A stretch of DNA of 64,000 nt from Wenyingzhuangia heitensis (lineage in GTDB: Bacteria > Bacteroidota > Bacteroidia > Flavobacteriales > Flavobacteriaceae): positions 372,001 to 436,000 of the forward strand of contig NZ_JAASQL010000002.1 of NCBI RefSeq assembly GCF_011762155.1, read 5' to 3'. The notes under the pieces were generated by a model. The model ran no database searches. It saw nothing but the letters and a program-made list of their open reading frames with translations, and was not told the origin of the DNA. The position numbers and the translations under genes were made by a program. Of this stretch, positions 1-64,000 are shown piece by piece; positions within the stretch are counted from its first letter, which is position 1, and every line of letters begins with the position of its first letter.

Positions 1-2
1 AA

Positions 3-1187
3 AAAACAGAAGCATTTCCGTTTAGTTTACCTGATGAAAAACCAGACAGACCTTTAAGTGCTTCTATGGAAAGAAGCTATGATCAATATGCTGCAACTCC
101 TCAACACAATGAATTGTACTCGCAGTTTAAATACACCAAAATAAAAGGATTAGACTATAGCAATCACGATGGTACTATTACTCGTAGAGATCCTTCTAAA
201 GTTATTTTTAAGAACGGAAAATATTACGTTTGGTATACCTACAGACATACCAAAACGCCACCAATAGGAGGTAGAAATGCACATTTAGCAACAGATGAAA
301 TTCCATCTGCAGATTGGGATTTGTGTGAAATTTGGTACGCAACTTCTAAAGATGGATTTACTTGGGAAGAGCAAGGCCCCGCTGTTACTAGACCTAAAAA
401 ACCTCAAGCAGGTTGGCGTTCTGTAACGACTACAGATATTTTAGAATGGAAAGGTAAATATTACTTGTACTACCAAGGATTTATGGAAGCAAGCGGAAAA
501 CGTGGGGATGATTGTCCTGTGGCGGTTTCTTATGCTGATTCACCAGACGGACCTTGGACTCATTATGATAAAGTTGTAATTCCGAACGGTAAACCAGGTG
601 AGTGGGATCAATATTCTATTCACGACCCTTACCCATTGGTACACAATGGAAAAATTTATTTGTACTACAAATCAGATTCTAACGGACAGCCTAACTTAAT
701 TAGAATGCATGGTTTAGCAATTGCAGACAATCCATTAGGTCCTTTTAATAAGCATCCATTGAATCCTATTTCTAGTTCTGGTCACGAAACAACAATGTTT
801 CCTTTTAAAGGAGGAATTGCTTCTATTGTAATTAGAGATGGAAACGAACACAATACCATTCAGTATGCAGAAGATGGAGTAAACTTTAAAGTGGCTGCTA
901 TTTCTGAATTTTTACCAAATGCGGCTGGACCTTTTATTCCAGATGCTTTTACAGATACCAAAGATGGTAGAGGAATTACTTGGGGAATTTGTCACTTTAC
1001 AGCGGTAAACGGATGGAAAACCAATCATGCTATTTTAGCTCGTTTTGATTGTGATTTAAGTCAAGATGTAAATGATCCAGACATGAAAAAGAACCACGTA
1101 TATTTAAAGCCAGAGTTCTTTTATAAGATGGGATTAAATGGAAAGCAAAGAAAACGTATTGCTGAAGAAACTGAAAATTTAAAATAA
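3..1187 (+). CDS. GH117 alpha-1,3-(3,6-anhydro)-L-galactosidase, 5'-truncated by window edge
   Basis: The frame is open from the first bases of the window, so the gene begins upstream; the ATG at 66 is probably internal. The protein looks like glycoside hydrolase family 117, a five-bladed propeller that removes 3,6-anhydro-L-galactose from the non-reducing end of agar or porphyran oligosaccharides. Visible family features are an early Asp in RRDPS, the YTYRHTKTPP stretch, an Asp in SIHDPYPL and a His-Glu pair in GHETTMFP, spaced as expected for the GH117 active site. The missing N-terminus probably holds the export signal. A strong terminator follows at once. It is likely the last gene of an agar/porphyran locus lying to the left. 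The family call is by motif recognition; the substrate is inferred from the family and from the GH16/P450 genes further along. Confidence 0.82.
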   Translation, partial: KTEAFPFSLPDEKPDRPLSASMERSYDQYAATPQHNELYSQFKYTKIKGLDYSNHDGTITRRDPSKVIFKNGKYYVWYTYRHTKTPPIGGRNAHLATDEIPSADWDLCEIWYATSKDGFTWEEQGPAVTRPKKPQAGWRSVTTTDILEWKGKYYLYYQGFMEASGKRGDDCPVAVSYADSPDGPWTHYDKVVIPNGKPGEWDQYSIHDPYPLVHNGKIYLYYKSDSNGQPNLIRMHGLAIADNPLGPFNKHPLNPISSSGHETTMFPFKGGIASIVIRDGNEHNTIQYAEDGVNFKVAAISEFLPNAAGPFIPDAFTDTKDGRGITWGICHFTAVNGWKTNHAILARFDCDLSQDVNDPDMKKNHVYLKPEFFYKMGLNGKQRKRIAEETENLK

Positions 1188-1206
1188 TTTTTAGAAATAA
1201 AACAAT

Positions 1207-1244
1207 AAAAAAAAGGCTCTGAATAATTTCAGAGCCTTTTTTTT
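1207..1244. terminator. Bidirectional terminator between convergent genes
   Basis: A perfect 17-bp inverted repeat (1207-1223 with 1228-1244) has a 4-base loop. It carries an A8 tract on the left and a T8 tract on the right around a GGCTCTGAA stem, so it can end transcription from both sides. It lies between the GH117 gene and the convergent transglutaminase gene, whose stop codon overlaps its right edge. Confidence 0.9.
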
Positions 1245-2190
1245 ATTGTTGTTGCTGAGATTGTTGCTGAGTAGTTGTTTTAGGATCCTGAACAGGATAA
1301 CCATCTTCGGGTCTAATGTCTACAGATACTTTTAAAGTACTTCTTCCACTACTGTATAAAACCCCTTTTAGTGGAGCTACATCATAATAGTCTCTACCCC
1401 ATGCAACTACTATGTGTTGATCTTTTGGAATTTGATCATTTGTAGGATCAAAATCTACCCACCCAAAAGTTGGAATATATACAGAAAACCATGCATGTGA
1501 TGCATCAGTACCAATTAATTTTTCTTTTCCTGGAGGTGGTAATGTTTCAATATAACCACTAATATATCTTGCAGGTAAGTTTACAGAACGCAAGCAGGCA
1601 ATAGCAATTTGTGCAAAATCTTGACAAACTCCTTTTTTTTCTTTCATTACCTCACTAATTGGAGTGGCTACGTTAGAAAAAGTGGTGTTGAATTCAAAAT
1701 CTTTAAAAATACGCTGCATCAATTCAAAACTAGCATCAAAAACAGATCTATCTGGTTTAAAAGATTCTAAAGCATAGTTTTTAATTGTATCATTAATATT
1801 ATTAATTAATATAGATTCTAGCTGATATTGTCTTGCATCTAAAATAGCATCACTTACTCCTTTTAAGAGTTCTAATGTTTTTGTTAATGTTATTTTTTTT
1901 GCCTCTTCAAATTTTTCTATGTCTTTACACTCACTTACGTTTCTGTCTACCTTACTAGTGGCAACAACTTTTAATTGTTTGTGGTGTTCTTGAATAGAAA
2001 AACGAGTAATGGTGTTTCCAAAAAAATCTTTTTTTTCTGAAAACTCTGTAGGTTTAGGAGAAATTTCTAATTGATAATCAATCAAATTTTGTCCTAAAAT
2101 ATGCTTAGGTTTTAAAATGGCTATGTTATGACAAAAAGTAACACCTTCTTCATAATCATATACAGTGGAATGAATGACATCGTATACCAT
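1243..2190 (-). CDS. Transglutaminase-like cysteine protease family protein
   Basis: A 315-residue protein with an N-terminal bacterial transglutaminase beta domain (about residues 1-80) and a transglutaminase core. The catalytic triad is visible: Cys in GVCQDFA, His in DASHAW and Asp in FDPTND. It ends in a low-complexity Thr/Gln tail (TTTQQQSQQQQ). The ATG overlaps the stop of the upstream ATP-grasp gene by one base, so translation is probably coupled. It is the last gene of a three-gene operon read from 8092 to 1243. In related operons these proteins are thought to cleave or form amide bonds in a peptide made by the ATP-grasp partner; the substrate is unknown. No signal peptide is apparent. 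Confidence 0.85.
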   Translation of the reverse strand: MVYDVIHSTVYDYEEGVTFCHNIAILKPKHILGQNLIDYQLEISPKPTEFSEKKDFFGNTITRFSIQEHHKQLKVVATSKVDRNVSECKDIEKFEEAKKITLTKTLELLKGVSDAILDARQYQLESILINNINDTIKNYALESFKPDRSVFDASFELMQRIFKDFEFNTTFSNVATPISEVMKEKKGVCQDFAQIAIACLRSVNLPARYISGYIETLPPPGKEKLIGTDASHAWFSVYIPTFGWVDFDPTNDQIPKDQHIVVAWGRDYYDVAPLKGVLYSSGRSTLKVSVDIRPEDGYPVQDPKTTTQQQSQQQQ

Positions 2191-4745
2191 TAGTTTTCAA
2201 TTTTTTGTTGAACCATTTGTGTTTGTTGATAAGTATGATCAAAATAAGTATTAGAAATAGCCAAAGAAGTTTCGTGTAACAAATCACTTAAATCTGATAA
2301 CGTTTTTTCTAAGTTTTCTCTTAAAGAATTGTCTTTGTTAGTTGTAAGTATTGTTTCAGAATTTATAGAATCCATGATATAACAAGCTTCAGCTATTTTA
2401 TTCTGACATTCATTAAGTCCAATAGAATTTTCGGGTATTGGTAAACGAGCAATATCTTTTTGAATTCTATTTAATTGATAATGTAGAGATTTTGCATATG
2501 TTTTATCTAAAATAATTAGATTCACCACATTTTCTACACTTAAGTAAGATTGATAACTATATCTGTAAATATTTAAACTTTCATGACTGTTTAAGAAAGC
2601 CTCTAATATTTCGTAATTTAAATAATCTTCGTAGTTAAAAACAATTAAAGAACGAGATTTGGCTATATTCATAGTTGCCTGTTCCATTTGCAAACCAATA
2701 AAGTATAAAAGCAATCCTTGATTTACCATGATACTTTCTTCTATCAATCCCATAAAGGCAATTAACCTTGTAATAGTTCTGTCTAATAGTTTAATAAGTG
2801 AGTTTAAAGAGTATTCCTTTGTTTGATCATAGTCTTTCCAAAGTTTTTTAATACTATCAAACACTCTCCACATATCTTTAGACCACAAATTTCTAAGTGT
2901 GTAATATGAATTGTTAAAACTATTTAAAGTTTGTGCCAAACTACCACCTCTATTTTTGTCTAAAATTAAAGATTGCAATTCTTTTAAAGGGTTTTCTAAT
3001 GTTTTCTCGCTCCCTTTTCCTACAAAACCAGGAAAGGTAGAGGTTATGTTGGTTACGGCTTTAAATAAATAAACTAATATTTCAGATTCTGATTTACGAG
3101 TATTGTAACGCTCGTTATTCATATTGTTTAAAACCGTTCTTATAAATCTAGAGGTGGTTAAAGCTCTCCCCAAATACCTTCCAGACCAAAATAAATTTTC
3201 GGCAGTATTACTAGGTAAATCATTCATGTCTGAGGCTCCAGAATTTTTAGATTTACTCCAAGTATATTGTTGAATGTTTTCTTGTTTTTGATCACTTACA
3301 ATCCAAAAATCTTTACTAATTCCACCACGTTGATTAGAAACTCTAAGTTGTTTTCTTTCAGAAGCTACACGAACCAAACCACCAGGCATAACAGTGTAAC
3401 ATCCGTCTTTAGCAATACTAAAAGTTCTACAAACTACTTTGCGAGGTTCTAGTTTTCCATTTACGTAATTTGGAGCGGAAGAAAATGAAATTTTCTCTTG
3501 AGCCACAAATCTAAATGGGTTTTTAATAATTTCTTCTTTTAAAGTGTCTATTTCTTTTTCTGATAAAAACTCGCAGAAATAAAGACTTTCTCTGTTAGAA
3601 CGATCGATTCTTTTCACAACAAATTTTTTGATGTTTTTAAGAACAAATGTTCTTTCTTTTTCTTGACCACACCACCAAGAAGCAATTTGTGGTAATACTA
3701 AATCTTCATCAAAAAAGTAATTACAAATGGCATTCATAAACGGCACTAATCCCGAGTTTTCTATAATACCACTTCCAATAGGGTTGATAACAGTAATGTT
3801 TTTATTTCTAACAATTTCTAACAATCCTGCAACACCTAGGTAAGAGTCTTCTCTTAACTCCAAAGGATCAACAAAACTATCGTCTACACGTCTTAAAATA
3901 ACATCTACTTTTTTTAATCCTTTTAAAGATTTCATCCAAACAAATCCATTTCTAACAATTAGGTCGTTTCCTTTTACCAAAGGATATCCTAAAAGAGAAG
4001 ATAAATAAGCATGTTCAAAATAAGTTTCGTTATGAGGACCTGGAGTTAAAATTACGATATTTGGATTTTCTACTCCCTCTGGAGCAGCATCCATTAACAT
4101 TTTACTAAAATCGTTAAAAAAACTAGAGGGCTGCTTTACATGAATATTTTGAAATAATTCTGAAGTAATTCTACTTGTTGTAAATCGGTTTTCTAACGCA
4201 TATCCCATACCTGATGGGGCTTGAGTTCTATCATTAACCACCCACATTCTTCCATCTGGACCTCTTGATAATTCCGCAGAATAAATCATTAAGTTTTTAG
4301 GAGTTGTGTATTCTATTTGATCGCATTGTCTTAAAAAACCTCTGTGTTCGTAAAAAACTTCAGGCGGAATAATACCGTCTTTAATTAGTTTACGTTCACC
4401 ATATACATCTTTTAAAATTAAGTCTAAAAGTTTGGCTCTTTGCTGTATTCCTTTTTCTATTTCACTCCATTCATTTTCATGAATGATAAAAGGAATCGCG
4501 TTTAATTGCCAAGGCCTGTGTAATCCATTAGGATCATTGTACACATTGTAGGTAACACCATTTTCGGCCATTAGCCAGTCTATTTCACTTTGTAATTCGT
4601 GAAGTTCATCTGAACCAATGGCCTCTATATTATCAAATAATTGAGTCCAATTTTTATTGATTTCTTTGGTAGGCTTTAAGATTTCGTCGTAGTTCTTTAG
4701 ATCGGCTACATAATCTTTAAACAATTTGTTTGAATCAATGCTCAT
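2190..4745 (-). CDS. Circularly permuted ATP-grasp (DUF404/DUF407) fused to alpha-E domain (DUF403)
   Basis: An 851-residue fusion. The first ~480 residues resemble the circularly permuted ATP-grasp type 2 family, for example the region from HRPWQLNAIPF through TQAPSGMGYALENR and the PGPHNETYFEHAYLS segment. The last ~320 residues are the mainly helical alpha-E domain, beginning near LPSNTAENLFWSGRYLGR. These two parts are often separate neighbouring genes; here they are fused. ATP-grasp enzymes of this group are thought to ligate amino acids into a peptide or peptide tag (the amidoligase clusters described by Iyer, Aravind and colleagues). It lies 11 bp after the DUF2126 transglutaminase gene and overlaps the next gene by one base. 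The product is unknown. Confidence 0.85.
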   Translation of the reverse strand: MSIDSNKLFKDYVADLKNYDEILKPTKEINKNWTQLFDNIEAIGSDELHELQSEIDWLMAENGVTYNVYNDPNGLHRPWQLNAIPFIIHENEWSEIEKGIQQRAKLLDLILKDVYGERKLIKDGIIPPEVFYEHRGFLRQCDQIEYTTPKNLMIYSAELSRGPDGRMWVVNDRTQAPSGMGYALENRFTTSRITSELFQNIHVKQPSSFFNDFSKMLMDAAPEGVENPNIVILTPGPHNETYFEHAYLSSLLGYPLVKGNDLIVRNGFVWMKSLKGLKKVDVILRRVDDSFVDPLELREDSYLGVAGLLEIVRNKNITVINPIGSGIIENSGLVPFMNAICNYFFDEDLVLPQIASWWCGQEKERTFVLKNIKKFVVKRIDRSNRESLYFCEFLSEKEIDTLKEEIIKNPFRFVAQEKISFSSAPNYVNGKLEPRKVVCRTFSIAKDGCYTVMPGGLVRVASERKQLRVSNQRGGISKDFWIVSDQKQENIQQYTWSKSKNSGASDMNDLPSNTAENLFWSGRYLGRALTTSRFIRTVLNNMNNERYNTRKSESEILVYLFKAVTNITSTFPGFVGKGSEKTLENPLKELQSLILDKNRGGSLAQTLNSFNNSYYTLRNLWSKDMWRVFDSIKKLWKDYDQTKEYSLNSLIKLLDRTITRLIAFMGLIEESIMVNQGLLLYFIGLQMEQATMNIAKSRSLIVFNYEDYLNYEILEAFLNSHESLNIYRYSYQSYLSVENVVNLIILDKTYAKSLHYQLNRIQKDIARLPIPENSIGLNECQNKIAEACYIMDSINSETILTTNKDNSLRENLEKTLSDLSDLLHETSLAISNTYFDHTYQQTQMVQQKIEN

Positions 4746-4756
4746 TTACGGTTGTT

Positions 4757-7700
4757 CTATTTTTTACGCAAATCTAATGTATTTGGAAATTCTGGGTCAA
4801 CAGGAATGGTTTTAAATCTAAACTTTTTTCTACTTCCTTGTTCCTCAACAGTTCTTTCTGGTACAGGTACTTCTCTAGCTGTAATTTCTTCAATAGTATC
4901 AACATCAGCCTGCGTTTCACCAATATCCCAAAAACGGTTGATTCTTCTAGATTCTGCCTCAAAACTATTTACAGGAAAGGTTTCATAAGACCTACCTCCT
5001 GGATGCGCAACAAAGTATTTACAACCTCCAATAGATTTACGGTTCCAAGTATCTACAATATCAAAAGCTAGGGGGGTGTCTACTCCAATAGTTGGGTGCA
5101 AAGCAGAATGTGGATCCCAAGCTTTGTAACGCACACCTGCAACAAATTCACCTTTTATAGGTGTTGGATGCAATTGCACTTTTACCCCATTACAAGTTAA
5201 CACATATCTCTCGCTCACAAAGTTGGATACTTTTACTTGCAAACGTTCTAAAGATGAATCTACATAACGAGAGGTTCCTCCACCTGTCATTTCTTCTCCT
5301 AAAACATTCCAAGGTTCTATACCCGCTCTTAATTCTAAGTGAATATCGTTAATATCTACCATTCCGTGTAAAGGGAATCTAAATTCAAAGAAAGGATCAA
5401 ACCATTCTTCTTCAAATTTGTAACCTGCTTTGTTTAATTGTTTTACAATGTCTTTGATGTCTTCTCTAACAAAGTGTTCAATTAAAAATTTATCATGCAA
5501 TTCGGTACCCCATCTAACTAAATTGTGTTCGTATGGTTTTTTCCAGAACCAAGCAACTAAGGTTCTAACCAATAGCATTTGAGTCAAGCTCATTTGCGGA
5601 TGTGGAGGCATATCAAAACCTCTTAATTCTAAGATCCCCAATCGACCAGAAGATGAGTCTGGAGAGTATAATTTATCAATACAAAACTCTGCTCTGTGTG
5701 TGTTTCCTGTTAAATCTGTTAACAAGTGTCTAAACAACCTATCTGTTAACCAAAAAGGAACTTCTTCACCTTTTGGTATTTGGCTAAAAGCGATCTCTAA
5801 TTCGTATAGGTTTTCCATTCTAGCTTCGTCAATTCTAGGAGCTTGACTAGTTGCTCCCACAAAAGCACCCGAAAATAAATAAGAAAGCCCTGGATGATGT
5901 TGCCAAAAAGTTAGTAAACTTCTTAACAAACTAGGTTTTCTTAATAATGGACTGTCTGACGGAGAAATTCCACCTAAAGTTACGTGGTTACCTCCACCTG
6001 TACCGGTGTGTTTACCATCTAACATAAACTTTTCGGTTCCTAATCTAGATTTTTTAGCTTCACCGTACAAAGTCATTGTATTTTCTACCAATTCACTCCA
6101 ACTTTTCATGGGATGAACATTTACTTCAATCACACCAGGATCTGGAGTAATTTTCATAGATTCTACTCTGTTGTCGTGTGGAGGATTGTATCCTTCTAAA
6201 ATAACAGGAATGTTTAATTCTTTTGCTGTAGCTTCTATAGAGGCTATTAAATCTAGAAAGGCATCGGCAGATTCTAAAGGAGGTAAGAATAAATACAATT
6301 TACCTTCTCTAATTTCTGAACAGATTGCTGTTCTTACAAAATATTTAGGTTTGTCTTTGTCTAGTCCTTTGGTACAGAAATCTTTATAACGTACGTTTAC
6401 CAATCTTTTAAAACTAGGTAATGCTTTTCTATCTTTAAATAAATCAGGTTCGTAAATAGGGAATACTTCATGTTCTGGTTTAGATAGTAGAGCTTTTAAA
6501 GGCAATCTTAAACCAATTGGAGAGGTTCCTGGAGTTAAAAACAGATGGTTTCTTCTAAATTGCCATTCGCTTGTAAACCATTTTTCATCAGATTTATTTA
6601 AGGGCAATACGTAACCAACGGCTTTGTTGGTTCCTTGTTTTAATATTTCTGCTAATTTTTTTCGAATTAAATCTTCACTATCATCACCAGTAATATCTAT
6701 GTCTGCAGGAATATTTCCTTCTTCCCAAAGCATGTAAAAAGCATCTTCATACGTAGGGATAATATGTTCGTGTGTAACGTTTAAGTATTTACTTAAAGTA
6801 CGTAAAAATCTATGATCACTTCCTTCTGGAACAATTGGGTCGGGAGAGAAGCAAGATAATAATTCTTGATTATGCCATATGTTTTTTCCATCTTTTCGCC
6901 AATACAATTGAATTTCCCAACGAGGTAAAGATTCTCCAGGATACCATTTTCCTTGAGCATGGTGTAACATTCCCCCTTTGGCTATTTTATCTAACAAGCG
7001 TTTGGTTAAATCATTGGCTAGTTTACGCTTGTGTGGACCATCTGCAGCTGTATTCCATTCTTCGGATTCCATGTCATCAATAGAGACAAACGTAGGTTCT
7101 CCACCCATGGTTAATCTTACATCTCCTTTTTGTAAATCTTTTTCTACTTTGTGTCCTAATTTCTCAATGGCATTCCATTGTTCTTCTGTATAGGGTTTGG
7201 TAACTCTAGGAGATTCTAAGATTCTTGTTACTGAATTTTCAAATTCAAATTCAGTTTCACATTTATCGGTCATTCCTGTAACGGCAGATGCACTATCATA
7301 ATGAGGAGTACAAGCCAAAGGAATATGACCTTCACCGGCTAATAATCCTGAGGTAGCATCAAAACCAATCCAACCTGCACCTGGCAAATAAATTTCTACC
7401 CATGCATGTAAATCTGTAAAATCTTCCTCGGGTCCAGAGGGTCCATCTAATGATTTTTCATCAGATTTTAATTGTACAATGTAACCAGATACAAAACGAG
7501 CACCAAAACCTAAATGTCTTGCTGCTTGTACTAATAACCAAGCATAATCTCTACAAGATCCTGTTTTACGTTCTAAACTTTCTTCACAGGTTTGTACACC
7601 TGGTTCCATACGAATGTTATATTTTAAATATTCGTATATTTTTTGATTTAAATCGATTAAGAAATAAATTGTTTTTCTTGGAGTGGTGTCAACTGTTTTT

Positions 7701-8092
7701 AAAAAGTCAAACAATAAAGGCCCTTTGTCATTTATTTCTAAATAAGGGTGTAATTCTTTTTTGGTAACATCAGAATAATTAAAAGGATATTCCTCTGCAC
7801 TTTCTTCTACAAAAAAATCAAAAGGGTTGATGGTTTTTAAATCAGCAATAATTTCTACATCAATAGAGAGCTCCTTTGTTTTTTCAGGGAACACAACTCT
7901 AGCTTGATAATTTCCAAATGGATCTTGTTGCCAGTTAAAAAAATGATCTTTAGGTTCTATTTTTAAAGAATAAGATTCTATTGGTGTTCTACTATGTGGA
8001 GCAGGTCTAAGTCTAAAAATATGAGGAGATAAATTTACAGATCTATCAAACTTATATTTTGTTTTATGTGAGATTACAACTTTTAAAGCCAT
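4757..8092 (-). CDS. DUF2126-type transglutaminase family protein, large
   Basis: An 1111-residue protein. The N-terminal ~300 residues are a transglutaminase core with a bacterial transglutaminase N domain; the Cys is in TGSCRDYAW, the His in DLHAWVEI and the Asp in FDATSG. The remainder matches the DUF2126 family, with hallmarks such as RLTMGGEPTFVS, the GTGGGNHVTLGG loop and the LRGFDMPPHPQMS segment. It is full length for the family. It is the first gene of the operon with the ATP-grasp/alpha-E protein and the smaller transglutaminase, the standard arrangement of this cluster in many bacteria. The role is probably synthesis or processing of a peptide. No export signal is seen, so it is likely cytoplasmic. 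Confidence 0.87.
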   Translation of the reverse strand: MALKVVISHKTKYKFDRSVNLSPHIFRLRPAPHSRTPIESYSLKIEPKDHFFNWQQDPFGNYQARVVFPEKTKELSIDVEIIADLKTINPFDFFVEESAEEYPFNYSDVTKKELHPYLEINDKGPLLFDFLKTVDTTPRKTIYFLIDLNQKIYEYLKYNIRMEPGVQTCEESLERKTGSCRDYAWLLVQAARHLGFGARFVSGYIVQLKSDEKSLDGPSGPEEDFTDLHAWVEIYLPGAGWIGFDATSGLLAGEGHIPLACTPHYDSASAVTGMTDKCETEFEFENSVTRILESPRVTKPYTEEQWNAIEKLGHKVEKDLQKGDVRLTMGGEPTFVSIDDMESEEWNTAADGPHKRKLANDLTKRLLDKIAKGGMLHHAQGKWYPGESLPRWEIQLYWRKDGKNIWHNQELLSCFSPDPIVPEGSDHRFLRTLSKYLNVTHEHIIPTYEDAFYMLWEEGNIPADIDITGDDSEDLIRKKLAEILKQGTNKAVGYVLPLNKSDEKWFTSEWQFRRNHLFLTPGTSPIGLRLPLKALLSKPEHEVFPIYEPDLFKDRKALPSFKRLVNVRYKDFCTKGLDKDKPKYFVRTAICSEIREGKLYLFLPPLESADAFLDLIASIEATAKELNIPVILEGYNPPHDNRVESMKITPDPGVIEVNVHPMKSWSELVENTMTLYGEAKKSRLGTEKFMLDGKHTGTGGGNHVTLGGISPSDSPLLRKPSLLRSLLTFWQHHPGLSYLFSGAFVGATSQAPRIDEARMENLYELEIAFSQIPKGEEVPFWLTDRLFRHLLTDLTGNTHRAEFCIDKLYSPDSSSGRLGILELRGFDMPPHPQMSLTQMLLVRTLVAWFWKKPYEHNLVRWGTELHDKFLIEHFVREDIKDIVKQLNKAGYKFEEEWFDPFFEFRFPLHGMVDINDIHLELRAGIEPWNVLGEEMTGGGTSRYVDSSLERLQVKVSNFVSERYVLTCNGVKVQLHPTPIKGEFVAGVRYKAWDPHSALHPTIGVDTPLAFDIVDTWNRKSIGGCKYFVAHPGGRSYETFPVNSFEAESRRINRFWDIGETQADVDTIEEITAREVPVPERTVEEQGSRKKFRFKTIPVDPEFPNTLDLRKK

Positions 8093-8275
8093 GTATTACT
8101 AATATAAATAGAGGTTACTATTGTTTTAAAAACATTATTGTTTAAAACAACTAAGTTAATGAAATAATAATGTGTTAAAACTGCGGTATCACATATTTAA
8201 GAAAGAATTAACAATCTTGTTATTTAGTAATGTTTTATGCTAATTGGCAGGTGCAGTTCTGCGTTGTGTTGTAAA

Positions 8276-8322
8276 CACAAAAAAGAGAATGATGTGTGTA
8301 AACAATCATTCTCTTTTTTGTG
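8276..8322. terminator. Strong bidirectional hairpin
   Basis: A perfect 18-bp inverted repeat (8276-8293 with 8305-8322) has an 11-base loop. The arms contain A6 and T6 runs around GAGAATGAT. It lies just downstream (in the minus direction) of the DUF1328 gene and upstream of the transglutaminase operon, so it probably terminates the former. Confidence 0.85.
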
Positions 8323-8337
8323 GGTTTAATTTATTTC

Positions 8338-8499
8338 TTAAACTGCTTTTCTTCCAAATAATAAGGAGATAACAAATAAAACAATAAACAAAACAAATAA
8401 TATTTTGGCAATACTAGCAGCACCAGCAGCAATTCCTGTAAAGCCGAATACTCCGGCAATAATGGCTAAAACAATAAAACTTATACTTAATCGTAACAT
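8338..8499 (-). CDS. DUF1328 (YtjA-like) small membrane protein
   Basis: This 53-residue gene was read directly from the minus strand. It begins [16 protein letters not shown], continues with the glycine/alanine-rich turn [15 protein letters not shown], and ends in a second hydrophobic stretch and FGRKAV. Two membrane helices joined by a small-residue turn, together with the length of about 53 residues, are typical of the DUF1328 family of inner-membrane proteins, often linked to envelope stress but of unproven function. It stands alone between two hairpin-rich spacers and has its own terminator. Confidence 0.85.
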
Positions 8500-8635
8500 A
8501 TTTTTTAATTTTTAATGGTTTATAAAATGAGTATGTAACTCTTACATCAAAAATAAAACGAATCTATAGTTTATGTGTTGACAGCGAACAAGACAAAAGT
8601 TGAGTCATATCAATTTTTAGTGAAACAACGGTTTG

Positions 8636-9400
8636 TTAAAAACTTTCAAAAATACCCAAGCCAAATAAAGCAAAGTCATATTTAACAGGGTCTACTGGAT
8701 CTAACTTTCTTAAAGAGCGGTCTAACTCTAACAATGCTTTGGCATCGTTTTGTTTTCGGTTTATAAAACCTAGTTTTCTACCTACATTGCCTGTGTGAAC
8801 ATCTAAAGGACAAGATAGGTGTGCAGGAGATATGGTTTTCCAAATTCCTAAATCTACTCCTAATTTATCTTGTCTAACCATCCATCTTAAAAACATATTA
8901 ATTCTTTTAGCGGCAGATCCTTTTAATGGGTCAGAAACATGTTTGGTAGTTCTAATGGGGTGGGAGATTTCAAAAAAAACTTTTTTAAATTGATGGATTG
9001 CAGGTTGCAAAGAATTGTTGTCAATACCCTTAGAAAACACATTTTCTAAGCCACCATGTTTAAGGTAAATGTTTTTTAAGGACAAAATAAAAAACTGAAA
9101 ATCGATGCCATTAAAAGTTCTATGTTTAAAGTCAGATAGTTTTTCTAAATCATTCTCTGTGTGATTTATAACAAAATCGTAAGGAGTGTTTTCTAACAAA
9201 TCCATCATTTGTAAACAGTTCTTTACAATCATAGGTCTTTTTCCCCAAGAAATTGTAGCTGCTAAAAAACCAGCAATTTCAATATCTTCTTTTTTGGTAA
9301 ATAAATGTGGAATTTGAACAGGATCCTCATTTATAAAATCTCTGTTGTTGTATTGATCTACTTTACTATCTAAAAACTCTTTAAGTTCTGTTTGAGTCAT
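8636..9400 (-). CDS. TIGR02757 / DUF2400 family protein
   Basis: A 254-residue protein matching the TIGR02757 (DUF2400) family, which is common in Bacteroidota. Recognisable segments are FLAATISWGKRPMI, the RMNMFLRWMVR-like stretch (RINMFLRWMVRQD), the PLDVHTGNVGRKL motif and the C-terminal DPVKYDFALFGLG. The pattern recalls HhH-GPD-like DNA glycosylase folds (helix-hairpin-helix, then a conserved Asp near the end), but no biochemical function is established. It appears monocistronic. Confidence 0.8.
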   Translation of the reverse strand: MTQTELKEFLDSKVDQYNNRDFINEDPVQIPHLFTKKEDIEIAGFLAATISWGKRPMIVKNCLQMMDLLENTPYDFVINHTENDLEKLSDFKHRTFNGIDFQFFILSLKNIYLKHGGLENVFSKGIDNNSLQPAIHQFKKVFFEISHPIRTTKHVSDPLKGSAAKRINMFLRWMVRQDKLGVDLGIWKTISPAHLSCPLDVHTGNVGRKLGFINRKQNDAKALLELDRSLRKLDPVDPVKYDFALFGLGIFESF

Positions 9401-9622
9401 ATAAATTCCAGTTTTATATACAAATATACTATATGTAATGTTTTATTTGATCGCTATTTTTATAACATTCTGCACAAAAAGAGTTTGTTTTTAAGTTAAG
9501 AACACAAAAACAATTATTTTTTTTTGTTAAAAAAGTATAGGTTTTATTGAGGCTTTGGTAATTGTTTGATTTCGAAAACATTAATATTTTTATTTAACAC
9601 GTATTTAATTAATAAATATTTA

Positions 9623-9638
9623 TATGTTTGCGTAAACA
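9623..9638 (+). promoter_or_regulatory. Bacteroidota -7 box overlapped by a LacI-type palindrome
   Basis: TATGTTTG at 9623-9630 fits the Bacteroidota -7 consensus TAnnTTTG, 39 bp before the porin start. It is overlapped by TGTTTGCGTAAACA (9625-9638), a palindrome with TGTTT/AAACA arms around a central CG. This is the typical shape of a LacI-family operator, and a protein bound there would occlude the promoter. A LacI-type regulator is encoded at 49529-50608, but any link between them is speculative. A perfect TTTCGAAA lies upstream at 9570-9577. Confidence 0.5.
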
Positions 9639-9669
9639 TTTTATGTTTATTTAACTAAAATTTATAGCA

Positions 9670-11097
9670 ATGAATTGTGTATTAAATTTATTAAAAGTGA
9701 GTAGGTACTTTAATTCTGAAGTTGTGTCTAACAATGTTTCAAAACAAAATTTGATTTTGTTATTAACATGTAGTTTGTTTTTAGGAATGTTGCAACCAGT
9801 TACTTCGCAAACTATTTTTGAAAATGAAAATAGTATGTTTGGAACTTCGGGTTATATTAGAACAGGTACTGGTCGTAGTGTTGGTGGTGGAACTCAGGCA
9901 CATTTTCAAATGCCAGGGGCTCAAAATAAATATAGTTTGGGAAATCAAGCAGATACTTATGGAGAGTTAGAGTTTGATTATATATACTATTTAAATACTG
10001 CTAAAGATAAATCTATTGATGCTGTTTGGATGACTTCTTATTATGAAGCTTTTGGAAGTGAAACTCAAATGGATTTTGATAAAACTGCTCAATTATATAT
10101 TCGTGGAAAAAACCTTTTAGGGAAAGGAGAAACTTTGTGGATTGGTAAAAGATATTACGACAGAAAAGCCATTCATTTATTAGACAGACAATGGATGAAT
10201 CCTGCACAAACTGGTTGGGGGTTTGGAGTAGAGGATTTGTTGACAAACAAAACCAATGAAGACATTAAAATTGGAGTTTGGTCTTTTAAAGATGAAGACG
10301 TGGTGTCTTATATTAACAACAATACAAGTCAGTTAAATGCTTTTACTTTAGATACTCGTTGGGTAAATGTTCCCGTAAACAATACATTGAAATTAAACTT
10401 GGCTGTAAACTATTCTTATCGACTAAAAAATGAAACTTTAGAATACAATGCAAAACAAGGATTTGGTGCTTTTGCTTGGTTAGATTACGAGAAAGATCAT
10501 ATTACCAATACCACAGCTGTATTGTTTAGACAAGGAGCTACGGTACCAAAACATCACTGGACAGGAATGTCTGAAAAAGAAAATCCGAACAATAATAACA
10601 CAGTTTTGAATAATATCAATTCTTCTTATAGTTTAGAAATTAACAACAATTTTTTATACGATGATTTTGAAAATTTTGCCATCAATGGAATTTTATTAGC
10701 TGTAATTAGAGATTTTGGAACCAATCCATACATATACAATGGAATTAACGATGTTACTTATTTATCAGGAAAGGGAAATATGCTGTACTGGTTAACTGCA
10801 GGAGCTAGAGGAATGTATTATTTAAGTGATTATTTTAAACTGAGTTTAGAAGTTAGTCACGAGTATATTAAAAACGAACAAGTGGGAGTTGCCGGAAATT
10901 TAAATCGAATCTCCTTTACTCCAGAAATTTCTTTAAGTAAAGGGTTTTATTCTAGACCCGTTATTCGCCCCTTAATTGCCTATGCTTTTTGGAGCGATGA
11001 TTTAAAGGGAAATATAGGAAATGTACCGAACAACGCACCTTTTGGAAACAATACTGATGGGTTTACCTATGGATTGCAATTCGAAATTTGGTGGTAA
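9670..11097 (+). CDS. LamB-type maltoporin-like outer-membrane sugar porin
   Basis: A 475-residue protein with an unusually long N-terminal region before the hydrophobic export segment (NLILLLTCSLFLGML, ending near TSQ, about residue 47). The mature start resembles maltoporin closely in pattern: GTSGYIRTGTGRSVGG, the GAQNKYSLGNQADTYGELE stretch, GKNLLGKGETLWIGKRYY and a C-terminal aromatic strand ending FEIWW. Such trimeric 18-strand porins pass maltodextrins or other oligosaccharides. It lies 63 bp upstream of a SusB-like GH97 gene, so the two probably form an alpha-glucan uptake and hydrolysis unit. Use of a LamB-type porin rather than a SusC/D pair is noteworthy for this phylum. A shorter start closer to the signal peptide cannot be excluded. 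Confidence 0.8.
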   Translation: MNCVLNLLKVSRYFNSEVVSNNVSKQNLILLLTCSLFLGMLQPVTSQTIFENENSMFGTSGYIRTGTGRSVGGGTQAHFQMPGAQNKYSLGNQADTYGELEFDYIYYLNTAKDKSIDAVWMTSYYEAFGSETQMDFDKTAQLYIRGKNLLGKGETLWIGKRYYDRKAIHLLDRQWMNPAQTGWGFGVEDLLTNKTNEDIKIGVWSFKDEDVVSYINNNTSQLNAFTLDTRWVNVPVNNTLKLNLAVNYSYRLKNETLEYNAKQGFGAFAWLDYEKDHITNTTAVLFRQGATVPKHHWTGMSEKENPNNNNTVLNNINSSYSLEINNNFLYDDFENFAINGILLAVIRDFGTNPYIYNGINDVTYLSGKGNMLYWLTAGARGMYYLSDYFKLSLEVSHEYIKNEQVGVAGNLNRISFTPEISLSKGFYSRPVIRPLIAYAFWSDDLKGNIGNVPNNAPFGNNTDGFTYGLQFEIWW

Positions 11098-11160
11098 ATA
11101 CTAAAAACAGATTTTAATAAATCAACAAAAACTTTTTATAATATTTAAAAATTTTATATC

Positions 11161-13182
11161 ATGAAAAATACAATTTCAATAACACTTTTTATTAGTATGA
11201 TTTTTTTTACAGTAACTACTTTTGGAGCCAATTCAAAAAAAATAAAATTAAGCTCTCCTGACGGAAAAACAGAAACACAAATTAATATAGAAAAAGATAT
11301 TAGATATAGTGTTTCTCAAGACAATGTGTTAGTGTTAGCACCATCTAAAATAGCCATGATTTTATCTGATGGGATCACATGGGGAACTGATCCTAAAATA
11401 AAAGACATTCAAGAAAAATCTGTAAATAAAATTATTGATGCCCCTTTTTACAAAACCAAAAAAGTAGCAGATCAATACAACCAAGTAACCATTCAGTTTG
11501 AAAAAAACTGGGGGTTAGAATTTAGAGTCTATAACGATGGAGTTGCTTATCGTTTTACAAGTACCAAAAAAGGAAGCTATCAGGTAGTAAACGAGATTGC
11601 TAATTATCAATTTACAAACGATGCCAATGCAACCGTTCCTTATGTGTATTCTCCAGGAGATCAAGAACACCAATTGTCGCAATCTTTTGAAAACACGTAT
11701 ACACGTTTAAAAATATCAGAATTAGACAAAGACCGTTTGATGTTTTTGCCTTTAAGTGTAGAAGCTCCTAAAGGAAAAAGAGTGACTATTACTGAAAGTG
11801 ATTTGCGTAACTATCCTGGAATGTATTTTAAAGCAACAGAAAAAGAAAATACACTAACGGCTTTTTATGCTCCGTTGCGTAATGAAGTTGAAGAACATTC
11901 TGGTTACAACAATTTACAGGTAATTGTAAAAAGTCGTTATAAATATATTGCAGAAATTAAAAACGCACGTAACTTTCCTTGGAGAGCAGCTATTGTAACC
12001 GATAATGATGTGGATTTGGCAAATACAACCATGACTTATAAGTTGGCTGAAGAAAGCGTAATTAAAAATACAGATTGGATCAAACCAGGAAAAGTAGCTT
12101 GGGATTGGTGGAATAACTGGAACTTAGAAGGGGTTGATTTTAAAGCTGGAATTAACAATGAAACCTATAAATATTACATTGATTTTGCTTCAAAAAACGG
12201 AGTAGAGTATGTGATTTTAGACGAAGGTTGGTCGGTTAACAAAGTATACGATTTAATGCAAGTAGTTCCCGAAATTAATTTGGAAGAATTAATTGCCTAT
12301 GCAAAGGAAAGAAATGTTGATATTATTTTATGGGCAGGTTATTATGCTTTTGACAAAGACATGGAAAAAGTTTGTAAGCATTACAGCCAAATGGGAGTCA
12401 AAGGTTTTAAGGTTGATTTTATGAACGGAGATGATCAAGAAATGGTTTACTTTAATGAACGTGTAGCTAAAATGTGTGCAAAATATGAATTGATTGCCGA
12501 TTTACACGGAACCTATAAACCAGCAGGATTACAACGTACCTACCCAAATATTTTAAATTTTGAAGGAGTGCATGGTTTGGAACAAATGAAATGGCAACCT
12601 GCTACCTGCGATCAGGTTACGTATGATGTAACTTTACCTTTTATCAGAATGATTTCCGGTCCTGTAGATTACACACAAGGAGCTATGAATAATGCGGTTA
12701 AAGCGTTAAATACCATTACAAATGTGGTAGAAACACAATATTATCCTAATTTTTCTAAACCCATGAGTCAAGGTACACGTATGCACCAATTGGCAGAATA
12801 TGTAATTTTTCTATCTCCTTTAAATATGTTGTGTGATACCCCAACCAACTACGAGAAAAATCCAGTGAGTACAGAATTTATTGCATCCATTCCTACTGTT
12901 TGGGATGAAACCAAAACGATTGAAGGTAAAATGGGAGAGTATATTGTAACGGCTCGTAGACACGGAGATACTTGGTTTATTGGAGGTTTAAATAACTGGG
13001 ATGCTAGAGAAATAATCATCAATTTAAAAGAAATTACTGGAAAATCTGGAGAAGCTACTATTTTTAAAGATGGAGTAAATGCAGATATGAATGGTGTAGA
13101 TTTTGTAAAAAAAACAGAAACTGTTACAGGTAACTTAACCATCCGCATGGCACCAGGTGGTGGTTTTGTAGTAAAAATTTAA
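11161..13182 (+). CDS. GH97 alpha-glucosidase, SusB-like
   Basis: A 673-residue secreted glycoside hydrolase with an N-terminal signal peptide (MKNTISITLFISMIFFTVTTFGA). It shows the GH97 layout: an N-terminal beta-sandwich, a central barrel with YVILDEGW (Glu355), GFKVDFMNGDDQE, the LHGTYKPAGLQRTYPN segment and NFEGVHGLEQMKW (Glu468 and Glu474), then a C-terminal sandwich ending APGGGFVVKI. The motif spelling is closer to the inverting, Glu-based SusB group than to the Asp-nucleophile retaining alpha-galactosidases, so an alpha-glucosidase acting on maltooligosaccharides is the preferred reading. It probably acts in the periplasm. It is cotranscribed with the porin upstream; an inverting calcium-dependent mechanism is family knowledge, not shown here. 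Confidence 0.88.
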   Translation: MKNTISITLFISMIFFTVTTFGANSKKIKLSSPDGKTETQINIEKDIRYSVSQDNVLVLAPSKIAMILSDGITWGTDPKIKDIQEKSVNKIIDAPFYKTKKVADQYNQVTIQFEKNWGLEFRVYNDGVAYRFTSTKKGSYQVVNEIANYQFTNDANATVPYVYSPGDQEHQLSQSFENTYTRLKISELDKDRLMFLPLSVEAPKGKRVTITESDLRNYPGMYFKATEKENTLTAFYAPLRNEVEEHSGYNNLQVIVKSRYKYIAEIKNARNFPWRAAIVTDNDVDLANTTMTYKLAEESVIKNTDWIKPGKVAWDWWNNWNLEGVDFKAGINNETYKYYIDFASKNGVEYVILDEGWSVNKVYDLMQVVPEINLEELIAYAKERNVDIILWAGYYAFDKDMEKVCKHYSQMGVKGFKVDFMNGDDQEMVYFNERVAKMCAKYELIADLHGTYKPAGLQRTYPNILNFEGVHGLEQMKWQPATCDQVTYDVTLPFIRMISGPVDYTQGAMNNAVKALNTITNVVETQYYPNFSKPMSQGTRMHQLAEYVIFLSPLNMLCDTPTNYEKNPVSTEFIASIPTVWDETKTIEGKMGEYIVTARRHGDTWFIGGLNNWDAREIIINLKEITGKSGEATIFKDGVNADMNGVDFVKKTETVTGNLTIRMAPGGGFVVKI

Positions 13183-13285
13183 AAAACAGTATAGTTGTAG
13201 TTTTGTTAATCTCCATCAATTAGTAATGTACTAAGGGATGGAGATTTTATATGTATAATTGAATCAAAAGGTGATTCAAATTTTT

Positions 13286-13630
13286 TTAATTGTCTTCTCT
13301 TTCTTCTATAATTTTTTTGTCAATTAAATACATTCCCCATTTAGACATAGATTGAAATATAGGAACAAGTTCTTTAGATTTTTCAGTTAATCTATATTCA
13401 ACTCTTGGAGGTGTTTCAGCATAACTATGGCGAGTAATTAATTTATCTCTTGTTAATTCTTGTAATTGTGATGTTAATACTTTTCGAGAAAGTTTGGGGA
13501 TTAACGTGTGAAGTTGACCAAAACGTTTGGGTGATTTTTGCAAATGCGAAATGATAAGTGGTTTCCATTTACCTCCAATTACTAAAAGGGCTTGCGTTAA
13601 AGGGCAGTTTTCATGATTCTTTTCGTTCAT
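13286..13630 (-). CDS. HxlR-family winged-helix transcriptional regulator
   Basis: A 114-residue regulator with the hallmark HxlR arrangement: an N-terminal Cys (Cys9 in HENCPL), GGKWKPLII, KRFGQLHTLIPKLSRKVLTSQL (recognition helix), then the wing with RVEYRLTEKSKEL. Members often sense electrophiles or oxidants through the N-terminal Cys. It is divergent from the membrane protein gene at 13756, and related inverted GTTAC/GTAAC elements in the shared spacer suggest that it controls itself and that neighbour. Confidence 0.9.
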   Translation of the reverse strand: MNEKNHENCPLTQALLVIGGKWKPLIISHLQKSPKRFGQLHTLIPKLSRKVLTSQLQELTRDKLITRHSYAETPPRVEYRLTEKSKELVPIFQSMSKWGMYLIDKKIIEEREDN

Positions 13631-13641
13631 TATTTCGTATT

Positions 13642-13734
13642 TGTTACCTCAAAGTAACTACTTTTTTTATGTTTTAACCATAAAAAATGTTTAAATGTTA
13701 CTTAAGGATACTTTTAATAGTAACTTTGTGTAAC
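13642..13734. promoter_or_regulatory. Divergent promoter region with GTTAC/GTAAC elements
   Basis: The spacer between the HxlR gene and the divergent membrane gene holds an inverted repeat GTTACCTCAAAGTAAC (13642-13657) close to the regulator start. A second pair, GTTACT (13697-13702) and AGTAAC (13719-13724), runs into a -7 box TAACTTTG (13721-13728), and a further GTAAC follows at 13730-13734. The repeated half-site near both starts is a good candidate for the HxlR operator. Confidence 0.5.
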
Positions 13735-13755
13735 TAATAAATAAAAATATTTAAA

Positions 13756-14166
13756 ATGAAAAATAAAATTCCTTTATGGATTAATATTTTACAAGGTGTA
13801 TTAATTCTAATTATGCTTTCTCAAGTGTATCAATTCTATTTTGATCATAATGCGGTAACAGCTTCAGGTATCAATATAAATGGTGTTGCAGATTACAATC
13901 TAATATATGAGTTTGCTGCTAGAACTGCTACTATGGCAATTGTATCTATATTTATTATGTTTTCTCAAGACGTAAAGTTGTTTGTTGCCATGTTTTTAAT
14001 GAATGTATTAAGAGAAGGTCAAGAAACAATTATAGATCCATTGTTTCCATTATTAAATGCTCCAGCTTCACCGACTATGGATTTAGTTATTCATATAATT
14101 ATAGTTGGTGTTGAATTAATAGCTTTTGTAAAACTTTATAAAATTTCAAAAATTCAAGTATCCTAG
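13756..14166 (+). CDS. Four-helix integral membrane protein, unknown function
   Basis: A 136-residue protein with about four hydrophobic segments (residues ~7-27, 53-72, 74-88, 109-130) and a short polar loop after the first. No family is recognised with confidence. It is divergent from the HxlR regulator and has its own -7 box, so it is probably the regulated target of that regulator. A terminator-like hairpin follows at 14266-14307. Confidence 0.7.
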   Translation: MKNKIPLWINILQGVLILIMLSQVYQFYFDHNAVTASGININGVADYNLIYEFAARTATMAIVSIFIMFSQDVKLFVAMFLMNVLREGQETIIDPLFPLLNAPASPTMDLVIHIIIVGVELIAFVKLYKISKIQVS

Positions 14167-14265
14167 TCTATTTTAAGATACCTAGTAATTATTTAATTGT
14201 ATTTAAGAGACATGATTATCAAATCAAATGCCTTTATTTATAATATTGATTGCTATCATTACAAA

Positions 14266-14307
14266 TAAAGCCTCATAAAATAAATTGCACTTATTTATGA
14301 GGCTTTA
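14266..14307 (+). terminator. Hairpin between membrane protein and dehydrogenase genes
   Basis: A 14-bp inverted repeat (14266-14279 with 14294-14307; TAAAGCCTCATAAA and its complement) has a 14-base loop. There is no long T tract after it, so termination may be partial. It lies about 100 bp after the membrane protein gene and 38 bp before the next start. Confidence 0.55.
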
Positions 14308-14345
14308 GAACTTAAAACAATAACAAATCATTATTTTTGATTGTT

Positions 14346-17249
14346 ATGGTAAAAGCTCTACATGCACTAGCAAAACAATTAGAAGGAAGTTTAAAAACCG
14401 ATGAATTGCACAAAGGAATTTATGCAACAGATGCATCTGTATACAGAAAAATTCCTCTAGGAGTTGTGTTTCCAAAATCGATTACCGATTTAAAAATATT
14501 GATAGTTTTTGCTAATAAACATAAAATTAGTTTGGTTCCAAGAACTGCAGGAACCTCTTTGGCAGGACAGTGTGTAGGAGATGGATTGATTGTAGATGTA
14601 TCTAAACATTTTACTGAAATTATTGATTACAATAAACAACAACAACAAATAACAGTACAGCCGGGGGTAATTCGTGACGATTTAAACCGTTATGTACAAG
14701 CAGACGACTTGTTTTTTGGACCCAATACCTCTACGGCAAACAGATGTATGATAGGAGGAATGGTAGGGAACAATAGTTCTGGAACGACCTCTATTCGTTA
14801 CGGAGTTACGCGTGATAAAATTATCCGTTTAAAAACGCTTTTATCAGACGGTAGTCAAGTGGTTTTTGAAACTATAACTGTAGATGAATTTCTGCAGAAA
14901 TCAACTCTAAAAACTTTGGAAGGAAATGTATACAAAGAGATACTGACTTTGTTCTCGGAATCTGATGTACAGCAAGAAATTATAACACAATTTCCCAAAC
15001 CAGATATACACAGAAGGAATACAGGCTATGCAATTGATGAATTGTTAAAATTTGAATTGTTTGGAGGAACTGAAAACACCATCAACCTAGCAAAAGTATT
15101 ATGTGGAAGTGAGGGAACGCTAGCTTTTACTACAGAAATAACGTTGCAATTAGACAAGCTTCCACCTGTACATAATGTGATGATAGCATCACATTTTTAT
15201 TCTATTCAGCAATGCATGGAGTCGGTAGTTGTGGCTATGAAACACAGGTTGTATAATTGTGAATTGATGGACAAAATTATTTTAGATTGTACCAAAACTA
15301 TTAGATCACAACAAGAGAATAGAGATTTTTTAAACGGAGATCCAGCAGCGGTTTTAATGCTTGAAGTTGCTGGTGAGTCTCTGGAGGATGTACACAATCA
15401 AGCAGATTTGTTAATTGCAGATTTAGAAAAACATCATTTTGGATATGCACACCCAAAAGTTACGGGGATTAAAATAAACGGAATTCACGATTTACGAAAA
15501 GCAGGTTTAGGAGCTTTGGGGAATTTGGTGGGAGATAAAAAAGCAGTGGCTTGTATAGAGGATACTGCTGTAAGCTTGTCGGATTTACCCAATTTTATTG
15601 CTGATTTTTCGGTAATGATGAAAGACTATAAACAAGAAGCTGTGTATTATGCGCATGCAGGAGCAGGAGAAATTCATTTACGTCCTATTTTAAATTTAAA
15701 AGCAGGAGATGATGTGATTTTGTTTAGAAAAATTACCACAAGCGTAGCCAAATTGGTTAAAAAATACAAAGGTTCTTTAAGTGGAGAGCACGGAGATGGA
15801 ATTGTACGAGCAGAGTTTATTCCGCTTATGGTGGGAGCTAAAAATTACCAGTTATTAAAACAGTTTAAAGAACTTTTTGATCCAAATTATATTTTTAACA
15901 AAGGGAAAATCATTGACCCATATAAAATGGATGAAAATCTTAGGTATAAAGTTGATAGAAAAGAACCCGTTGTAAATACATTGTTAGATTTTTCTGAAAA
16001 CGAAGGGGTTTTAAAATTAGCAGAACAGTGTAATGGTTCTGGAGATTGTAGAAAATCTGTAGCAGCTGGAGGAACAATGTGTCCTAGTTATAGAGCTACT
16101 AAAAATGAAAAAGATACCACCAGAGCAAGAGCGAATACATTGCGAGAAGTATTGACAAATAATACAGCTAAAAATAAATTTAACAGTACTGCTTTAAAAG
16201 AAGTTTTTGATTTGTGTGTGGGCTGTAAAGCTTGTGCAAGTGAATGTCCTAGTAGTGTAGATGTTTCGGTTTTAAAGTCGGAGTTTTTATACCAATACCA
16301 GGAGACAAATGGGTATTCTTTTAGAAATAAAATGTTTGCTAAGGTGACAGATGTCAATCAAAAGTTAGCTGTTTTTTCGGGATTGATTAATATGTTTAGC
16401 AACACTGTTTTGGCTAAAAAAATGTTGGGAATAAGTTTAGAACGTAGTTTGCCAAGTTTACAACAAGAAACTTTAGAGCAATGGATAGAAAACAATCAGC
16501 AAAAGTTAGTAGTAGAACATCCTGTTAAGAAAATTTACTTTTTTAAAGATGAATTTACAAATTTTTACGACGTGCAAATAGGGATGGATGCTATAGAATT
16601 ATTAACCAGTTTGCAATACCAATGTGTGTTTGTGGAGCATGAACAAAGTGGTAGAAGTTATTTATCTAAAGGTTTTTTAAAAGAGGCTAAGAATGTTGCC
16701 AATAAAAATATAACAACGTTTGGTAAATTAGTCTGTACAGAACATCCGTTGGTGGGGGTTGAGCCTTCTGCAATATTATCGTTTAGAGATGAATATTTAA
16801 GATTGGCTAACAATAAAGAGCAAGCTACTCAACTGGCTAAGCATACGTATACTATAGAAGAGTTTATTGCGAATGAAATTGTTTTAGGAAACATAAAAGC
16901 AAGTAATTTTACACTGGAAGAAAAGGAGGTTAAAATTCATGTGCACTGTCATCAAAAAGCATTGAGTACTAGCAAATCTACTTTTGATATGTTAAACGTA
17001 GTTTCTAACTACAAAGTAACTGTTTTAAATACAGGGTGTTGTGGTATGGCTGGTTCTTTTGGTTATGAACAAGAACACTATAAAGTAAGTATGCAAATGG
17101 GGGAGGATACGTTGTTTCCTAAAGTTAGAAACGCATCAGGAAATACACTTATTGTAGCTTCAGGAACAAGTTGCAGACATCAAATAAAAGATGGAACCCA
17201 AAGAGATAGTCTACATGCTGTTACTGTATTAAGAAGAGCATTAAACTAG
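14346..17249 (+). CDS. YdiJ-like FAD/Fe-S D-2-hydroxyacid dehydrogenase (GlcD-GlpC fusion type)
   Basis: A 967-residue protein from the ATG at 14346; a TTG three codons earlier is the alternative. The N-terminal ~230 residues are a PCMH-type FAD-binding domain (PRTAGTSLAGQCVGDG and GGMVGNNSSGTTS). An FAD-oxidase C-terminal domain runs to about 530 with GSLSGEHGDGIVRAEF. A ferredoxin-like region follows with CNGSGDCRKS and CVGCKACASECPSS. The end has the CCG-type cysteine-rich domain (HVHCHQKAL, NTGCCGMAG). This single-chain layout matches E. coli YdiJ-like and D-lactate/D-2-hydroxyglutarate dehydrogenases that pass electrons to the respiratory chain. The substrate cannot be read from the sequence. 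It is monocistronic and convergent with the receiver gene at 17257. Confidence 0.85.
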   Translation: MVKALHALAKQLEGSLKTDELHKGIYATDASVYRKIPLGVVFPKSITDLKILIVFANKHKISLVPRTAGTSLAGQCVGDGLIVDVSKHFTEIIDYNKQQQQITVQPGVIRDDLNRYVQADDLFFGPNTSTANRCMIGGMVGNNSSGTTSIRYGVTRDKIIRLKTLLSDGSQVVFETITVDEFLQKSTLKTLEGNVYKEILTLFSESDVQQEIITQFPKPDIHRRNTGYAIDELLKFELFGGTENTINLAKVLCGSEGTLAFTTEITLQLDKLPPVHNVMIASHFYSIQQCMESVVVAMKHRLYNCELMDKIILDCTKTIRSQQENRDFLNGDPAAVLMLEVAGESLEDVHNQADLLIADLEKHHFGYAHPKVTGIKINGIHDLRKAGLGALGNLVGDKKAVACIEDTAVSLSDLPNFIADFSVMMKDYKQEAVYYAHAGAGEIHLRPILNLKAGDDVILFRKITTSVAKLVKKYKGSLSGEHGDGIVRAEFIPLMVGAKNYQLLKQFKELFDPNYIFNKGKIIDPYKMDENLRYKVDRKEPVVNTLLDFSENEGVLKLAEQCNGSGDCRKSVAAGGTMCPSYRATKNEKDTTRARANTLREVLTNNTAKNKFNSTALKEVFDLCVGCKACASECPSSVDVSVLKSEFLYQYQETNGYSFRNKMFAKVTDVNQKLAVFSGLINMFSNTVLAKKMLGISLERSLPSLQQETLEQWIENNQQKLVVEHPVKKIYFFKDEFTNFYDVQIGMDAIELLTSLQYQCVFVEHEQSGRSYLSKGFLKEAKNVANKNITTFGKLVCTEHPLVGVEPSAILSFRDEYLRLANNKEQATQLAKHTYTIEEFIANEIVLGNIKASNFTLEEKEVKIHVHCHQKALSTSKSTFDMLNVVSNYKVTVLNTGCCGMAGSFGYEQEHYKVSMQMGEDTLFPKVRNASGNTLIVASGTSCRHQIKDGTQRDSLHAVTVLRRALN

Positions 17250-17256
17250 AGTTGTA

Positions 17257-17622
17257 TCAATTATTTAATGCCTCAGCAATTTTGGCATGTATTTTTTTTA
17301 TTTCAAAAGGTTTTTTAAAATATTCTAGAATTAACCCAGTGTCTAGAGCCTCTCTAATTTGTTGGGTTATTTCAAAACCTGTTAGGATATAGAATTTTTT
17401 ATCAGGATATTTTGCCTTGGCTTTTGTAATAAACTCTATACCTGTCATACCGGGCATTCTCATATCACTAATAATAATTAAAGTATCAGTGTTTTCATCC
17501 AAAACTTTTAAACCTTCAAAACCATCTTTAGCGACTAAAACGGTGTAGAATTTTTTAAAATTATTTTCAAAAAGGAGTAAGTTAATTTTCTCATCATCTA
17601 CATATAATATCTTTTTTTTCAT
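17257..17622 (-). CDS. Single-domain response regulator (CheY-like receiver)
   Basis: A 121-residue stand-alone receiver. The acidic pair is in ILYVDDEK, the phospho-acceptor Asp in IISDMRMPG, the switch Thr in YILTGF and the Lys in FKKPF. There is no output domain, so it must act by protein contact or as a phosphate shuttle. It begins 2 bp after the end of the histidine kinase gene and is surely its partner. Confidence 0.9.
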   Translation of the reverse strand: MKKKILYVDDEKINLLLFENNFKKFYTVLVAKDGFEGLKVLDENTDTLIIISDMRMPGMTGIEFITKAKAKYPDKKFYILTGFEITQQIREALDTGLILEYFKKPFEIKKIHAKIAEALNN

Positions 17623-17624
17623 AG

Positions 17625-19847
17625 TTAATTTTTTGCTTTTATAGGCAATGTAATCTTTATTTTTGTTCCTTGGTTAATTTCCGATTCAAAATCTATATAC
17701 CCTTTGTGGTCTTGTATAATTGTATAAGCTATAGATAAGCCTAATCCAATTCCTTTACCAGGGTCTTTGGTCGTAAAAAAAGGTTCTATAATTTTAGGTA
17801 GGTCTTGTTTCATAATTCCACAACCTGTATCTATTATTTCAATAAAAACAGCCTCTTTGTTTTTATGAGTTTTAATTGTGATTGTTCCTGTATTTAAAAT
17901 GGATTGTATGGCATTTAATAGAATATTTATAAATACTTGATGTAGTTTGTTCGATTTTCCTTTAATCAGTAATTCTTGTGAATCATATTGCTTGTTAAAT
18001 ATAATTTTAGAACTAGTTTGGTTAGATAACACGGCTAAACAATTGTTAATAATAGAATGGATGTTACAATTGTTGTCTATAACATTGGTGTCGTTGCTAA
18101 ACTGGTTTAGTCCTTTTACAATAGATGAAATTCTTGTAATAGCTGTTTCTGTACTTGTGAGTAGTAAATCTGTTGTATGTTTATCTTTGCTACCATATTT
18201 TTCAAAATAGTCTACAAGGCCATAGTGAATACCTGTAAGATATTGTAGAGGGTTATTAATTTCATGAGAAACTCCCGCTGTTAAGACTCCAAGAGATGCC
18301 ATTTTTTCGGAGGCTACCAAGCGTGATTGTGTTTCTTTTAGTGTTGTTAAAGTAATTTCTACCTCTTCTTTTTGATTTTTTAATTCTTCGTAAAGTTTTT
18401 CAAGTTTTATATTGGCATTTTTTAAAGCTTTGGTACGTTTATTTACTAGCGATTCTAAATTTAATTTATTTTCTTCAAGTTCTTTTTCATAGTTTTTAAG
18501 TTCTGTAATGTCTAGAACTACACCACCAACAGCATTTTTATTGTTTGCTGTTTTAATTTTAAACTTTAAGTTTTTTAACCATTTTGTTTTACCATATAAA
18601 ACAACAGAAAAATTAAATTCAACATTCTCTTGTTTTCCAGATAGTATTTTTAAATCTGCTTCTTTTAGTTTTTTTGTTGTTGCTTCATCAAATAATTCTT
18701 TTAATTCCTTTTGAGCTGTTACAGTGTCTATATTTTTATTTTGATAAATATAATTATGAGCACTATCTTTTATATATGCGTAAATGGGAGTATTTTCCAT
18801 AAAACTATGAAAACGTTCATTGCTTTCTCTAAGTAGTTTTTCTGCTTTTTTTCTTTTGGACTCTTCTCTTAATACATTTCTGGCTTTTACCAAAGAATAA
18901 AAGTAATAGGAAATGGCAATAAATAGCAATATAAGAATTTTGATAAGCCTACTTCTAAAATTAGAAAGTGCTAAATAGACTTCACTTTCTTGATAAGATA
19001 TTAAAATAGTCCAAAAGGTATTACCATGTAGTACATGATAATAAACGACATACATTTCTTCGGAATTATCATTTAAACGTAATGTATTTTGATGTGTAAT
19101 TTTTCCTGTTCCACTTTTATAGTTTTTTATTTTGTCAAGCAATTTAAGAGTATGCTTGTCATTATTAGTGGTTTCAAATATAGATTTTCCTTGGTGTTCT
19201 TTATGGGTGCAATAAACCTCTGTGTAGTTTTCGGTAATTAACCAAGCCAATCCTTTTTTGTTTGATTTTATATTATCTAAGAAAAGCTCTCCCATTTTGT
19301 CTATAGGAATTAAAATAGCAAGACTCCCCATGTACTTTGTTTTATCAAAAATAGGTACGTGCATTGCAATTGCATAATATCCTTGTACACTCATAAAAAC
19401 ATCACTAATAACAGGTTTTTTGGTAGCTAAAGTTTCTTTTACATGTTCTTGATTAGAAATGTCTTTTCCTATTGCAGCTTTGTTTATAGGATAGGTATGT
19501 TCAATTATTCCTTTGTTATCAACTTTGGTTATTGCTTTTATTACACTTTTATGATTGTCATAAAAATATTTCATAGAGGTTTTTCCATTCTCTGTAAAAT
19601 GAATAATGTCATTTTGTTTAACAATGTATGATAAGCTAGATTGGTAATTATCCCAAAAAGAGGAGATTCCTTGTGATGCTGTTTTGGCTAAAATTAACTG
19701 TTCTTTGTTAAATTCTTGAATCGTATTTTTTTTAACATCTTTGTACATTAAATAAAAACTAAGGCAAAACATTCCTAGTGTAAAAAAGATAAACACATAT
19801 CTTTTAAAGAATTTAATGGTGAAAAATGTATAAAAATGTTTTTTCAT
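17625..19847 (-). CDS. Membrane sensor histidine kinase with extracytoplasmic Cache domain and PAS
   Basis: A 740-residue kinase. A membrane helix near residues 12-32 is followed by a ~270-residue extracytoplasmic region of double-Cache character (with GSLAILIPIDKMGELF and the ESEVYLALSNF end), then a second helix near 305-322. A PAS domain covers about 345-450 and leads into a coiled coil (~450-510). The HisKA domain has His528 in GVSHEINNPLQ, and the HATPase has NILLNAIQS, DTGCGI and GKGIGLGLSI. All catalytic boxes are intact. It senses an external small molecule, of unknown identity. It forms a two-gene unit with the receiver at 17257-17622. Confidence 0.88.
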   Translation of the reverse strand: MKKHFYTFFTIKFFKRYVFIFFTLGMFCLSFYLMYKDVKKNTIQEFNKEQLILAKTASQGISSFWDNYQSSLSYIVKQNDIIHFTENGKTSMKYFYDNHKSVIKAITKVDNKGIIEHTYPINKAAIGKDISNQEHVKETLATKKPVISDVFMSVQGYYAIAMHVPIFDKTKYMGSLAILIPIDKMGELFLDNIKSNKKGLAWLITENYTEVYCTHKEHQGKSIFETTNNDKHTLKLLDKIKNYKSGTGKITHQNTLRLNDNSEEMYVVYYHVLHGNTFWTILISYQESEVYLALSNFRSRLIKILILLFIAISYYFYSLVKARNVLREESKRKKAEKLLRESNERFHSFMENTPIYAYIKDSAHNYIYQNKNIDTVTAQKELKELFDEATTKKLKEADLKILSGKQENVEFNFSVVLYGKTKWLKNLKFKIKTANNKNAVGGVVLDITELKNYEKELEENKLNLESLVNKRTKALKNANIKLEKLYEELKNQKEEVEITLTTLKETQSRLVASEKMASLGVLTAGVSHEINNPLQYLTGIHYGLVDYFEKYGSKDKHTTDLLLTSTETAITRISSIVKGLNQFSNDTNVIDNNCNIHSIINNCLAVLSNQTSSKIIFNKQYDSQELLIKGKSNKLHQVFINILLNAIQSILNTGTITIKTHKNKEAVFIEIIDTGCGIMKQDLPKIIEPFFTTKDPGKGIGLGLSIAYTIIQDHKGYIDFESEINQGTKIKITLPIKAKN

Positions 19848-20080
19848 TTATGCACTAAACAGTTGATTTGTTATAAATTTAACAAAAACAGTTTCAAAAT
19901 TGTTGTAATATAAATAAAATTAAAGTTTTATCGTTCAACGGTTTAGTATATGCGTTTGTAGTAAAGACTTAGTAGGTGGGGATTTGTATTTTAATGTTTT
20001 TGAGGTGTAAAATAATAGTAATTATGTTTACTGTAGATTATTAAAATATATAAAGGTACTGTGTTTATGCATTTTAATAA

Positions 20081-20116
20081 TTAAGCCATTTGCTAGTTTA
20101 CTAGCAAATGGCTTAA
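20081..20116. terminator. 17-bp inverted repeat in intergenic spacer
   Basis: A perfect inverted repeat (20081-20097 with 20100-20116) has a 2-base loop around TTAAGCCATTTGCTAGT. It lies 27 bp beyond the end of the CBS kinase gene and is probably its terminator; T-rich sequence follows in the minus direction. The rest of the 19848-20143 spacer is AT-rich with no gene that I can see. Confidence 0.6.
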
Positions 20117-20143
20117 CAAATAGATATCTGAAATGTAAAAAAA

Positions 20144-21232
20144 CTATATAGTTATTGTGGCTGTTTGTTTTAATGGCATTGTAAAGAAAAATGTAGTTTC
20201 TGTTTCTTTAGAAACCAAGTTTATTTTACCATTTAATAATTCTGAAAACCTTTTTGTTAAAGGAAGTCCAATACCAAGACCATCAACTAATTCATTATTT
20301 TTATAGTCTTGTTTTTCAAAAACTTCAAAAATCTTATTTTTCCTATCATCAGAAATTTTAGGGCCATAGTTTTTTACAAAAAATATAAGATCATTACCAC
20401 TAACTTCATAGCCATATAAGACTGTTCTTTTCTCAAAAGAAAACTTAATAGCATTGTCTATTAGGTGATATAATATATGTTTTATTATTTTTATATCGGC
20501 AGAAATTACCAAAGAGGGGCTTGGATTTTTATAACTTATTTCTAGTTCTTTGTTAGATTCTTCTATCGATATTTCAAAATAACTTTTTAAACTAGATAAG
20601 ACATCTTCAATTTTAAAATTATTTGTTTCTATTGTTATTTGTTCACCAGAGTTTAGCAAAGACAAATCCACAAGATCATTTAAAACAAGTAACAACCTGT
20701 CTGCACTTTTTCTAATTATTGAAGAGTATTCACTATTTGCTGATTCTTTATTGTTAATATTTAAGTCTGTTATTAGGTCTAAAAAACCTAATAAACCATT
20801 TAAAGGAGTTCTTACTTCATGAGAAAGATTATGTAAGAAGGATTCTTTTAAGTTTTCCGATATAATACTTTTGTTGTACAGCTCTTCTATCGTATTATTT
20901 AAGTTGTTTAATACGGTATGCTTCTCTACAATACCAATAAACGTATCATCTTTAAACACAGGCAATGCAGAACATTGACTGCTATTAAATTTATTTAAAC
21001 TAGAAAGTAGAGTATCATTTGTATTTAATTGTTCTTTGCTGGTTAAACAATCAATAACTAATTTGTATCGTTTTTTAACTAAGTCACAAGTAGTTAAAAT
21101 TCCGTGAAAATTATTTTGGTCGTCAATTACTGCTAAATATCCTTTTTCAAGAATTTTTTCTTCAGCAATACTTGTAGCACTATAAGGATTAACTTTAGTG
21201 TACGAATTTAAAATGTGTTTTGAAATTTCCAT
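20144..21232 (-). CDS. Soluble histidine kinase with N-terminal CBS-domain pair
   Basis: A 362-residue kinase without membrane segments. The first ~125 residues read as tandem CBS domains (GYLAVIDDQNNFHGILT and SQCSALPVFKDDTFIGIVEKH). HisKA follows with His138 in NLSHEVRTPLNG, and the HATPase has the N box HLIDNAIKF and the G2 box DGLGIGLPLT. CBS pairs commonly bind adenine nucleotides, so the kinase may read energy or nucleotide state; this is inferred. Its start overlaps the stop of the small upstream gene by one base. No receiver lies directly next to it; the nearest is at 17257-17622. Confidence 0.85.
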   Translation of the reverse strand: MEISKHILNSYTKVNPYSATSIAEEKILEKGYLAVIDDQNNFHGILTTCDLVKKRYKLVIDCLTSKEQLNTNDTLLSSLNKFNSSQCSALPVFKDDTFIGIVEKHTVLNNLNNTIEELYNKSIISENLKESFLHNLSHEVRTPLNGLLGFLDLITDLNINNKESANSEYSSIIRKSADRLLLVLNDLVDLSLLNSGEQITIETNNFKIEDVLSSLKSYFEISIEESNKELEISYKNPSPSLVISADIKIIKHILYHLIDNAIKFSFEKRTVLYGYEVSGNDLIFFVKNYGPKISDDRKNKIFEVFEKQDYKNNELVDGLGIGLPLTKRFSELLNGKINLVSKETETTFFFTMPLKQTATITI

Positions 21233-21579
21233 TAAAATGTCCCTTCAATTGAATCATAGAATATTTTTAACTTAAAATCAACTTTTATAATTTCACATTC
21301 GGAAACATAAGGAAACACTTTTTCAGCAAGAATATTAATGATTTTTTCAGAGTCCATTTTTTTTAAGACTCTTTTATTAATAAAAACAGACTCTATATTA
21401 GTGGTGTCTATTTCAAAAACATCAAATTCATTGGGTATTAATAATTCGAAAGATTTTGAAACTCCAATAATTCCTTGAGGACATTTTTTTCCTAGAATCA
21501 AAATATCTTCAAATGGAGGGAGTCTAATTTCTTTAAAACTCAATTGGACGGAATACTTTTGGGAGGCATTATTTTTCAT
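21232..21579 (-). CDS. Small protein of unknown function, coupled to CBS kinase
   Basis: A 115-residue, probably soluble alpha/beta protein; no family recognised. Its stop codon overlaps the ATG of the CBS-domain kinase by one base, which implies coupled translation and a shared task. Segments such as PPFEDILILGKKCPQGIIG and NIESVFINKRVLKKM suggest alternating strands and helices. It could be a sensor or adaptor for the kinase. Confidence 0.7.
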   Translation of the reverse strand: MKNNASQKYSVQLSFKEIRLPPFEDILILGKKCPQGIIGVSKSFELLIPNEFDVFEIDTTNIESVFINKRVLKKMDSEKIINILAEKVFPYVSECEIIKVDFKLKIFYDSIEGTF

Positions 21580-21918
21580 AAATTTTTAATAAAATAAGGT
21601 TCAGCGATTTTTAAACTTTATTTTTGGTTTTATTGTGTTTGTATTTTTATGACGTATTTGATATAGGGTATCACAAATAGCATAATTATTTATAATAAGT
21701 TAAAATTAAGTAAATATATTTTCTAAATCTAAAATATTAACATACAATGTGTGCATAAAGAATATTTGCCACAAACTAAAGTAATAAGAGTTTGTATTTG
21801 TTGTGATATGGTAGTTTTTATTCTAAATACTACTATTTTAGTGATTAATTTTTCTTGATATTTTAGAATATTTGTTTTAAAAAATAAACGTGGTTTTGTA
21901 ATTTTAAAAAAAAGTAGA
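21580..21918. other. 339-bp intergenic spacer between divergent genes
   Basis: This is very AT-rich sequence between the unknown gene/kinase operon (minus) and the HAD phosphatase (plus). I see no RNA gene or clear operator. An 85-codon minus-strand frame at 21729-21986 overlaps the HAD gene start and has no coding character. Promoters for both sides must lie here. Confidence 0.6.
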
Positions 21919-22575
21919 ATGTTAGTTAAAGCTGTAGTTTTTGATTTAGATGGTACCTTAGTAAATTCTTTAGAGGATATTGCCAATTCTATGAATATGG
22001 TGTTAGAAAGACATCATTTTCCCACACATAGTTTCGTTGCTTATCAGCAATTTATAGGTCACGGAATTAGAGATTTGGTGAGCAAGGCAATTCCAGATTC
22101 TCACAAAAATGATAATTTTATCTCGAGTTTTTTAAAAGAAATGATGGAGGTGTACAGTATGCAATGTACAAAAAACACTAAAATGTACGCGGGGATTTCG
22201 GATTTGTTAGATTCACTAACTGCCAAAGAAATACCAATGGTTGTGTTTTCTAACAAAGTAGAAGTATTGACAAAAAAAGTAGTATCAGAAGTATTGTCCG
22301 ATTGGACATTTTATAAAACCATAGGTTTAACTACTGAAGCACTAAAAAAACCAAACCCAGACAAAGCTTTACAAATAGCTCAAAAATTAGGAGTTGCTAG
22401 TGATGAAATTCTTTTTATAGGAGATTCTGAAGCTGATATGCAAACAGCTAACCGTGCAAAAATGCAACCTGTAGGTGTATTGTGGGGATTTAGAACTAAA
22501 GCACAATTGTTGAATAGTGGAGCTAAGTATATTATAAAAGAACCTATGGAGTTGATGAAAATTGTAGAAGGGTAG
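21919..22575 (+). CDS. HAD-family phosphatase, phosphoglycolate phosphatase-like
   Basis: A 218-residue HAD hydrolase with the nucleophile motif VFDLDGTLVNS (Asp9, Asp11), motif II Ser in VVFSNK, the Lys of KKPNP and the acidic motif FIGDSEADMQ. The helical cap after motif I is of the C1 type seen in phosphoglycolate phosphatase and similar small-molecule phosphatases. The exact substrate is uncertain. It appears to be a core gene bordering the accessory methyltransferase locus that begins 50 bp downstream. Confidence 0.85.
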   Translation: MLVKAVVFDLDGTLVNSLEDIANSMNMVLERHHFPTHSFVAYQQFIGHGIRDLVSKAIPDSHKNDNFISSFLKEMMEVYSMQCTKNTKMYAGISDLLDSLTAKEIPMVVFSNKVEVLTKKVVSEVLSDWTFYKTIGLTTEALKKPNPDKALQIAQKLGVASDEILFIGDSEADMQTANRAKMQPVGVLWGFRTKAQLLNSGAKYIIKEPMELMKIVEG

Positions 22576-22625
22576 TTTTTGTTTTAGTAATTATAATGAT
22601 AAATGTTTATATTGCAATAAAAAGT

Positions 22626-22850
22626 ATGGCTATAGTAGGAGAAATTATAAAAGAATCTCATAGTAACATCAATACAAGGGGTGGTGAGGTAATTTCGGAT
22701 GTAATTTTTAATAATGAATATTTTCAAATAAGAACTTATGCTATGGGTGATTATGATAGAAAAAATGGTTCAAAACAAAATATTCAGCTAACAAAAGAAA
22801 AAGCGATAGAATTAAGAAAACTAATGGATAAATTTATAGGAGATCGTTAA
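22626..22850 (+). CDS. Small PC4-like putative ssDNA-binding protein
   Basis: A 74-residue protein from the ATG at 22626; an in-frame ATG at 22596 would add ten residues. The C-terminal half, with IRTYAMGDYDRKNGSKQ followed by NIQLTKEKAIELRKLMD, resembles the PC4/transcriptional coactivator p15 fold pattern (IRxY, a basic turn with Gly-Ser-Lys, then a strand LT and a helix). That likeness is by eye and weak. It lies between the HAD gene and the methyltransferase operon in the same direction, separated from the latter by 156 bp holding a promoter and a palindrome. It may be a regulator or DNA-binding accessory of that locus, or an unrelated small gene. Confidence 0.5.
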   Translation: MAIVGEIIKESHSNINTRGGEVISDVIFNNEYFQIRTYAMGDYDRKNGSKQNIQLTKEKAIELRKLMDKFIGDR

Positions 22851-22870
22851 CTTTTTAGTGTACTAGTTAA

Positions 22871-22878
22871 TATCTTTG
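22871..22878 (+). promoter_or_regulatory. -7 box of the methyltransferase/ATPase operon
   Basis: TATCTTTG fits the Bacteroidota TAnnTTTG box. It would start transcription near 22885, leaving a leader of about 120 bases before the methyltransferase ATG. No clear -33 TTTG is present 19 bp upstream, so the promoter may be weak or regulated. Confidence 0.45.
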
Positions 22879-22945
22879 TAAAATCAAATAAAAACTCATT
22901 TTTAGTTTGTTACTAATAAATAAACATATTGATGTTTTGCTCCAT

Positions 22946-22963
22946 ATAGTTTGTATAAACTAT
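22946..22963. promoter_or_regulatory. Palindrome in the leader of the methyltransferase operon
   Basis: ATAGTTT-GTAT-AAACTAT is a perfect inverted repeat with 7-bp arms, followed six bases later by a T7 run. It could be a protein operator (autoregulation, as is common for restriction-modification loci) or, in RNA, a small attenuator hairpin in the leader. It lies 43 bp before the start codon. Confidence 0.45.
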
Positions 22964-23006
22964 TGTAGCTTTTTTTAAAAGATTTAGAAATTTACTATAT
23001 TTTATT

Positions 23007-24218
23007 ATGAACAACTCTAATACATACATAGATTTATTCTCTGGTTGTGGAGGCCTTTCTTTGGGATTACACAATGCAGGTTGGAAAGGTGTATTTGCTA
23101 TTGAAAAAAGTGAAGATGCGTTTAAGACGCTAGAACATAATTTAATAAAAGGTAAAAAACACTTTGAATGGCCAAACTGGTTAGCACAAAAACATCATGA
23201 TATTAATAATGTTATAGAAAGTCATTCTGAGAATCTAAAATCATTAAGAGGGAGTATTGATCTAGTTGCTGGAGGACCACCTTGTCAGGGGTTTTCAATG
23301 GCTGGTAGAAGAATAGAAAATGATTCTAGGAATGATTTGATAAATTCTTATATTGAATTTATAGATTTAGTCCAACCAAAATTAATTTTCTTTGAGAATG
23401 TAAAAGGATTTACTCAAGGTTTTAAGCATAACAATACAAAAGGTAAAGTATATTCTAATTATGTAAAAGAAGAACTTACGAGTAAAGGATATTTAGTTCA
23501 GGGACATCTTATAAATTTTGCAGATTTTGGAATTCCTCAAAAGAGAACAAGATTTATTTTAGTAGGAATTAAAAATGAATTTTTAAACGGGAACACTGAT
23601 ATAGATAAAGAAACTTTTTTTAAAGAAATTTTAAAGAATAGAGAGCAGTTTTTAATTAATAAAAATTTAATAGTCAATCCAACATTAGAACATGCCATTT
23701 CAGATTTATTACAAGCAAATGGACAAGTTGAATCTGAATCTCCAAATTTTAAAGCCGGAGTTTATGGAGAGATAAAGTCTGAATATCAAAAATATGCTAG
23801 AAAGCATAAAATTCAAAATAGTAAAGTTGATAGTCATAGATTTGCAAAACACACAGATATTGTAAAGAATAGATTTCAAATAGCTTTAGATGAAAAATTG
23901 ACAAGTGCTACTTATAGAGAGCGTTTTCAATTAAAAAAAAGTAGTACAAAAATATTAGAAGCTAACAAGCCAACACCAACTATAACCACTTTGCCTGACG
24001 ATTATATTCATTATTGCGAACCTAGGATTATGACCGTTCGTGAGTATGCTCGTATACAGTCTTTTCCAGATAACTATCAGTTTAAAGGTAAATATACTAC
24101 GGGTGGGAAAAGAAGAACACAAGAGGTTCCAAGGTATTCACAAATAGGGAATGCCATTCCACCATTATTTGGAGAACAAGCAGGTCTAGTTTTAAAACAA
24201 TTGATTAATAATGGGTGA
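23007..24218 (+). CDS. DNA (cytosine-5-)-methyltransferase
   Basis: A complete 403-residue C5 methyltransferase. Motif I is DLFSGCGGLSLGL (SAM binding), motif IV GGPPCQGFSMAGRR with catalytic Cys93, motif VI FFENVKG (Glu130), motif VIII QKRTRFILVG and motif X RYSQIGNAIPPLFGE. The target-recognition stretch lies between about residues 190 and 340 and shows nothing that identifies the site. No restriction endonuclease gene with a recognisable PD-(D/E)XK or HNH motif is adjacent. Instead the gene overlaps by 8 bp with a double-GHKL ATPase gene and heads a four-gene operon. It may protect host DNA or mark it as self for the downstream proteins. Confidence 0.95.
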   Translation: MNNSNTYIDLFSGCGGLSLGLHNAGWKGVFAIEKSEDAFKTLEHNLIKGKKHFEWPNWLAQKHHDINNVIESHSENLKSLRGSIDLVAGGPPCQGFSMAGRRIENDSRNDLINSYIEFIDLVQPKLIFFENVKGFTQGFKHNNTKGKVYSNYVKEELTSKGYLVQGHLINFADFGIPQKRTRFILVGIKNEFLNGNTDIDKETFFKEILKNREQFLINKNLIVNPTLEHAISDLLQANGQVESESPNFKAGVYGEIKSEYQKYARKHKIQNSKVDSHRFAKHTDIVKNRFQIALDEKLTSATYRERFQLKKSSTKILEANKPTPTITTLPDDYIHYCEPRIMTVREYARIQSFPDNYQFKGKYTTGGKRRTQEVPRYSQIGNAIPPLFGEQAGLVLKQLINNG

Positions 24219-26769
24219 TGAATTAGAGTTTAAAATCAGTACAGGTTTAAAAGATATTATTGGTAAAGATTTAATTACTGATGAATTTATAGCTGTGTTT
24301 GAATTAGTAAAAAACTCTTATGATGCTTTTGCTAAAAATGTGATAATTATCATTGAAGATGATAAATTAATTATTTCAGACGATGGTAAAGGAATGTCGC
24401 TTGATGATTTAAAAAATAAATGGTTGTTTGTTGCGTATTCAGCAAAAAAAGATAACTCAGAAGACATTAATAGTTTAGATAAGAATGAATCTTATAGAGA
24501 TATAATTCAAGAAAGAAAGCACTATGCAGGTGCAAAAGGAATTGGTAGATTTTCTAGTGATAGATTAGGGAAATTACTTACCATAAAGACAAAAAATAAT
24601 TATTCTACAAATCTAGAAGAATTAAAAATTGATTGGTCAAGGTTTGAGAAAAATCAAAAAAACACATTTGAAACAGTAAAAGTTAATCACAGCACGATTA
24701 CTAATAACGGTGTGAAATTTCCTGAAAACTCTAATTCAGGAACTATATTAGAAATCTCCAATCTATATAATGTTTGGGATAGAACAAGGATATTAGCATT
24801 AAAACATTCTTTAGAAAAACTTATAAACCCTTTTTCTGATAATAATGATTTTAATATAGAAATTATTTGTAATAGAGAACTAGATAACGATAAGAATGGT
24901 TTTTATAAATCTGGAAGAGATAAAAAAGGAAAAAAGTATTTTGACAGAGATAAAGTTAATGGACTTATCAAAAACGCTATCCTTGATATATTAGAACTAA
25001 AGACTTCACAGATTACTTTTAAAATTTCAAAAGGAGAAATTGAAACTAAAATAATTGATAGAGGAGAATTAATCTATCATATAAAAGAGCCAGCTAAAGA
25101 TTTTCAAATTATAGAAAATTTGCAAATTGATTTATACTTTTTAAATCGTTCTGCTAAACACAATTTTTCTCTTAAAATGGGAATTCAACCAATTCACTTT
25201 GGTTCTATATTTTTATTTAAGAACGGCTTTAGAATACAACCTTTTGGAGAAAAAGGAGATGATAGTTGGGGTATTGATTTTAGAGCTCAACAAGGTTATA
25301 ATCGGTTTTTAGGAACTCGAAATTTATTCGGAAGAGTCTCAATTTCTACTGACAATTTAGAACAATTTAAAGAGGTTTCAAACAGAGAAGGAGGTTTAAT
25401 AGAAACACCTGGTTATCATGAGTTAATTAATGCTTTTGATTTAGCTCACAGAAGATTAGAAAGGTATGTGGTTGGAGTTCTTTGGGGAGAAGGATTTAGA
25501 AAGCAAAAATATTTTGGTGATGACAGCGATAAAGCAGCTCAATATAGGCTTGAATTATCAACAGATAAAGATTCTGACAACCTTGAAATTGTTAAATCAA
25601 ATTTAGGAAGCAAACTCGATTTTATTCAAATTATTAAAAGTTTATCTTCCAACAAGGATATTAAAATAATTGATTTTAATAAAGATTTTATTGATTTGGT
25701 AAATGAAAAAATTGATGATACTCAATTAAAATTTATTTCCGATTTAAAAGACATCGCTGATAAAACGGATGATTACAAGCTTCTAAATAAAGTAAATGAT
25801 ATAGAGAATTCTTTTGAAAGATTAAAAAAAGAAAAAGAAAATGCTCAAAAAAAGGCGATAGAAGAAGAACGAAAAAGAAAAGAAGCTGAAGCGAAAGTAA
25901 TAAAAGAAGAAAAAGCACGTAAAGAAGCAGAAAACAAAGCTAAAAAAGAAGAAGAAAAAAGAATAAAAGCGGAATTAGATACTTTAAAAAAAGAAAAAGA
26001 AAGAGCATTAGCTGACTTAGCTAAATTAAAAGCAGAACAAAAAGCAAGAGAAGAAAAAGAAAAGAACAAGGATTTATCTGATAAACTAATAATTGAAACT
26101 AAAAAAACTCAGTACTTAACCGCAACTCGTAAAACACTTAGTGATGATGCTGAGCAACTTGTGCATTCAATAGATTTATATGTTGGGAATGCATCAACAT
26201 ATGTTAATGATTTACTTATCTCAAATATCGATGAGCAAACTAAGTCTAAAATATATTCAATTAAGAATAATATTGATAAAGCAATTAAAGTTTCTCAAAT
26301 AATTATTAAATCAAATTTTGATTATAAATATACAAGTCAAAGAATTAATTTGCCTGGATATATTAAAGAATATCTTGAGGGGATTGATTTGTCTAGAGGT
26401 AATGTGAGGATTGAGACTAAGAATGTATTTGAAAAGTTTGCTCTAATAAATCCAATAGAGATTGATATTGTATTTGATAATTTAGTTTCAAATTCTATTA
26501 AGGCAAAAGCAGAAAATATTATAGTAGAGTTTATTAAATCAAAAACTAAATTAGAAATTTACTATTATGACGATGGTATTGGTGTTTCCGAAATTCTTTT
26601 AAAAAACCCTGATTCTATTTTCGAGTTAGGAGTTAGAGATTCAAAAGAAAAAGGTTCAGGTATAGGTATGTATGATGCTAAAAAAAGAATAACAAACTTA
26701 AAAGGTTCGATTAATTTTATTGGTAATAATATCAAATTAAGTGGAGCTTCATTTAAAATAGTTTTATAA
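24211..26769 (+). CDS. Double-GHKL ATPase: MutL/MORC-like N-domain, coiled coil, histidine-kinase-like C-domain
   Basis: An 852-residue protein. The N-terminus is a GHKL ATPase of the MutL/MORC/Hsp90 kind: ELVKNSYDA (Glu31-Asn35), ISDDGKGMS (Asp57-Asp58) and GAKGIGRFS (107-115), followed by an S5-like region. Residues ~530-630 form a highly charged Lys/Glu coiled coil. The C-terminus holds a second, histidine-kinase-type ATPase: N box FDNLVSNS (~755-762), G1 DDGIGV (~787), F box IFELGV and G2 GSGIGMY (~815-821). Just before it, His652 in EQLVHSIDLY lies where a DHp phospho-acceptor would be. It overlaps the methyltransferase by 8 bp and the receiver-like gene by 1 bp. MutL-like ATPases are known in restriction-modification operons (Iyer, Abhiman and Aravind 2008). 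It is probably a DNA-state sensor and signalling kinase; this role is inferred. Confidence 0.85.
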   Translation: MGDELEFKISTGLKDIIGKDLITDEFIAVFELVKNSYDAFAKNVIIIIEDDKLIISDDGKGMSLDDLKNKWLFVAYSAKKDNSEDINSLDKNESYRDIIQERKHYAGAKGIGRFSSDRLGKLLTIKTKNNYSTNLEELKIDWSRFEKNQKNTFETVKVNHSTITNNGVKFPENSNSGTILEISNLYNVWDRTRILALKHSLEKLINPFSDNNDFNIEIICNRELDNDKNGFYKSGRDKKGKKYFDRDKVNGLIKNAILDILELKTSQITFKISKGEIETKIIDRGELIYHIKEPAKDFQIIENLQIDLYFLNRSAKHNFSLKMGIQPIHFGSIFLFKNGFRIQPFGEKGDDSWGIDFRAQQGYNRFLGTRNLFGRVSISTDNLEQFKEVSNREGGLIETPGYHELINAFDLAHRRLERYVVGVLWGEGFRKQKYFGDDSDKAAQYRLELSTDKDSDNLEIVKSNLGSKLDFIQIIKSLSSNKDIKIIDFNKDFIDLVNEKIDDTQLKFISDLKDIADKTDDYKLLNKVNDIENSFERLKKEKENAQKKAIEEERKRKEAEAKVIKEEKARKEAENKAKKEEEKRIKAELDTLKKEKERALADLAKLKAEQKAREEKEKNKDLSDKLIIETKKTQYLTATRKTLSDDAEQLVHSIDLYVGNASTYVNDLLISNIDEQTKSKIYSIKNNIDKAIKVSQIIIKSNFDYKYTSQRINLPGYIKEYLEGIDLSRGNVRIETKNVFEKFALINPIEIDIVFDNLVSNSIKAKAENIIVEFIKSKTKLEIYYYDDGIGVSEILLKNPDSIFELGVRDSKEKGSGIGMYDAKKRITNLKGSINFIGNNIKLSGASFKIVL

Positions 26770-27479
26770 TGAATAAAATACCTTTGAATTATCTAGTGTT
26801 TGATGACGAAAATGAAGAGTTAAATCAAAATAAAGCCAAAGTAAAAGTAAACGGAGTTGATTTAAATTTAATATTTATTAATCCAGTAAATTTTTTGGAC
26901 TTAGATACAAATGAATTTAAAATTGAAGAGTTTGTCAGCTTCCTTGATGAAGAGTTAAAAGGAAAGCCAATTAATTTAATTGCTTCGGACTGGAATATGG
27001 TTCCTAAGACTGTAAATCACGGAGCTATCAATGCTCTTGAGATTATAAAAATATTAGTTAGTAAACATGAGAAATTTAAAAAAATTCAATATTTAATATA
27101 TTCTGGTAAACCCAAAGAGGTGAGTGAAGTAATTATTACTGAAATAAAGAGTGAATTGAAATCTACAGAAGAACCTATTTATTCAAAAGAGTTATTAAGT
27201 AAATTACTTGAAATGAAAATTAAATTTTGCTCTAGAAATCAAAGATTTGATGAGATTAATACTTTAATAAATAGTAGTAAAACAATATCTTTAATAGTAT
27301 TGAATTCTTTAGGTCAGTTTAATAGAAGTGTTATAAGTAATACAGGAAATAAAGATTTTGATGGTAAAGAAATTGGTAATCTACTAGATCTAATTTCAGT
27401 GAATAATGATTTAGGATTAAAATTTGTTAGAGAAATTATAGAATTATCAATAGCTCATTATTCTGAAATTAATGAATAA
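26769..27479 (+). CDS. Receiver-like protein of the methyltransferase/ATPase operon
   Basis: A 236-residue protein. The first ~125 residues read like a divergent response-regulator receiver: acidic pair Asp12-Asp13 in LVFDDENEE, a candidate phospho-acceptor Asp74 in LIASDWNM, and Ser112 with Lys114 in LIYSGKP at the position of the switch residues. The insertion between the acidic pair and Asp74 is longer than usual. The C-terminal ~110 residues are helical and of unknown type, not a known DNA-binding output. Overlap with the kinase-like gene upstream (1 bp) and the His/Cys gene downstream (8 bp) suggests a relay between them. The receiver call is by eye. Confidence 0.65.
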   Translation: MNKIPLNYLVFDDENEELNQNKAKVKVNGVDLNLIFINPVNFLDLDTNEFKIEEFVSFLDEELKGKPINLIASDWNMVPKTVNHGAINALEIIKILVSKHEKFKKIQYLIYSGKPKEVSEVIITEIKSELKSTEEPIYSKELLSKLLEMKIKFCSRNQRFDEINTLINSSKTISLIVLNSLGQFNRSVISNTGNKDFDGKEIGNLLDLISVNNDLGLKFVREIIELSIAHYSEINE

Positions 27480-28137
27480 CTATAATAAAATAATACTTCT
27501 TCATGCAGTTGATAAATCAACAGTTTTCTTAAGTAAATTCGAGGAAGAATTTAGAGGTTATTATCATTCATTTAATTCCGAGAATGATTCAATTCATAAA
27601 GCGAAAGAATTAATAGCTGATTTAGAACCAAAATCTCTAATAATTTACTTAGGACATGGTAATTCTTCAAAGTTATATGAGCCGGATGAAAGAGGTGAGT
27701 ATAAGAAAAATTTTCTTGATGCTACTAAGGCAAATTTTTTATTTGAAGATCATGATATTTTTTTATTAAGTTGTAGATCAAATGATTTTATAAAAAAGAT
27801 TTATAATTCGAATTATTCAATTGGATTTGGAAATATTATAAGTTCTAAAGAAGAACTAGATCATGAGAATAGATACAATGATATTAAAAAAGTATTAACA
27901 GAGGAGGAAATAAGCCAATTCAATCAAATTTATGTAAATTGTTCTATAAAAATTATTAAAAAACTGGTTAAGGAAAAAATAATATTTCAAGATATACCCA
28001 AATGTTTTAGATACTATATTAATAAAGAAATTAACAAAATACTGTTAAATAAAGCTAATAATAATAGAGTTGAATTAGCAAGGTTGTTGTTTGAATTTAG
28101 AAATCAAATAGGTTTTAAATTCAACCCCAAATATTAA
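27472..28137 (+). CDS. Putative caspase/CHAT-like cysteine protease effector
   Basis: A 221-residue protein with no annotated family that I recognise at first sight. Two strand-end motifs stand out: LIIYLGHGNSS with His62 and DIFLLSCRSNDF with Cys101, separated by about 40 residues. This is the order and setting of the catalytic His and Cys in caspase-like (clan CD) proteases, including CHAT domains. A strand-rich N-terminus (KIILLHAVD) and the SIGFGN strand after the Cys also fit. The C-terminal ~100 residues are helical. It is the last gene of the methyltransferase/ATPase/receiver operon, in the position of an effector. Alternatives are an unrelated Rossmann-like protein or a degenerate nuclease. 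Confidence 0.55.
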   Translation: MNNYNKIILLHAVDKSTVFLSKFEEEFRGYYHSFNSENDSIHKAKELIADLEPKSLIIYLGHGNSSKLYEPDERGEYKKNFLDATKANFLFEDHDIFLLSCRSNDFIKKIYNSNYSIGFGNIISSKEELDHENRYNDIKKVLTEEEISQFNQIYVNCSIKIIKKLVKEKIIFQDIPKCFRYYINKEINKILLNKANNNRVELARLLFEFRNQIGFKFNPKY

Positions 28138-28141
28138 ATAA

Positions 28142-29275
28142 TCAATAAACCATCCCTACCAACTCTCCAACAACATAATCCACTTCTTCTTTAGTAGTTA
28201 ACTTAGAAAAAGAAAAACGAACAGAGGTGTTTTGCTGTTCAGCATCGTTTAAAAAACTTTGTAGTACGTGAGAACCTTTGTGAGCACCACTTTGGCAAGC
28301 AGAGCCTCCAGATACAGCAATTCCTTTTAAATCTAGTTGAAATAGCAACATAGGTAAATCTTTATCAAACTGAACGTTTACAACCGTATGTGTACTTTGA
28401 TTTAAATGAGCAGAAACTCCATTAAATTTTACGTTTGGTATTTTGGTAGTAATTTCTGTAATAAAATACTGTTTTAGTGTTTTTAGATAAGCAATATCAT
28501 CATTTAAATTACGTAAACACAAAGTTAAAGCAGTTTGCATTCCTACAATAGCGGCTGTGTTTTCGGTTCCGGCACGGGTTCCTCGTTCTTGTTCTCCTCC
28601 TAAAATTTCGGGCTGTATGGCAGTTCCTTTTCTAAAAAAAGCAAAACCAATCCCTTTAGGGCCATGAAATTTATGAGCAGAAGCTGCAATAAAATCAATG
28701 TCTAAAATAGATAAATCAATATTAAAATGACCTACAGATTGTACGGTATCGCTATGGAACAAGGCCTTGTATTGGTTTTTTAATGCAATTACTTTTTCTA
28801 GATCTAAAATAGTTCCAATTTCATTGTTTACATGTAACAAAGAAATCAATGTTTTTTGGTTACTACCAGCCAAAAGTGTTTCTAAATGTTGGTAATCTAA
28901 AGTTCCATTAGCTAAAGTATTTACATAAGAAATGGTAATTCTTTTTTTAGCTAAAAATTCAACGGTATGTAAAACAGCATGGTGTTCTATGGCAGACGTA
29001 ATAATATGTGTAACTCCTAAATGATGTACTGCATTTTTTAGAATTAAGTTGTCTGCTTCTGTACCGCCAGAAGTAAAAACAATTTCTGAAGTAGTGCATT
29101 GTAAATGTTTGGCAATTTGTTTACGAGCATTTTCTACAACAGCTTTGGCACTACGACCAAATGCATGGGTTGATGATGGATTTCCAAAAGTAGTGTTCAT
29201 GGTTTGTACCATGGTATCAATAACCTCTGGTAATAGAGGTGTAGTGGCAGCATTGTCTAAATAAACTCGTTTCAT
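28142..29275 (-). CDS. Cysteine desulfurase, IscS/NifS family
   Basis: A 377-residue PLP enzyme from the ATG at 29275, which gives the usual start MKRVYLDNAATTP; a GTG six bases upstream is the alternative. The PLP lysine is in ASAHKFHGPKG and the catalytic Cys in GGSACQSGAHKGS, in the longer loop typical of IscS/NifS group I enzymes. It transfers sulfur from cysteine for Fe-S clusters or tRNA thiolation. It is convergent with the accessory operon, only 4 bp separating the two stops. No Fe-S scaffold gene is adjacent. Confidence 0.92.
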   Translation of the reverse strand: MKRVYLDNAATTPLLPEVIDTMVQTMNTTFGNPSSTHAFGRSAKAVVENARKQIAKHLQCTTSEIVFTSGGTEADNLILKNAVHHLGVTHIITSAIEHHAVLHTVEFLAKKRITISYVNTLANGTLDYQHLETLLAGSNQKTLISLLHVNNEIGTILDLEKVIALKNQYKALFHSDTVQSVGHFNIDLSILDIDFIAASAHKFHGPKGIGFAFFRKGTAIQPEILGGEQERGTRAGTENTAAIVGMQTALTLCLRNLNDDIAYLKTLKQYFITEITTKIPNVKFNGVSAHLNQSTHTVVNVQFDKDLPMLLFQLDLKGIAVSGGSACQSGAHKGSHVLQSFLNDAEQQNTSVRFSFSKLTTKEEVDYVVGELVGMVY

Positions 29276-29463
29276 AAGCACAAAAATAAGGTTCTAAATG
29301 CAATTAATTCCCAACATTTTACAATTTGTCAGTTTTATGGCTATGGCATTATACTTGACATATTTATTAATAGTGATTTATAAACACCTGTTTTTCTTTA
29401 CATTTGCAGTCCTTTGCAGTTAAAGAATACTTACACAGTGTCATATTGACAACAATTGAACTT

Positions 29464-31923
29464 ATGAGCAGATATAAAAATATAAAAATAGACACAATGT
29501 CTATGCACAGTATGATAGATGAAGATTCTGATTTAATTCCTTTATTAAGTCCAGAAGATGAAGAGGAAATGAATAAGGAATTGGTGCCTGATGTGTTGCC
29601 AATTTTACCATTAAGAAACACAGTTTTATTTCCAGGAGTTGTAATTCCTATTACAGCAACTAGAGATAAAGCGATTGCGTTGATAAAAGAAGTAAACAAA
29701 GGAGATAAAACTTTGGGAATTGTAGCACAAAAAGATCCTGCTAATAAAAATCCTTCCTTTGATGAAATTTACCACACAGGAGTTGTTGCTCAAATTTTAA
29801 GAGTATTAACTATGCCCGACGGAAATACTACGGTAATTATTCAAGGTAAAAAACGCATGAAACTAGAAGGTCTTGTAGAAGAAGAACCTTTTATTAGAGC
29901 TAAAGCAATAGAGGTAATTGATGATTTGTTTGTAGAAAATACAGAGGAATTTAACGAGATTATTCAGACGGTAAAAGACACAGCTTTAAATGTAATAGAA
30001 GAAAATCCAAACATTCCATCAGAAGGAACATTTGCAATTAAAAACATTCAGAGCAATTCATTTTTAATCAACTTTATATCTTCAAACATCGATTTGTCGG
30101 TAGAAGAAAAGCAAGAATTGTTAGAAATAAATAGTTTAAAAGACCGAGCTATAGCTACGTTAAAAAAACTAAATATAGAGTTACAACGTTTAGAGTTGCG
30201 TAACGATATTCAGAACAAAACTAGAGTAGATTTAGATCAACAACAAAAAGAATACTATTTACATCAGCAATTAAAAACCATTCAAGAAGAATTGGGAGGA
30301 AACTCTCACGAAGCAGAAGTTCAGGAATTGATTGTAAAGGCCAAAAAGAAAAAATGGTCTAAAGAGGTTAAGGAAACTTTTGAGAAAGAAATAGCTAGAA
30401 TGAAGCGATTGAGTCCTCAAATGCCTGAATATTCTATACAGCGTAACTATTTAGAGTTGATGTTGGAATTGCCATGGAATATCTATACAAAAGACAAGTT
30501 CAACTTAAAAGAAGCCCAAGAAGTATTAGAGCGTGATCATTTTGGATTGGAAAAGGTAAAAGATAGAATCATAGAACATTTAGCGGTTTTAAAGCTAAAA
30601 GGAGATATGAAATCACCTATCATTTGTTTGTACGGACCTCCCGGAGTTGGAAAAACCTCTTTGGGTAAATCTGTGGCAGAAGCTTTAGGTAGAAAATATG
30701 TACGTATGGCCTTAGGTGGTTTGCGTGATGAGTCTGAAATTAGAGGACACCGTAAAACGTATATTGGTGCCATGCCAGGTAGATTGATTCAGAATCTTAA
30801 AAAAGTAGGAACTAGCAATCCTGTTTTTGTGTTGGATGAGATTGATAAAATGGCATCGGGAATGCAAGGAGATCCTGCATCTGCTATGTTAGAAGTATTA
30901 GATCCTGAGCAAAACTCAGCTTTTTACGACAACTTTTTAGAAATAGGATACGACTTGTCTAAAGTGATGTTTATTGCAACAGCCAATAACATAGGAGATA
31001 TTCCTTGGGCTTTAAGAGACCGTATGGAAATGATTAACGTTTCTGGTTATACCATTGAAGAAAAAATGGAAATTGCCAAAAGACATTTGTTGCCTAAACA
31101 ATTAAAAGAACACGGATTAAAAACGAGTCATTTAAAAATAGGAAAACAACAATTAGAATTAATTGTTACAGGATATACTAGAGAATCTGGAGTTCGTAAT
31201 TTAGAAAAAGTGATAGCAAAGTTAGTGCGTTTTGCAGCCAAGTCTATCGCCATGGAAGAGGAGTATGAAGTTACGTTAACAGATGATAAAATTAAAGATA
31301 TTTTAGGGTCTGCTCGAATGGAACGTAACAAATACGAAAACAACGATGTTGCGGGGGTAGTAACCGGTTTGGCTTGGACAAGTGTTGGAGGAGATATATT
31401 GTTTATAGAATCTATTTTGTCCAAAGGAAAAGGATTGTCTATTACAGGAAATTTAGGAAATGTAATGAAAGAATCTGCAACTATTGCTTTAGAATACATT
31501 AAAGCAAATGCAGAGGAGTTTGGAATTAAACAAAAAACGTTAGACGAAAATAAAGTTCATATTCACGTACCAGAAGGGGCTACTCCTAAAGATGGACCAA
31601 GTGCTGGTATTACCATGTTAACTTCTTTAGTGTCTACGTTTACACAGCGCAAAGTAAAATCTAAACTTGCCATGACAGGGGAAATTACCTTACGTGGTAA
31701 AGTGTTGCCGGTTGGAGGAATTAAAGAAAAAATATTGGCTGCCAAAAGGGCTAATATTAAAGAACTTATTTTGTGCGAAGCGAACAGAAAAGATATTGAA
31801 GAAATAAAAGAATCTTACTTAAAAGGTTTAAAATTTCATTACGTTACAGAAATGAAAGAAGTTATAGAAATAGCTTTAACCAAACAAAAAGTTAAGAAAA
31901 CAGTAGTAAAAGCAGAAGCTTAA
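29464..31923 (+). CDS. lon: ATP-dependent protease Lon
   Basis: An 819-residue protein from the ATG at 29464 ([10 protein letters not shown]), chosen because it fits the flavobacterial Lon N-terminus; a longer frame starts at 29404 without support. It has the N-terminal substrate-binding domain ([15 protein letters not shown]), an AAA+ module with Walker [10 protein letters not shown] and Walker B FVLDEIDK, and the protease domain with catalytic Ser in PKDGPSAGI and Lys in [10 protein letters not shown]. It is full length. It degrades damaged and regulatory proteins in the cytoplasm. It is monocistronic, ending in a clear terminator. Confidence 0.97.
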
Positions 31924-31943
31924 AGTCTTTTGTTATAAAGTTT

Positions 31944-31972
31944 AAACCCGATACTTATTAAGTATCGGGTTT
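31944..31972 (+). terminator. Rho-independent terminator after lon
   Basis: A perfect 13-bp stem (AAACCCGATACTT, 31944-31956, with 31960-31972) has a 3-base loop and a following T run to 31976. It lies 21 bp after the lon stop and before the convergent PepSY gene. Confidence 0.92.
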
Positions 31973-31995
31973 TTTTGTGCTGAATTTTAGGGTTA

Positions 31996-33534
31996 TTATT
32001 TCTTTATTTTATAAGAAATCCATAAGGTTAAACTAGATAAAGTAATCCAGAATGCATCTACAAAAAAGAGATGGTATTGTTGGTTTAGTAAGGTGATCCA
32101 AAGCCAATTTCCTGTAACTATTCCGTTTGCAATAGGAATACACAAACCTAAATAGCTCCCTAATTTTAAAGTCCAGTTATTGATAAAATAAATGTCCTTT
32201 TTTAGTATAAAAAAGATAGAAAAAAGCAACCATCCTATAAAGTAAAAACTATAAATAAAGGTTTGACTTACTTGTATAGCAAATACTTTAACCGCTATAA
32301 AAGATAAAGCTGTTATAGGATACATACTTAAACAAATTGCCAAATAAATAACAACCACTCTATGGTTAAAACGTTTTCTTTTTTCAGGAACATTTTTTTT
32401 GTCTCTAGCAACCAACCAAATCATAACTCCAGAAATAATAACAAAGCAAGAAGTTAAGCCAAGTAAAAAACTTATTATTTTTAACAAATAACCTCCGTAA
32501 TCTCCATAGTGGATTCGGAATAAAATATTTTTAACACTTTCTACATACGATGTTGTTTGTGTAGGTTGTTTCTGAGCAATTATTTTATGAGTGTCTACCT
32601 TGTAGGTTCTTTTTCCAAAACCATTAAATTTTAGTTTTAAATTGTCATGCCCTTCAAAAGTTAGATGTTCATTGGTGTCTCCATAGTTTTGTATGAGTAC
32701 TTTAGTTACTTTAAAATTGGGCCAATTAGCAGTAACTTCTTTTAGATAAGCATTGTAATTAATTGTTTTATTCAATTTCTGTTGATCTAGTTGGTAATCA
32801 GTTGGAGTATAACCTAAATCTTTAAACAGCTGTTGTTTGTCACCATTATAAAGAACCATAATGTTTGGAGCAATAAGTACGGCTTTTATCATAAAAAAAG
32901 CACCAGTAACGGCATATACAAACTGAAAAGGCAAACCAATCATTCCTAGAGCTGTATGCGCATCTGTCCACAATGCTTTAAGTTTGGCCATAGGTCTAAA
33001 CACATAAAAGTTAGAAACTATCTTTTTCCAATGAACTAAGACTCCTGTAATAATAGCAAACAAGAAAAAGAAAGCAGTAAATCCTGCTAAATAATAACCA
33101 ATAGGATATTTAATTTGCGCTAAAAAATGCAGTCTGTATAAAAATTCTCCTAAAGAATAAGATTCAATATATTGATGTTTGCTAAAATCTTTGGTATCTA
33201 AATAATAAAAAGCTCTGGTATTTTCTTTTTTAGAGACTAAAGTATCTTTACTTGCGGATATGGATACATTTATTCTTCTTTGCGAACTACTTTTTACTAA
33301 GGTTAAATCACTCCCATACAGGTTTTTATTTGCTTGAATAGAATCTATAGCTTTGTTTAGGTTTATGGTAATGTTTTCTGAAGTACTAGGACTTTGATTT
33401 CTTTCCCAATTGATGATATCATCTCTAAAAAAGGAAAAAGATCCTGCAAAAAAGATAATGTACAATACCACACTAATAATAATACCACTAACGGTATGTG
33501 TGTGAAATAAAATGTTATGTTTTCTTTGATCCAT
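31996..33534 (-). CDS. PepSY-associated transmembrane protein (putative iron-siderophore reductase)
   Basis: A 512-residue membrane protein beginning with an N-terminal helix after KHNILFHTHTVSG. A periplasmic PepSY-like loop is followed by helices near residues 155-175, and further helices lie at ~205-225, ~350-380 and several near the end. The layout and the conserved His residues in the helices (HTHTVSG, WTDAHTALGM, RIHYGDYGG) match the PepSY_TM family, whose members include FpvG-like reductases that release iron from siderophores. It is the last gene of the operon led by the siderophore receptor at 37356, which supports an iron role. Confidence 0.85.
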   Translation of the reverse strand: MDQRKHNILFHTHTVSGIIISVVLYIIFFAGSFSFFRDDIINWERNQSPSTSENITINLNKAIDSIQANKNLYGSDLTLVKSSSQRRINVSISASKDTLVSKKENTRAFYYLDTKDFSKHQYIESYSLGEFLYRLHFLAQIKYPIGYYLAGFTAFFFLFAIITGVLVHWKKIVSNFYVFRPMAKLKALWTDAHTALGMIGLPFQFVYAVTGAFFMIKAVLIAPNIMVLYNGDKQQLFKDLGYTPTDYQLDQQKLNKTINYNAYLKEVTANWPNFKVTKVLIQNYGDTNEHLTFEGHDNLKLKFNGFGKRTYKVDTHKIIAQKQPTQTTSYVESVKNILFRIHYGDYGGYLLKIISFLLGLTSCFVIISGVMIWLVARDKKNVPEKRKRFNHRVVVIYLAICLSMYPITALSFIAVKVFAIQVSQTFIYSFYFIGWLLFSIFFILKKDIYFINNWTLKLGSYLGLCIPIANGIVTGNWLWITLLNQQYHLFFVDAFWITLSSLTLWISYKIKK

Positions 33535-33542
33535 AAGTATTG

Positions 33543-33839
33543 TTAAATAGGAAAGTAAATTTTACTGATGTAAATTATTGCTGAAAATAATAGCGTAATA
33601 AAAAGGTATAAGCCCCATATTTTCCATCCGTTTTTGGCTAAAAAAGCCAAGACTAGTAAAGTTGCCCAAAGAATAAAACCTGTAAAAGCAGAGGTAATAA
33701 TTACGTTTACATGATAGAACCAGTAGGAGAGAGCCAGATGAAAGGTAACGGAGACTAAATAACCTCCTAAAATTCCGGCAGATATTTTAGCAAAACGTTG
33801 CCAGTTAGACGTGGTTAAATGTTTTGGATTTGCAGGCAT
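33543..33839 (-). CDS. Small membrane protein of iron-uptake operon (DUF3649-like)
   Basis: A 98-residue protein with three predicted membrane helices (~18-42, 47-63, 72-95). Its size, hydropathy and position directly before a PepSY-type reductase resemble the DUF3649/iron-transport-associated small proteins; the family call is tentative. It begins 1 bp after the stop of the gene upstream and lies 8 bp before the PepSY gene. Confidence 0.7.
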   Translation of the reverse strand: MPANPKHLTTSNWQRFAKISAGILGGYLVSVTFHLALSYWFYHVNVIITSAFTGFILWATLLVLAFLAKNGWKIWGLYLFITLLFSAIIYISKIYFPI

Positions 33840-33840
33840 T

Positions 33841-34185
33841 TTAAATAGGGTTTAAATGATGAAACCATTCAGCTATGAATAATAAAACACAGACGATAAC
33901 AAGGTTTTTATAAGTAATAAGTTGTAAAGGTGCGAGCATAATTATAAAGCCGCCAAGAGTCATAAGTCCTAAACAGATAAATAAAACACCTACACCCAAA
34001 CCAAATAAGTAAATGGCCAGTACTGTACTAACTACTAAGAGTAGCATTGCTATGTATTTAGTTAGTTTTATGTTTTTTTGAAGCTTGGTTTCAAAACCTA
34101 AAGTAGTATGAACCTTTATTCTATTTGTAATTGTGTAGAGTAGATAAAAACCAAAAAATAAAATAATAAGTAGTATAGAAATCAT
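33841..34185 (-). CDS. Small membrane protein of iron-uptake operon, unknown family
   Basis: A 114-residue protein with four hydrophobic segments (~1-17, 42-60, 62-85, 91-110). No family is recognised. It is tightly packed between the DUF4198-like periplasmic protein gene (70 bp upstream) and the next small membrane protein gene, so it probably acts with the PepSY reductase in the inner membrane. Confidence 0.7.
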   Translation of the reverse strand: MISILLIILFFGFYLLYTITNRIKVHTTLGFETKLQKNIKLTKYIAMLLLVVSTVLAIYLFGLGVGVLFICLGLMTLGGFIIMLAPLQLITYKNLVIVCVLLFIAEWFHHLNPI

Positions 34186-34255
34186 TCTGTTTTAAAATTA
34201 GAAATATCCCTAAACAACAAATATTGCTTAGGGATATTAGATTGGGTTTATAAAC

Positions 34256-34972
34256 TTATAAAATGGTGTAGGTTACACAATGCCAAATAAATTCATAATC
34301 TTTTTGGTTGTATGTCCCAGGCACTTCTTCTTTGTTTGTAATTTCTACAATGTATTTTGTATCCCAAGGCATATCAAAAGAAACATAACCGTTTTCATCA
34401 GTTTTTAAGGTTTTGGTCCACAAATCTGCTACAAATACTTTTACCTCATTTTTAGCCAAGGCTTTGTTTTTAAATAGTACTTGTAATTTGATCGTTTTTT
34501 TGGTTTCAGACACATCTTTAACTGTAATTCCGTTTGCATTTACGGTAGCTGTAGCATTACTTTTTTTACCTACTTGCACTTTGGCTACAGAATGATAGTG
34601 TGTTTTAAAAATTCCAAAATCGTATTTGGTATAATCAATCACGTCAATTTTATTGTTGTCTAAAACAACGGTATAAGTTCCTTTGTTTTTTGGAGAAAAT
34701 TTAGCAACATAAAAGTTTTCTTTAGGGCTTGTTTTTAAGGCTGATTTATTTCCTTGAGCATCTATCACCCAAAGTGTAAAATTTTGTACTTTATGAAAAG
34801 CATCACCCTTTACTTTTTCTGTGACTCCGTAAGTGTATTCTCCAAAGTAAACTTTTACTTCTTGAGATTGCCCAACTTTTCCTATGGAATTGGTTTCTAT
34901 CCACATATAATGCGCAAAACTGTTAAAGCTTGCAAGTAGAAAAATGCTAAATATTAATAATTGTTTTTTCAT
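34256..34972 (-). CDS. DUF4198-like periplasmic protein
   Basis: A 238-residue secreted protein with a signal peptide (MKKQLLIFSIFLLASFNSFA). The mature start HYMWIETN and the beta-rich body, with a C-terminal Ig-like portion (YVSFDMPWDTKYIVEI), match DUF4198 proteins, which occur near TonB receptors and metal-uptake genes (sometimes called nickel-uptake periplasmic components). It is the second gene after the siderophore receptor in this minus-strand operon. A role in handling iron chelates in the periplasm is inferred. Confidence 0.8.
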   Translation of the reverse strand: MKKQLLIFSIFLLASFNSFAHYMWIETNSIGKVGQSQEVKVYFGEYTYGVTEKVKGDAFHKVQNFTLWVIDAQGNKSALKTSPKENFYVAKFSPKNKGTYTVVLDNNKIDVIDYTKYDFGIFKTHYHSVAKVQVGKKSNATATVNANGITVKDVSETKKTIKLQVLFKNKALAKNEVKVFVADLWTKTLKTDENGYVSFDMPWDTKYIVEITNKEEVPGTYNQKDYEFIWHCVTYTIL

Positions 34973-35013
34973 GATGTTTTTATTTTTAAGGACTAGTTGT
35001 TTAACTAGTTTTG

Positions 35014-37356
35014 TTAAAATTTATAGGCAATAGATAATTTTGCATTGGTACCAGGTTCTGTTTGCCAGTATAAATAATCTCCATATCCAGCTCCAGAATA
35101 TAAGTATTCATCTAAAATGTTATTTACGTTTAGCCTCACGTTAACTTTATCATTTCTCCAAGAAATTCCACCATCTAATCTAAAGTAATCTGGTAATATT
35201 GGGCCTTGTCCATCTGTTGCCCATGCCCAAGAAGAACGGTCTACTAAGTATTGATACCCTAAAGACAGTCCAAAGCCTTTTAATTTTGTTGCTGCATTAA
35301 AATTATAGTTAAACCAACCGTTTGTAATATGTTTAGAATGACCAGCAACTTTAGTTCCTACAAGTAAAGGGTCAGTATCTTTGGTAATTTCTACATTGGT
35401 GTTAGAGTAATTTAACACAACATTTAATTCTGGAGTAATTTGTCCTTGTAAATCAAATTCTAATCCTTTAGATTGTACTTGCCCTAGTTGAACAGAGAAA
35501 TTAGCATCTGTAGGATCGGTCACTAAAATGTTGTCTTTTGTAATTTGAAATACAGTTAGAGAGGTATTCAATTTCCCATCAAACCAAGTTTTTTTAAGAC
35601 CTCCTTCAATATCTGTTGCTATTTCTGCATCAAATGTTTCATTGGTTTTGCTAGCACCTGTTTGTGGTTTAAAAGCTTGGTCATACAATCCATAAACAGT
35701 AAAGTCAGATAAAATATCAAAACTAAGTCCAACTCTAGGCGTAAATAAAGAACCTTTGTCTTCTGTAGCACCTTGAGATATGTCTGCATCTGTATACCTA
35801 CCTGCTAAAGAAAGTCTTAACCTATCTTTAAAGAAACCAATTTCATCTTGTAAATAATACCCTTTTGTAAGTGCTGTATATTTTACCAAACCATCTCTCT
35901 CTTTTATGCTTTTGCTTCTGTCAAAATCTGGAAAAACAGCATTTCCATATACGGGATTGTAAATGTTAAAAGGAGTTTCATCAATAACGGCTGATTGACT
36001 CCAATCGTGCCAAGAAATTTTATTATTATAATCAACACCTGCTAATATTTTATGGCTGATGTTACCTGTATCAAAACTTCCGTTTACAAATAATTGAGTG
36101 GCATTAATTACAATTAAAGCATCAGAACTACTCACATATCTTGTGATATCACCATTTTCTTTTACACTACCCCATACAGCCCAAGGAGACATTCCTTCTT
36201 GTTTATAGTTTAAATTTGAATATTGTGCTTGAAGCTCCCAATTGTCATTAAATTTATGCGTAAAGTTTGTGTAAAATTGATTTTCTTTCATATCAGTTTC
36301 TTGAAAATCTTCTTCAATAGCTGAAAAATCTCTATCTAAACTAGCAAAGCCAGCAGATGCAGGACCAAAGACATAAGCACCTCCGTAAGGCATTTTTACT
36401 TTTTGATAAATATATTCTGCAGATAAAGATGTTTTATCTGTAAATAAATATTTTAAGCTTGGTGCAAAAGAAGTTCTGTCTGTTTTTTCAAAATCACGAT
36501 GAGAACCTTGTGTACTTTTCATAAAATTAACTCGGTACTGTAGTTTACCATCTACAAGCGTATTTCCATAATCTACAGCTCCTCTATACGTGTTATAACT
36601 TCCCACAGAAAAATTAACTTCTGCAATTCTATTGCTGCTAGGTTTTTTAGTTACTACATTATAAAAACCACCTGGCTCACCAGAAGCAAGCATATAAGCA
36701 GCAGGCCCTTTAACAAACTCAACACGCTCTACTATACTCATGTCTTCTGCTAACGGTCCCCAAGAAGTGGTTAGGTTCATTCCGTTTCTCATAGGAGCAA
36801 TTCTAAAACCACGCATGTTTATACGCGAAAAACTTCCCCAATGTTCTATCATTTGAGCACCACTAACGTTACGTGTAATTCCGTCCATCATTGTAAATGA
36901 TGCCTGATCGCTAATCAATTCTTTATTTACAACTTGAATGTTTTGTGGTATTTTGATTAATGGAGTTTTAAATCGTAAACTTTCTGAAGGTGCTTTTGCT
37001 ACATAAGTGTTTTTTTTATGTCCTTCTAAAACAACCTCTTTTAAGTTTTCTTGATTCTCAGTTAATAAAATATTTAAGACTGTTGTTTGGTTAGGCTTTA
37101 CACTAACTTTTTTAGTACTAGGTTTGTACCCTATAAATTTTACAGTAACATTGTATTCACCTGTTTCTAAGTTGTTTATTACATATTCTCCAGATTGATT
37201 GCTTAAGGTTTTGTAGTTGCTATCATCAATACTGATGTTTGCATACGCTAAAATAATTCCATTTTTAGAGCTTATTTTCCCTTTTAAATTTCCTTTTTGT
37301 GCGTAATTATTTAAAGATGTCAGTAGTATTATTGACAACAGTAATAGTTTTTTCAT
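35014..37356 (-). CDS. TonB-dependent siderophore receptor
   Basis: A 780-residue outer-membrane receptor from the ATG at 37356 (signal MKKLLLLSIILLTSLNNYAQ); a TTG ten codons earlier is unlikely since it sits beside the promoter. An N-terminal carboxypeptidase-regulatory-like domain (GKISSKNGIILAYANIS) precedes a plug domain with KIPQNIQVV and RGFRIAPMRNGMN, and a 22-strand barrel ends in the aromatic KLSIAYKF. The plug and the VERVEFVKGPAAYML motif are those of siderophore-type receptors. It heads an operon of periplasmic, membrane and PepSY reductase genes. A consensus-like promoter lies at 37389-37419, divergent from an AraC regulator. Confidence 0.92.
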   Translation of the reverse strand: MKKLLLLSIILLTSLNNYAQKGNLKGKISSKNGIILAYANISIDDSNYKTLSNQSGEYVINNLETGEYNVTVKFIGYKPSTKKVSVKPNQTTVLNILLTENQENLKEVVLEGHKKNTYVAKAPSESLRFKTPLIKIPQNIQVVNKELISDQASFTMMDGITRNVSGAQMIEHWGSFSRINMRGFRIAPMRNGMNLTTSWGPLAEDMSIVERVEFVKGPAAYMLASGEPGGFYNVVTKKPSSNRIAEVNFSVGSYNTYRGAVDYGNTLVDGKLQYRVNFMKSTQGSHRDFEKTDRTSFAPSLKYLFTDKTSLSAEYIYQKVKMPYGGAYVFGPASAGFASLDRDFSAIEEDFQETDMKENQFYTNFTHKFNDNWELQAQYSNLNYKQEGMSPWAVWGSVKENGDITRYVSSSDALIVINATQLFVNGSFDTGNISHKILAGVDYNNKISWHDWSQSAVIDETPFNIYNPVYGNAVFPDFDRSKSIKERDGLVKYTALTKGYYLQDEIGFFKDRLRLSLAGRYTDADISQGATEDKGSLFTPRVGLSFDILSDFTVYGLYDQAFKPQTGASKTNETFDAEIATDIEGGLKKTWFDGKLNTSLTVFQITKDNILVTDPTDANFSVQLGQVQSKGLEFDLQGQITPELNVVLNYSNTNVEITKDTDPLLVGTKVAGHSKHITNGWFNYNFNAATKLKGFGLSLGYQYLVDRSSWAWATDGQGPILPDYFRLDGGISWRNDKVNVRLNVNNILDEYLYSGAGYGDYLYWQTEPGTNAKLSIAYKF

Positions 37357-37388
37357 TTTATAGTTATTTAGATTAGTTAAAAACAAAG

Positions 37389-37419
37389 CAAATGTATTTA
37401 CTGTTTTTTGTTTTACAAA
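37389..37419 (-). promoter_or_regulatory. Promoter of the siderophore receptor operon
   Basis: Read on the minus strand, TTTG (37416-37419) and TACATTTG (37389-37396) are separated by 19 bp, a near-perfect Bacteroidota -33/-7 promoter. It ends 32 bp upstream of the receptor ATG at 37356. Confidence 0.75.
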
Positions 37420-37590
37420 ACTTATTTAGACTTATTATTGATAATAGGTATTTTGTAATAAAATGAATAATATTTAAAAATATCTATAGTGTTGTAATGG
37501 TAATTCAACAGTTAATTCAATAATTACATTAAACCCTTAGAGATTTATAAAGTCCTATATTTTTAATTATTTAAGATATTAAACAAAACA

Positions 37591-37610
37591 CTGTTTATTT
37601 TTGCAAACAG
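37591..37610 (+). promoter_or_regulatory. -7 box within a palindrome upstream of the AraC gene
   Basis: TATTTTTG (37596-37603) fits the -7 consensus and would start transcription about 20 bases before the TTG start at 37632. It is embedded in an inverted repeat CTGTTT-N8-AAACAG (37591-37610), a likely operator for autoregulation or for an iron regulator. Confidence 0.5.
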
Positions 37611-37631
37611 AAAGCCTAAAAAAGAATTATA

Positions 37632-38450
37632 TTGAATCCCTCCATTACTACTTACAATAAGATTGCAGCCCTAGAAGATATTAAAATAGAACCTTTTGAT
37701 GTAAATAAACGATACACCAAACCCCACAGGCATAACAAATATTTAGAGTTAGTTTATTTTACCAAAGGAACAGGATATCATCATATGGATTTAAATAGTT
37801 ATGAAATAAAGCCGCCAGTGGTGTTTTTGGTTCGTAAAGAAGAGGTGCATCATTGGGAAATAACTACAGAACCTAAAGGATATGTAATTATTATAAAAGA
37901 AGGTTTTTTACAAAAAACATTAGACAAGCATATCAATACGCAATTGTTAAAATTAGGCGAAAATCAAAAAATAGATTTGCTTAAAAAAGACAAAACAATT
38001 GCGGCTCTTTTTAAGTTGTTGACTAAAGAGGTTAAAGAAAATACAACTCCTATAGAAGTAATAGAAGGAATGTTAAAATCTTTATTTGCTAAAATTCTTA
38101 CCTATTCACAGGCTCCTAAAAATAAAGAGTTAATTACAGAAGATAAAGTAACTCTGTTTGTAAGTATGTTGGGAGAAACGTTAATGAATAATGTTTCTTA
38201 TTATGCAGATCAGTTAAACGTTTCTTCTCAAAACTTAAATCAGTTGTGTAAAAAAAAGCAAGGAAAAACAGCCTCTCAAATCATTGCTTTTTACATGGTA
38301 CAAGAAATTAAAAGATTGCTTATTTATACCGATAAATCTGTAGGAGAAATTGCCTATGATTTACACTTTAAAGATGTGTCTCATTTTGTGAAATATTTTA
38401 AAAGACACACAGGTATGACTCCATTGCAATTTAAAAATACTTCGATATAA
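37632..38450 (+). CDS. AraC-family transcriptional regulator with cupin-like sensor
   Basis: A 272-residue regulator starting at TTG (37632). There is no useful ATG until well inside the cupin, and the -7 box lies a short distance upstream, which supports this start. The N-terminal ~150 residues are an AraC-type cupin (KPHRHNKYLELVYFTKGTG), and the C-terminus has the two HTH motifs (ADQLNVSSQNLNQLCKKKQG and SVGEIAYDLHFKDVSHFVKYFKRHTG). It is divergent from the siderophore receptor operon and 114 bp upstream of a second TonB receptor, so it may control either or both. Confidence 0.88.
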   Translation: MNPSITTYNKIAALEDIKIEPFDVNKRYTKPHRHNKYLELVYFTKGTGYHHMDLNSYEIKPPVVFLVRKEEVHHWEITTEPKGYVIIIKEGFLQKTLDKHINTQLLKLGENQKIDLLKKDKTIAALFKLLTKEVKENTTPIEVIEGMLKSLFAKILTYSQAPKNKELITEDKVTLFVSMLGETLMNNVSYYADQLNVSSQNLNQLCKKKQGKTASQIIAFYMVQEIKRLLIYTDKSVGEIAYDLHFKDVSHFVKYFKRHTGMTPLQFKNTSI

Positions 38451-38563
38451 TAATTATACCTTAGCTTTTTCAAATACACCATACTTTAGGGGATAACATA
38501 ATGTATTATTGTACTATAATTTTTTAGAAACATTAAAAAGAAAATAAATTGAAACAGACTAAA

Positions 38564-41143
38564 ATGAATTTTATGAAAAGTGTTTTTACACTTCTAGTAA
38601 TTGCAATGTCGTCTAATTTTGCCGCTGCACAAATAACAGGTAAGATTACAGACCAAAATAGCAAAGAAGCTCTAGAATATGCTACTGCAGCATTGTATAA
38701 TAAAGAAACAGGAAAGTTAGTTACTGGAGTTGTTACAGAGCAAAACGGAGAATTTTTAATTAAAGGTATTAAGGCTGGAGATTATAAATTAGAAGCTTCT
38801 TTTATGGGATATAAAACTCAAAATATTTTAGACATTAAGATTCCTAAAAAAAATGCTTTTGTAGACTTAGGAACTATTGAATTGTCTATTAATAGTAGTG
38901 AGTTAGATGCTGTGGTTTTAACAGGCGAGGCTGCTACGGTAGTTCATAAAATTGATAGACAGGTTTTTGATACAGATAAATTTCAAAACAGTCAAGGAGG
39001 TAGTGCTGTAGATGTTATTAAAAACTTGCCTTCAGTAAGTGTAGGGGCAGAAGGTAATATAAACGTTAGAGGTAGCAACAGTTTTGCGGTTTTATTAAAC
39101 GGTAAACCAACACAGGGAGATGCTGCTTCTATTTTAGCACAATTACCCGCAAATGCTTTAGAAAAAGTAGAATTAATTACAGCACCATCAGCTAAGTATG
39201 ATTCTGAAGGAGCAGGAGGGATTTTAAATATAATTACCAAAAAAGGAGCCGTTAACGGAGATTATTTACAAGTAAATGTTCGTGGTGGTTTGCCAGCAAT
39301 TCAAGATTACGATACCAAAGAATATCCACATAGATACGGTGCCGATGTTACTTACAATACAAGAACAGATAATTGGAATTTTTCTGTAGGAGCTAGTTAT
39401 CAACGTAACGATATTTCTGGTAGAAGAGAGGGTGGTTTAGATATTATAAACGAAGCAAACAACACACACAGGTATTTACCGTCTGATGGAGAACGTAGTT
39501 TTGACGATGTAAGCTACAATGCAAGATTTACAGTAGACTACACACCAAATGATGCTGATGAGTTTACATTAGGATTGTACGGTGGTAAAAAGAAAAAAGA
39601 TAGGTTGGCAGATATTTATTACGATAATTACACAGTACCTGCCGTGGGTAGTGGAGCTAAAACAAACGAATTTGCATATTACAATCATAACTTAAGAACT
39701 CGTAAAGGAGATTTTGCCTTAGCTAGTTTTGATTATGCTCACAAATTTGAAGACAAATCTAAATTAGCTGCTTCGGTTTTATATGAGTATACATTTTTAG
39801 GAGGTCCTACAGAAAATGACAACGTAAGTGATATTGATTATACAGAAGTTTATCAACAAGAAAAAAACACCAACGACAACCCATTAAATGGTGTCCGTTT
39901 TAATTTAGATTACAAGTGGAAACCAATGAGTTTTGGTACCATAGAAACAGGATATCAGTTTAGACATTTAGACCATACCGGAGATTTTACTTATGAACGT
40001 AAAAATGTAACTTTAGGAGATACTCAATTTAATCCTGTACCTGAATTTTCTAGTGATATTGCTTTAAAAAGAACCATACATGCTGCGTATGCACAAATAT
40101 CTGGCGGGAAAGAGAAATGGAATTATGCAGCAGGAGTACGTGCAGAATCTATGGATAGAGAATATAAAGAGAAATTAGCATCAGATACTAATAAAAACAC
40201 TTATAAATATGATTATTTTAAATTGTTTCCATCAGCCTCTTTACAATACAAAGTAAACGATAAAACAAACGTAAAAGCAGCCTACAGTAAAAGAGTACAA
40301 CGTACTACAACTTTTAAAATGAACAGTTTTGCAGAGCGTGAGCACTCAGAGGTTTATGAGCAAGGAGATAACGAATTAAAACCAGAGTTTATTGACTTGG
40401 TAGAATTGGGGATTAATAAAAGATTTAAAGGAGGAAATTCTATATATGCAACGGCTTATTTTAGACATACTAAAAACGTAATTAACCGTGTGAATGCATT
40501 GGTGTACGAAGATGGAAATACTGATGGAGATAATAACTCTGTAACAAATCCAAACCCAGTTGTTAATGATAGTATTTTAAATCGTGTATATTCTAACGTA
40601 GGTAAAAGTAACGCTGTGGGTATTGAGTTGGGAGCAACTTTTAAACCTTCTAAAAACTGGACCAACTTTATTGGAGCAAACATTTACAATTATGCTATTG
40701 ATGGTGCTTTAAGTTTTGATCACAGAAATGGTAAAGGAGAAAGAATTTACGATATCAACAGTGAATCTACTATTTATTCATTCAACGTAAACTCTACCTA
40801 TTCTTTCTGGGAAAATGCTTCTATTCAGTTTGCTTTAAATTACATTTCTGATAGAAACACAGCTATGGGAGAGGATTCTAGATTTTACACTCCAAACTTA
40901 ACGTTTAAAAAATCATTTATGGATGACCGTTTAATGGCAACCCTACAATGGCAAAACATAGATATGGGCTTATTAAAGTCTAACGAGCAACGTATTTCTA
41001 CTTGGAGACCCGATGAGTTTTATACAACTACCAATTATGTGTATGAAGTAGATATTGTATCGTTAAACTTAACCTATACCTTCAATAAATTCAAAAATAA
41101 ATCTAAGTTTATCGATAGTGAATTTGGTAAAAGTGAATTTTAA
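38564..41143 (+). CDS. TonB-dependent receptor, outer-membrane beta-barrel family
   Basis: An 859-residue receptor from the ATG at 38564; a TTG at 38549 would add five residues. The signal peptide MNFMKSVFTLLVIAMSSNFAAA is followed by a carboxypeptidase-regulatory-like domain (ITGKITDQNSKEALEYATAA), a short plug (AVDVIKNLPSVSVG, INVRGSNSFAVLLNGKP) and a long barrel. It lacks the siderophore-type plug features of the receptor at 35014 and resembles the broad Bacteroidota group with the outer-membrane barrel family 3. The ligand is unknown. It lies downstream of the AraC gene in the same direction and ends in its own hairpin. Confidence 0.87.
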   Translation: MNFMKSVFTLLVIAMSSNFAAAQITGKITDQNSKEALEYATAALYNKETGKLVTGVVTEQNGEFLIKGIKAGDYKLEASFMGYKTQNILDIKIPKKNAFVDLGTIELSINSSELDAVVLTGEAATVVHKIDRQVFDTDKFQNSQGGSAVDVIKNLPSVSVGAEGNINVRGSNSFAVLLNGKPTQGDAASILAQLPANALEKVELITAPSAKYDSEGAGGILNIITKKGAVNGDYLQVNVRGGLPAIQDYDTKEYPHRYGADVTYNTRTDNWNFSVGASYQRNDISGRREGGLDIINEANNTHRYLPSDGERSFDDVSYNARFTVDYTPNDADEFTLGLYGGKKKKDRLADIYYDNYTVPAVGSGAKTNEFAYYNHNLRTRKGDFALASFDYAHKFEDKSKLAASVLYEYTFLGGPTENDNVSDIDYTEVYQQEKNTNDNPLNGVRFNLDYKWKPMSFGTIETGYQFRHLDHTGDFTYERKNVTLGDTQFNPVPEFSSDIALKRTIHAAYAQISGGKEKWNYAAGVRAESMDREYKEKLASDTNKNTYKYDYFKLFPSASLQYKVNDKTNVKAAYSKRVQRTTTFKMNSFAEREHSEVYEQGDNELKPEFIDLVELGINKRFKGGNSIYATAYFRHTKNVINRVNALVYEDGNTDGDNNSVTNPNPVVNDSILNRVYSNVGKSNAVGIELGATFKPSKNWTNFIGANIYNYAIDGALSFDHRNGKGERIYDINSESTIYSFNVNSTYSFWENASIQFALNYISDRNTAMGEDSRFYTPNLTFKKSFMDDRLMATLQWQNIDMGLLKSNEQRISTWRPDEFYTTTNYVYEVDIVSLNLTYTFNKFKNKSKFIDSEFGKSEF

Positions 41144-41172
41144 AAATATAGTTTAGTTAGTTTTTTTATTGA

Positions 41173-41210
41173 AAAGAGCACATTGCTGTAAAGCATGTGC
41201 TCTTTCTTTT
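41173..41210 (+). terminator. Terminator after the second TonB receptor
   Basis: Stem arms AAAGAGCACA (41173-41182) and TGTGCTCTTT (41196-41205) enclose a partly paired TGCT/AGCA extension, followed by CTTTTTT. It begins 30 bp after the receptor stop. Confidence 0.8.
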
Positions 41211-41319
41211 TTATCAAGATTTAAGAATGTCGATCCGAGTGTTTTAAGGCACTAAAAAGCACATCGAAAATTTGTTTAGAGCTCAAATTCAGAACGTATT
41301 ATTTATAGCTGTTAGTATG

Positions 41320-41883
41320 CTAATCAATTAAACCTTCAATCCAATCTCCTACATAGTAAGAAACCAAAGCTGCCAATAAACCCAATACCAATGTTTCTGT
41401 AATTCCTTTCCATATGGCTTTGTGGTTAATGTAAGATTTTAAAGAGCCTACCATAATAAAACCAAAACCAGTAGCTAGAGCCGAATATAGAAATACTGAT
41501 TTGTCTAAAGGGTGTAAAAAATCAATAACGTAAGATAGTAATGGGAAAATCCCTATTAATAAAAAAGAAATATACGTAACAGTTCCTTTGGCAATAGGAT
41601 TAAAGTCTTGTTCTATTTTTGTTTTATCGTTTTCTGTAATCGCATGTTTTAAAGCATTGTCTTTTTCTGTTTTTGCGGAAAGATAAGCACCAATAGACAT
41701 GGCAAATCCATCGGCTAATAAATTGGCAAATCCTAAAATAATAATAATAGAACTATTTAAATTTGCTCCTACAGAACCTGCAACTACAGCAAAAGTTGTC
41801 ACACAGCCATCAATACCACCGTATACAAATTCACCTAAATATTTTTCTGTTTTTTGATATATTTTAGAGGTATTAGCAGCCAT
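41320..41883 (-). CDS. VIT family (Ccc1/VIT1-like) membrane protein
   Basis: A 187-residue protein with about five membrane helices. The family signature is clear: [20 protein letters not shown] at the start of the first helix, then [26 protein letters not shown]/Ccc1 proteins move Fe2+ or Mn2+ out of the cytoplasm, but short bacterial members are mostly uncharacterised. It is the last gene of a minus-strand run with the DUF3095 and two small helical genes. It lies near the iron-uptake operon, though a functional link is not shown. Confidence 0.88.
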
Positions 41884-41977
41884 GTTTACGTAATTATTCT
41901 ATTGATTAGGTTAAAATTAATAGAATAAACATTTAGAAACTAACTAAAAAGAGCGGAAATAATTGTTTAAAACAGGA

Positions 41978-43129
41978 TTAGATAAGTTTAGACTTAAACA
42001 TTTTTGCAGCAGCTGTATAACCACCTTCTGTACCGTCAACAAAATGATTGTGGTTGTCGCTTCTATCTTTTACATAACAGGATAGAATGGAAGCTTTGGT
42101 TGTGTGAATTCCGTAAATTAATAAATTGTCTCTTTCTAAGGAGTCTAAAAAAACGATCAATTTTTGAATGTTTTCTTCGGAACCAGAAAACACGGTGTTA
42201 ATAGTACCATCTATCATTAAGGTGTGAGAAAGTTGACTAATTTCTTTGTAAAACTTTGGCCCTTTTTTAGAAAAGTTTAAATAAAAATTAACAAATACAG
42301 TTCCCAGCCAATTTAGGATAAGATACAATCTGCTAAAACGAGTAAGTTTAATTTTCATCTCGTTTTTAATTTTTTGTAAGGTAGTGTCTAAATGTAAGTT
42401 TGTAGGAGTAATGGGTTTTCTGTTTTCAAAAGATCCAAATAGCAAGTTTATTTGACTAAGAACACTAGCATACACATTGTTCTGTTTGTTTTCTACGGAA
42501 CAATGTGCTAACAAACAAACAATTTTTTTCGTTCCCTCTGGAGCTGCTATTTCTTGCCACCTACATTCCATTCCTTGTAAATTTACAGGAGTATGTTTTT
42601 TATGTGATGAACTTTCTTTAAATGTTTTTTTAACCAAATCTTCGGCATAATTTAAACCAGTACCTAATATGATAGGAATGGTTAATTGTGCGGTTAATTT
42701 ATGCTTTGCAATCTTAATTTTTTTGCCTTGTTTGTAAAGTTGTTTAACAGAAACAGAACCTACTCGAAGAATTAAATTAGCATTGTTTTTAATATGAATG
42801 CTATAATTGTTTAAAACTTTTAAAATTCTTTTTAAGAAGGTGTCTGGAACAAGAAAAGTACTTCCATCACCACCAAAAAAATAAGGAACTCTTATCTTTT
42901 TATCAATTTTTTCTAACTCATTTAAAACAACAATAATACTTCCTGTTGCCGATAAGTTTACATCGTGATGGTAGCCGTTTTGTACAGCAATACTAGAATT
43001 TTCAATATCTACATTTACCACGTGCCAATTTTCGGGAACGTTTTTAAACAAAGCAGGATTGATTAATAAATCAGCCAAATCAAGAGTTTGTTTTGGTAGT
43101 TTTTTATAAAAATCGGCATTGTTTACCAT
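41978..43129 (-). CDS. DUF3095 family protein (nucleotide-cyclase-like fold)
   Basis: A 383-residue protein matching DUF3095. Two metal-binding-like acidic motifs of class III cyclases can be read: VVNVDIENSSIAV and PYFFGGDGSTFLVP. The rest is a mixed C-terminal region with no membrane segment. The family is proposed to be cyclase-like, but no activity is established; the usual substrate-specifying residues cannot be assigned by eye. It is preceded by two small helical genes and followed by a VIT gene on the same strand. Confidence 0.8.
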   Translation of the reverse strand: MVNNADFYKKLPKQTLDLADLLINPALFKNVPENWHVVNVDIENSSIAVQNGYHHDVNLSATGSIIVVLNELEKIDKKIRVPYFFGGDGSTFLVPDTFLKRILKVLNNYSIHIKNNANLILRVGSVSVKQLYKQGKKIKIAKHKLTAQLTIPIILGTGLNYAEDLVKKTFKESSSHKKHTPVNLQGMECRWQEIAAPEGTKKIVCLLAHCSVENKQNNVYASVLSQINLLFGSFENRKPITPTNLHLDTTLQKIKNEMKIKLTRFSRLYLILNWLGTVFVNFYLNFSKKGPKFYKEISQLSHTLMIDGTINTVFSGSEENIQKLIVFLDSLERDNLLIYGIHTTKASILSCYVKDRSDNHNHFVDGTEGGYTAAAKMFKSKLI

Positions 43130-43165
43130 TGTTAAAAAAAAATTAAAATTTTAGTTAAAAATAGA

Positions 43166-43531
43166 CTAATACGTATCTTGTATTCTTTGAGAAATTATTT
43201 GCATAATTCGTTTAGAATATTCTCCCATATTGGTTAAATATACAGCAAATTCTTCATCGGTAAACATTCCAATTATTATTCCTACATATTGATTTCTTAA
43301 ATGTTGATTTCTTGAAGCTACCGTTTTTAAAAACTCTAATTTTTTAAGGGTGTCAAATTTATGAATGTCAAAATCAGAGTGTTCTAAATAATTATCAAAC
43401 AAAGCAATAATAGTGTTGTGCTGTAATTTAATAATAGGTCTTATAACAAGGTTCTGAAATTGTTCTTCTGTAGACATTGTATCATCTACTTTGGCAGAAG
43501 GAATGTTAGGTCTTAGTTCTTTTTTATTCAT
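43166..43531 (-). CDS. Small helical protein, often mislabelled glyoxalase
   Basis: A 121-residue soluble, mostly helical protein. It has the look of a flavobacterial family that databases often call glyoxalase: the block EEQFQNLVIRPIIKLQHN, a central basic/aromatic helix, and the end MFTDEEFAVYLTN. Nothing in the sequence supports glyoxalase activity; there is no vicinal-oxygen-chelate metal pattern. It lies 36 bp before the DUF3095 gene and probably shares its transcript. Confidence 0.65.
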   Translation of the reverse strand: MNKKELRPNIPSAKVDDTMSTEEQFQNLVIRPIIKLQHNTIIALFDNYLEHSDFDIHKFDTLKKLEFLKTVASRNQHLRNQYVGIIIGMFTDEEFAVYLTNMGEYSKRIMQIISQRIQDTY

Positions 43532-43570
43532 ACAATTTTAAATTACTAAAGAGATAGTTTTAAATAAGTA

Positions 43571-44173
43571 TTAATCTTTTTGCTTGGGTTCGTAAAATAT
43601 GATGATTTGTACTAAAATGGCCATTACTACTAAAAATATAATTTCAAGGTGCGTAAATATATTAATAGTTTTCATGGCATTGTTACTTGTAAACATCTGT
43701 GTTTTACTCTCATCTAATTGAATTTTAGATAAGTTTTGAAGTTTTAATGTAATCTTTTTAATGTTTTGTAATAACTGATTTTTATGAGTGATAGATTTAG
43801 ATAGGATGTATTTTTCTTCTATCTCTTTTAGTTGTTTAATATCCTTTTTAAGATCATTAAAAAGGGTATGTTCTTTTTCGGTTAATTTTGTTTGGTCATA
43901 CCTGGTAATATAGTTTGAAATCTCAAGGTTGTTTGTTCTGTTTTTAATCTTAAAAAAAGTAGAATCTAAAGATATAATGGCAACTTCCTTTTGATGAATT
44001 AGCATGACTGTTTCAAAAAGTAAATCACTAGCAATAATTCTATCTTCGTAAATATTTGTTACCGATTCTCTAAGTTTATTGTAATTGTCTTTATCTACCA
44101 AATTGGTACTTAACACGATAAAAAACACTAAAAGAATACTGGCAACTTTTTTTATTTTATTAAAATTAATCAT
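43571..44173 (-). CDS. Membrane-anchored four-helix-bundle (MCP-sensor-like) protein
   Basis: A 200-residue protein with an N-terminal membrane helix (~10-26), a long helical periplasmic stretch and a second membrane helix (~170-192), ending in a short charged tail. This is the layout of the 4HB_MCP/TarH sensor domain without any kinase or methyl-accepting part. It could report to a partner in the same operon, for instance the cyclase-like DUF3095 protein. The call is by topology only. Confidence 0.65.
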   Translation of the reverse strand: MINFNKIKKVASILLVFFIVLSTNLVDKDNYNKLRESVTNIYEDRIIASDLLFETVMLIHQKEVAIISLDSTFFKIKNRTNNLEISNYITRYDQTKLTEKEHTLFNDLKKDIKQLKEIEEKYILSKSITHKNQLLQNIKKITLKLQNLSKIQLDESKTQMFTSNNAMKTINIFTHLEIIFLVVMAILVQIIIFYEPKQKD

Positions 44174-44366
44174 AAGGCTAAATTTATTATATCTGTAAAA
44201 AACAGTATGAATATATACATTTTATTCGTGAAAAATAAAGGATATTTATAGACTTGTAATTGTTTTTTAGATTTTAACAACTCTGTTACTAGCGTTGTTT
44301 TTTACTGTTTTACTTGTTTTGTAAAAAGAGATTTTTTTTGATAAATTCACTATAGAACCACAATTC

Positions 44367-47156
44367 TTAACTTAGTTTTTCTTTTAGAAATTGCCCAGTA
44401 TAAGATTCTTTATGTCCTGCTAAAGCTTCGGGGGTTCCCATAAACAAAACATTTCCTCCATTTTTACCTCCATCTTTTCCAATGTCAATAATATAATCAG
44501 CACATTTAATAAAATCAATATTGTGTTCTATTACAATTAAAGAATGTCCGTTGTTGATTAGGGCATTCATAGATGTTAGTAATTTTTTAATATCGTGAAA
44601 ATGCAATCCTGTAGTAGGTTCATCAAAAATAAAAAGTGTTGGCTCTTGACGACTTCCTTTTACCAAAAAAGAAGCTAATTTTATGCGTTGTGCTTCTCCA
44701 CCAGATAGAGTAGAAGACGATTGTCCTAAAGCTACGTAACCCAAACCAACATCTAACAAAGGTTGTAGTTTTTTGCTGATTTTAGTTTGTTTGTGTGTTT
44801 TAAAAAAGTCCAAAGCTTGGTCTATAGATAGATTTAAAATATCATCTATATTTTTATCGTGAAACTTGACCTCTAATACTTCTTTCTGAAAACGTTTTCC
44901 GTTACAGGTTTCACAAGGCAAATGCACATCTGCCATAAATTGCATTTCTATGGTAACTTCTCCTTCACCTTTACAAGTTTCACATCGTCCGCCATCTACA
45001 TTAAAAGAAAAATGTTTAGGTTGATAGTTTCTCATTTTAGCTAAGTTTTCATGCGCAAACAAAGCACGAATATCATCATACGCTTTTATATAGGTAACAG
45101 GGTTAGAACGAGACGATTTACCAATAGGATTTTGATCTATAAACTCAACGTTTTTAACCGCATCTAAATCTCCTTTTACGTTGGTAACTTCTCCAATTTT
45201 GTTTCCTTGACCAAACAAGTGTTTTTGCAAAGTAGGATAGACAATATCTTTTACCAAAGTACTTTTTCCACTACCCGAAACTCCTGTAATTACAGTTAAA
45301 CCGTTTAAGGGAATGGTAACATTTATATTTTTTAAATTATTTTCTCTAGCACCAATAATTTCAATTTTATTTTTAGAAATTCTTCTTTTTTTAGGAACTT
45401 CTATTAAATCTTTTCCGCTTAAATAATTGGCAGTATGTGTAGTTGCTTTTAAAAGCTCTTTATAGGTACCTTCTGCCACTAATTCACCACCAAAAACACC
45501 CGCATCAGGACCAATGTCAAAAATATAATCAGCCTGTTTCATAATGTCTTCATCGTGTTCTACCACAATTACCGTGTTTCCTAAATCTCTTAATTGTTTT
45601 AAGACTTCAATTAGTTTTAAACTATCTTTTGGGTGTAAACCAATACTAGGTTCGTCTAAAATGTACATAGAACCCACCAAACTGCTTCCTAAAGAAGTGG
45701 CTAGGTTAATTCGTTGACTTTCTCCACCAGATAAAGTGTTAGAGGCTCTGTTTAAGGTTAAGTACCCTAAACCTACATTGTCTAAAAATTCCAATCTATT
45801 GTTAATTTCTACCAACAATCTTTTACCAATAACGGCATCGTATTTATCAAGTTCTAACTGTTTCATAAATACAGTTAACTCATCAATAGGTAAATTTATT
45901 AGCTCATTAATGGTTTTATTACCTATAAATACATGGTTGGTTTCAGGTCTTAAACGGGTTCCTTTACAGGTAGTACATTTGGTTTTTCCTCGGTAACGAG
46001 ACAACATTACACGGAACTGAATTTTATAGCTTTTTTCTTCTAAATATTTAAAAAAGTCATGAATTCCATCAAAGTTTTTTGTTCCATTCCAAACCAATTC
46101 TTTTTGAGCTTCCGTCAATTCAAACCAAGGTTTGTGTACGGGAATGTCGTACTCAAATGCATAATTTATCAACTGATTTTTATATTCAGAACTACTTTCA
46201 CTTTTCCAAGGAGCAATACAATCTTCATAAATAGAAAGAGAGGTGTTTGGAATTACCAATTCTTCATCTACACCAATTACATTTCCGTAACCTTCACAAG
46301 TAGGACAAGCTCCATAAGGATTGTTAAAACTAAAAAAATGAGTATTGGGTTCGTAAAAAGTCATACCATCTAACTCAAACTTATTGCTAAACTCACGCGT
46401 AGTGTTATCTGATAAATTTTCTAACACACACAATCCTTTTCCTTCGTAAAATGCGGTTTGTATAGAATCTGCCAAGCGGTTGTAATAATCTTCATCGTCT
46501 TTTACTACAATTCTATCAATTACTAAATTTAATTCAGTTTTAGCAGTAATGTTTTTAGATTCTACCTCTTCAATTCGTAAAGTTTCTTTATCCACTTTAA
46601 TTCTAGCATAACCTTGCTGTACTAAAATTTGCAAGGCTTTGTCAGCATCTCTATCACCTAAATCATAAGGAGCTAATAGCAGTAACTTAGTTCTTTCTTC
46701 TAATTTTTTTAGATGATTGATAACATCAGAAACCGTTTCTTTTTTTACTTGATTGCCAGAAATAGGAGAGATGGTTTTTCCAATTCGGGCATATAACAAT
46801 TTTAAATAATCATAAATTTCTGTAGTAGTTCCTACCGTAGAACGTGGGTTAGATGAATTTACTTTTTGTTCTATAGCAATAGCGGGAGCAATACCTTTAA
46901 TATAGTCTACCTTAGGTTTGTTTAGTTTTCCTAAAAACTGACGAGCATATGAAGAAAGACTTTCTACATATCTACGTTGTCCTTCGGCATACAAAGTATC
47001 AAAAGCTAAACTAGATTTTCCAGATCCAGATAGCCCTGTAATAACAACCAGTTTGTTTCTTGGAATGGCTACATCAATATTTTTTAAATTGTGTAAACCA
47101 GCTCCTTTTATTAAAATATATTCTTTTGTTGATAAACTATCTAGTTCTTTGCTCAT
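44367..47156 (-). CDS. uvrA: Excinuclease ABC subunit A
   Basis: A 929-residue UvrA with both ATPase modules: Walker A GLSGSGKSSLAFDT near the start and GVSGSGKSTLV in the second half, with ABC signatures TLSGGESQR and TLSGGEAQR. Zinc-binding modules with CPTCEGYG, CTTCKGTRLRPET and CETCKGEGEV are present. It recognises bulky DNA lesions in nucleotide-excision repair with UvrB. It is full length and apparently monocistronic, divergent from the GH16 gene. Confidence 0.97.
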   Translation of the reverse strand: MSKELDSLSTKEYILIKGAGLHNLKNIDVAIPRNKLVVITGLSGSGKSSLAFDTLYAEGQRRYVESLSSYARQFLGKLNKPKVDYIKGIAPAIAIEQKVNSSNPRSTVGTTTEIYDYLKLLYARIGKTISPISGNQVKKETVSDVINHLKKLEERTKLLLLAPYDLGDRDADKALQILVQQGYARIKVDKETLRIEEVESKNITAKTELNLVIDRIVVKDDEDYYNRLADSIQTAFYEGKGLCVLENLSDNTTREFSNKFELDGMTFYEPNTHFFSFNNPYGACPTCEGYGNVIGVDEELVIPNTSLSIYEDCIAPWKSESSSEYKNQLINYAFEYDIPVHKPWFELTEAQKELVWNGTKNFDGIHDFFKYLEEKSYKIQFRVMLSRYRGKTKCTTCKGTRLRPETNHVFIGNKTINELINLPIDELTVFMKQLELDKYDAVIGKRLLVEINNRLEFLDNVGLGYLTLNRASNTLSGGESQRINLATSLGSSLVGSMYILDEPSIGLHPKDSLKLIEVLKQLRDLGNTVIVVEHDEDIMKQADYIFDIGPDAGVFGGELVAEGTYKELLKATTHTANYLSGKDLIEVPKKRRISKNKIEIIGARENNLKNINVTIPLNGLTVITGVSGSGKSTLVKDIVYPTLQKHLFGQGNKIGEVTNVKGDLDAVKNVEFIDQNPIGKSSRSNPVTYIKAYDDIRALFAHENLAKMRNYQPKHFSFNVDGGRCETCKGEGEVTIEMQFMADVHLPCETCNGKRFQKEVLEVKFHDKNIDDILNLSIDQALDFFKTHKQTKISKKLQPLLDVGLGYVALGQSSSTLSGGEAQRIKLASFLVKGSRQEPTLFIFDEPTTGLHFHDIKKLLTSMNALINNGHSLIVIEHNIDFIKCADYIIDIGKDGGKNGGNVLFMGTPEALAGHKESYTGQFLKEKLS

Positions 47157-47241
47157 AATACATATTGTCTTGCACCGTAAAAATAAATGATTTGTTGTGG
47201 TTTTTAGGTTATCTATTCTGTTTTATTATCTAATTGATATT

Positions 47242-47249
47242 TAGTTTTG
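47242..47249 (+). promoter_or_regulatory. -7 box upstream of the GH16 gene
   Basis: TAGTTTTG fits TAnnTTTG. It lies 33 bp before the preferred GH16 start at 47282 and overlaps the ATT/ATG region of the longer frame, which supports the downstream start. Confidence 0.5.
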
Positions 47250-47281
47250 ATAATGAACATTTTAAACTAAACTTTAAGTTG

Positions 47282-48463
47282 ATGAAATTAAATAATATAA
47301 GAGTATTTATAGGATGTATAGCGCTTATTGCTTGTGGAACTACTAAAAATAAAGCTACAGCTACACTAGATGAAAAAGTAAGTAATCATAAACATACTTT
47401 GGAATTAATTCCGTTACCCAAGCAGATTACGAATGAAGAAACATGGGAGTTTCAGGCTGATATTTCGGATGATTTTAATTACACATATGAGGCAACAAAC
47501 TCTTTAACTACATTTGGACAAAATAAATGGAAAAATTTTTATCACGCAGCTTGGGATGGTCCTGGAGTTACGTATTGGAAATATGATAAGATTTCTGTAG
47601 ATGGAAATGATTTGATTATAAAGACAGACAGATGGAATTCTGAAAAAGAATCGAACCCTGTTTCTAAGAGAGGGGTTAAAATGAATATGCCCAATAGCGG
47701 AATTAGTACAGGTTGTATTGCATCTACAAAACCAGTACAATATCCCGTGTTTATAGAATCTAAAGTAAGTGTTACCAATTTAGCTTTGGCTTCGGATGTT
47801 TGGTTGTTAAGTCCAGATGCTACACAAGAAATTGATATTATTGAATGTTACGGAGGTAAAGATCCAGGAAACGCATATTTTGCTGAATTTATTCATGTGA
47901 GTATTCACTCTTTTATAAGAAAACCTTTTACAGATTATCAGCCTAGAGATAAAGGATCTTGGCTTAAAAAAGAAGGAGTAAAAAGTTGGGGAGAGTATTG
48001 TGATGTAAATGGAGAAAGAAAATATGTAACCATGGGAGTGTATTGGAAAAGCCCTGTACATTTTGAGCATTATATGGATGGTGAGCTAATGCGTGTTTTG
48101 TATGACAAATCTGTAGCAACTAAAATAAATGGAGTTTGGGAATATGGGTATCCAACCATGACTAATGGAAAGTTAGATGTGAGTAACGGAAAACAAAAAA
48201 TTACACAAACAGGAACATCATCAGAATATGATTTTAACATGTTAGAAAAAGCAAATAAAATGTCTACGGTTAGTATTGTAGACCCTTATGAATATCAAGG
48301 AGGAAAAGGCTTTACCAAAGCTATGGATATTATTATAAATGTAGAAGCACAAGATTGGCATGCCAAAGCAGGAAGAATGCCCAGAGATAGTGATTTAAAG
48401 GATCCTACAAAAAATAACGATATGAAAGTAGATTGGATAAGAGTCTTTAAACCAAAAAGCTAA
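47282..48463 (+). CDS. GH16 family lipoprotein: beta-porphyranase/beta-agarase-like
   Basis: A 393-residue protein from the ATG at 47282. This start yields a lipoprotein signal (MKLNNIRVFIGCIALIAC) with Cys18 as the lipid site; the longer frame from 47234 does not. The GH16 catalytic motif is QEIDIIECYGG with Glu183 (nucleophile), Asp185 and Glu188 (acid/base). The stretch FIRKPFTDYQPRDKGSWL and the WKSPVHFEHYMDGE segment match marine agarases and porphyranases rather than laminarinases. It would cut beta-1,4 bonds of agar or porphyran at the cell surface. The P450 system 2.3 kb downstream, which fits methylated porphyran, favours porphyranase, but this is inferred. Confidence 0.85.
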   Translation: MKLNNIRVFIGCIALIACGTTKNKATATLDEKVSNHKHTLELIPLPKQITNEETWEFQADISDDFNYTYEATNSLTTFGQNKWKNFYHAAWDGPGVTYWKYDKISVDGNDLIIKTDRWNSEKESNPVSKRGVKMNMPNSGISTGCIASTKPVQYPVFIESKVSVTNLALASDVWLLSPDATQEIDIIECYGGKDPGNAYFAEFIHVSIHSFIRKPFTDYQPRDKGSWLKKEGVKSWGEYCDVNGERKYVTMGVYWKSPVHFEHYMDGELMRVLYDKSVATKINGVWEYGYPTMTNGKLDVSNGKQKITQTGTSSEYDFNMLEKANKMSTVSIVDPYEYQGGKGFTKAMDIIINVEAQDWHAKAGRMPRDSDLKDPTKNNDMKVDWIRVFKPKS

Positions 48464-48485
48464 AAAAACATTATTATAATAACTT

Positions 48486-48517
48486 AAAAACCAATCTTAT
48501 ATAAGGTTGGTTTTTTT
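48486..48517 (+). terminator. Terminator after GH16
   Basis: An AAAACCAATCTTA / TAAGGTTGGTTTT hairpin with one G-U pair is followed by T7. It begins 22 bp after the GH16 stop. Confidence 0.85.
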
Positions 48518-48637
48518 GTTTAAAATGTATTTTGTTTTTATTTTGGTATGTTTTTTGTGAAATATTTCTTAACTAAATTAAAACTTTTGATTGCCTATAC
48601 GTTCTAAAACTACCTAACATATTTAAAAGATTTATAA

Positions 48638-49222
48638 ATGAACTTGTTACAATCAAAAAGCGATGCTCAGTTGGTTTCTGAGTATATAAAAGGAAATGAA
48701 TCTTGTTTAGCTGTATTAATAGAAAGACATCAACAAAAAATATTTGGTTTTATCCTGTCCAAAACAGGAGATAGAGATTTAGCAAACGATCTGTTTCAAG
48801 ATACGTTTATAAAAATAATACATACATTAAAGCGAGGGGCGTACAATGAAGAGGGGAAGTTTTTACCTTGGGCAATACGTATTTCTCATAACCTAACAAT
48901 GGATTTTTATAGAGATAAAAAACGTAAAAAAACAAAATATGCTACAGATACATATGATGTTTTAGACTTTATAGGAATTGAAGATGTTCCTGTAGAGAGT
49001 AAAATTGAACAGGAGGAAACTTTGCGAAAAATAATAAGTTTGATTGCAACACTACCCGAAGATCAACAGCAAGTATTAAAAATGCGCATTTTTATGGGGA
49101 TGAGTTTTAAAGAAATAGCAGATCAAACAGAAGTAAGTATTAATACCTCTTTAGGTAGAATGCGTTATGCTTTAATTAATTTAAGAAAAGTGATAGAGGA
49201 AAAAGAAATATTTATTTCTTGA
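48638..49222 (+). CDS. ECF-type RNA polymerase sigma factor
   Basis: A 194-residue sigma-70 family protein with region 2 (SCLAVLIERHQQKIFGF, DLANDLFQDTFIKI, FLPWAIRISHNLTMDFYR) and region 4 (LPEDQQQVLKMRIFMGMSFKEIAD, then a recognition helix INTSLGRMRYALINLRK). There is no obvious anti-sigma gene of the FecR or zinc type beside it. A 51-residue gene follows. It lies between the GH16 gene and the LacI regulator, but a link with them is unproven. Confidence 0.92.
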   Translation: MNLLQSKSDAQLVSEYIKGNESCLAVLIERHQQKIFGFILSKTGDRDLANDLFQDTFIKIIHTLKRGAYNEEGKFLPWAIRISHNLTMDFYRDKKRKKTKYATDTYDVLDFIGIEDVPVESKIEQEETLRKIISLIATLPEDQQQVLKMRIFMGMSFKEIADQTEVSINTSLGRMRYALINLRKVIEEKEIFIS

Positions 49223-49276
49223 TAGTATACTAAAAATAGATTTTTATCGTTTTAGGATAATTAAACGATATACTAC

Positions 49277-49432
49277 ATGATAAAAAATTACTCAACGTCT
49301 TCTTCTGAAGAAAAACAAATGGAAAAAAATAAACCCAATACAGAAACAATTTCTTTTTTGTTAGCGTATTCAAAATCCTTTCATATTCAAAAAGGAAAAA
49401 TGATTAAAGAATTAAGGTTTGACAAAAATTAA
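49277..49432 (+). CDS. 51-residue protein downstream of ECF sigma factor
   Basis: This small gene was read directly. It begins MIKNYSTSSSEEKQMEKN, has the core NTETISFLLAYSKSFHIQK, and ends KELRFDKN. Small proteins with a similar NxETIxFLLxYSKS core are, as I recall, common in flavobacteria and often follow ECF sigma genes; function unknown. An internal ATG at 49319 could shorten it. Its last codons form the left arm of the terminator hairpin. It lies 54 bp after the sigma gene and is probably cotranscribed. Confidence 0.6.
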   Translation: MIKNYSTSSSEEKQMEKNKPNTETISFLLAYSKSFHIQKGKMIKELRFDKN

Positions 49433-49449
49433 TGTCAAACCTTTTTTAT
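49414..49449 (+). terminator. Terminator overlapping the end of the 51-residue gene
   Basis: An 11-bp perfect stem (AAGGTTTGACA, 49414-49424, with 49433-49443) has an 8-base loop and a T6 tract. The left arm is coding sequence and the stop codon lies in the loop. Confidence 0.88.
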
Positions 49450-49501
49450 ATTTTAAGCCATAGATAATATTAAATTTTAGCAAAATAAATAACAATGCGC
49501 G

Positions 49502-49509
49502 TATATTTG
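49502..49509 (+). promoter_or_regulatory. -7 box of the LacI-family gene
   Basis: TATATTTG fits the consensus and lies 20 bp before the ATG at 49529, giving a very short leader. An imperfect CG-centred palindrome (ATGCGCGTAT, 49494-49503) overlaps it and may be a LacI autoregulatory site. Confidence 0.5.
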
Positions 49510-49528
49510 TGATACAGAATAATGGATT

Positions 49529-50608
49529 ATGAGTAAAAAAGTAACTTTTAAAGAGGTAGCAGCATTGGCTGGAGTTTCTACACAAACAGTTTCTAGAGTT
49601 ACCAACGGAGGAGACAATGTAAATTCAGAAACATTAAAAAAAGTTCAAGCAGCTATAGATACTCTTGGTTATGTTCCTAACAAAGGAGCTCAGTTATTGG
49701 TTCGTAAAAAAGCTAAAATATTTGGGGTTATTTCTCTTGAAATGACGATGGAAGGAGCCATGAATATTGTAGAAGGAATTAGATTAGAGAGTAAAAAAGA
49801 AGGGTATTCTATATCTATTAGTGTTTTAGAAAATGGAGAAGATAGCTTAGAGCAAACAATAAGAGAGTTATTATCACAACAAGTAGATGCTATTTTAATA
49901 AACTTAGCTGTAACAAAAAATATGGCAGAAAGTATTGTAAAAAAATATGCTCACATCCCTTTTTTGTTTATTGATGTTCCTGTAGAAGCTCATGTAAATC
50001 AAGTATCAGCAAACCATTATGATGGGGCTAGTAAAATGGCCAAATTATTATTAAGTCAAGGACATTCTCGTTTTGCCTTGCTTAATGGACCTGCTAATTC
50101 TTGGGCAGCAAATCAAAGAAAATTAGCTTGGGAAAATGAAATAAAAAAAGAAAATGCTAAAATAGTATTACAGGCAGAAGGAGATTGGAGTGCAAAAAGT
50201 GGCTATTTAGAAACCACGAAAATGCTGTTACAACCTATACAAATAGATGCATTGTTGGTTGTGAGTGATCAAATGGCTTTAGGTGCATTACGTGCTTGTT
50301 CCGAACAAAAAAAAGCCGTTCCACAGCAAATAGTTGTTAGTGGTTTTGATGATACTGCTGATAGTGCTTATTTTAATCCTCCATTAACAACCGTTAAACA
50401 AAACTTTTTAGAAATAGGAAAACAAGCGGTTCAACAAGTATTATTACAACTAAATGATGATACCCTAATTTCTAAACAATTTATTGATGTTGAACTTGTA
50501 GAAAGACAAAGTACAATGTTGATAGAAAAAGAATCTAATGCAGTACAAAAAATAGAAAACTTGTTGCAAGAAATTCAGAGTATATTACCCAGTATTCCTG
50601 AAAAATAA
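49529..50608 (+). CDS. LacI-family transcriptional regulator
   Basis: A 359-residue regulator. The N-terminal HTH is typical (TFKEVAALAGVSTQTVSRVTNG), followed by the hinge helix region (LGYVPNKGAQLLV). A periplasmic-binding-like sugar-sensing domain comes next, with FLFIDVP, GHSRFALLNGP and VVSGFDDTADSAYFNPPLTTVKQ. It is likely to repress or activate the polysaccharide genes beside it (the GH16 gene upstream and the P450 operon 174 bp downstream) in response to a sugar. The inducer is unknown. The C-terminal ~25 residues are a short extra helical tail. Confidence 0.93.
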   Translation: MSKKVTFKEVAALAGVSTQTVSRVTNGGDNVNSETLKKVQAAIDTLGYVPNKGAQLLVRKKAKIFGVISLEMTMEGAMNIVEGIRLESKKEGYSISISVLENGEDSLEQTIRELLSQQVDAILINLAVTKNMAESIVKKYAHIPFLFIDVPVEAHVNQVSANHYDGASKMAKLLLSQGHSRFALLNGPANSWAANQRKLAWENEIKKENAKIVLQAEGDWSAKSGYLETTKMLLQPIQIDALLVVSDQMALGALRACSEQKKAVPQQIVVSGFDDTADSAYFNPPLTTVKQNFLEIGKQAVQQVLLQLNDDTLISKQFIDVELVERQSTMLIEKESNAVQKIENLLQEIQSILPSIPEK

Positions 50609-50643
50609 AATCTATTCCTCTTTTGGATGTGTATATCTATTTT

Positions 50644-50712
50644 TGAGTTAATAATAGATAATTATGTGTTAATAACGTATAATTTTATAAACACAAATCA
50701 CCTGTATCTTTG
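50644..50712 (+). promoter_or_regulatory. P450 operon promoter with tandem 21-bp direct repeat
   Basis: Two adjacent 21-bp direct repeats (50644-50664 and 50665-50685) agree at 16 of 21 positions, sharing the core GTTAATAA and a distal ATAATT. They end 19 bp before the -7 box TATCTTTG (50705-50712). The 21-bp spacing equals two helical turns, the arrangement bound by AraC-type activators, and an AraC regulator is encoded at the end of this locus. Which regulator binds is not shown by the sequence. Confidence 0.55.
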
Positions 50713-50782
50713 TATTTATAGGTTTTAGTAGCTATTACTTAAATTGTAAAGTGTCTAAATCTATTCCTAAAAAATAAAGAAG

Positions 50783-51940
50783 ATGAATACAAGTGAAATT
50801 TCAGATCCGTTTAAAAAGGCACGTATAGAGAGTGGTTGTGGTCATATGGAAGATCAAAATGATCCAGCAACTATGTTGTTACGTTTAAAAGATGTACGTA
50901 AAAGTGCTCATAATTGGAAAACTTTTCAATCTGGAGCTGCACCTGGTAGAATTGTAATTCCATCAGAAGTACATATTAGAGAAACAAGACAAATTCCTTT
51001 TGAAGTAGATCCACCAGAACATAAAGCTTATAGAAATTTAGTAGAAGCTTGGTTTAAAAGACCTCTAGATGAAGCGTATCAGCAAAAATTAACAACTATA
51101 GTAGAAACTATTATTGATGAGGTTTTAACTAAAGATAACATAGAAGTTGTTGAAGATTTATCTTTAAAACTACAATCTAGAGCTTTAACTCTATTATTAA
51201 ACACTCCTTTTGAAGAGTCTGAGAAATGGATTTCTTGGGGAACGCATGTGTTTAGAAGTGAAGGATCATCATTAGATGGAGATAAAGCAAATATTTTATA
51301 CGATTATATTGATGCCGAAATTGACAAGGCAATTGCAAAACCAGGATGCGATTTATATTCAGTATTGTTAGCTTCAGAAATTGATGGAAAAAAACTATCA
51401 AAAGAAGAAGTAAAAGGGGTGATGATTTTAACTTTTGCAGGTGGTCGTGATACGGTTATCAATGCCTTAACCAATTCGGTAGCTTACTTTGCAGACAACC
51501 CAAAATCGATACAATATATTAAAGAAAATCCTGAGTATACTGGAAAAGCTGTAGAAGAGTTAATTCGATATTTTTCTCCATTAACACAAATGGGAAGAGT
51601 GGCTACTGAAGATACCGTAGTTTGTGAACATGCAGTAAAAGCTGACACAAGAATTTCTTTGTGTTGGGCATCTGCTAACAGAGATGAAACCGTATTTGAA
51701 AATCCAAATGAAGTAGTATTGGATAGAAAATTAAATCCGCATGTAGCCTTTGGTTTTGGAACTCATAATTGTTTAGGTGCAACACATGCTCGTCAAATTA
51801 TGAATATTTTTTTAACAACAATAGCAAATAAAGTTGCTTCTATAGATATTATTGAAGCAAAAGAAAATATAGAGGATCTAGGAGATTTTAAAAGAAAAGT
51901 AGGATATGATAGTTTAACTGTAAAGTTTCACAATCACTAA
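50783..51940 (+). CDS. Cytochrome P450, putative 6-O-methyl-D-galactose demethylase (CYP236A-like)
   Basis: A 385-residue bacterial class I P450. The I-helix has FAGGRDTVINAL, the ExxR motif is EELIR (Glu259-Arg262), and the heme loop is FGFGTHNCLGATHAR with the proximal Cys330. It lacks any membrane anchor. It is followed within 29 bp by a [2Fe-2S] ferredoxin gene and then a ferredoxin reductase gene, a complete electron chain. Such three-part systems in Zobellia galactanivorans and Formosa agariphila demethylate 6-O-methyl-D-galactose from porphyran to galactose and formaldehyde (Reisky and colleagues 2018). The neighbouring GH16 and GH117 genes support the same role here. Substrate assignment is by context. 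Confidence 0.85.
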   Translation: MNTSEISDPFKKARIESGCGHMEDQNDPATMLLRLKDVRKSAHNWKTFQSGAAPGRIVIPSEVHIRETRQIPFEVDPPEHKAYRNLVEAWFKRPLDEAYQQKLTTIVETIIDEVLTKDNIEVVEDLSLKLQSRALTLLLNTPFEESEKWISWGTHVFRSEGSSLDGDKANILYDYIDAEIDKAIAKPGCDLYSVLLASEIDGKKLSKEEVKGVMILTFAGGRDTVINALTNSVAYFADNPKSIQYIKENPEYTGKAVEELIRYFSPLTQMGRVATEDTVVCEHAVKADTRISLCWASANRDETVFENPNEVVLDRKLNPHVAFGFGTHNCLGATHARQIMNIFLTTIANKVASIDIIEAKENIEDLGDFKRKVGYDSLTVKFHNH

Positions 51941-51969
51941 ATAAAACAAAACAACTAAAGAACAATAAA

Positions 51970-52278
51970 ATGGCTAAAATAACTTTTATAACAAGCGATA
52001 ACGAAAAAATAGAATTAGAAGCAACATCTGGTTCTGTAATGCAATTGGCAGTAGATAATGGAGTGCAAGGAATAGATGGTGATTGTGGAGGTGTATGTTC
52101 TTGTGCAACGTGTCATGTACACGTTTTGCCAGAACACGTATCTAAAACAGGAACAGCTAGTGAAATAGAACAAGATATGTTAGAACTAGATGATAATGTA
52201 AGTGAATATAGTCGTTTGTGTTGTCAGTTAGATGTGTCTGATGCGTTAGATGGAGTTGTTTTACAAGTAGCTAAATAA
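51970..52278 (+). CDS. [2Fe-2S] ferredoxin, partner of the P450
   Basis: A 102-residue adrenodoxin/putidaredoxin-type ferredoxin. The cluster ligands are visible as Cys in GDCGGVCSCATCHVHV (C-x5-C-x2-C) and Cys in SRLCCQL. It accepts electrons from the reductase encoded 7 bp downstream and gives them to the P450 encoded upstream. Size and motif are complete. Confidence 0.93.
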   Translation: MAKITFITSDNEKIELEATSGSVMQLAVDNGVQGIDGDCGGVCSCATCHVHVLPEHVSKTGTASEIEQDMLELDDNVSEYSRLCCQLDVSDALDGVVLQVAK

Positions 52279-52285
52279 TATACGT

Positions 52286-53524
52286 ATGTCTGCAAACAAA
52301 ACGTGTGTAGTTATTGGAGCTAGCCATGGAGGAGTAAATTTTGGAACAGCTTTGCGTAAAGAAGGTTGGGAAGGTAAAATTATTTTGATAGACAAAGATC
52401 CTGAAATTCCGTACCACAGACCTCCTTTGTCTAAAGCTTATTTAACATCTCCTTTGGGAATTGAAGCTTATCAGTTAAAGTCTAAAGAAAGTTATGTAAA
52501 AGATAGTATTCAGCTAAAATTAGGAGTATCAGTAAATAGTATTGATAAAGAAAAACAGGAATTAACCTTAAGTGATGGTTCTGTTCAGTCTTATGATATT
52601 TTGGTAATGGCAACAGGAGCAAGACCTATCATTCCACCAATAAAAGGAATTAAAACAGCTACTAATTTATATCCATTAAGAACGGCAAAAGATGTAGAAA
52701 ATATTCAGACAGCTTTGTTAAACGCTAGCACTAAAGATGTAGTGGTAATTGGCGGAGGTTATATTGGACTAGAAACGGCAGCTTCTTTAAAAAAAATGGG
52801 AGCAGAAGTGACTGTTTTAGAAAGAGAAGAAAGAATTTTAGCAAGAGTTACGGCTCCAGAAATGTCAACTTTTTTTGAGGAGTTACACAGTTCAAATAAT
52901 GTGAGTGTGTTGACCACTAAAAATGTAGTGGCTATAGAAACAGAAAATGGTATAAATACCGTTGTTTGTGCCGATGGTACTTCTTACAAAGCTTCTGTTA
53001 TTGTAGTGGGAGTAGGTATTTTGGTAAATACAGAATTAGCTAGTTCTATTGGATTAACGCTAGAAAATGGAATTAAGGTTGATGAAACAGCTAAGACTAG
53101 CAATGCTACTATATATGCTATAGGAGATTGTAGTTATCATTTCAATCCGCACTACAATCGCTATATAAGATTAGAATCTGTGCAAAATGCAGTGGATCAA
53201 GCAAAAGTGGCTGCTGCTGCTATTTGTGGAAAAAAAACTGTATACAACACAATTCCTTGGTTTTGGTCAGATCAATACAACGTAAAGTTACAAATGGTTG
53301 GTTTGTCTCAAGGATACAATCAGGTATTGATGCGTAAGGAAGAAGATTTGAAGTTTTCTATTTGGTATTTTAAAGATGAGACTTTATTAGCTGTAGATGC
53401 AGTAAATAATGCCAAAGCTTATGTTGTTGGAACTAAGTTTATTAAAGAAAATGCAACAATAGATAAAGAGAAGCTAGTAGATACTTCTGTGGTATTTAAA
53501 CCTGCAGAATTATTGAAGTCTTAA
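52286..53524 (+). CDS. NAD(P)H-dependent ferredoxin reductase (putidaredoxin reductase-like)
   Basis: A 412-residue flavoprotein with an FAD-binding motif near the N-terminus (VVIGASHGGVNFGTALR), the conserved YHRPPLSKAYL, an NAD(P)H-binding Rossmann motif VVIGGGYIGLETAASL, the second FAD motif TIYAIGDC and the C-terminal WFWSDQY. This matches reductases that serve P450 ferredoxins. It is the last gene of the P450 operon, 7 bp after the ferredoxin, and is closed by a strong terminator. Confidence 0.93.
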   Translation: MSANKTCVVIGASHGGVNFGTALRKEGWEGKIILIDKDPEIPYHRPPLSKAYLTSPLGIEAYQLKSKESYVKDSIQLKLGVSVNSIDKEKQELTLSDGSVQSYDILVMATGARPIIPPIKGIKTATNLYPLRTAKDVENIQTALLNASTKDVVVIGGGYIGLETAASLKKMGAEVTVLEREERILARVTAPEMSTFFEELHSSNNVSVLTTKNVVAIETENGINTVVCADGTSYKASVIVVGVGILVNTELASSIGLTLENGIKVDETAKTSNATIYAIGDCSYHFNPHYNRYIRLESVQNAVDQAKVAAAAICGKKTVYNTIPWFWSDQYNVKLQMVGLSQGYNQVLMRKEEDLKFSIWYFKDETLLAVDAVNNAKAYVVGTKFIKENATIDKEKLVDTSVVFKPAELLKS

Positions 53525-53536
53525 TATAGTGGAGTA

Positions 53537-53591
53537 AATCACAAAAAACAGCCTTTTTTCTAGATAAGAAAAAAGGCTGTTTTTTGTGATT
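53537..53591. terminator. Very strong bidirectional terminator
   Basis: A perfect 25-bp inverted repeat (53537-53561 with 53567-53591) has a 5-base loop and contains A/T runs on both sides of CAGCC/GGCTG. It separates the P450 operon from the convergent AraC gene. Confidence 0.93.
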
Positions 53592-53617
53592 CTATATTTC
53601 TCTAAAAAAGAACGCTA

Positions 53618-54481
53618 CTAATAGTGAGATCTAAATTCTTTAGCGGTTAATTGTGTGTGTTTTTTAAAAAACTTTTGAAAATTAGTAGGTTCATCAAAAC
53701 CTAATTGATAGCTAATTTCTTTTACAGTATCTGTTGATGCTACTAAATACCTCTTTCCTTCTAATATAACAAAATTATCTATAAATGCTTTAGCTGTGTT
53801 TTTTGTAATTGCTTTGCAAATAGTGTTTAAATGCTTGTAAGATATATGTAAATCACTTGCATATTTTTTAGCATCTCTCGTTTGAGTGTAGTTTTTTTCG
53901 ACTAGTGCTCTAAACTTATTAAAGACTTCTTGATTTTTATCCAATAAAATTGGATTTACATCTTTGTTTTTAACCAATAATTTTAACAAGTAAATAGAAA
54001 GTAATGATGATGTTAAATCTGCAGCAATTTCTTTAGGAGCAGAATTTAACTCAGTATTTAATACATTAATAAGAGTATTGTTTTCTGTAGGAGAATGAAA
54101 ACTTTTAATTCCAGAAAATGTATCAAAAAGGTACTCTAATTTATGAAGCATAGAGTTTGATAAGTGCTTTAACAAAAAAGCATCTGTAAATACGACCAGA
54201 TATCCTTGGTAATTAGATTTTTTATCAAAAGCATGTATTTGACCTTTTGAAACTAATAAGCTATCTCCTGTTTTAAGTTGACAAGAATTAAAATCAACCC
54301 AATGTTGAACCTCACCTTGAGTAATGATAAAAATAACATAAAAGGTAAGTCTATGGTAAGCGTATGGATCGTGATCTGAGTGTTTGTTTTTTATTTGTAA
54401 AGTTTCTAAATCTAATACCTCAAAACCTTCAATTTTACTTGGTTTTAACCTGTTAAATTCTATATTTGGGATATTATTCAT
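53618..54481 (-). CDS. AraC-family transcriptional regulator
   Basis: A 287-residue regulator with an N-terminal cupin-like sensor (FYVIFIITQGEVQHWVDF, the KTGDSLLVSKGQIHAF block) and a C-terminal AraC domain with two HTH motifs (ASDLHISYKHLNTICKAIT and TVKEISYQLGFDEPTNFQKFFKKHTQ). It is convergent with the P450 operon and is a candidate binder of the 21-bp tandem repeats in front of that operon. The inducer could be a galactose derivative; this is speculation. Confidence 0.9.
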   Translation of the reverse strand: MNNIPNIEFNRLKPSKIEGFEVLDLETLQIKNKHSDHDPYAYHRLTFYVIFIITQGEVQHWVDFNSCQLKTGDSLLVSKGQIHAFDKKSNYQGYLVVFTDAFLLKHLSNSMLHKLEYLFDTFSGIKSFHSPTENNTLINVLNTELNSAPKEIAADLTSSLLSIYLLKLLVKNKDVNPILLDKNQEVFNKFRALVEKNYTQTRDAKKYASDLHISYKHLNTICKAITKNTAKAFIDNFVILEGKRYLVASTDTVKEISYQLGFDEPTNFQKFFKKHTQLTAKEFRSHY

Positions 54482-54555
54482 CTTACTTATTTAAAAAGAA
54501 TGAATTTAGAAAAAAGCTTTAAATAATCTTTGGTATATCTATAAAATTAAACAAA

Positions 54556-54591
54556 AAAATCTGATGAAATTTATAAATTTTATCAGATTTT
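54556..54591 (-). terminator. Hairpin downstream of the MoaF-like gene
   Basis: A 15-bp stem (54556-54570 with 54577-54591) with one G-U pair has A/T runs at its base. In the minus direction it follows the MoaF-like gene by 36 bp and precedes the AraC gene. Confidence 0.7.
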
Positions 54592-54627
54592 ATGGTAAAC
54601 AAATACAAATCTAGAAGATAGTATGTT

Positions 54628-55077
54628 TTATTTAGAGAGAGTTAAATGATCTATGATTCCACTTTTAAATACAGTTCTTAGTTTTCTGTTAGGCTTGTTT
54701 TCATAACCAACAATAATAGAACTATGTATTGTCATTTTGTTAAAATCAAAAACAATAGTTAGGTAGTCTTTTATTTCTGTTTCGTGCCAGTTAACCAAAT
54801 AAATATTGTTTCCTAATTTGCTAGAACGATAAGGAATGTCTTTGTTTCCGTGTCCTTTTCTAGGTCTATTAATCCATTCGTAACTAGCTTTTCCGTCTTT
54901 AAATTCCATATGTATAGCTGTACCATTTTGGTACTGATAATTTAAAGAGTAACCATCAATAAAGTGTTCAGGCTCGTTAAAATTAAACTTATAGTCTTCT
55001 GCTTTTTTGTTTTGTGCAACACTAATTCCTATGCTAAATAGAAAGGCACAAATAAATGTAATTATTTTTGTCTTCAT
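54628..55077 (-). CDS. Secreted MoaF-like (lipocalin-type) protein
   Basis: A 149-residue protein with a signal peptide (MKTKIITFICAFLFSIGISVAQ). The mature part alternates beta strands and turns (SLNYQYQNGTAIHMEFKDGKASYEW, IYLVNWHE, YLTIVFDFNKMTIHSS) in the way of the MoaF/calycin-like small barrels. Exported MoaF-like proteins are of unknown function. It stands alone, with its own terminator, and has no clear link to the flanking genes. Confidence 0.6.
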   Translation of the reverse strand: MKTKIITFICAFLFSIGISVAQNKKAEDYKFNFNEPEHFIDGYSLNYQYQNGTAIHMEFKDGKASYEWINRPRKGHGNKDIPYRSSKLGNNIYLVNWHETEIKDYLTIVFDFNKMTIHSSIIVGYENKPNRKLRTVFKSGIIDHLTLSK

Positions 55078-55178
55078 TTTATTTTTTTTAAATGATTATA
55101 CCACAAATGTCTAATTTATTTAATCGTATAAAAAGGTAGATGTGTTACTATAAATGGTGAAAAGAGGAAAATTGATTG

Positions 55179-55829
55179 TTATTTAGAAAAACAAGATGCA
55201 ACTTGAATTTTAACCAAATCAAAAACATTAGAAAAGTTACTATTATAAGCCAAAGAAAGTTCTGTACAGGCTAGTATTACATTTGTTTTAGTTGCATGTT
55301 TTTTAACAATTGTGTTAAAATTATTTATAGTATCTGGAGTCGCTGTTTTGTTATAAACGGCTATTCTATATGTTTCAATTTGTTGATAATCTTTTGTGGT
55401 TGGAAAGCTACATTTTATTCCGTAATTTTCTAGTAAACTAGAAATATAGCCTGGTTGCATGGTGTGTTTAGATCCAAAAATAACTACTTTATTTTGATCT
55501 ACTTTTTTTAAATCATGAACCAGTTCTATAATAGGATGTATTAATTTAAACTTAAAAGTTTGTTCTTTAAACAGTTCATCAAGAGTTTGATGAATGGTAA
55601 TATTAGGAACTATTAAATAATTTACATCTTTAATTTTGTCTAAATAGTTGACTAATAGTTTTTTTAATTCTTTTGAAGGATGGGGTAGTAAATTGTTGAT
55701 TTCATCAAAATAGGTTGGGTAGAAGCTAAAATTAGTAGTATTAAAATTACAATGATTAGAAAGCATATTTAAATACAAATTATTAGAGTCTTTAGACATT
55801 TCTAGTATTCCTATTTTACCCAATCCCAT
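55179..55829 (-). CDS. Aspartate/glutamate racemase-family protein lacking the first catalytic Cys
   Basis: A 216-residue protein of the Asp/Glu racemase superfamily. The second catalytic Cys is kept in ILACTELSLAY, but at the first site, where the family has a PCNTAH-type motif, this protein reads IVPNITIHQT, with no Cys. One of the two acid/base residues is thus missing, so simple racemisation is unlikely. Alternatives are a lyase-like, decarboxylase-like or binding role. Its ATG abuts the stop of the EgtD gene at 55829, and it is the last gene of the ergothioneine operon. Confidence 0.75.
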   Translation of the reverse strand: MGLGKIGILEMSKDSNNLYLNMLSNHCNFNTTNFSFYPTYFDEINNLLPHPSKELKKLLVNYLDKIKDVNYLIVPNITIHQTLDELFKEQTFKFKLIHPIIELVHDLKKVDQNKVVIFGSKHTMQPGYISSLLENYGIKCSFPTTKDYQQIETYRIAVYNKTATPDTINNFNTIVKKHATKTNVILACTELSLAYNSNFSNVFDLVKIQVASCFSK

Positions 55830-56779
55830 TAGCTTTTTTTTTCTAGAATGTAGTCGGCAAAATACTCGCGTTTGTCCATTAATTTTCCAATAGTTTTTAA
55901 GCCTGTATTGGTACAGATTTTTTCCAAAATTACATCATCATATTTTCTAGAAATTTCTGTATGAATTGTTTCTTTTTCTTTAAATGATACTGTTAAATTA
56001 AGACTGTTTATAGGGATTTTTTGGTCTATTTTACTGCGGATTCTACTTTTGGCAATTCCTTCTAATTCATCATATTCAGGCACGTGTTCAAATTGGTTAA
56101 TATCAAAATTTGCATCCAATTCTCGATTAATCCTTTCTAATAAATTTAAGTTAAAATCTCTTGTAATCCCTTTGCTATCATTGTAGGCAGGTAATACGAT
56201 GTCTTTTTCTTTTTTTAAATCTGTACCTAAAATAATTTTATCTCCTTTAGATAAATTTTTGCTTAGTTTTTTTAAAAAAGAATTCGCCAAAGCATCTTCC
56301 ATATTACCAATATTAGATCCTAAAAACAAAACAACTTTAGGAAAAGGAGAGTTTTTTAGCTCGTTTAATATTTGAAAATAATCGCCCTTTTTAGGAGTTA
56401 TTTTTTTATTAGGTAATTGTTGTGCAACAGTATTTTCTATTTGATCTAAGGCTTTTTGAGAAATATCAATAGGTAAGTATTGGTAATGATAGTTTTCATG
56501 TTCTAAAACCTTAAGTAATTCTATGGTTTTAGATCCATCACCAGCTCCTAATTCTATCAACTCAAAATAACTAGTCTTGTGTATTTCCAATAACTGTATA
56601 ATGTCTAAAGGTTGATTTTTAAAAATATCAAACTCCGCATTGGTTAAATAATACTCGGGTAATTTCATGATTTCAGAAAATAGAGTAGAGCCTTTTTCGT
56701 CGTAAAAGTATTTAGATGATAAATTTTTAGGAGTTTCACTCAACCCTAATTTTACATCTTTTGCAAATTGTTTGTTCAT
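55829..56779 (-). CDS. egtD: L-histidine N-alpha-methyltransferase (EgtD-like)
   Basis: A 316-residue SAM methyltransferase from the ATG at 56779. This start overlaps the EgtB stop by the classic ATGA; a longer frame to 56809 would run 34 bp into egtB. It has the EgtD family features KYFYDEKGSTLFSEIMKLPEYYLT-like start (family N-terminal block), ELGAGDGSKT for SAM binding and LFLGSNIGNM. It trimethylates histidine to hercynine, the first step of ergothioneine synthesis, in the cytoplasm. It follows EgtB in an operon. Confidence 0.92.
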   Translation of the reverse strand: MNKQFAKDVKLGLSETPKNLSSKYFYDEKGSTLFSEIMKLPEYYLTNAEFDIFKNQPLDIIQLLEIHKTSYFELIELGAGDGSKTIELLKVLEHENYHYQYLPIDISQKALDQIENTVAQQLPNKKITPKKGDYFQILNELKNSPFPKVVLFLGSNIGNMEDALANSFLKKLSKNLSKGDKIILGTDLKKEKDIVLPAYNDSKGITRDFNLNLLERINRELDANFDINQFEHVPEYDELEGIAKSRIRSKIDQKIPINSLNLTVSFKEKETIHTEISRKYDDVILEKICTNTGLKTIGKLMDKREYFADYILEKKS

Positions 56780-57930
56780 TTTACTAATCGTATTCCGGTG
56801 AATTGCCATTGTTCTTGGGCGTGAAAAAAGTTACGGTAACTAGGTCTGCTATGGTTTGATGATGTGGCTATAGAGGCACCTCTAAGCACCATTTGATTGA
56901 TCATAAACTTTCCGTTATATTCGCCTATGGCACCTGCTGCTTTTTTAAAGTTAGGGTAGGGTAGGTAGGTACTATTTGTCCACTCCCAACGTTGTCCCCA
57001 GTTTAATTTAGATGATGCTATTTCCCATTCAAACTCTGTAGGCAATCTCATCCCTTTCCATTCTGCAAAAGCCATAGCTTCGTAAAAACTAATGTGTTTT
57101 AAAATATTATTAGGATCTACTTTTTTAAATCCTTTTAGGGTGTAATAAAACCAATCATTTTTTATTTTATGCCAATATAAAGGAGCGTTCTTCTTGTTTT
57201 TTTGTACCCATGACCATCCTTCATCTAACCAAAGATTAAAATTGCTATAACCATTAGCTTCTATAAATTCTATATATTCTTTGTTGGTAACTAAGCCTTT
57301 TGAAATTTCAAATTTATGGAGATATACTTTGTGTACTCCTAACTCATTGTCAAAGCAAAAGTCTTTGTTTTTGTATCCAATTTTATAAACACCTTCCTCT
57401 ATTTTCACATATCCAGATTCTGTGTTTTGTTCCTGATCTAATAAAGTTGTTTCTGTATTATATGGAGGGAAAAGAGGATTTTGTCCAAACATATATTTAA
57501 TGTCTGTTAACAATAATTCTTGATGTTGTTGTTCGTGATTTAATCCTAGTGTAAGTAAATTTTGAATTTCTATTGAAATTTTATTTTCTAACAATTGAAT
57601 CATAGAATCATCTACATATTTTCTATAACTATAAACTTCATCAACAGTAGGTCTGGTCATGTTTCCTCTATTGGCACGCAAAACTCTATCTCCAGCATTG
57701 TTGTAGTAGCTATTAAACAAAAAAGAAAAATCTGAATTGTAAAGTGTGTAGTTTTCTAAATTTGGAATGAGTATAAAAGTTTCAAAAAACCAAGTAGTGT
57801 GTGCTAAATGCCATTTGGCAGGGCTCGCAAAATCGGCTACTTGCACTACATAATCTTCTGTTTTAAGAGGTTTGCAAATGTGTTGAGTGTAGGAACGAAC
57901 TTCCTGATATTGTTGTTTTAATGATGTCAT
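56776..57930 (-). CDS. egtB: Ergothioneine biosynthesis sulfoxide synthase EgtB
   Basis: A 384-residue protein with an N-terminal DinB-like domain and a C-terminal formylglycine-generating-enzyme/C-type-lectin fold. The iron ligands are visible: WHLAHTTWFFE (His41/His44) and NHEQQHQEL (His132, His136). The C-terminal part has RLPTEFEWEIA and the closing FTGIRLVK. It joins a thiol to hercynine with O2. It starts immediately after the flavoprotein gene and overlaps egtD by 4 bp. EgtA and EgtC homologues are absent from the neighbourhood, which suggests the shorter cysteine-using pathway. The C-S lyase step (EgtE) must be encoded elsewhere. Confidence 0.93.
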   Translation of the reverse strand: MTSLKQQYQEVRSYTQHICKPLKTEDYVVQVADFASPAKWHLAHTTWFFETFILIPNLENYTLYNSDFSFLFNSYYNNAGDRVLRANRGNMTRPTVDEVYSYRKYVDDSMIQLLENKISIEIQNLLTLGLNHEQQHQELLLTDIKYMFGQNPLFPPYNTETTLLDQEQNTESGYVKIEEGVYKIGYKNKDFCFDNELGVHKVYLHKFEISKGLVTNKEYIEFIEANGYSNFNLWLDEGWSWVQKNKKNAPLYWHKIKNDWFYYTLKGFKKVDPNNILKHISFYEAMAFAEWKGMRLPTEFEWEIASSKLNWGQRWEWTNSTYLPYPNFKKAAGAIGEYNGKFMINQMVLRGASIATSSNHSRPSYRNFFHAQEQWQFTGIRLVK

Positions 57931-58659
57931 TTATTCAAGTCCTTTTTTATTGGGGTTCCAAAAAGGTTTTGTTTTTATTTGTTTGGTATCCCACTGTAAT
58001 TCTTTTCTAAAGTATTGATTTAAATCAAGACAAATTCTGCTATCTCCTGCTAAATAAACCATTTTTTTACCATTCATTTTAGAAGTAATTTTTTTTACTT
58101 TTTCTAGAATATCTTCTTGTGGGTTTTGAAGCATTTCATAAAAATTAAAAGGAGTTGTTCCATCAATATCAGTAAATAAATCTTTTTTGTTTTGACTATA
58201 AATAATACTTTCTACCTTTTTATTGCTAGCAAGACTTCTGTTTATTATATACAAGTGAGACAATGCAGATAAATCACCAATCATTAAATAAGAATCAGCA
58301 GTATTGTCTACTAAAAAAGTTCCTTTTTTCCATTTATAGTAAATAAGTTCTCCAATTTTACAGTTTTTTACCCATTCTGCTCCAATTCCGTTACTGTGGG
58401 TTGCTATTGCTAAATCTAATGTTCCCTCTTTTTTGTTAATATTCCAAACACTATAACTCCTTATTTTGTCTTTAAAAGAAATATCTTCTTTTCCTATTCC
58501 AATTCCTAAGCGTAAAAAAGAACCCGGAATAAAAGGGGTGTTGGTTATGTTTTTACTCTGTAATTTAACTTTATAAACTGAACTAGAAAGTTGTGTTTTT
58601 TCTAGTATAGTTGCTTCTTGAAGTACTACTTTTTTTAATATGTTTTCAATAATTCCCAT
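57931..58659 (-). CDS. Siderophore-interacting-protein-like FAD/NAD(P)H oxidoreductase
   Basis: A 242-residue flavoprotein of the SIP/ViuB-like ferredoxin-reductase fold. The FAD motif RSYSVW (RxYS) lies near residue 65, and the SNGIGAEWVKN and YLMIGDLSALSHL segments fit the second flavin and pyridine-nucleotide regions. It directly abuts egtB (stop and start codons adjacent). Members reduce ferric siderophores; here the operon context suggests electron delivery to the non-haem iron enzyme EgtB or an iron-recycling task. That is inferred. Confidence 0.82.
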   Translation of the reverse strand: MGIIENILKKVVLQEATILEKTQLSSSVYKVKLQSKNITNTPFIPGSFLRLGIGIGKEDISFKDKIRSYSVWNINKKEGTLDLAIATHSNGIGAEWVKNCKIGELIYYKWKKGTFLVDNTADSYLMIGDLSALSHLYIINRSLASNKKVESIIYSQNKKDLFTDIDGTTPFNFYEMLQNPQEDILEKVKKITSKMNGKKMVYLAGDSRICLDLNQYFRKELQWDTKQIKTKPFWNPNKKGLE

Positions 58660-58710
58660 TTAATTCATTTTTTGTAATTCAATTCATTTACTGTATAGGG
58701 ATTTAGAAGT

Positions 58711-59568
58711 CTATTTTTCTTCGTTCTTTTTTATTTCTTCAACAATTTTTAAAGTGCTTTTGTGTGGTCTTCCAGCTGCTTTTTCATAATCTGAAACAAG
58801 GTCGTATGCACCAATTTTAATTCCCTCATAAATTCCTGCAATTACAGTTCCTAAAAAATCACCTAGAGCTTTTTTTCTAGCTTCTTCATAAGCCGCAACA
58901 GTTAAAGAGGTGTAAGTAAGTTTAGTATTGTAAACTTGGTTGATGATTTCTGCCAATTCAGTTTGAGTAATTGCTTTTCCTGTTAAATTATAAACTTTTC
59001 CATTGTGTTTCTCTTCTATCAACATTTGTGAATAAGCGTAGGCTAGTTCTGGTCTACTTGTGTAACCACATTTACCATCACCTGCAGAATTACGAATACC
59101 GTCTTCTTTGATGTAATTGTCTATATACTCAATATCTGGTTCAATATAAATTCCGTTTCTACCAATTGCCCATTGCAATCCAGATGCGATTACATCTTTT
59201 TCTGTTTGTCTGTTACTTTGTACTATTGGGCTAAATGCAGAGTTTTCTTCATGACCAACAATACTAGTGTATACAATTTTTTGAACTCCATTTTGTTTCG
59301 CTGCTTCAATTACGTTTCTGTGTTGTTGAATTCTATTTTCGGGTTTGTCCATACCAGATACCAAAAGAACAGCATCAACACCTTTTAATGCAGTGTTAAA
59401 TTGTTCCCGATTGTTGTAGTCTCCCTCTCTAATTTCTACACCTAAATGGGTTGCTTTAGAGGTGGTTCTGGCAATACCAATTATGTTTTCTTTGCCAATT
59501 TCTTTAATTAATTGTTTTACAATAGCAGATCCTAATTGTCCGCTAGCTGATGTTACTGCAATTTTCAT
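58711..59568 (-). CDS. NmrA-like NAD(P)-binding SDR, quinone oxidoreductase 2-like
   Basis: A 285-residue atypical short-chain dehydrogenase with the Rossmann motif TSASGQLGSAIV at the N-terminus and a GRNGIYIEPD stretch, similar in layout to E. coli QorB/NmrA-like NAD(P)H reductases. It lacks the usual catalytic YxxxK. It lies 51 bp upstream of the flavoprotein gene and 5 bp downstream of a tiny zinc-ribbon gene, and may be transcribed with both. The substrate is unknown. Confidence 0.82.
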   Translation of the reverse strand: MKIAVTSASGQLGSAIVKQLIKEIGKENIIGIARTTSKATHLGVEIREGDYNNREQFNTALKGVDAVLLVSGMDKPENRIQQHRNVIEAAKQNGVQKIVYTSIVGHEENSAFSPIVQSNRQTEKDVIASGLQWAIGRNGIYIEPDIEYIDNYIKEDGIRNSAGDGKCGYTSRPELAYAYSQMLIEEKHNGKVYNLTGKAITQTELAEIINQVYNTKLTYTSLTVAAYEEARKKALGDFLGTVIAGIYEGIKIGAYDLVSDYEKAAGRPHKSTLKIVEEIKKNEEK

Positions 59569-59573
59569 AATTG

Positions 59574-59774
59574 TTATTTTTGATTCAATTTAAGGTCTTC
59601 TAATTCTTTTTCCAACTTTTCTGCTTTTGTTTTAAATTTTTGCATGGCTTTTTTTAGTTGTTCTATTTTTTTAAAAGCCTCATCATCTTGTACGGCTTGA
59701 TAAGTGGTTTGTCCGTTGGTTTCTTTTATTTTGGATTTGCTACCACAAGTTGGGCAGCTAGCTATGGTACTCAT
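59574..59774 (-). CDS. Small zinc-ribbon and coiled-coil protein
   Basis: A 66-residue protein with an N-terminal half zinc-ribbon (SCPTCGSKSK) and a C-terminal heptad-like helix (AFKKIEQLKKAMQKFKTKAEKLEKELEDLK). A single CxxC would need dimerisation through the coiled coil to bind a metal. It lies 5 bp upstream of the NmrA-like gene. Function unknown. Confidence 0.7.
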   Translation of the reverse strand: MSTIASCPTCGSKSKIKETNGQTTYQAVQDDEAFKKIEQLKKAMQKFKTKAEKLEKELEDLKLNQK

Positions 59775-59908
59775 TTTATTTTTGTTTTAAACAAAGTTCA
59801 ATACAATTTAATTTTAACAAAAGGTAAATTAGTCACTAATAAAGGTAAATATTGAACCTTTTGTGGATTGAGTATTGTTAATTTTGTATGGATTTGTTGT
59901 GGTAAGTC

Positions 59909-60532
59909 TTATTTGTGGGTAATTAAGAACACTTTTCCGTTGTACTTAGAGTTAAGATGGTATTTTGGATCTTGACGAACTTTTTGTAAAAAATCTTGAG
60001 TATCATTCATATCTGCATTATCTACATAAACAAAAGTTTTTTTATGAAAATTAGGTTCAAGCAATTTAAATAGAGGGAAATATAAATCTTTCCATCCATC
60101 TAAAAACAACAAATCTATAGGTTCTGAATGGTTTTTTAATGTGTGCATAGCATCACCAACTCTAAGATCTATTAGATGATTTACTTCTGCTTTTTTAAAA
60201 TTATCAACAGCTTGTTTTGCTTTTGATTCAATTAATTCTGTAGTAATAATTTTTCCCCCCGTTTTAAGTATGCCTTGAGCTAAAAATAATGTTGAAATAC
60301 CAAAAGAAGTTCCAAACTCAATAATATTTTTTAGATTGTGATCCTGAATAATTTGTTTTAAATATGTTCCTTGTTTTGAAGATATAGAAAGAAAAACATC
60401 TTTAAAATCCATAGGCTGTATTGGTCTAATTCTACTTTCGGCTAAGCTTTTTATTATTTTATAACGATCATTTTTAGCTTCTTTATATAGTAGATTTAAA
60501 ACGTTGTCTATTTGGTTTTGTTGAGTTGTCAT
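59909..60532 (-). CDS. Class I SAM-dependent methyltransferase (O-methyltransferase-like)
   Basis: A 207-residue protein with a SAM-binding motif IIEFGTSFGISTLFLA, then TELIESKAKQAVDNFKKAEV and the DLLFLDGWK acidic motif, the layout of small-molecule O-methyltransferases (Methyltransf_24 group). The substrate is unknown. It is apparently monocistronic. Confidence 0.85.
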   Translation of the reverse strand: MTTQQNQIDNVLNLLYKEAKNDRYKIIKSLAESRIRPIQPMDFKDVFLSISSKQGTYLKQIIQDHNLKNIIEFGTSFGISTLFLAQGILKTGGKIITTELIESKAKQAVDNFKKAEVNHLIDLRVGDAMHTLKNHSEPIDLLFLDGWKDLYFPLFKLLEPNFHKKTFVYVDNADMNDTQDFLQKVRQDPKYHLNSKYNGKVFLITHK

Positions 60533-60660
60533 GATTGTTTTCTTTTTAAATGTTCATTACTAGTTATTTTATCATAAGCAACAATCACACCTAAATAATT
60601 TATGAATTAGATGCATAATAAATTAGAATATGATTGCTGCTTAAAAATTATAACTAAATA

Positions 60661-61623
60661 TTAAAACCAGTCTGCACCTGTGTCTCCTGGAAAAAAAGCA
60701 TCGGGTAATGATAATAAAAGACCTCCCTCTTTGTAATTAGGATACAGTACTTGTAATTCATCAATAACTTGTTGATGTGTAGTTACTGTTCCACCACTAG
60801 TAAGGGGTTTAGTTCCGTTAATAATGTTTTTTGCGTTTTGTAAATACGTTATGTTTTCATTAATTACGGTTCCAATATCTGTACGAGAATTGTTATGACC
60901 TACAAATATGTGATTGTACCCAGAAAAATTAGTCTTTAATTCATTTAGGCCTGTAATCCAGTTGTCTAATTCGTTTTCAGAATCTTTAGGTGTGTATTCT
61001 CTTAAATAAGGATGTGCTAAATTGTAAACAAGATCTCCTGCAAAAATCACTTTGTGTTCTTCATTGTAAAAGTATCCGTTTTCTCCAGTTTCTGCGTTAG
61101 ATACTTTGTCAAAGGTAAAAGTTAAATCACCTATAACTTGTGTATTGTTCACTCCATTAACTTTTTTAGAATACAAACTTGTAAAATCATCAGTATTGTT
61201 TAATTGATTGGCAACTTCACTTTGGGCATAAAAATCTAGATCAGTAAAATTTGTAGCACCTCCATAATGATCTCCGTGGTTATGTGTAATAATTACAGTC
61301 CCCGGTTTGTTAATAGCATCTATATAGGTTTCTAATTCTGCGGCAAAAGTAGGAGCAGGCCCTAAATCTACAATAACAATATTGTTTTCTGTTTCTACAA
61401 TAGTAACGGTGTAAGGTCCTGAACCAAAATCAATCGTGTGATATCTTACCGTGTTTTCTGTTATAACCTCTACAACTCCTGTTGTAATTATAGAACTAGC
61501 AGGTGCGGTTTCAAACTCTACGACAGTTTCTTTTGGGGTATTGTCATCATCATTATTACAAGAAATAATTAATGTTGATGTGAAAATAACTGCTAGTAAA
61601 AATTTTAATTTTAAATACTTCAT
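60661..61623 (-). CDS. Metallo-beta-lactamase-fold lipoprotein hydrolase
   Basis: A 320-residue lipoprotein: signal MKYLKLKFLLAVIFTSTLIISC with Cys22 as the lipid site, then an Asn/Asp-rich stretch (NNDDDN) that may act as a surface-export signal. The MBL metal motif THNHGDHYGG is intact, with KVIFAGDLVYN and IFVGHNNSR supplying further ligands. The fold resembles periplasmic MBL hydrolases annotated as hydroxyacylglutathione-like or quinoprotein-associated. The substrate is unknown. It is monocistronic. Confidence 0.85.
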   Translation of the reverse strand: MKYLKLKFLLAVIFTSTLIISCNNDDDNTPKETVVEFETAPASSIITTGVVEVITENTVRYHTIDFGSGPYTVTIVETENNIVIVDLGPAPTFAAELETYIDAINKPGTVIITHNHGDHYGGATNFTDLDFYAQSEVANQLNNTDDFTSLYSKKVNGVNNTQVIGDLTFTFDKVSNAETGENGYFYNEEHKVIFAGDLVYNLAHPYLREYTPKDSENELDNWITGLNELKTNFSGYNHIFVGHNNSRTDIGTVINENITYLQNAKNIINGTKPLTSGGTVTTHQQVIDELQVLYPNYKEGGLLLSLPDAFFPGDTGADWF

Positions 61624-62234
61624 TGTTTTATATTTTAATTTATTTAATACAACAAAAGTATTTTAAATGTGAAGTTTAAAGATTATCCAAATAAGTCAAA
61701 AAAGGGTAAAAGTGTAACCGTATGAGTTAAGAATGTTTTGTTTGTGAATTTTAGCTTTTTAAGAAATTATATATCGATAATTATCCTTTTAAACTTAGTA
61801 AAAGAAAAAAGATAGGATTGATAAAAACTTTAGATACGCATAAAATAGAAATGATTTAATCGTATTACTGTTTAAAACAATAAATAGAGTTTAATAAACT
61901 AAGCTTTGTAAACAATAAAAATATATGCTATTTCCCAATACAGTAAGTGTTAAAACACTATTTATTAGTTGTTTTATGTAGTTGTTAGTGTAGTATAGGT
62001 GTAGTTTTTATTTTTAAGAAGTTTATAAAAACGAACCTTGTGTATATTAAGTGCCTAATAATACACTTTTTCCCTCTAGTACAATGATATTAGTGTAAAC
62101 TAGTACTATTTATTAAGTCTAATGATTATACTTTCAATGTTTGTAGATTGACAAACGTAACATTTAGAATTAACTTAAAAATAACTATTTTTAAAATATT
62201 GAAATTAAGACCTTGTTTGATTACAAATATAAAG
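61624..62234. other. AT-rich intergenic region of about 600 bp
   Basis: It has no plausible gene on either strand. It contains short palindromes (AGTGTTAAAACACT near 61950), a CTAGTAC direct repeat near 62080-62105 and the inverted repeat at 62139-62156. Its length and composition mark the edge of an accessory segment holding the HNH/HIT pair and the HipB-like gene. Confidence 0.5.
62139..62156. promoter_or_regulatory. Inverted repeat upstream of the HNH gene
   Basis: GTTTGT-AGATTG-ACAAAC has perfect 6-bp arms, flanked by a further ATG/CAT-like symmetry (AATGTT ... AACATT). It lies about 80 bp before the preferred HNH start and could be an operator. Confidence 0.35.
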
Positions 62235-63266
62235 ATGCAATTACCACCAGAACAAAACATATCAATCTCTAAACTTACATCTGTATTTAAAAACACCAGT
62301 GCAACTTATAAATTTTATTGGTTTTGGGCAATACTAGAATGTGTTGATGAAGGAAAAATTGAAATTAATAAGAAGGAAATTTTTGCTAGAATGCTAACTT
62401 TATCTTGGTATACTGTAAATTATTTTCATGTGTCATTTGGAAAACAGGATTTGATACAGGATGCCGTTAGAACAATAAAGAATGTTGAAAATCTTAATGT
62501 TGACTCTAAGAAAAGTATAATCTTAGATAAACTATTAAAATCAAAAAATACAACGACTAATTCAATACTACATCATTTTGACAAAAACGTACCTCATAAA
62601 TTCTTGAGTCCATGGCTTGGTACAGGGTCTAAAGCTGAAGTGTATAATAAATCGCTGGATAAAAATGTTAATGCTCCTTATATACTTCTAAAGGATTCAA
62701 TAATTATATTAGATAGTTGGTCTGAATATTTTAGGGTAAATAGTGGTTTATTGAAATCTTTCTGTTATTGGAACTTAACCTTGTTTTTACAAGCAAGAAA
62801 TCCTAATGTACCAGATATTCCAAATAAAATACAAAGACCAATTGTAAGAGGTAGTTTAAATAATCACAAAAAAATGTTTTGGGATTTGATCCTAAATGAA
62901 TTGGGATATATTAATTGTATTTATACTGGAGAAAAATTAAAAGTTGGAGGTTACATTATTGAACATTTTATTCCACATCAATTTGTTGCTCATGATTTAA
63001 TGTGGAATTTAATACCTGCTGAGTCTAGTTTTAATTCTAGTAAAAGTGATAAGCTTCCTAGTTTTGATATTTACTTTGATGACTTTTATAAACTTCAGAA
63101 AGAAGGTTATAAAATTATCAAAACAATTAGACCTAAAAATAAATTTCTTCAAGATTACTTACCAATATTTCCTAATCAAGAGTTTAGTAAATTGAAATAT
63201 GAAGAACTTATAAAACCAATGCTTACTATTGCCCATAATAATGGTTTTCAATATATGAACTCATGA
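62235..63266 (+). CDS. HNH endonuclease domain protein
   Basis: A 343-residue protein from the ATG at 62235; an in-frame TTG at 62148 would add 29 residues but lies in the palindrome, so it is unlikely. The N-terminal ~200 residues are of unknown type, with mixed helices and aromatic residues (YKFYWFWAILECVDEG). The HNH core is near the C-terminus: CIYTGEKLKVGGYIIEHFIPH, DLMWNLIPAE and FNSSKSDKLP, giving the His, Asn and second ligand of the HNH_4-like type. It overlaps the HIT gene by 4 bp (ATGA). It is probably a nuclease of an accessory or defence unit. Confidence 0.82.
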   Translation: MQLPPEQNISISKLTSVFKNTSATYKFYWFWAILECVDEGKIEINKKEIFARMLTLSWYTVNYFHVSFGKQDLIQDAVRTIKNVENLNVDSKKSIILDKLLKSKNTTTNSILHHFDKNVPHKFLSPWLGTGSKAEVYNKSLDKNVNAPYILLKDSIIILDSWSEYFRVNSGLLKSFCYWNLTLFLQARNPNVPDIPNKIQRPIVRGSLNNHKKMFWDLILNELGYINCIYTGEKLKVGGYIIEHFIPHQFVAHDLMWNLIPAESSFNSSKSDKLPSFDIYFDDFYKLQKEGYKIIKTIRPKNKFLQDYLPIFPNQEFSKLKYEELIKPMLTIAHNNGFQYMNS

Positions 63267-63628
63267 AAAATTTTTTGAATATTCCTGAATCTGTAATTAT
63301 TTTTAAAAATAAATTCTTCTTTATCATAAAAGATTCTTTTCCTGTTTCTCCTGGACATCTTTTGATTATTTCTAACGAACTAAGAAAAGATTACTTTGAA
63401 CTATCTAAAGATGAAAAAGATAACTTGTCAGAAGTTATAAATCAGGCAAAATTATTAATTGAAAAGAATAATTCTCCAGATGGTTATAATATTGGAATGA
63501 ATTGTGGAAAATATGCAGGACAAACCATTTATCATTTTCATTGTCATGTGATTCCTAGATATAAAGGAGATATAGAACATCCAGAAGGAGGAGTAAGAGG
63601 TGTAATTCCTAATATGATGAAGTATTAA
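63263..63628 (+). CDS. HIT-family nucleotide hydrolase
   Basis: A 121-residue histidine-triad protein with the catalytic YHFHCHVIPRYKGD motif and an N-terminal strand set (FIIKDSFPVSPGHLLII). HIT proteins hydrolyse or transfer nucleotides from phosphoramidates or dinucleotides. Translational coupling to the HNH gene suggests that the two act together. The hairpin at 63677-63690 with a T7 tail may end the transcript. Confidence 0.9.
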   Translation: MKNFLNIPESVIIFKNKFFFIIKDSFPVSPGHLLIISNELRKDYFELSKDEKDNLSEVINQAKLLIEKNNSPDGYNIGMNCGKYAGQTIYHFHCHVIPRYKGDIEHPEGGVRGVIPNMMKY

Positions 63629-63676
63629 GTTATGTTTTCTAAATATAGAAAAACATTTAATTTTGAATAAAATTAT

Positions 63677-63768
63677 ACCCAATAGGGTGTTTTTTTGCTT
63701 ATAAGCATATGAATATACCCTATTGGGTGTATTTATGTTTTATTTTAGTATATTGCACCCATAAAGGT
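63677..63768. promoter_or_regulatory. Three operator-like sites at exact 40-bp spacing before the HipB-like gene
   Basis: ACCCAATAGGGT (63677-63688), ACCCTATTGGGT (63717-63728) and the degenerate ACCCATAAAGGT (63757-63768) begin exactly 40 bp apart. The first two are reverse complements of each other. The outer bases extend the symmetry (ATACCC...GGGTGT). The last site is 7 bp before the start codon. This is the pattern expected for cooperative binding by a HipB-type repressor. The first site is also followed by GTTTTTTT and could double as a terminator. Confidence 0.7.
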
Positions 63769-63774
63769 ATAATT

Positions 63775-64000
63775 ATGGAGGAGCGAAATAGAAATAATGA
63801 CATTGCTTTGTTTGTAAGAGAGAGTCGTAAAAAAGTAAACTTAACTCAAGTTGAATTAGCAGATATAACAGGAGTTGGTTTGCGTTTTTTACGAGAACTA
63901 GAACAAGGAAAACCTAATTTAATGACTGATAAAATCAATCAAGTATTATTGTTTTTTGGTCATACATTAACTATCAAACCTATAAGCGATGAGACAAGGA
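63775..64000 (+). CDS. HipB-like XRE-family antitoxin/regulator, 3'-truncated
   Basis: The frame from the ATG at 63775 gives 75 residues and runs off the window. It has an XRE helix-turn-helix (NLTQVELADITGVGLRFLRELEQGKPN) and a C-terminal strand FGHTLTIKP, the signature of short HipB-like regulators. Such genes usually precede a hipA kinase toxin gene, which would lie just beyond the window. Three operator-like sites lie immediately upstream. Confidence 0.82.
   Translation, partial: MEERNRNNDIALFVRESRKKVNLTQVELADITGVGLRFLRELEQGKPNLMTDKINQVLLFFGHTLTIKPISDETR

Follow-up and report, generated by a model that had tools for sequence, protein, structure and literature searches.

Why three short palindromes should stand at an exact 40-bp interval directly before a gene for a HipB-like protein, and what such spacing might do, is the question raised by the last few hundred nucleotides of the window, that is, of the whole 64,000-nucleotide stretch of Wenyingzhuangia heitensis DNA analyzed here.

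Three palindromic sites and the operon behind them

The original prediction placed ACCC-N4-GGGT elements at 63677, 63717 and 63757 with an interval of 40 bp. This was confirmed, and the recurrence was far above chance: exact matches to ACCCNNNNGGGT were found twice in the 64 kb, at 63677 and 63717, against a mean of 0.12 in shuffled sequences (n = 100; at least two matches in 2 of the 100). The start-to-start distance of neighboring sites was exactly 40 bp, and the cores of the first two sites proved, as had been claimed, to be exact reverse complements of each other. The third site, with one mismatch to ACCC-N4-GGGT, had been called degenerate, a description that did not hold up, as the site matches the consensus of its relatives. 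Among 296 like sites, core position 4 was occupied by C or T in 272 and the position paired with it by A or G in 259, so that the family consensus reads ACCY-N4-RGGT, with which the site at 63757 agrees. The palindrome reached about 20 bp (TTATACCYNNNNRGGTATAA). In the genome, ACCYNNNNRGGT was counted 119 times, compared with 85 for the reversed control. The sites and the genes that follow them are as follows.

O1, 63673–63692, no strand assigned: candidate 20-bp operator with core ACCCAATAGGGT (63677–63688), model score 21.1, followed by a U-run on the plus strand.
O2, 63713–63732, no strand assigned: candidate 20-bp operator with core ACCCTATTGGGT (63717–63728), centered 40 bp from O1.
O3, 63753–63772, no strand assigned: candidate 20-bp operator with core ACCCATAAAGGT (63757–63768), its center 40 bp past that of O2 and 12 bp upstream of the hipB ATG.
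hipB, 63775–64000 within the window (stop codon ending at 64017), plus strand: HTH repressor of 80 aa, PF01381 (E 4.5e-6).
hipS, 63989–64309 (L002 1990–2310), plus strand: protein of 106 aa overlapping the end of hipB, PF13657 (E 2.2e-25).
hipT, 64306–65262 (L002 2307–3263), plus strand: protein of 318 aa overlapping hipS, PF07804 (E 1.6e-41).

Coordinates past the window were obtained by adding 61999 to the position in locus sequence L002. O3 ended 2 bp before the start codon of hipB, which was picked by alignment with relatives; an in-frame ATG is also present upstream at 63709.

The DNA past the window end revealed that HipB (80 aa), HipS (106 aa) and HipT (318 aa) form a hipBST toxin–antitoxin operon, in which an HTH HipB is followed by a separate HipS and then by a HipT kinase, in overlapping or adjacent frames. 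HipB matched TIGR03070 with an E-value of 2.7e-18 and 65.7 bits, below the cut-off of 71.65, and the nearest named HipBs were those of Wenyingzhuangia (98% identity). HipT was akin to known HipT structures, the best PDB match being Legionella HipT 8ezr (E 1.1e-44), with 7vkb (1.2e-44) and 7ab3 (4.3e-16) behind it. The operon was assigned to hipBST and not to hipBA because the HipA N-domain and the kinase are separate genes, with ORFs of 106 and 318 aa in place of one HipA of about 440 aa; an identity as hipBA was thereby ruled out. The autoregulation originally supposed to resemble that of hipBA was supported as regards a HipB-like gene behind conserved sites of fixed step, and gave way as regards the operon, since the hipA expected past 64000 turned out to be split into hipS (PF13657) and hipT (PF07804).

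Operator spacing among HipB relatives and distant clades

Of 397 genomes from the window's family, taken to be Flavobacteriaceae, 48 had a HipB match, as did 66 of 395 from its phylum, Bacteroidota, two samples that overlap; a further search matched 38 contigs, among them L067, labeled Balneolaceae. A tblastn match was present in 153 loci (L154 had none). By their recognition helices the HipBs fell into two main types, GLRF (hereafter LRF) and ALTV (LTV). Collapsing 8 identical upstream regions left 145, and 10 loci (L015, L117, L134, L149, L155, L152, L156, L153, L069 and L070) were excluded as broken, truncated, too close to a contig end or of neither helix type, L069 and L070 being distant HTH proteins only. 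The resulting 135 upstream regions, 100 LRF and 35 LTV, were nearly all from Bacteroidota; near-identical loci stay among them, and the counts below are not independent.

Rather than lacking sites or carrying them at random distances, the relatives showed a step of 39–42 bp in 133 of the 135 regions and two such steps in 116, and the 40-bp period on whose conservation the original prediction had been staked was kept, almost all steps being of 40 or 41 bp. LRF operators followed TTATACCYNNNNRGGTATAA, with a 39–42-bp step in 99 of 100 loci and two in 87; the 195 LRF steps measured 31 (1), 39 (1), 40 (117), 41 (72) and 42 bp (4). LTV operators followed TTATATGNNNNNNCATATAA, with such a step in 34 of 35 loci and two in 29; here the steps were 39 (2), 40 (61) and 41 bp (2). 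At least three sites were present in 88 of the 100 LRF relatives, and fewer than three in 12 LRF and 6 of 35 LTV loci, including L151, an LRF-type locus in which the model scan returned no operator site. Of the 99 LRF loci with sites, 35 had the last one centered at −12 and 15 had it at −11. HipS and HipT matches fell in two distinct ORFs in 87 of 100 LRF and 27 of 35 LTV relatives and in a fused one in none, the HipS and/or HipT match being absent from the sequence examined in the remaining 21 of the 135.

Two-fold held-out models left these results nearly unchanged. Shuffled controls yielded single sites in 2 of 500 LRF and 0 of 175 LTV trials; a control on DNA downstream gave a site in 1 of 100 LRF and 0 of 35 LTV loci. 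A model-free palindrome test likewise peaked at a lag of 40 (28 of 100 LRF and 16 of 35 LTV loci; shuffle mean 0.2). The first LTV operator model was in the wrong register, gave steps of 12, 38 and 42 among others besides 40, and was rejected and re-seeded. Of the 21 families having a HipB match in the phylum sample, at least 17 had arrays. The DNA of L034 resembles the window only from 63714 onward, and yet this locus has an O1 of its own 40 bp above O2; in a plasmid locus from Persicobacter (L216), which had no part in building the models, sites were located at 879, 919 (one core mismatch, by eye) and 959. What precedes hipB has the layout expected of a multi-operator array, a single palindrome recurring at a regular step.

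HipBs with the ALTV helix went with other operator letters while the 40-bp step was retained, although the loci are akin by descent and LRF versus LTV amounts to one evolutionary contrast. The split in specificity was clean one way only: an LRF-type pair was found in 0 of 35 LTV loci, and at least two LTV-model sites in 28 of 100 LRF loci, probably owing to shared TATA flanks. GLRF with ACC/GGT versus ALTV with ATATG/CATAT provide natural HipB pairs for recognition-helix specificity, and a geometry kept across families despite the operator change is a simple, testable rule. As a sequence signature, the array could also aid in finding hipBST promoters.

A HipT search, with matches in 87 of 390 genomes, added 40 further loci, of which 17 were placed in class B, 12 in class C and 7 in class D; L192, L193, L194 (the same place as L149) and L198 were left unclassed, no hipB being found in L192 and no clear palindromic array in L193 or L198. 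In a midpoint-rooted HipT tree (64 rows from 74 loci tried), support was 99/98 for class A with L149 inside, 100/99 for LTV within A, 100/100 for B and 100/100 for C and D together. Class B (HipB with ..FDIE.. or similar) had the operator TTTACCG-N6-CGGTAAA and steps of 70 (5), 71 (15), 72 (6), 73 (3), 61 (2, both in L179) and 144 bp (1, in L183, which is without the middle site), along with one 71-bp step split into 51 + 20 by a spurious intermediate site in L189. The first site of L179 was weak (9.5), and leave-one-out modeling retained one of its two 61-bp steps. Class C had the operator AATCACATTATAATGTGATT and steps of 61 (21) and 62 bp (3), and class D the operator AAGTGCA-N6-TGCACTT and steps of 60–62 bp, with 71 bp in L214. 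Leave-one-out models gave the same picture with few steps lost, leaving 1 of 17 class B loci siteless, and shuffles produced single sites in 4 of 340 (B), 0 of 240 (C) and 3 of 140 (D) trials.

Some minor observations belong here. In class C (L195–L213) the last operator overlapped the hipB start codon, its center at −2 in 12 of 12 loci, in which classes A and B differ. The HipB of L149/L194 (G566) carried the helix ISLRLIRD together with another palindrome, TATATCAATTNTGATATA (by eye), and may represent a further specificity class. In an Arcobacter plasmid hipBST, from another phylum, the AT-rich palindromes TTTAGTATATAAACTAAA and TTTAACTTATATACTAAA had centers 61 bp apart by eye, a weak figure in a region rich in inverted repeats.

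Helical phase and the proposed mode of repression

The clade modes of 40.3, 61.0 and 71.0 bp corresponded to 8.8, 8.5 and 8.0 modulo 10.5, or approximately 10.5n − 2 bp. With class modes set by hand and a helical repeat of 10.5, the probability of so small an arc for three random steps was 0.017, a post hoc value from three clades. Exceptional loci departed from their own class mode by about one turn, namely by −9.4 bp in L011 (31 bp), −10 bp in L179 (61 bp) and +10 bp in L214 (71 bp), L011 being the poorer fit. Since 40 bp make 3.8 turns, successive sites on rigid 10.5-bp DNA would be rotated by about −70 degrees. The original proposal of some four turns between sites, with the dimers on one face, was off in the count, the step being 3.8 turns and the full 42 bp occurring in only 4 of 195 LRF steps; as regards the common face it was nearly right, since the phase is shared with the clades spaced at about 61 and 71 bp.

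A promoter element was sought relative to the last site, for which the sequence TAnnTTG, which we take to be the Bacteroidota −7 box consensus, was used.

−7 element, 63749–63755, plus strand: putative Bacteroidota −7 box TATATTG (TAnnTTG), which runs into the left arm of O3 and stops 1 bp short of the O3 core.

TAnnTTG started 14 bp before the last-site center in 35 of 99 LRF loci; in 18 of 35 LTV loci, TAnnTTTG lay 25 bp upstream of that center. The box was thus at its modal place in a minority of LRF loci and about half of LTV loci. A promoter scan with a sigma-70 model, presumably unsuited to Bacteroidota, showed no excess.

Taken with the observed sites, their conservation and spacing, the partner genes and the phase, the sequence makes it very probable that the three sites are the autoregulatory HipB operators O1–O3 of hipBST, which share one phase and jointly block RNA polymerase; binding by HipB, repression, the promoter position and cooperativity are the parts of this reading that we infer. 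A HipB dimer would occupy each 20-bp palindrome, probably with HipS and HipT aboard. Occupied O2 would cover the −33 region expected from the promoter spacing that we assume, and O3 would cover the −7 box and the transcription start, so that RNA polymerase would be shut out; O1 would serve as an additional upstream copy. Because the sites are spaced in the same phase, successive complexes would sit on approximately one face of the helix and could repress together, whether by contact, wrapping or looping. A HipB that counts or coordinates operators in this manner would bear on on–off switching of toxin–antitoxin systems and on persistence.

More tentatively, with a little less than even confidence, we propose that hipBST arrays follow a helical quantisation, each HipB/HipT clade having a fixed step (40–41, 60–62 or 70–73 bp) of whole turns minus about 2 bp, whatever its operator sequence; by implication, HipBST complexes would gather along a single, slightly twisted face of the DNA into a higher-order repressor, be it a wrap, a short filament or a loop. 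If this rule were true, operator letters and step would be free to change while the rotational phase stays, and the higher-order HipBST repressor might set the on–off threshold of the toxin.

Known systems offer partial parallels. The hipBA locus of E. coli K-12 likewise encodes an HTH antitoxin whose gene is preceded by multiple palindromic operators, four sites of TATCC-N8-GGATA (presumably the consensus) being centered 28, 39 and 28 bp apart. It differs from the window in having two genes, that 28/39/28 geometry and another half-site, and its phases of 7.0 and 7.5 are near, but not equal to, those of the hipBST clades. Closer in design is the tripartite HipBST of Legionella pneumophila, whose HipB is reported to bind three evenly spaced operators in EMSA; these are of 18 nt with 53-bp gaps (by addition, a center-to-center step of 71 bp), and O2 and O3 bear symmetry-breaking substitutions (PMC10653801). 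As in the window, three even operators stand upstream of hipB and the nearest overlaps the predicted promoter, whereas the step is 71 bp as opposed to 40 bp, the comparison being one of layout (PMC10653801). E. coli O127 HipBST shares the B-S-T order and a HipS that is a separate HipA N-domain (PMC10627512, PMC6581861), and its HipT is distant from that of the window (7ab3, E 4.3e-16). Its HipB represses the hipBST promoter (PMC10627512), which is reported to be without the Legionella motifs (PMC10653801). On operator spacing in Bacteroidota hipBST, no paper was found in the open-licence PMC literature, which is a weak sign of absence.

Other accounts of the array and its genomic setting

The strongest competitor to helical quantisation, though in our judgment an unlikely one, is that neighboring HipB–HipS–HipT complexes of one size touch each other and thereby fix the spacing, helical phase playing no part. 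The near-constancy of the step within clades (39–42 bp in 194 of 195 LRF steps and 61–62 bp in all 24 steps of class C) is what contact would give, but other hipBST clades have steps lengthened by some 20 and 30 bp and keep the phase, and three exceptional loci are shifted by about one turn; contact alone predicts neither the shift nor the shared phase. Contact and helical phase are compatible, and both can hold.

It is considerably less probable that the spacing is a by-product of 40-bp tandem duplication and functionless in itself. Arrays can arise by duplication, as illustrated by L017, in which perfect, operator-bearing 40-bp tandem repeats upstream of hipB point to an apparently recent array expansion. 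Two 40-bp spacers were present in 68 loci (43 LRF, 25 LTV), however, and in only one of these did the pair exceed 70% likeness; mean spacer likeness within loci (0.38, 0.36) was no higher than between loci (0.39, 0.42), which implies that only the distance is kept. Moreover, the step persists in at least 17 families and through the change of operator sequence, where drifting indels would have spread it. By the spacer comparison, duplication was rejected as the cause of the spacing except in L017.

Directly upstream of hipBST, a gene at 63263–63628 encodes a small HIT protein (PADLOC ThsC-type HIT, E 9.4e-10), and O1 had been suggested to be the terminator of its transcript. That O1, or O1 and O2, are terminators of the HIT gene instead of operators is very improbable. 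A scan for terminator-like elements does pick out both (2 found versus 0.4 expected), the RNA of O1 folding at −10.1 kcal/mol (z −3.3) with a U-run and that of O2 at −18.2, but such folding is expected of any palindromic operator. Furthermore, the hairpin and U-run are not conserved with the gene: L033, the sole HIT-bearing relative found, keeps HIT (88% identity) and O1 without the U-run (z −0.78). L034 carries an O1–O3 triad of its own, with the HIT match absent from the locus sequence examined. Termination as a conserved role of O1 found no support in these two loci and the suggestion was dropped in that form; a strain-specific dual use of O1, as operator and terminator, is possible.

Least probable of all is that the sites are used by another regulator, or that HipB has such arrays elsewhere in the genome: two sites survive in L015 and three in L153 although hipB is interrupted in both (by eye), but broken copies are mixed witnesses, L068/L117 and L156 with broken hipB having one or no site (by eye), and the strict 40-bp pair was present in 10 of 299 family genomes, in 9 of them at hipBST (the exception being G050), with its reversed control in 8 of the 299. 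As judged from strict 40-bp pairs, the array seems to be reserved for the operon that it precedes.

Regarding the surroundings, the HIT gene is overlapped by a gene at 62148–63266 for an HNH_4 protein with weak similarity to Cas9-HNH. This pair, present in L033 and without a match in L034, is possibly a small defense module. On the other side, L002 3390–11476 (window positions of about 65389–73475) contains the Type I restriction genes hsdM and hsdS. Behind them come an LmuA-like gene (ABC-3C CTD1), a gene without assignment and an SMC gene of LmuB-like type, a Lamassu-like set beside the restriction locus. With restriction and Lamassu-like genes nearby, hipBST seems to lie at the edge of a defense island.
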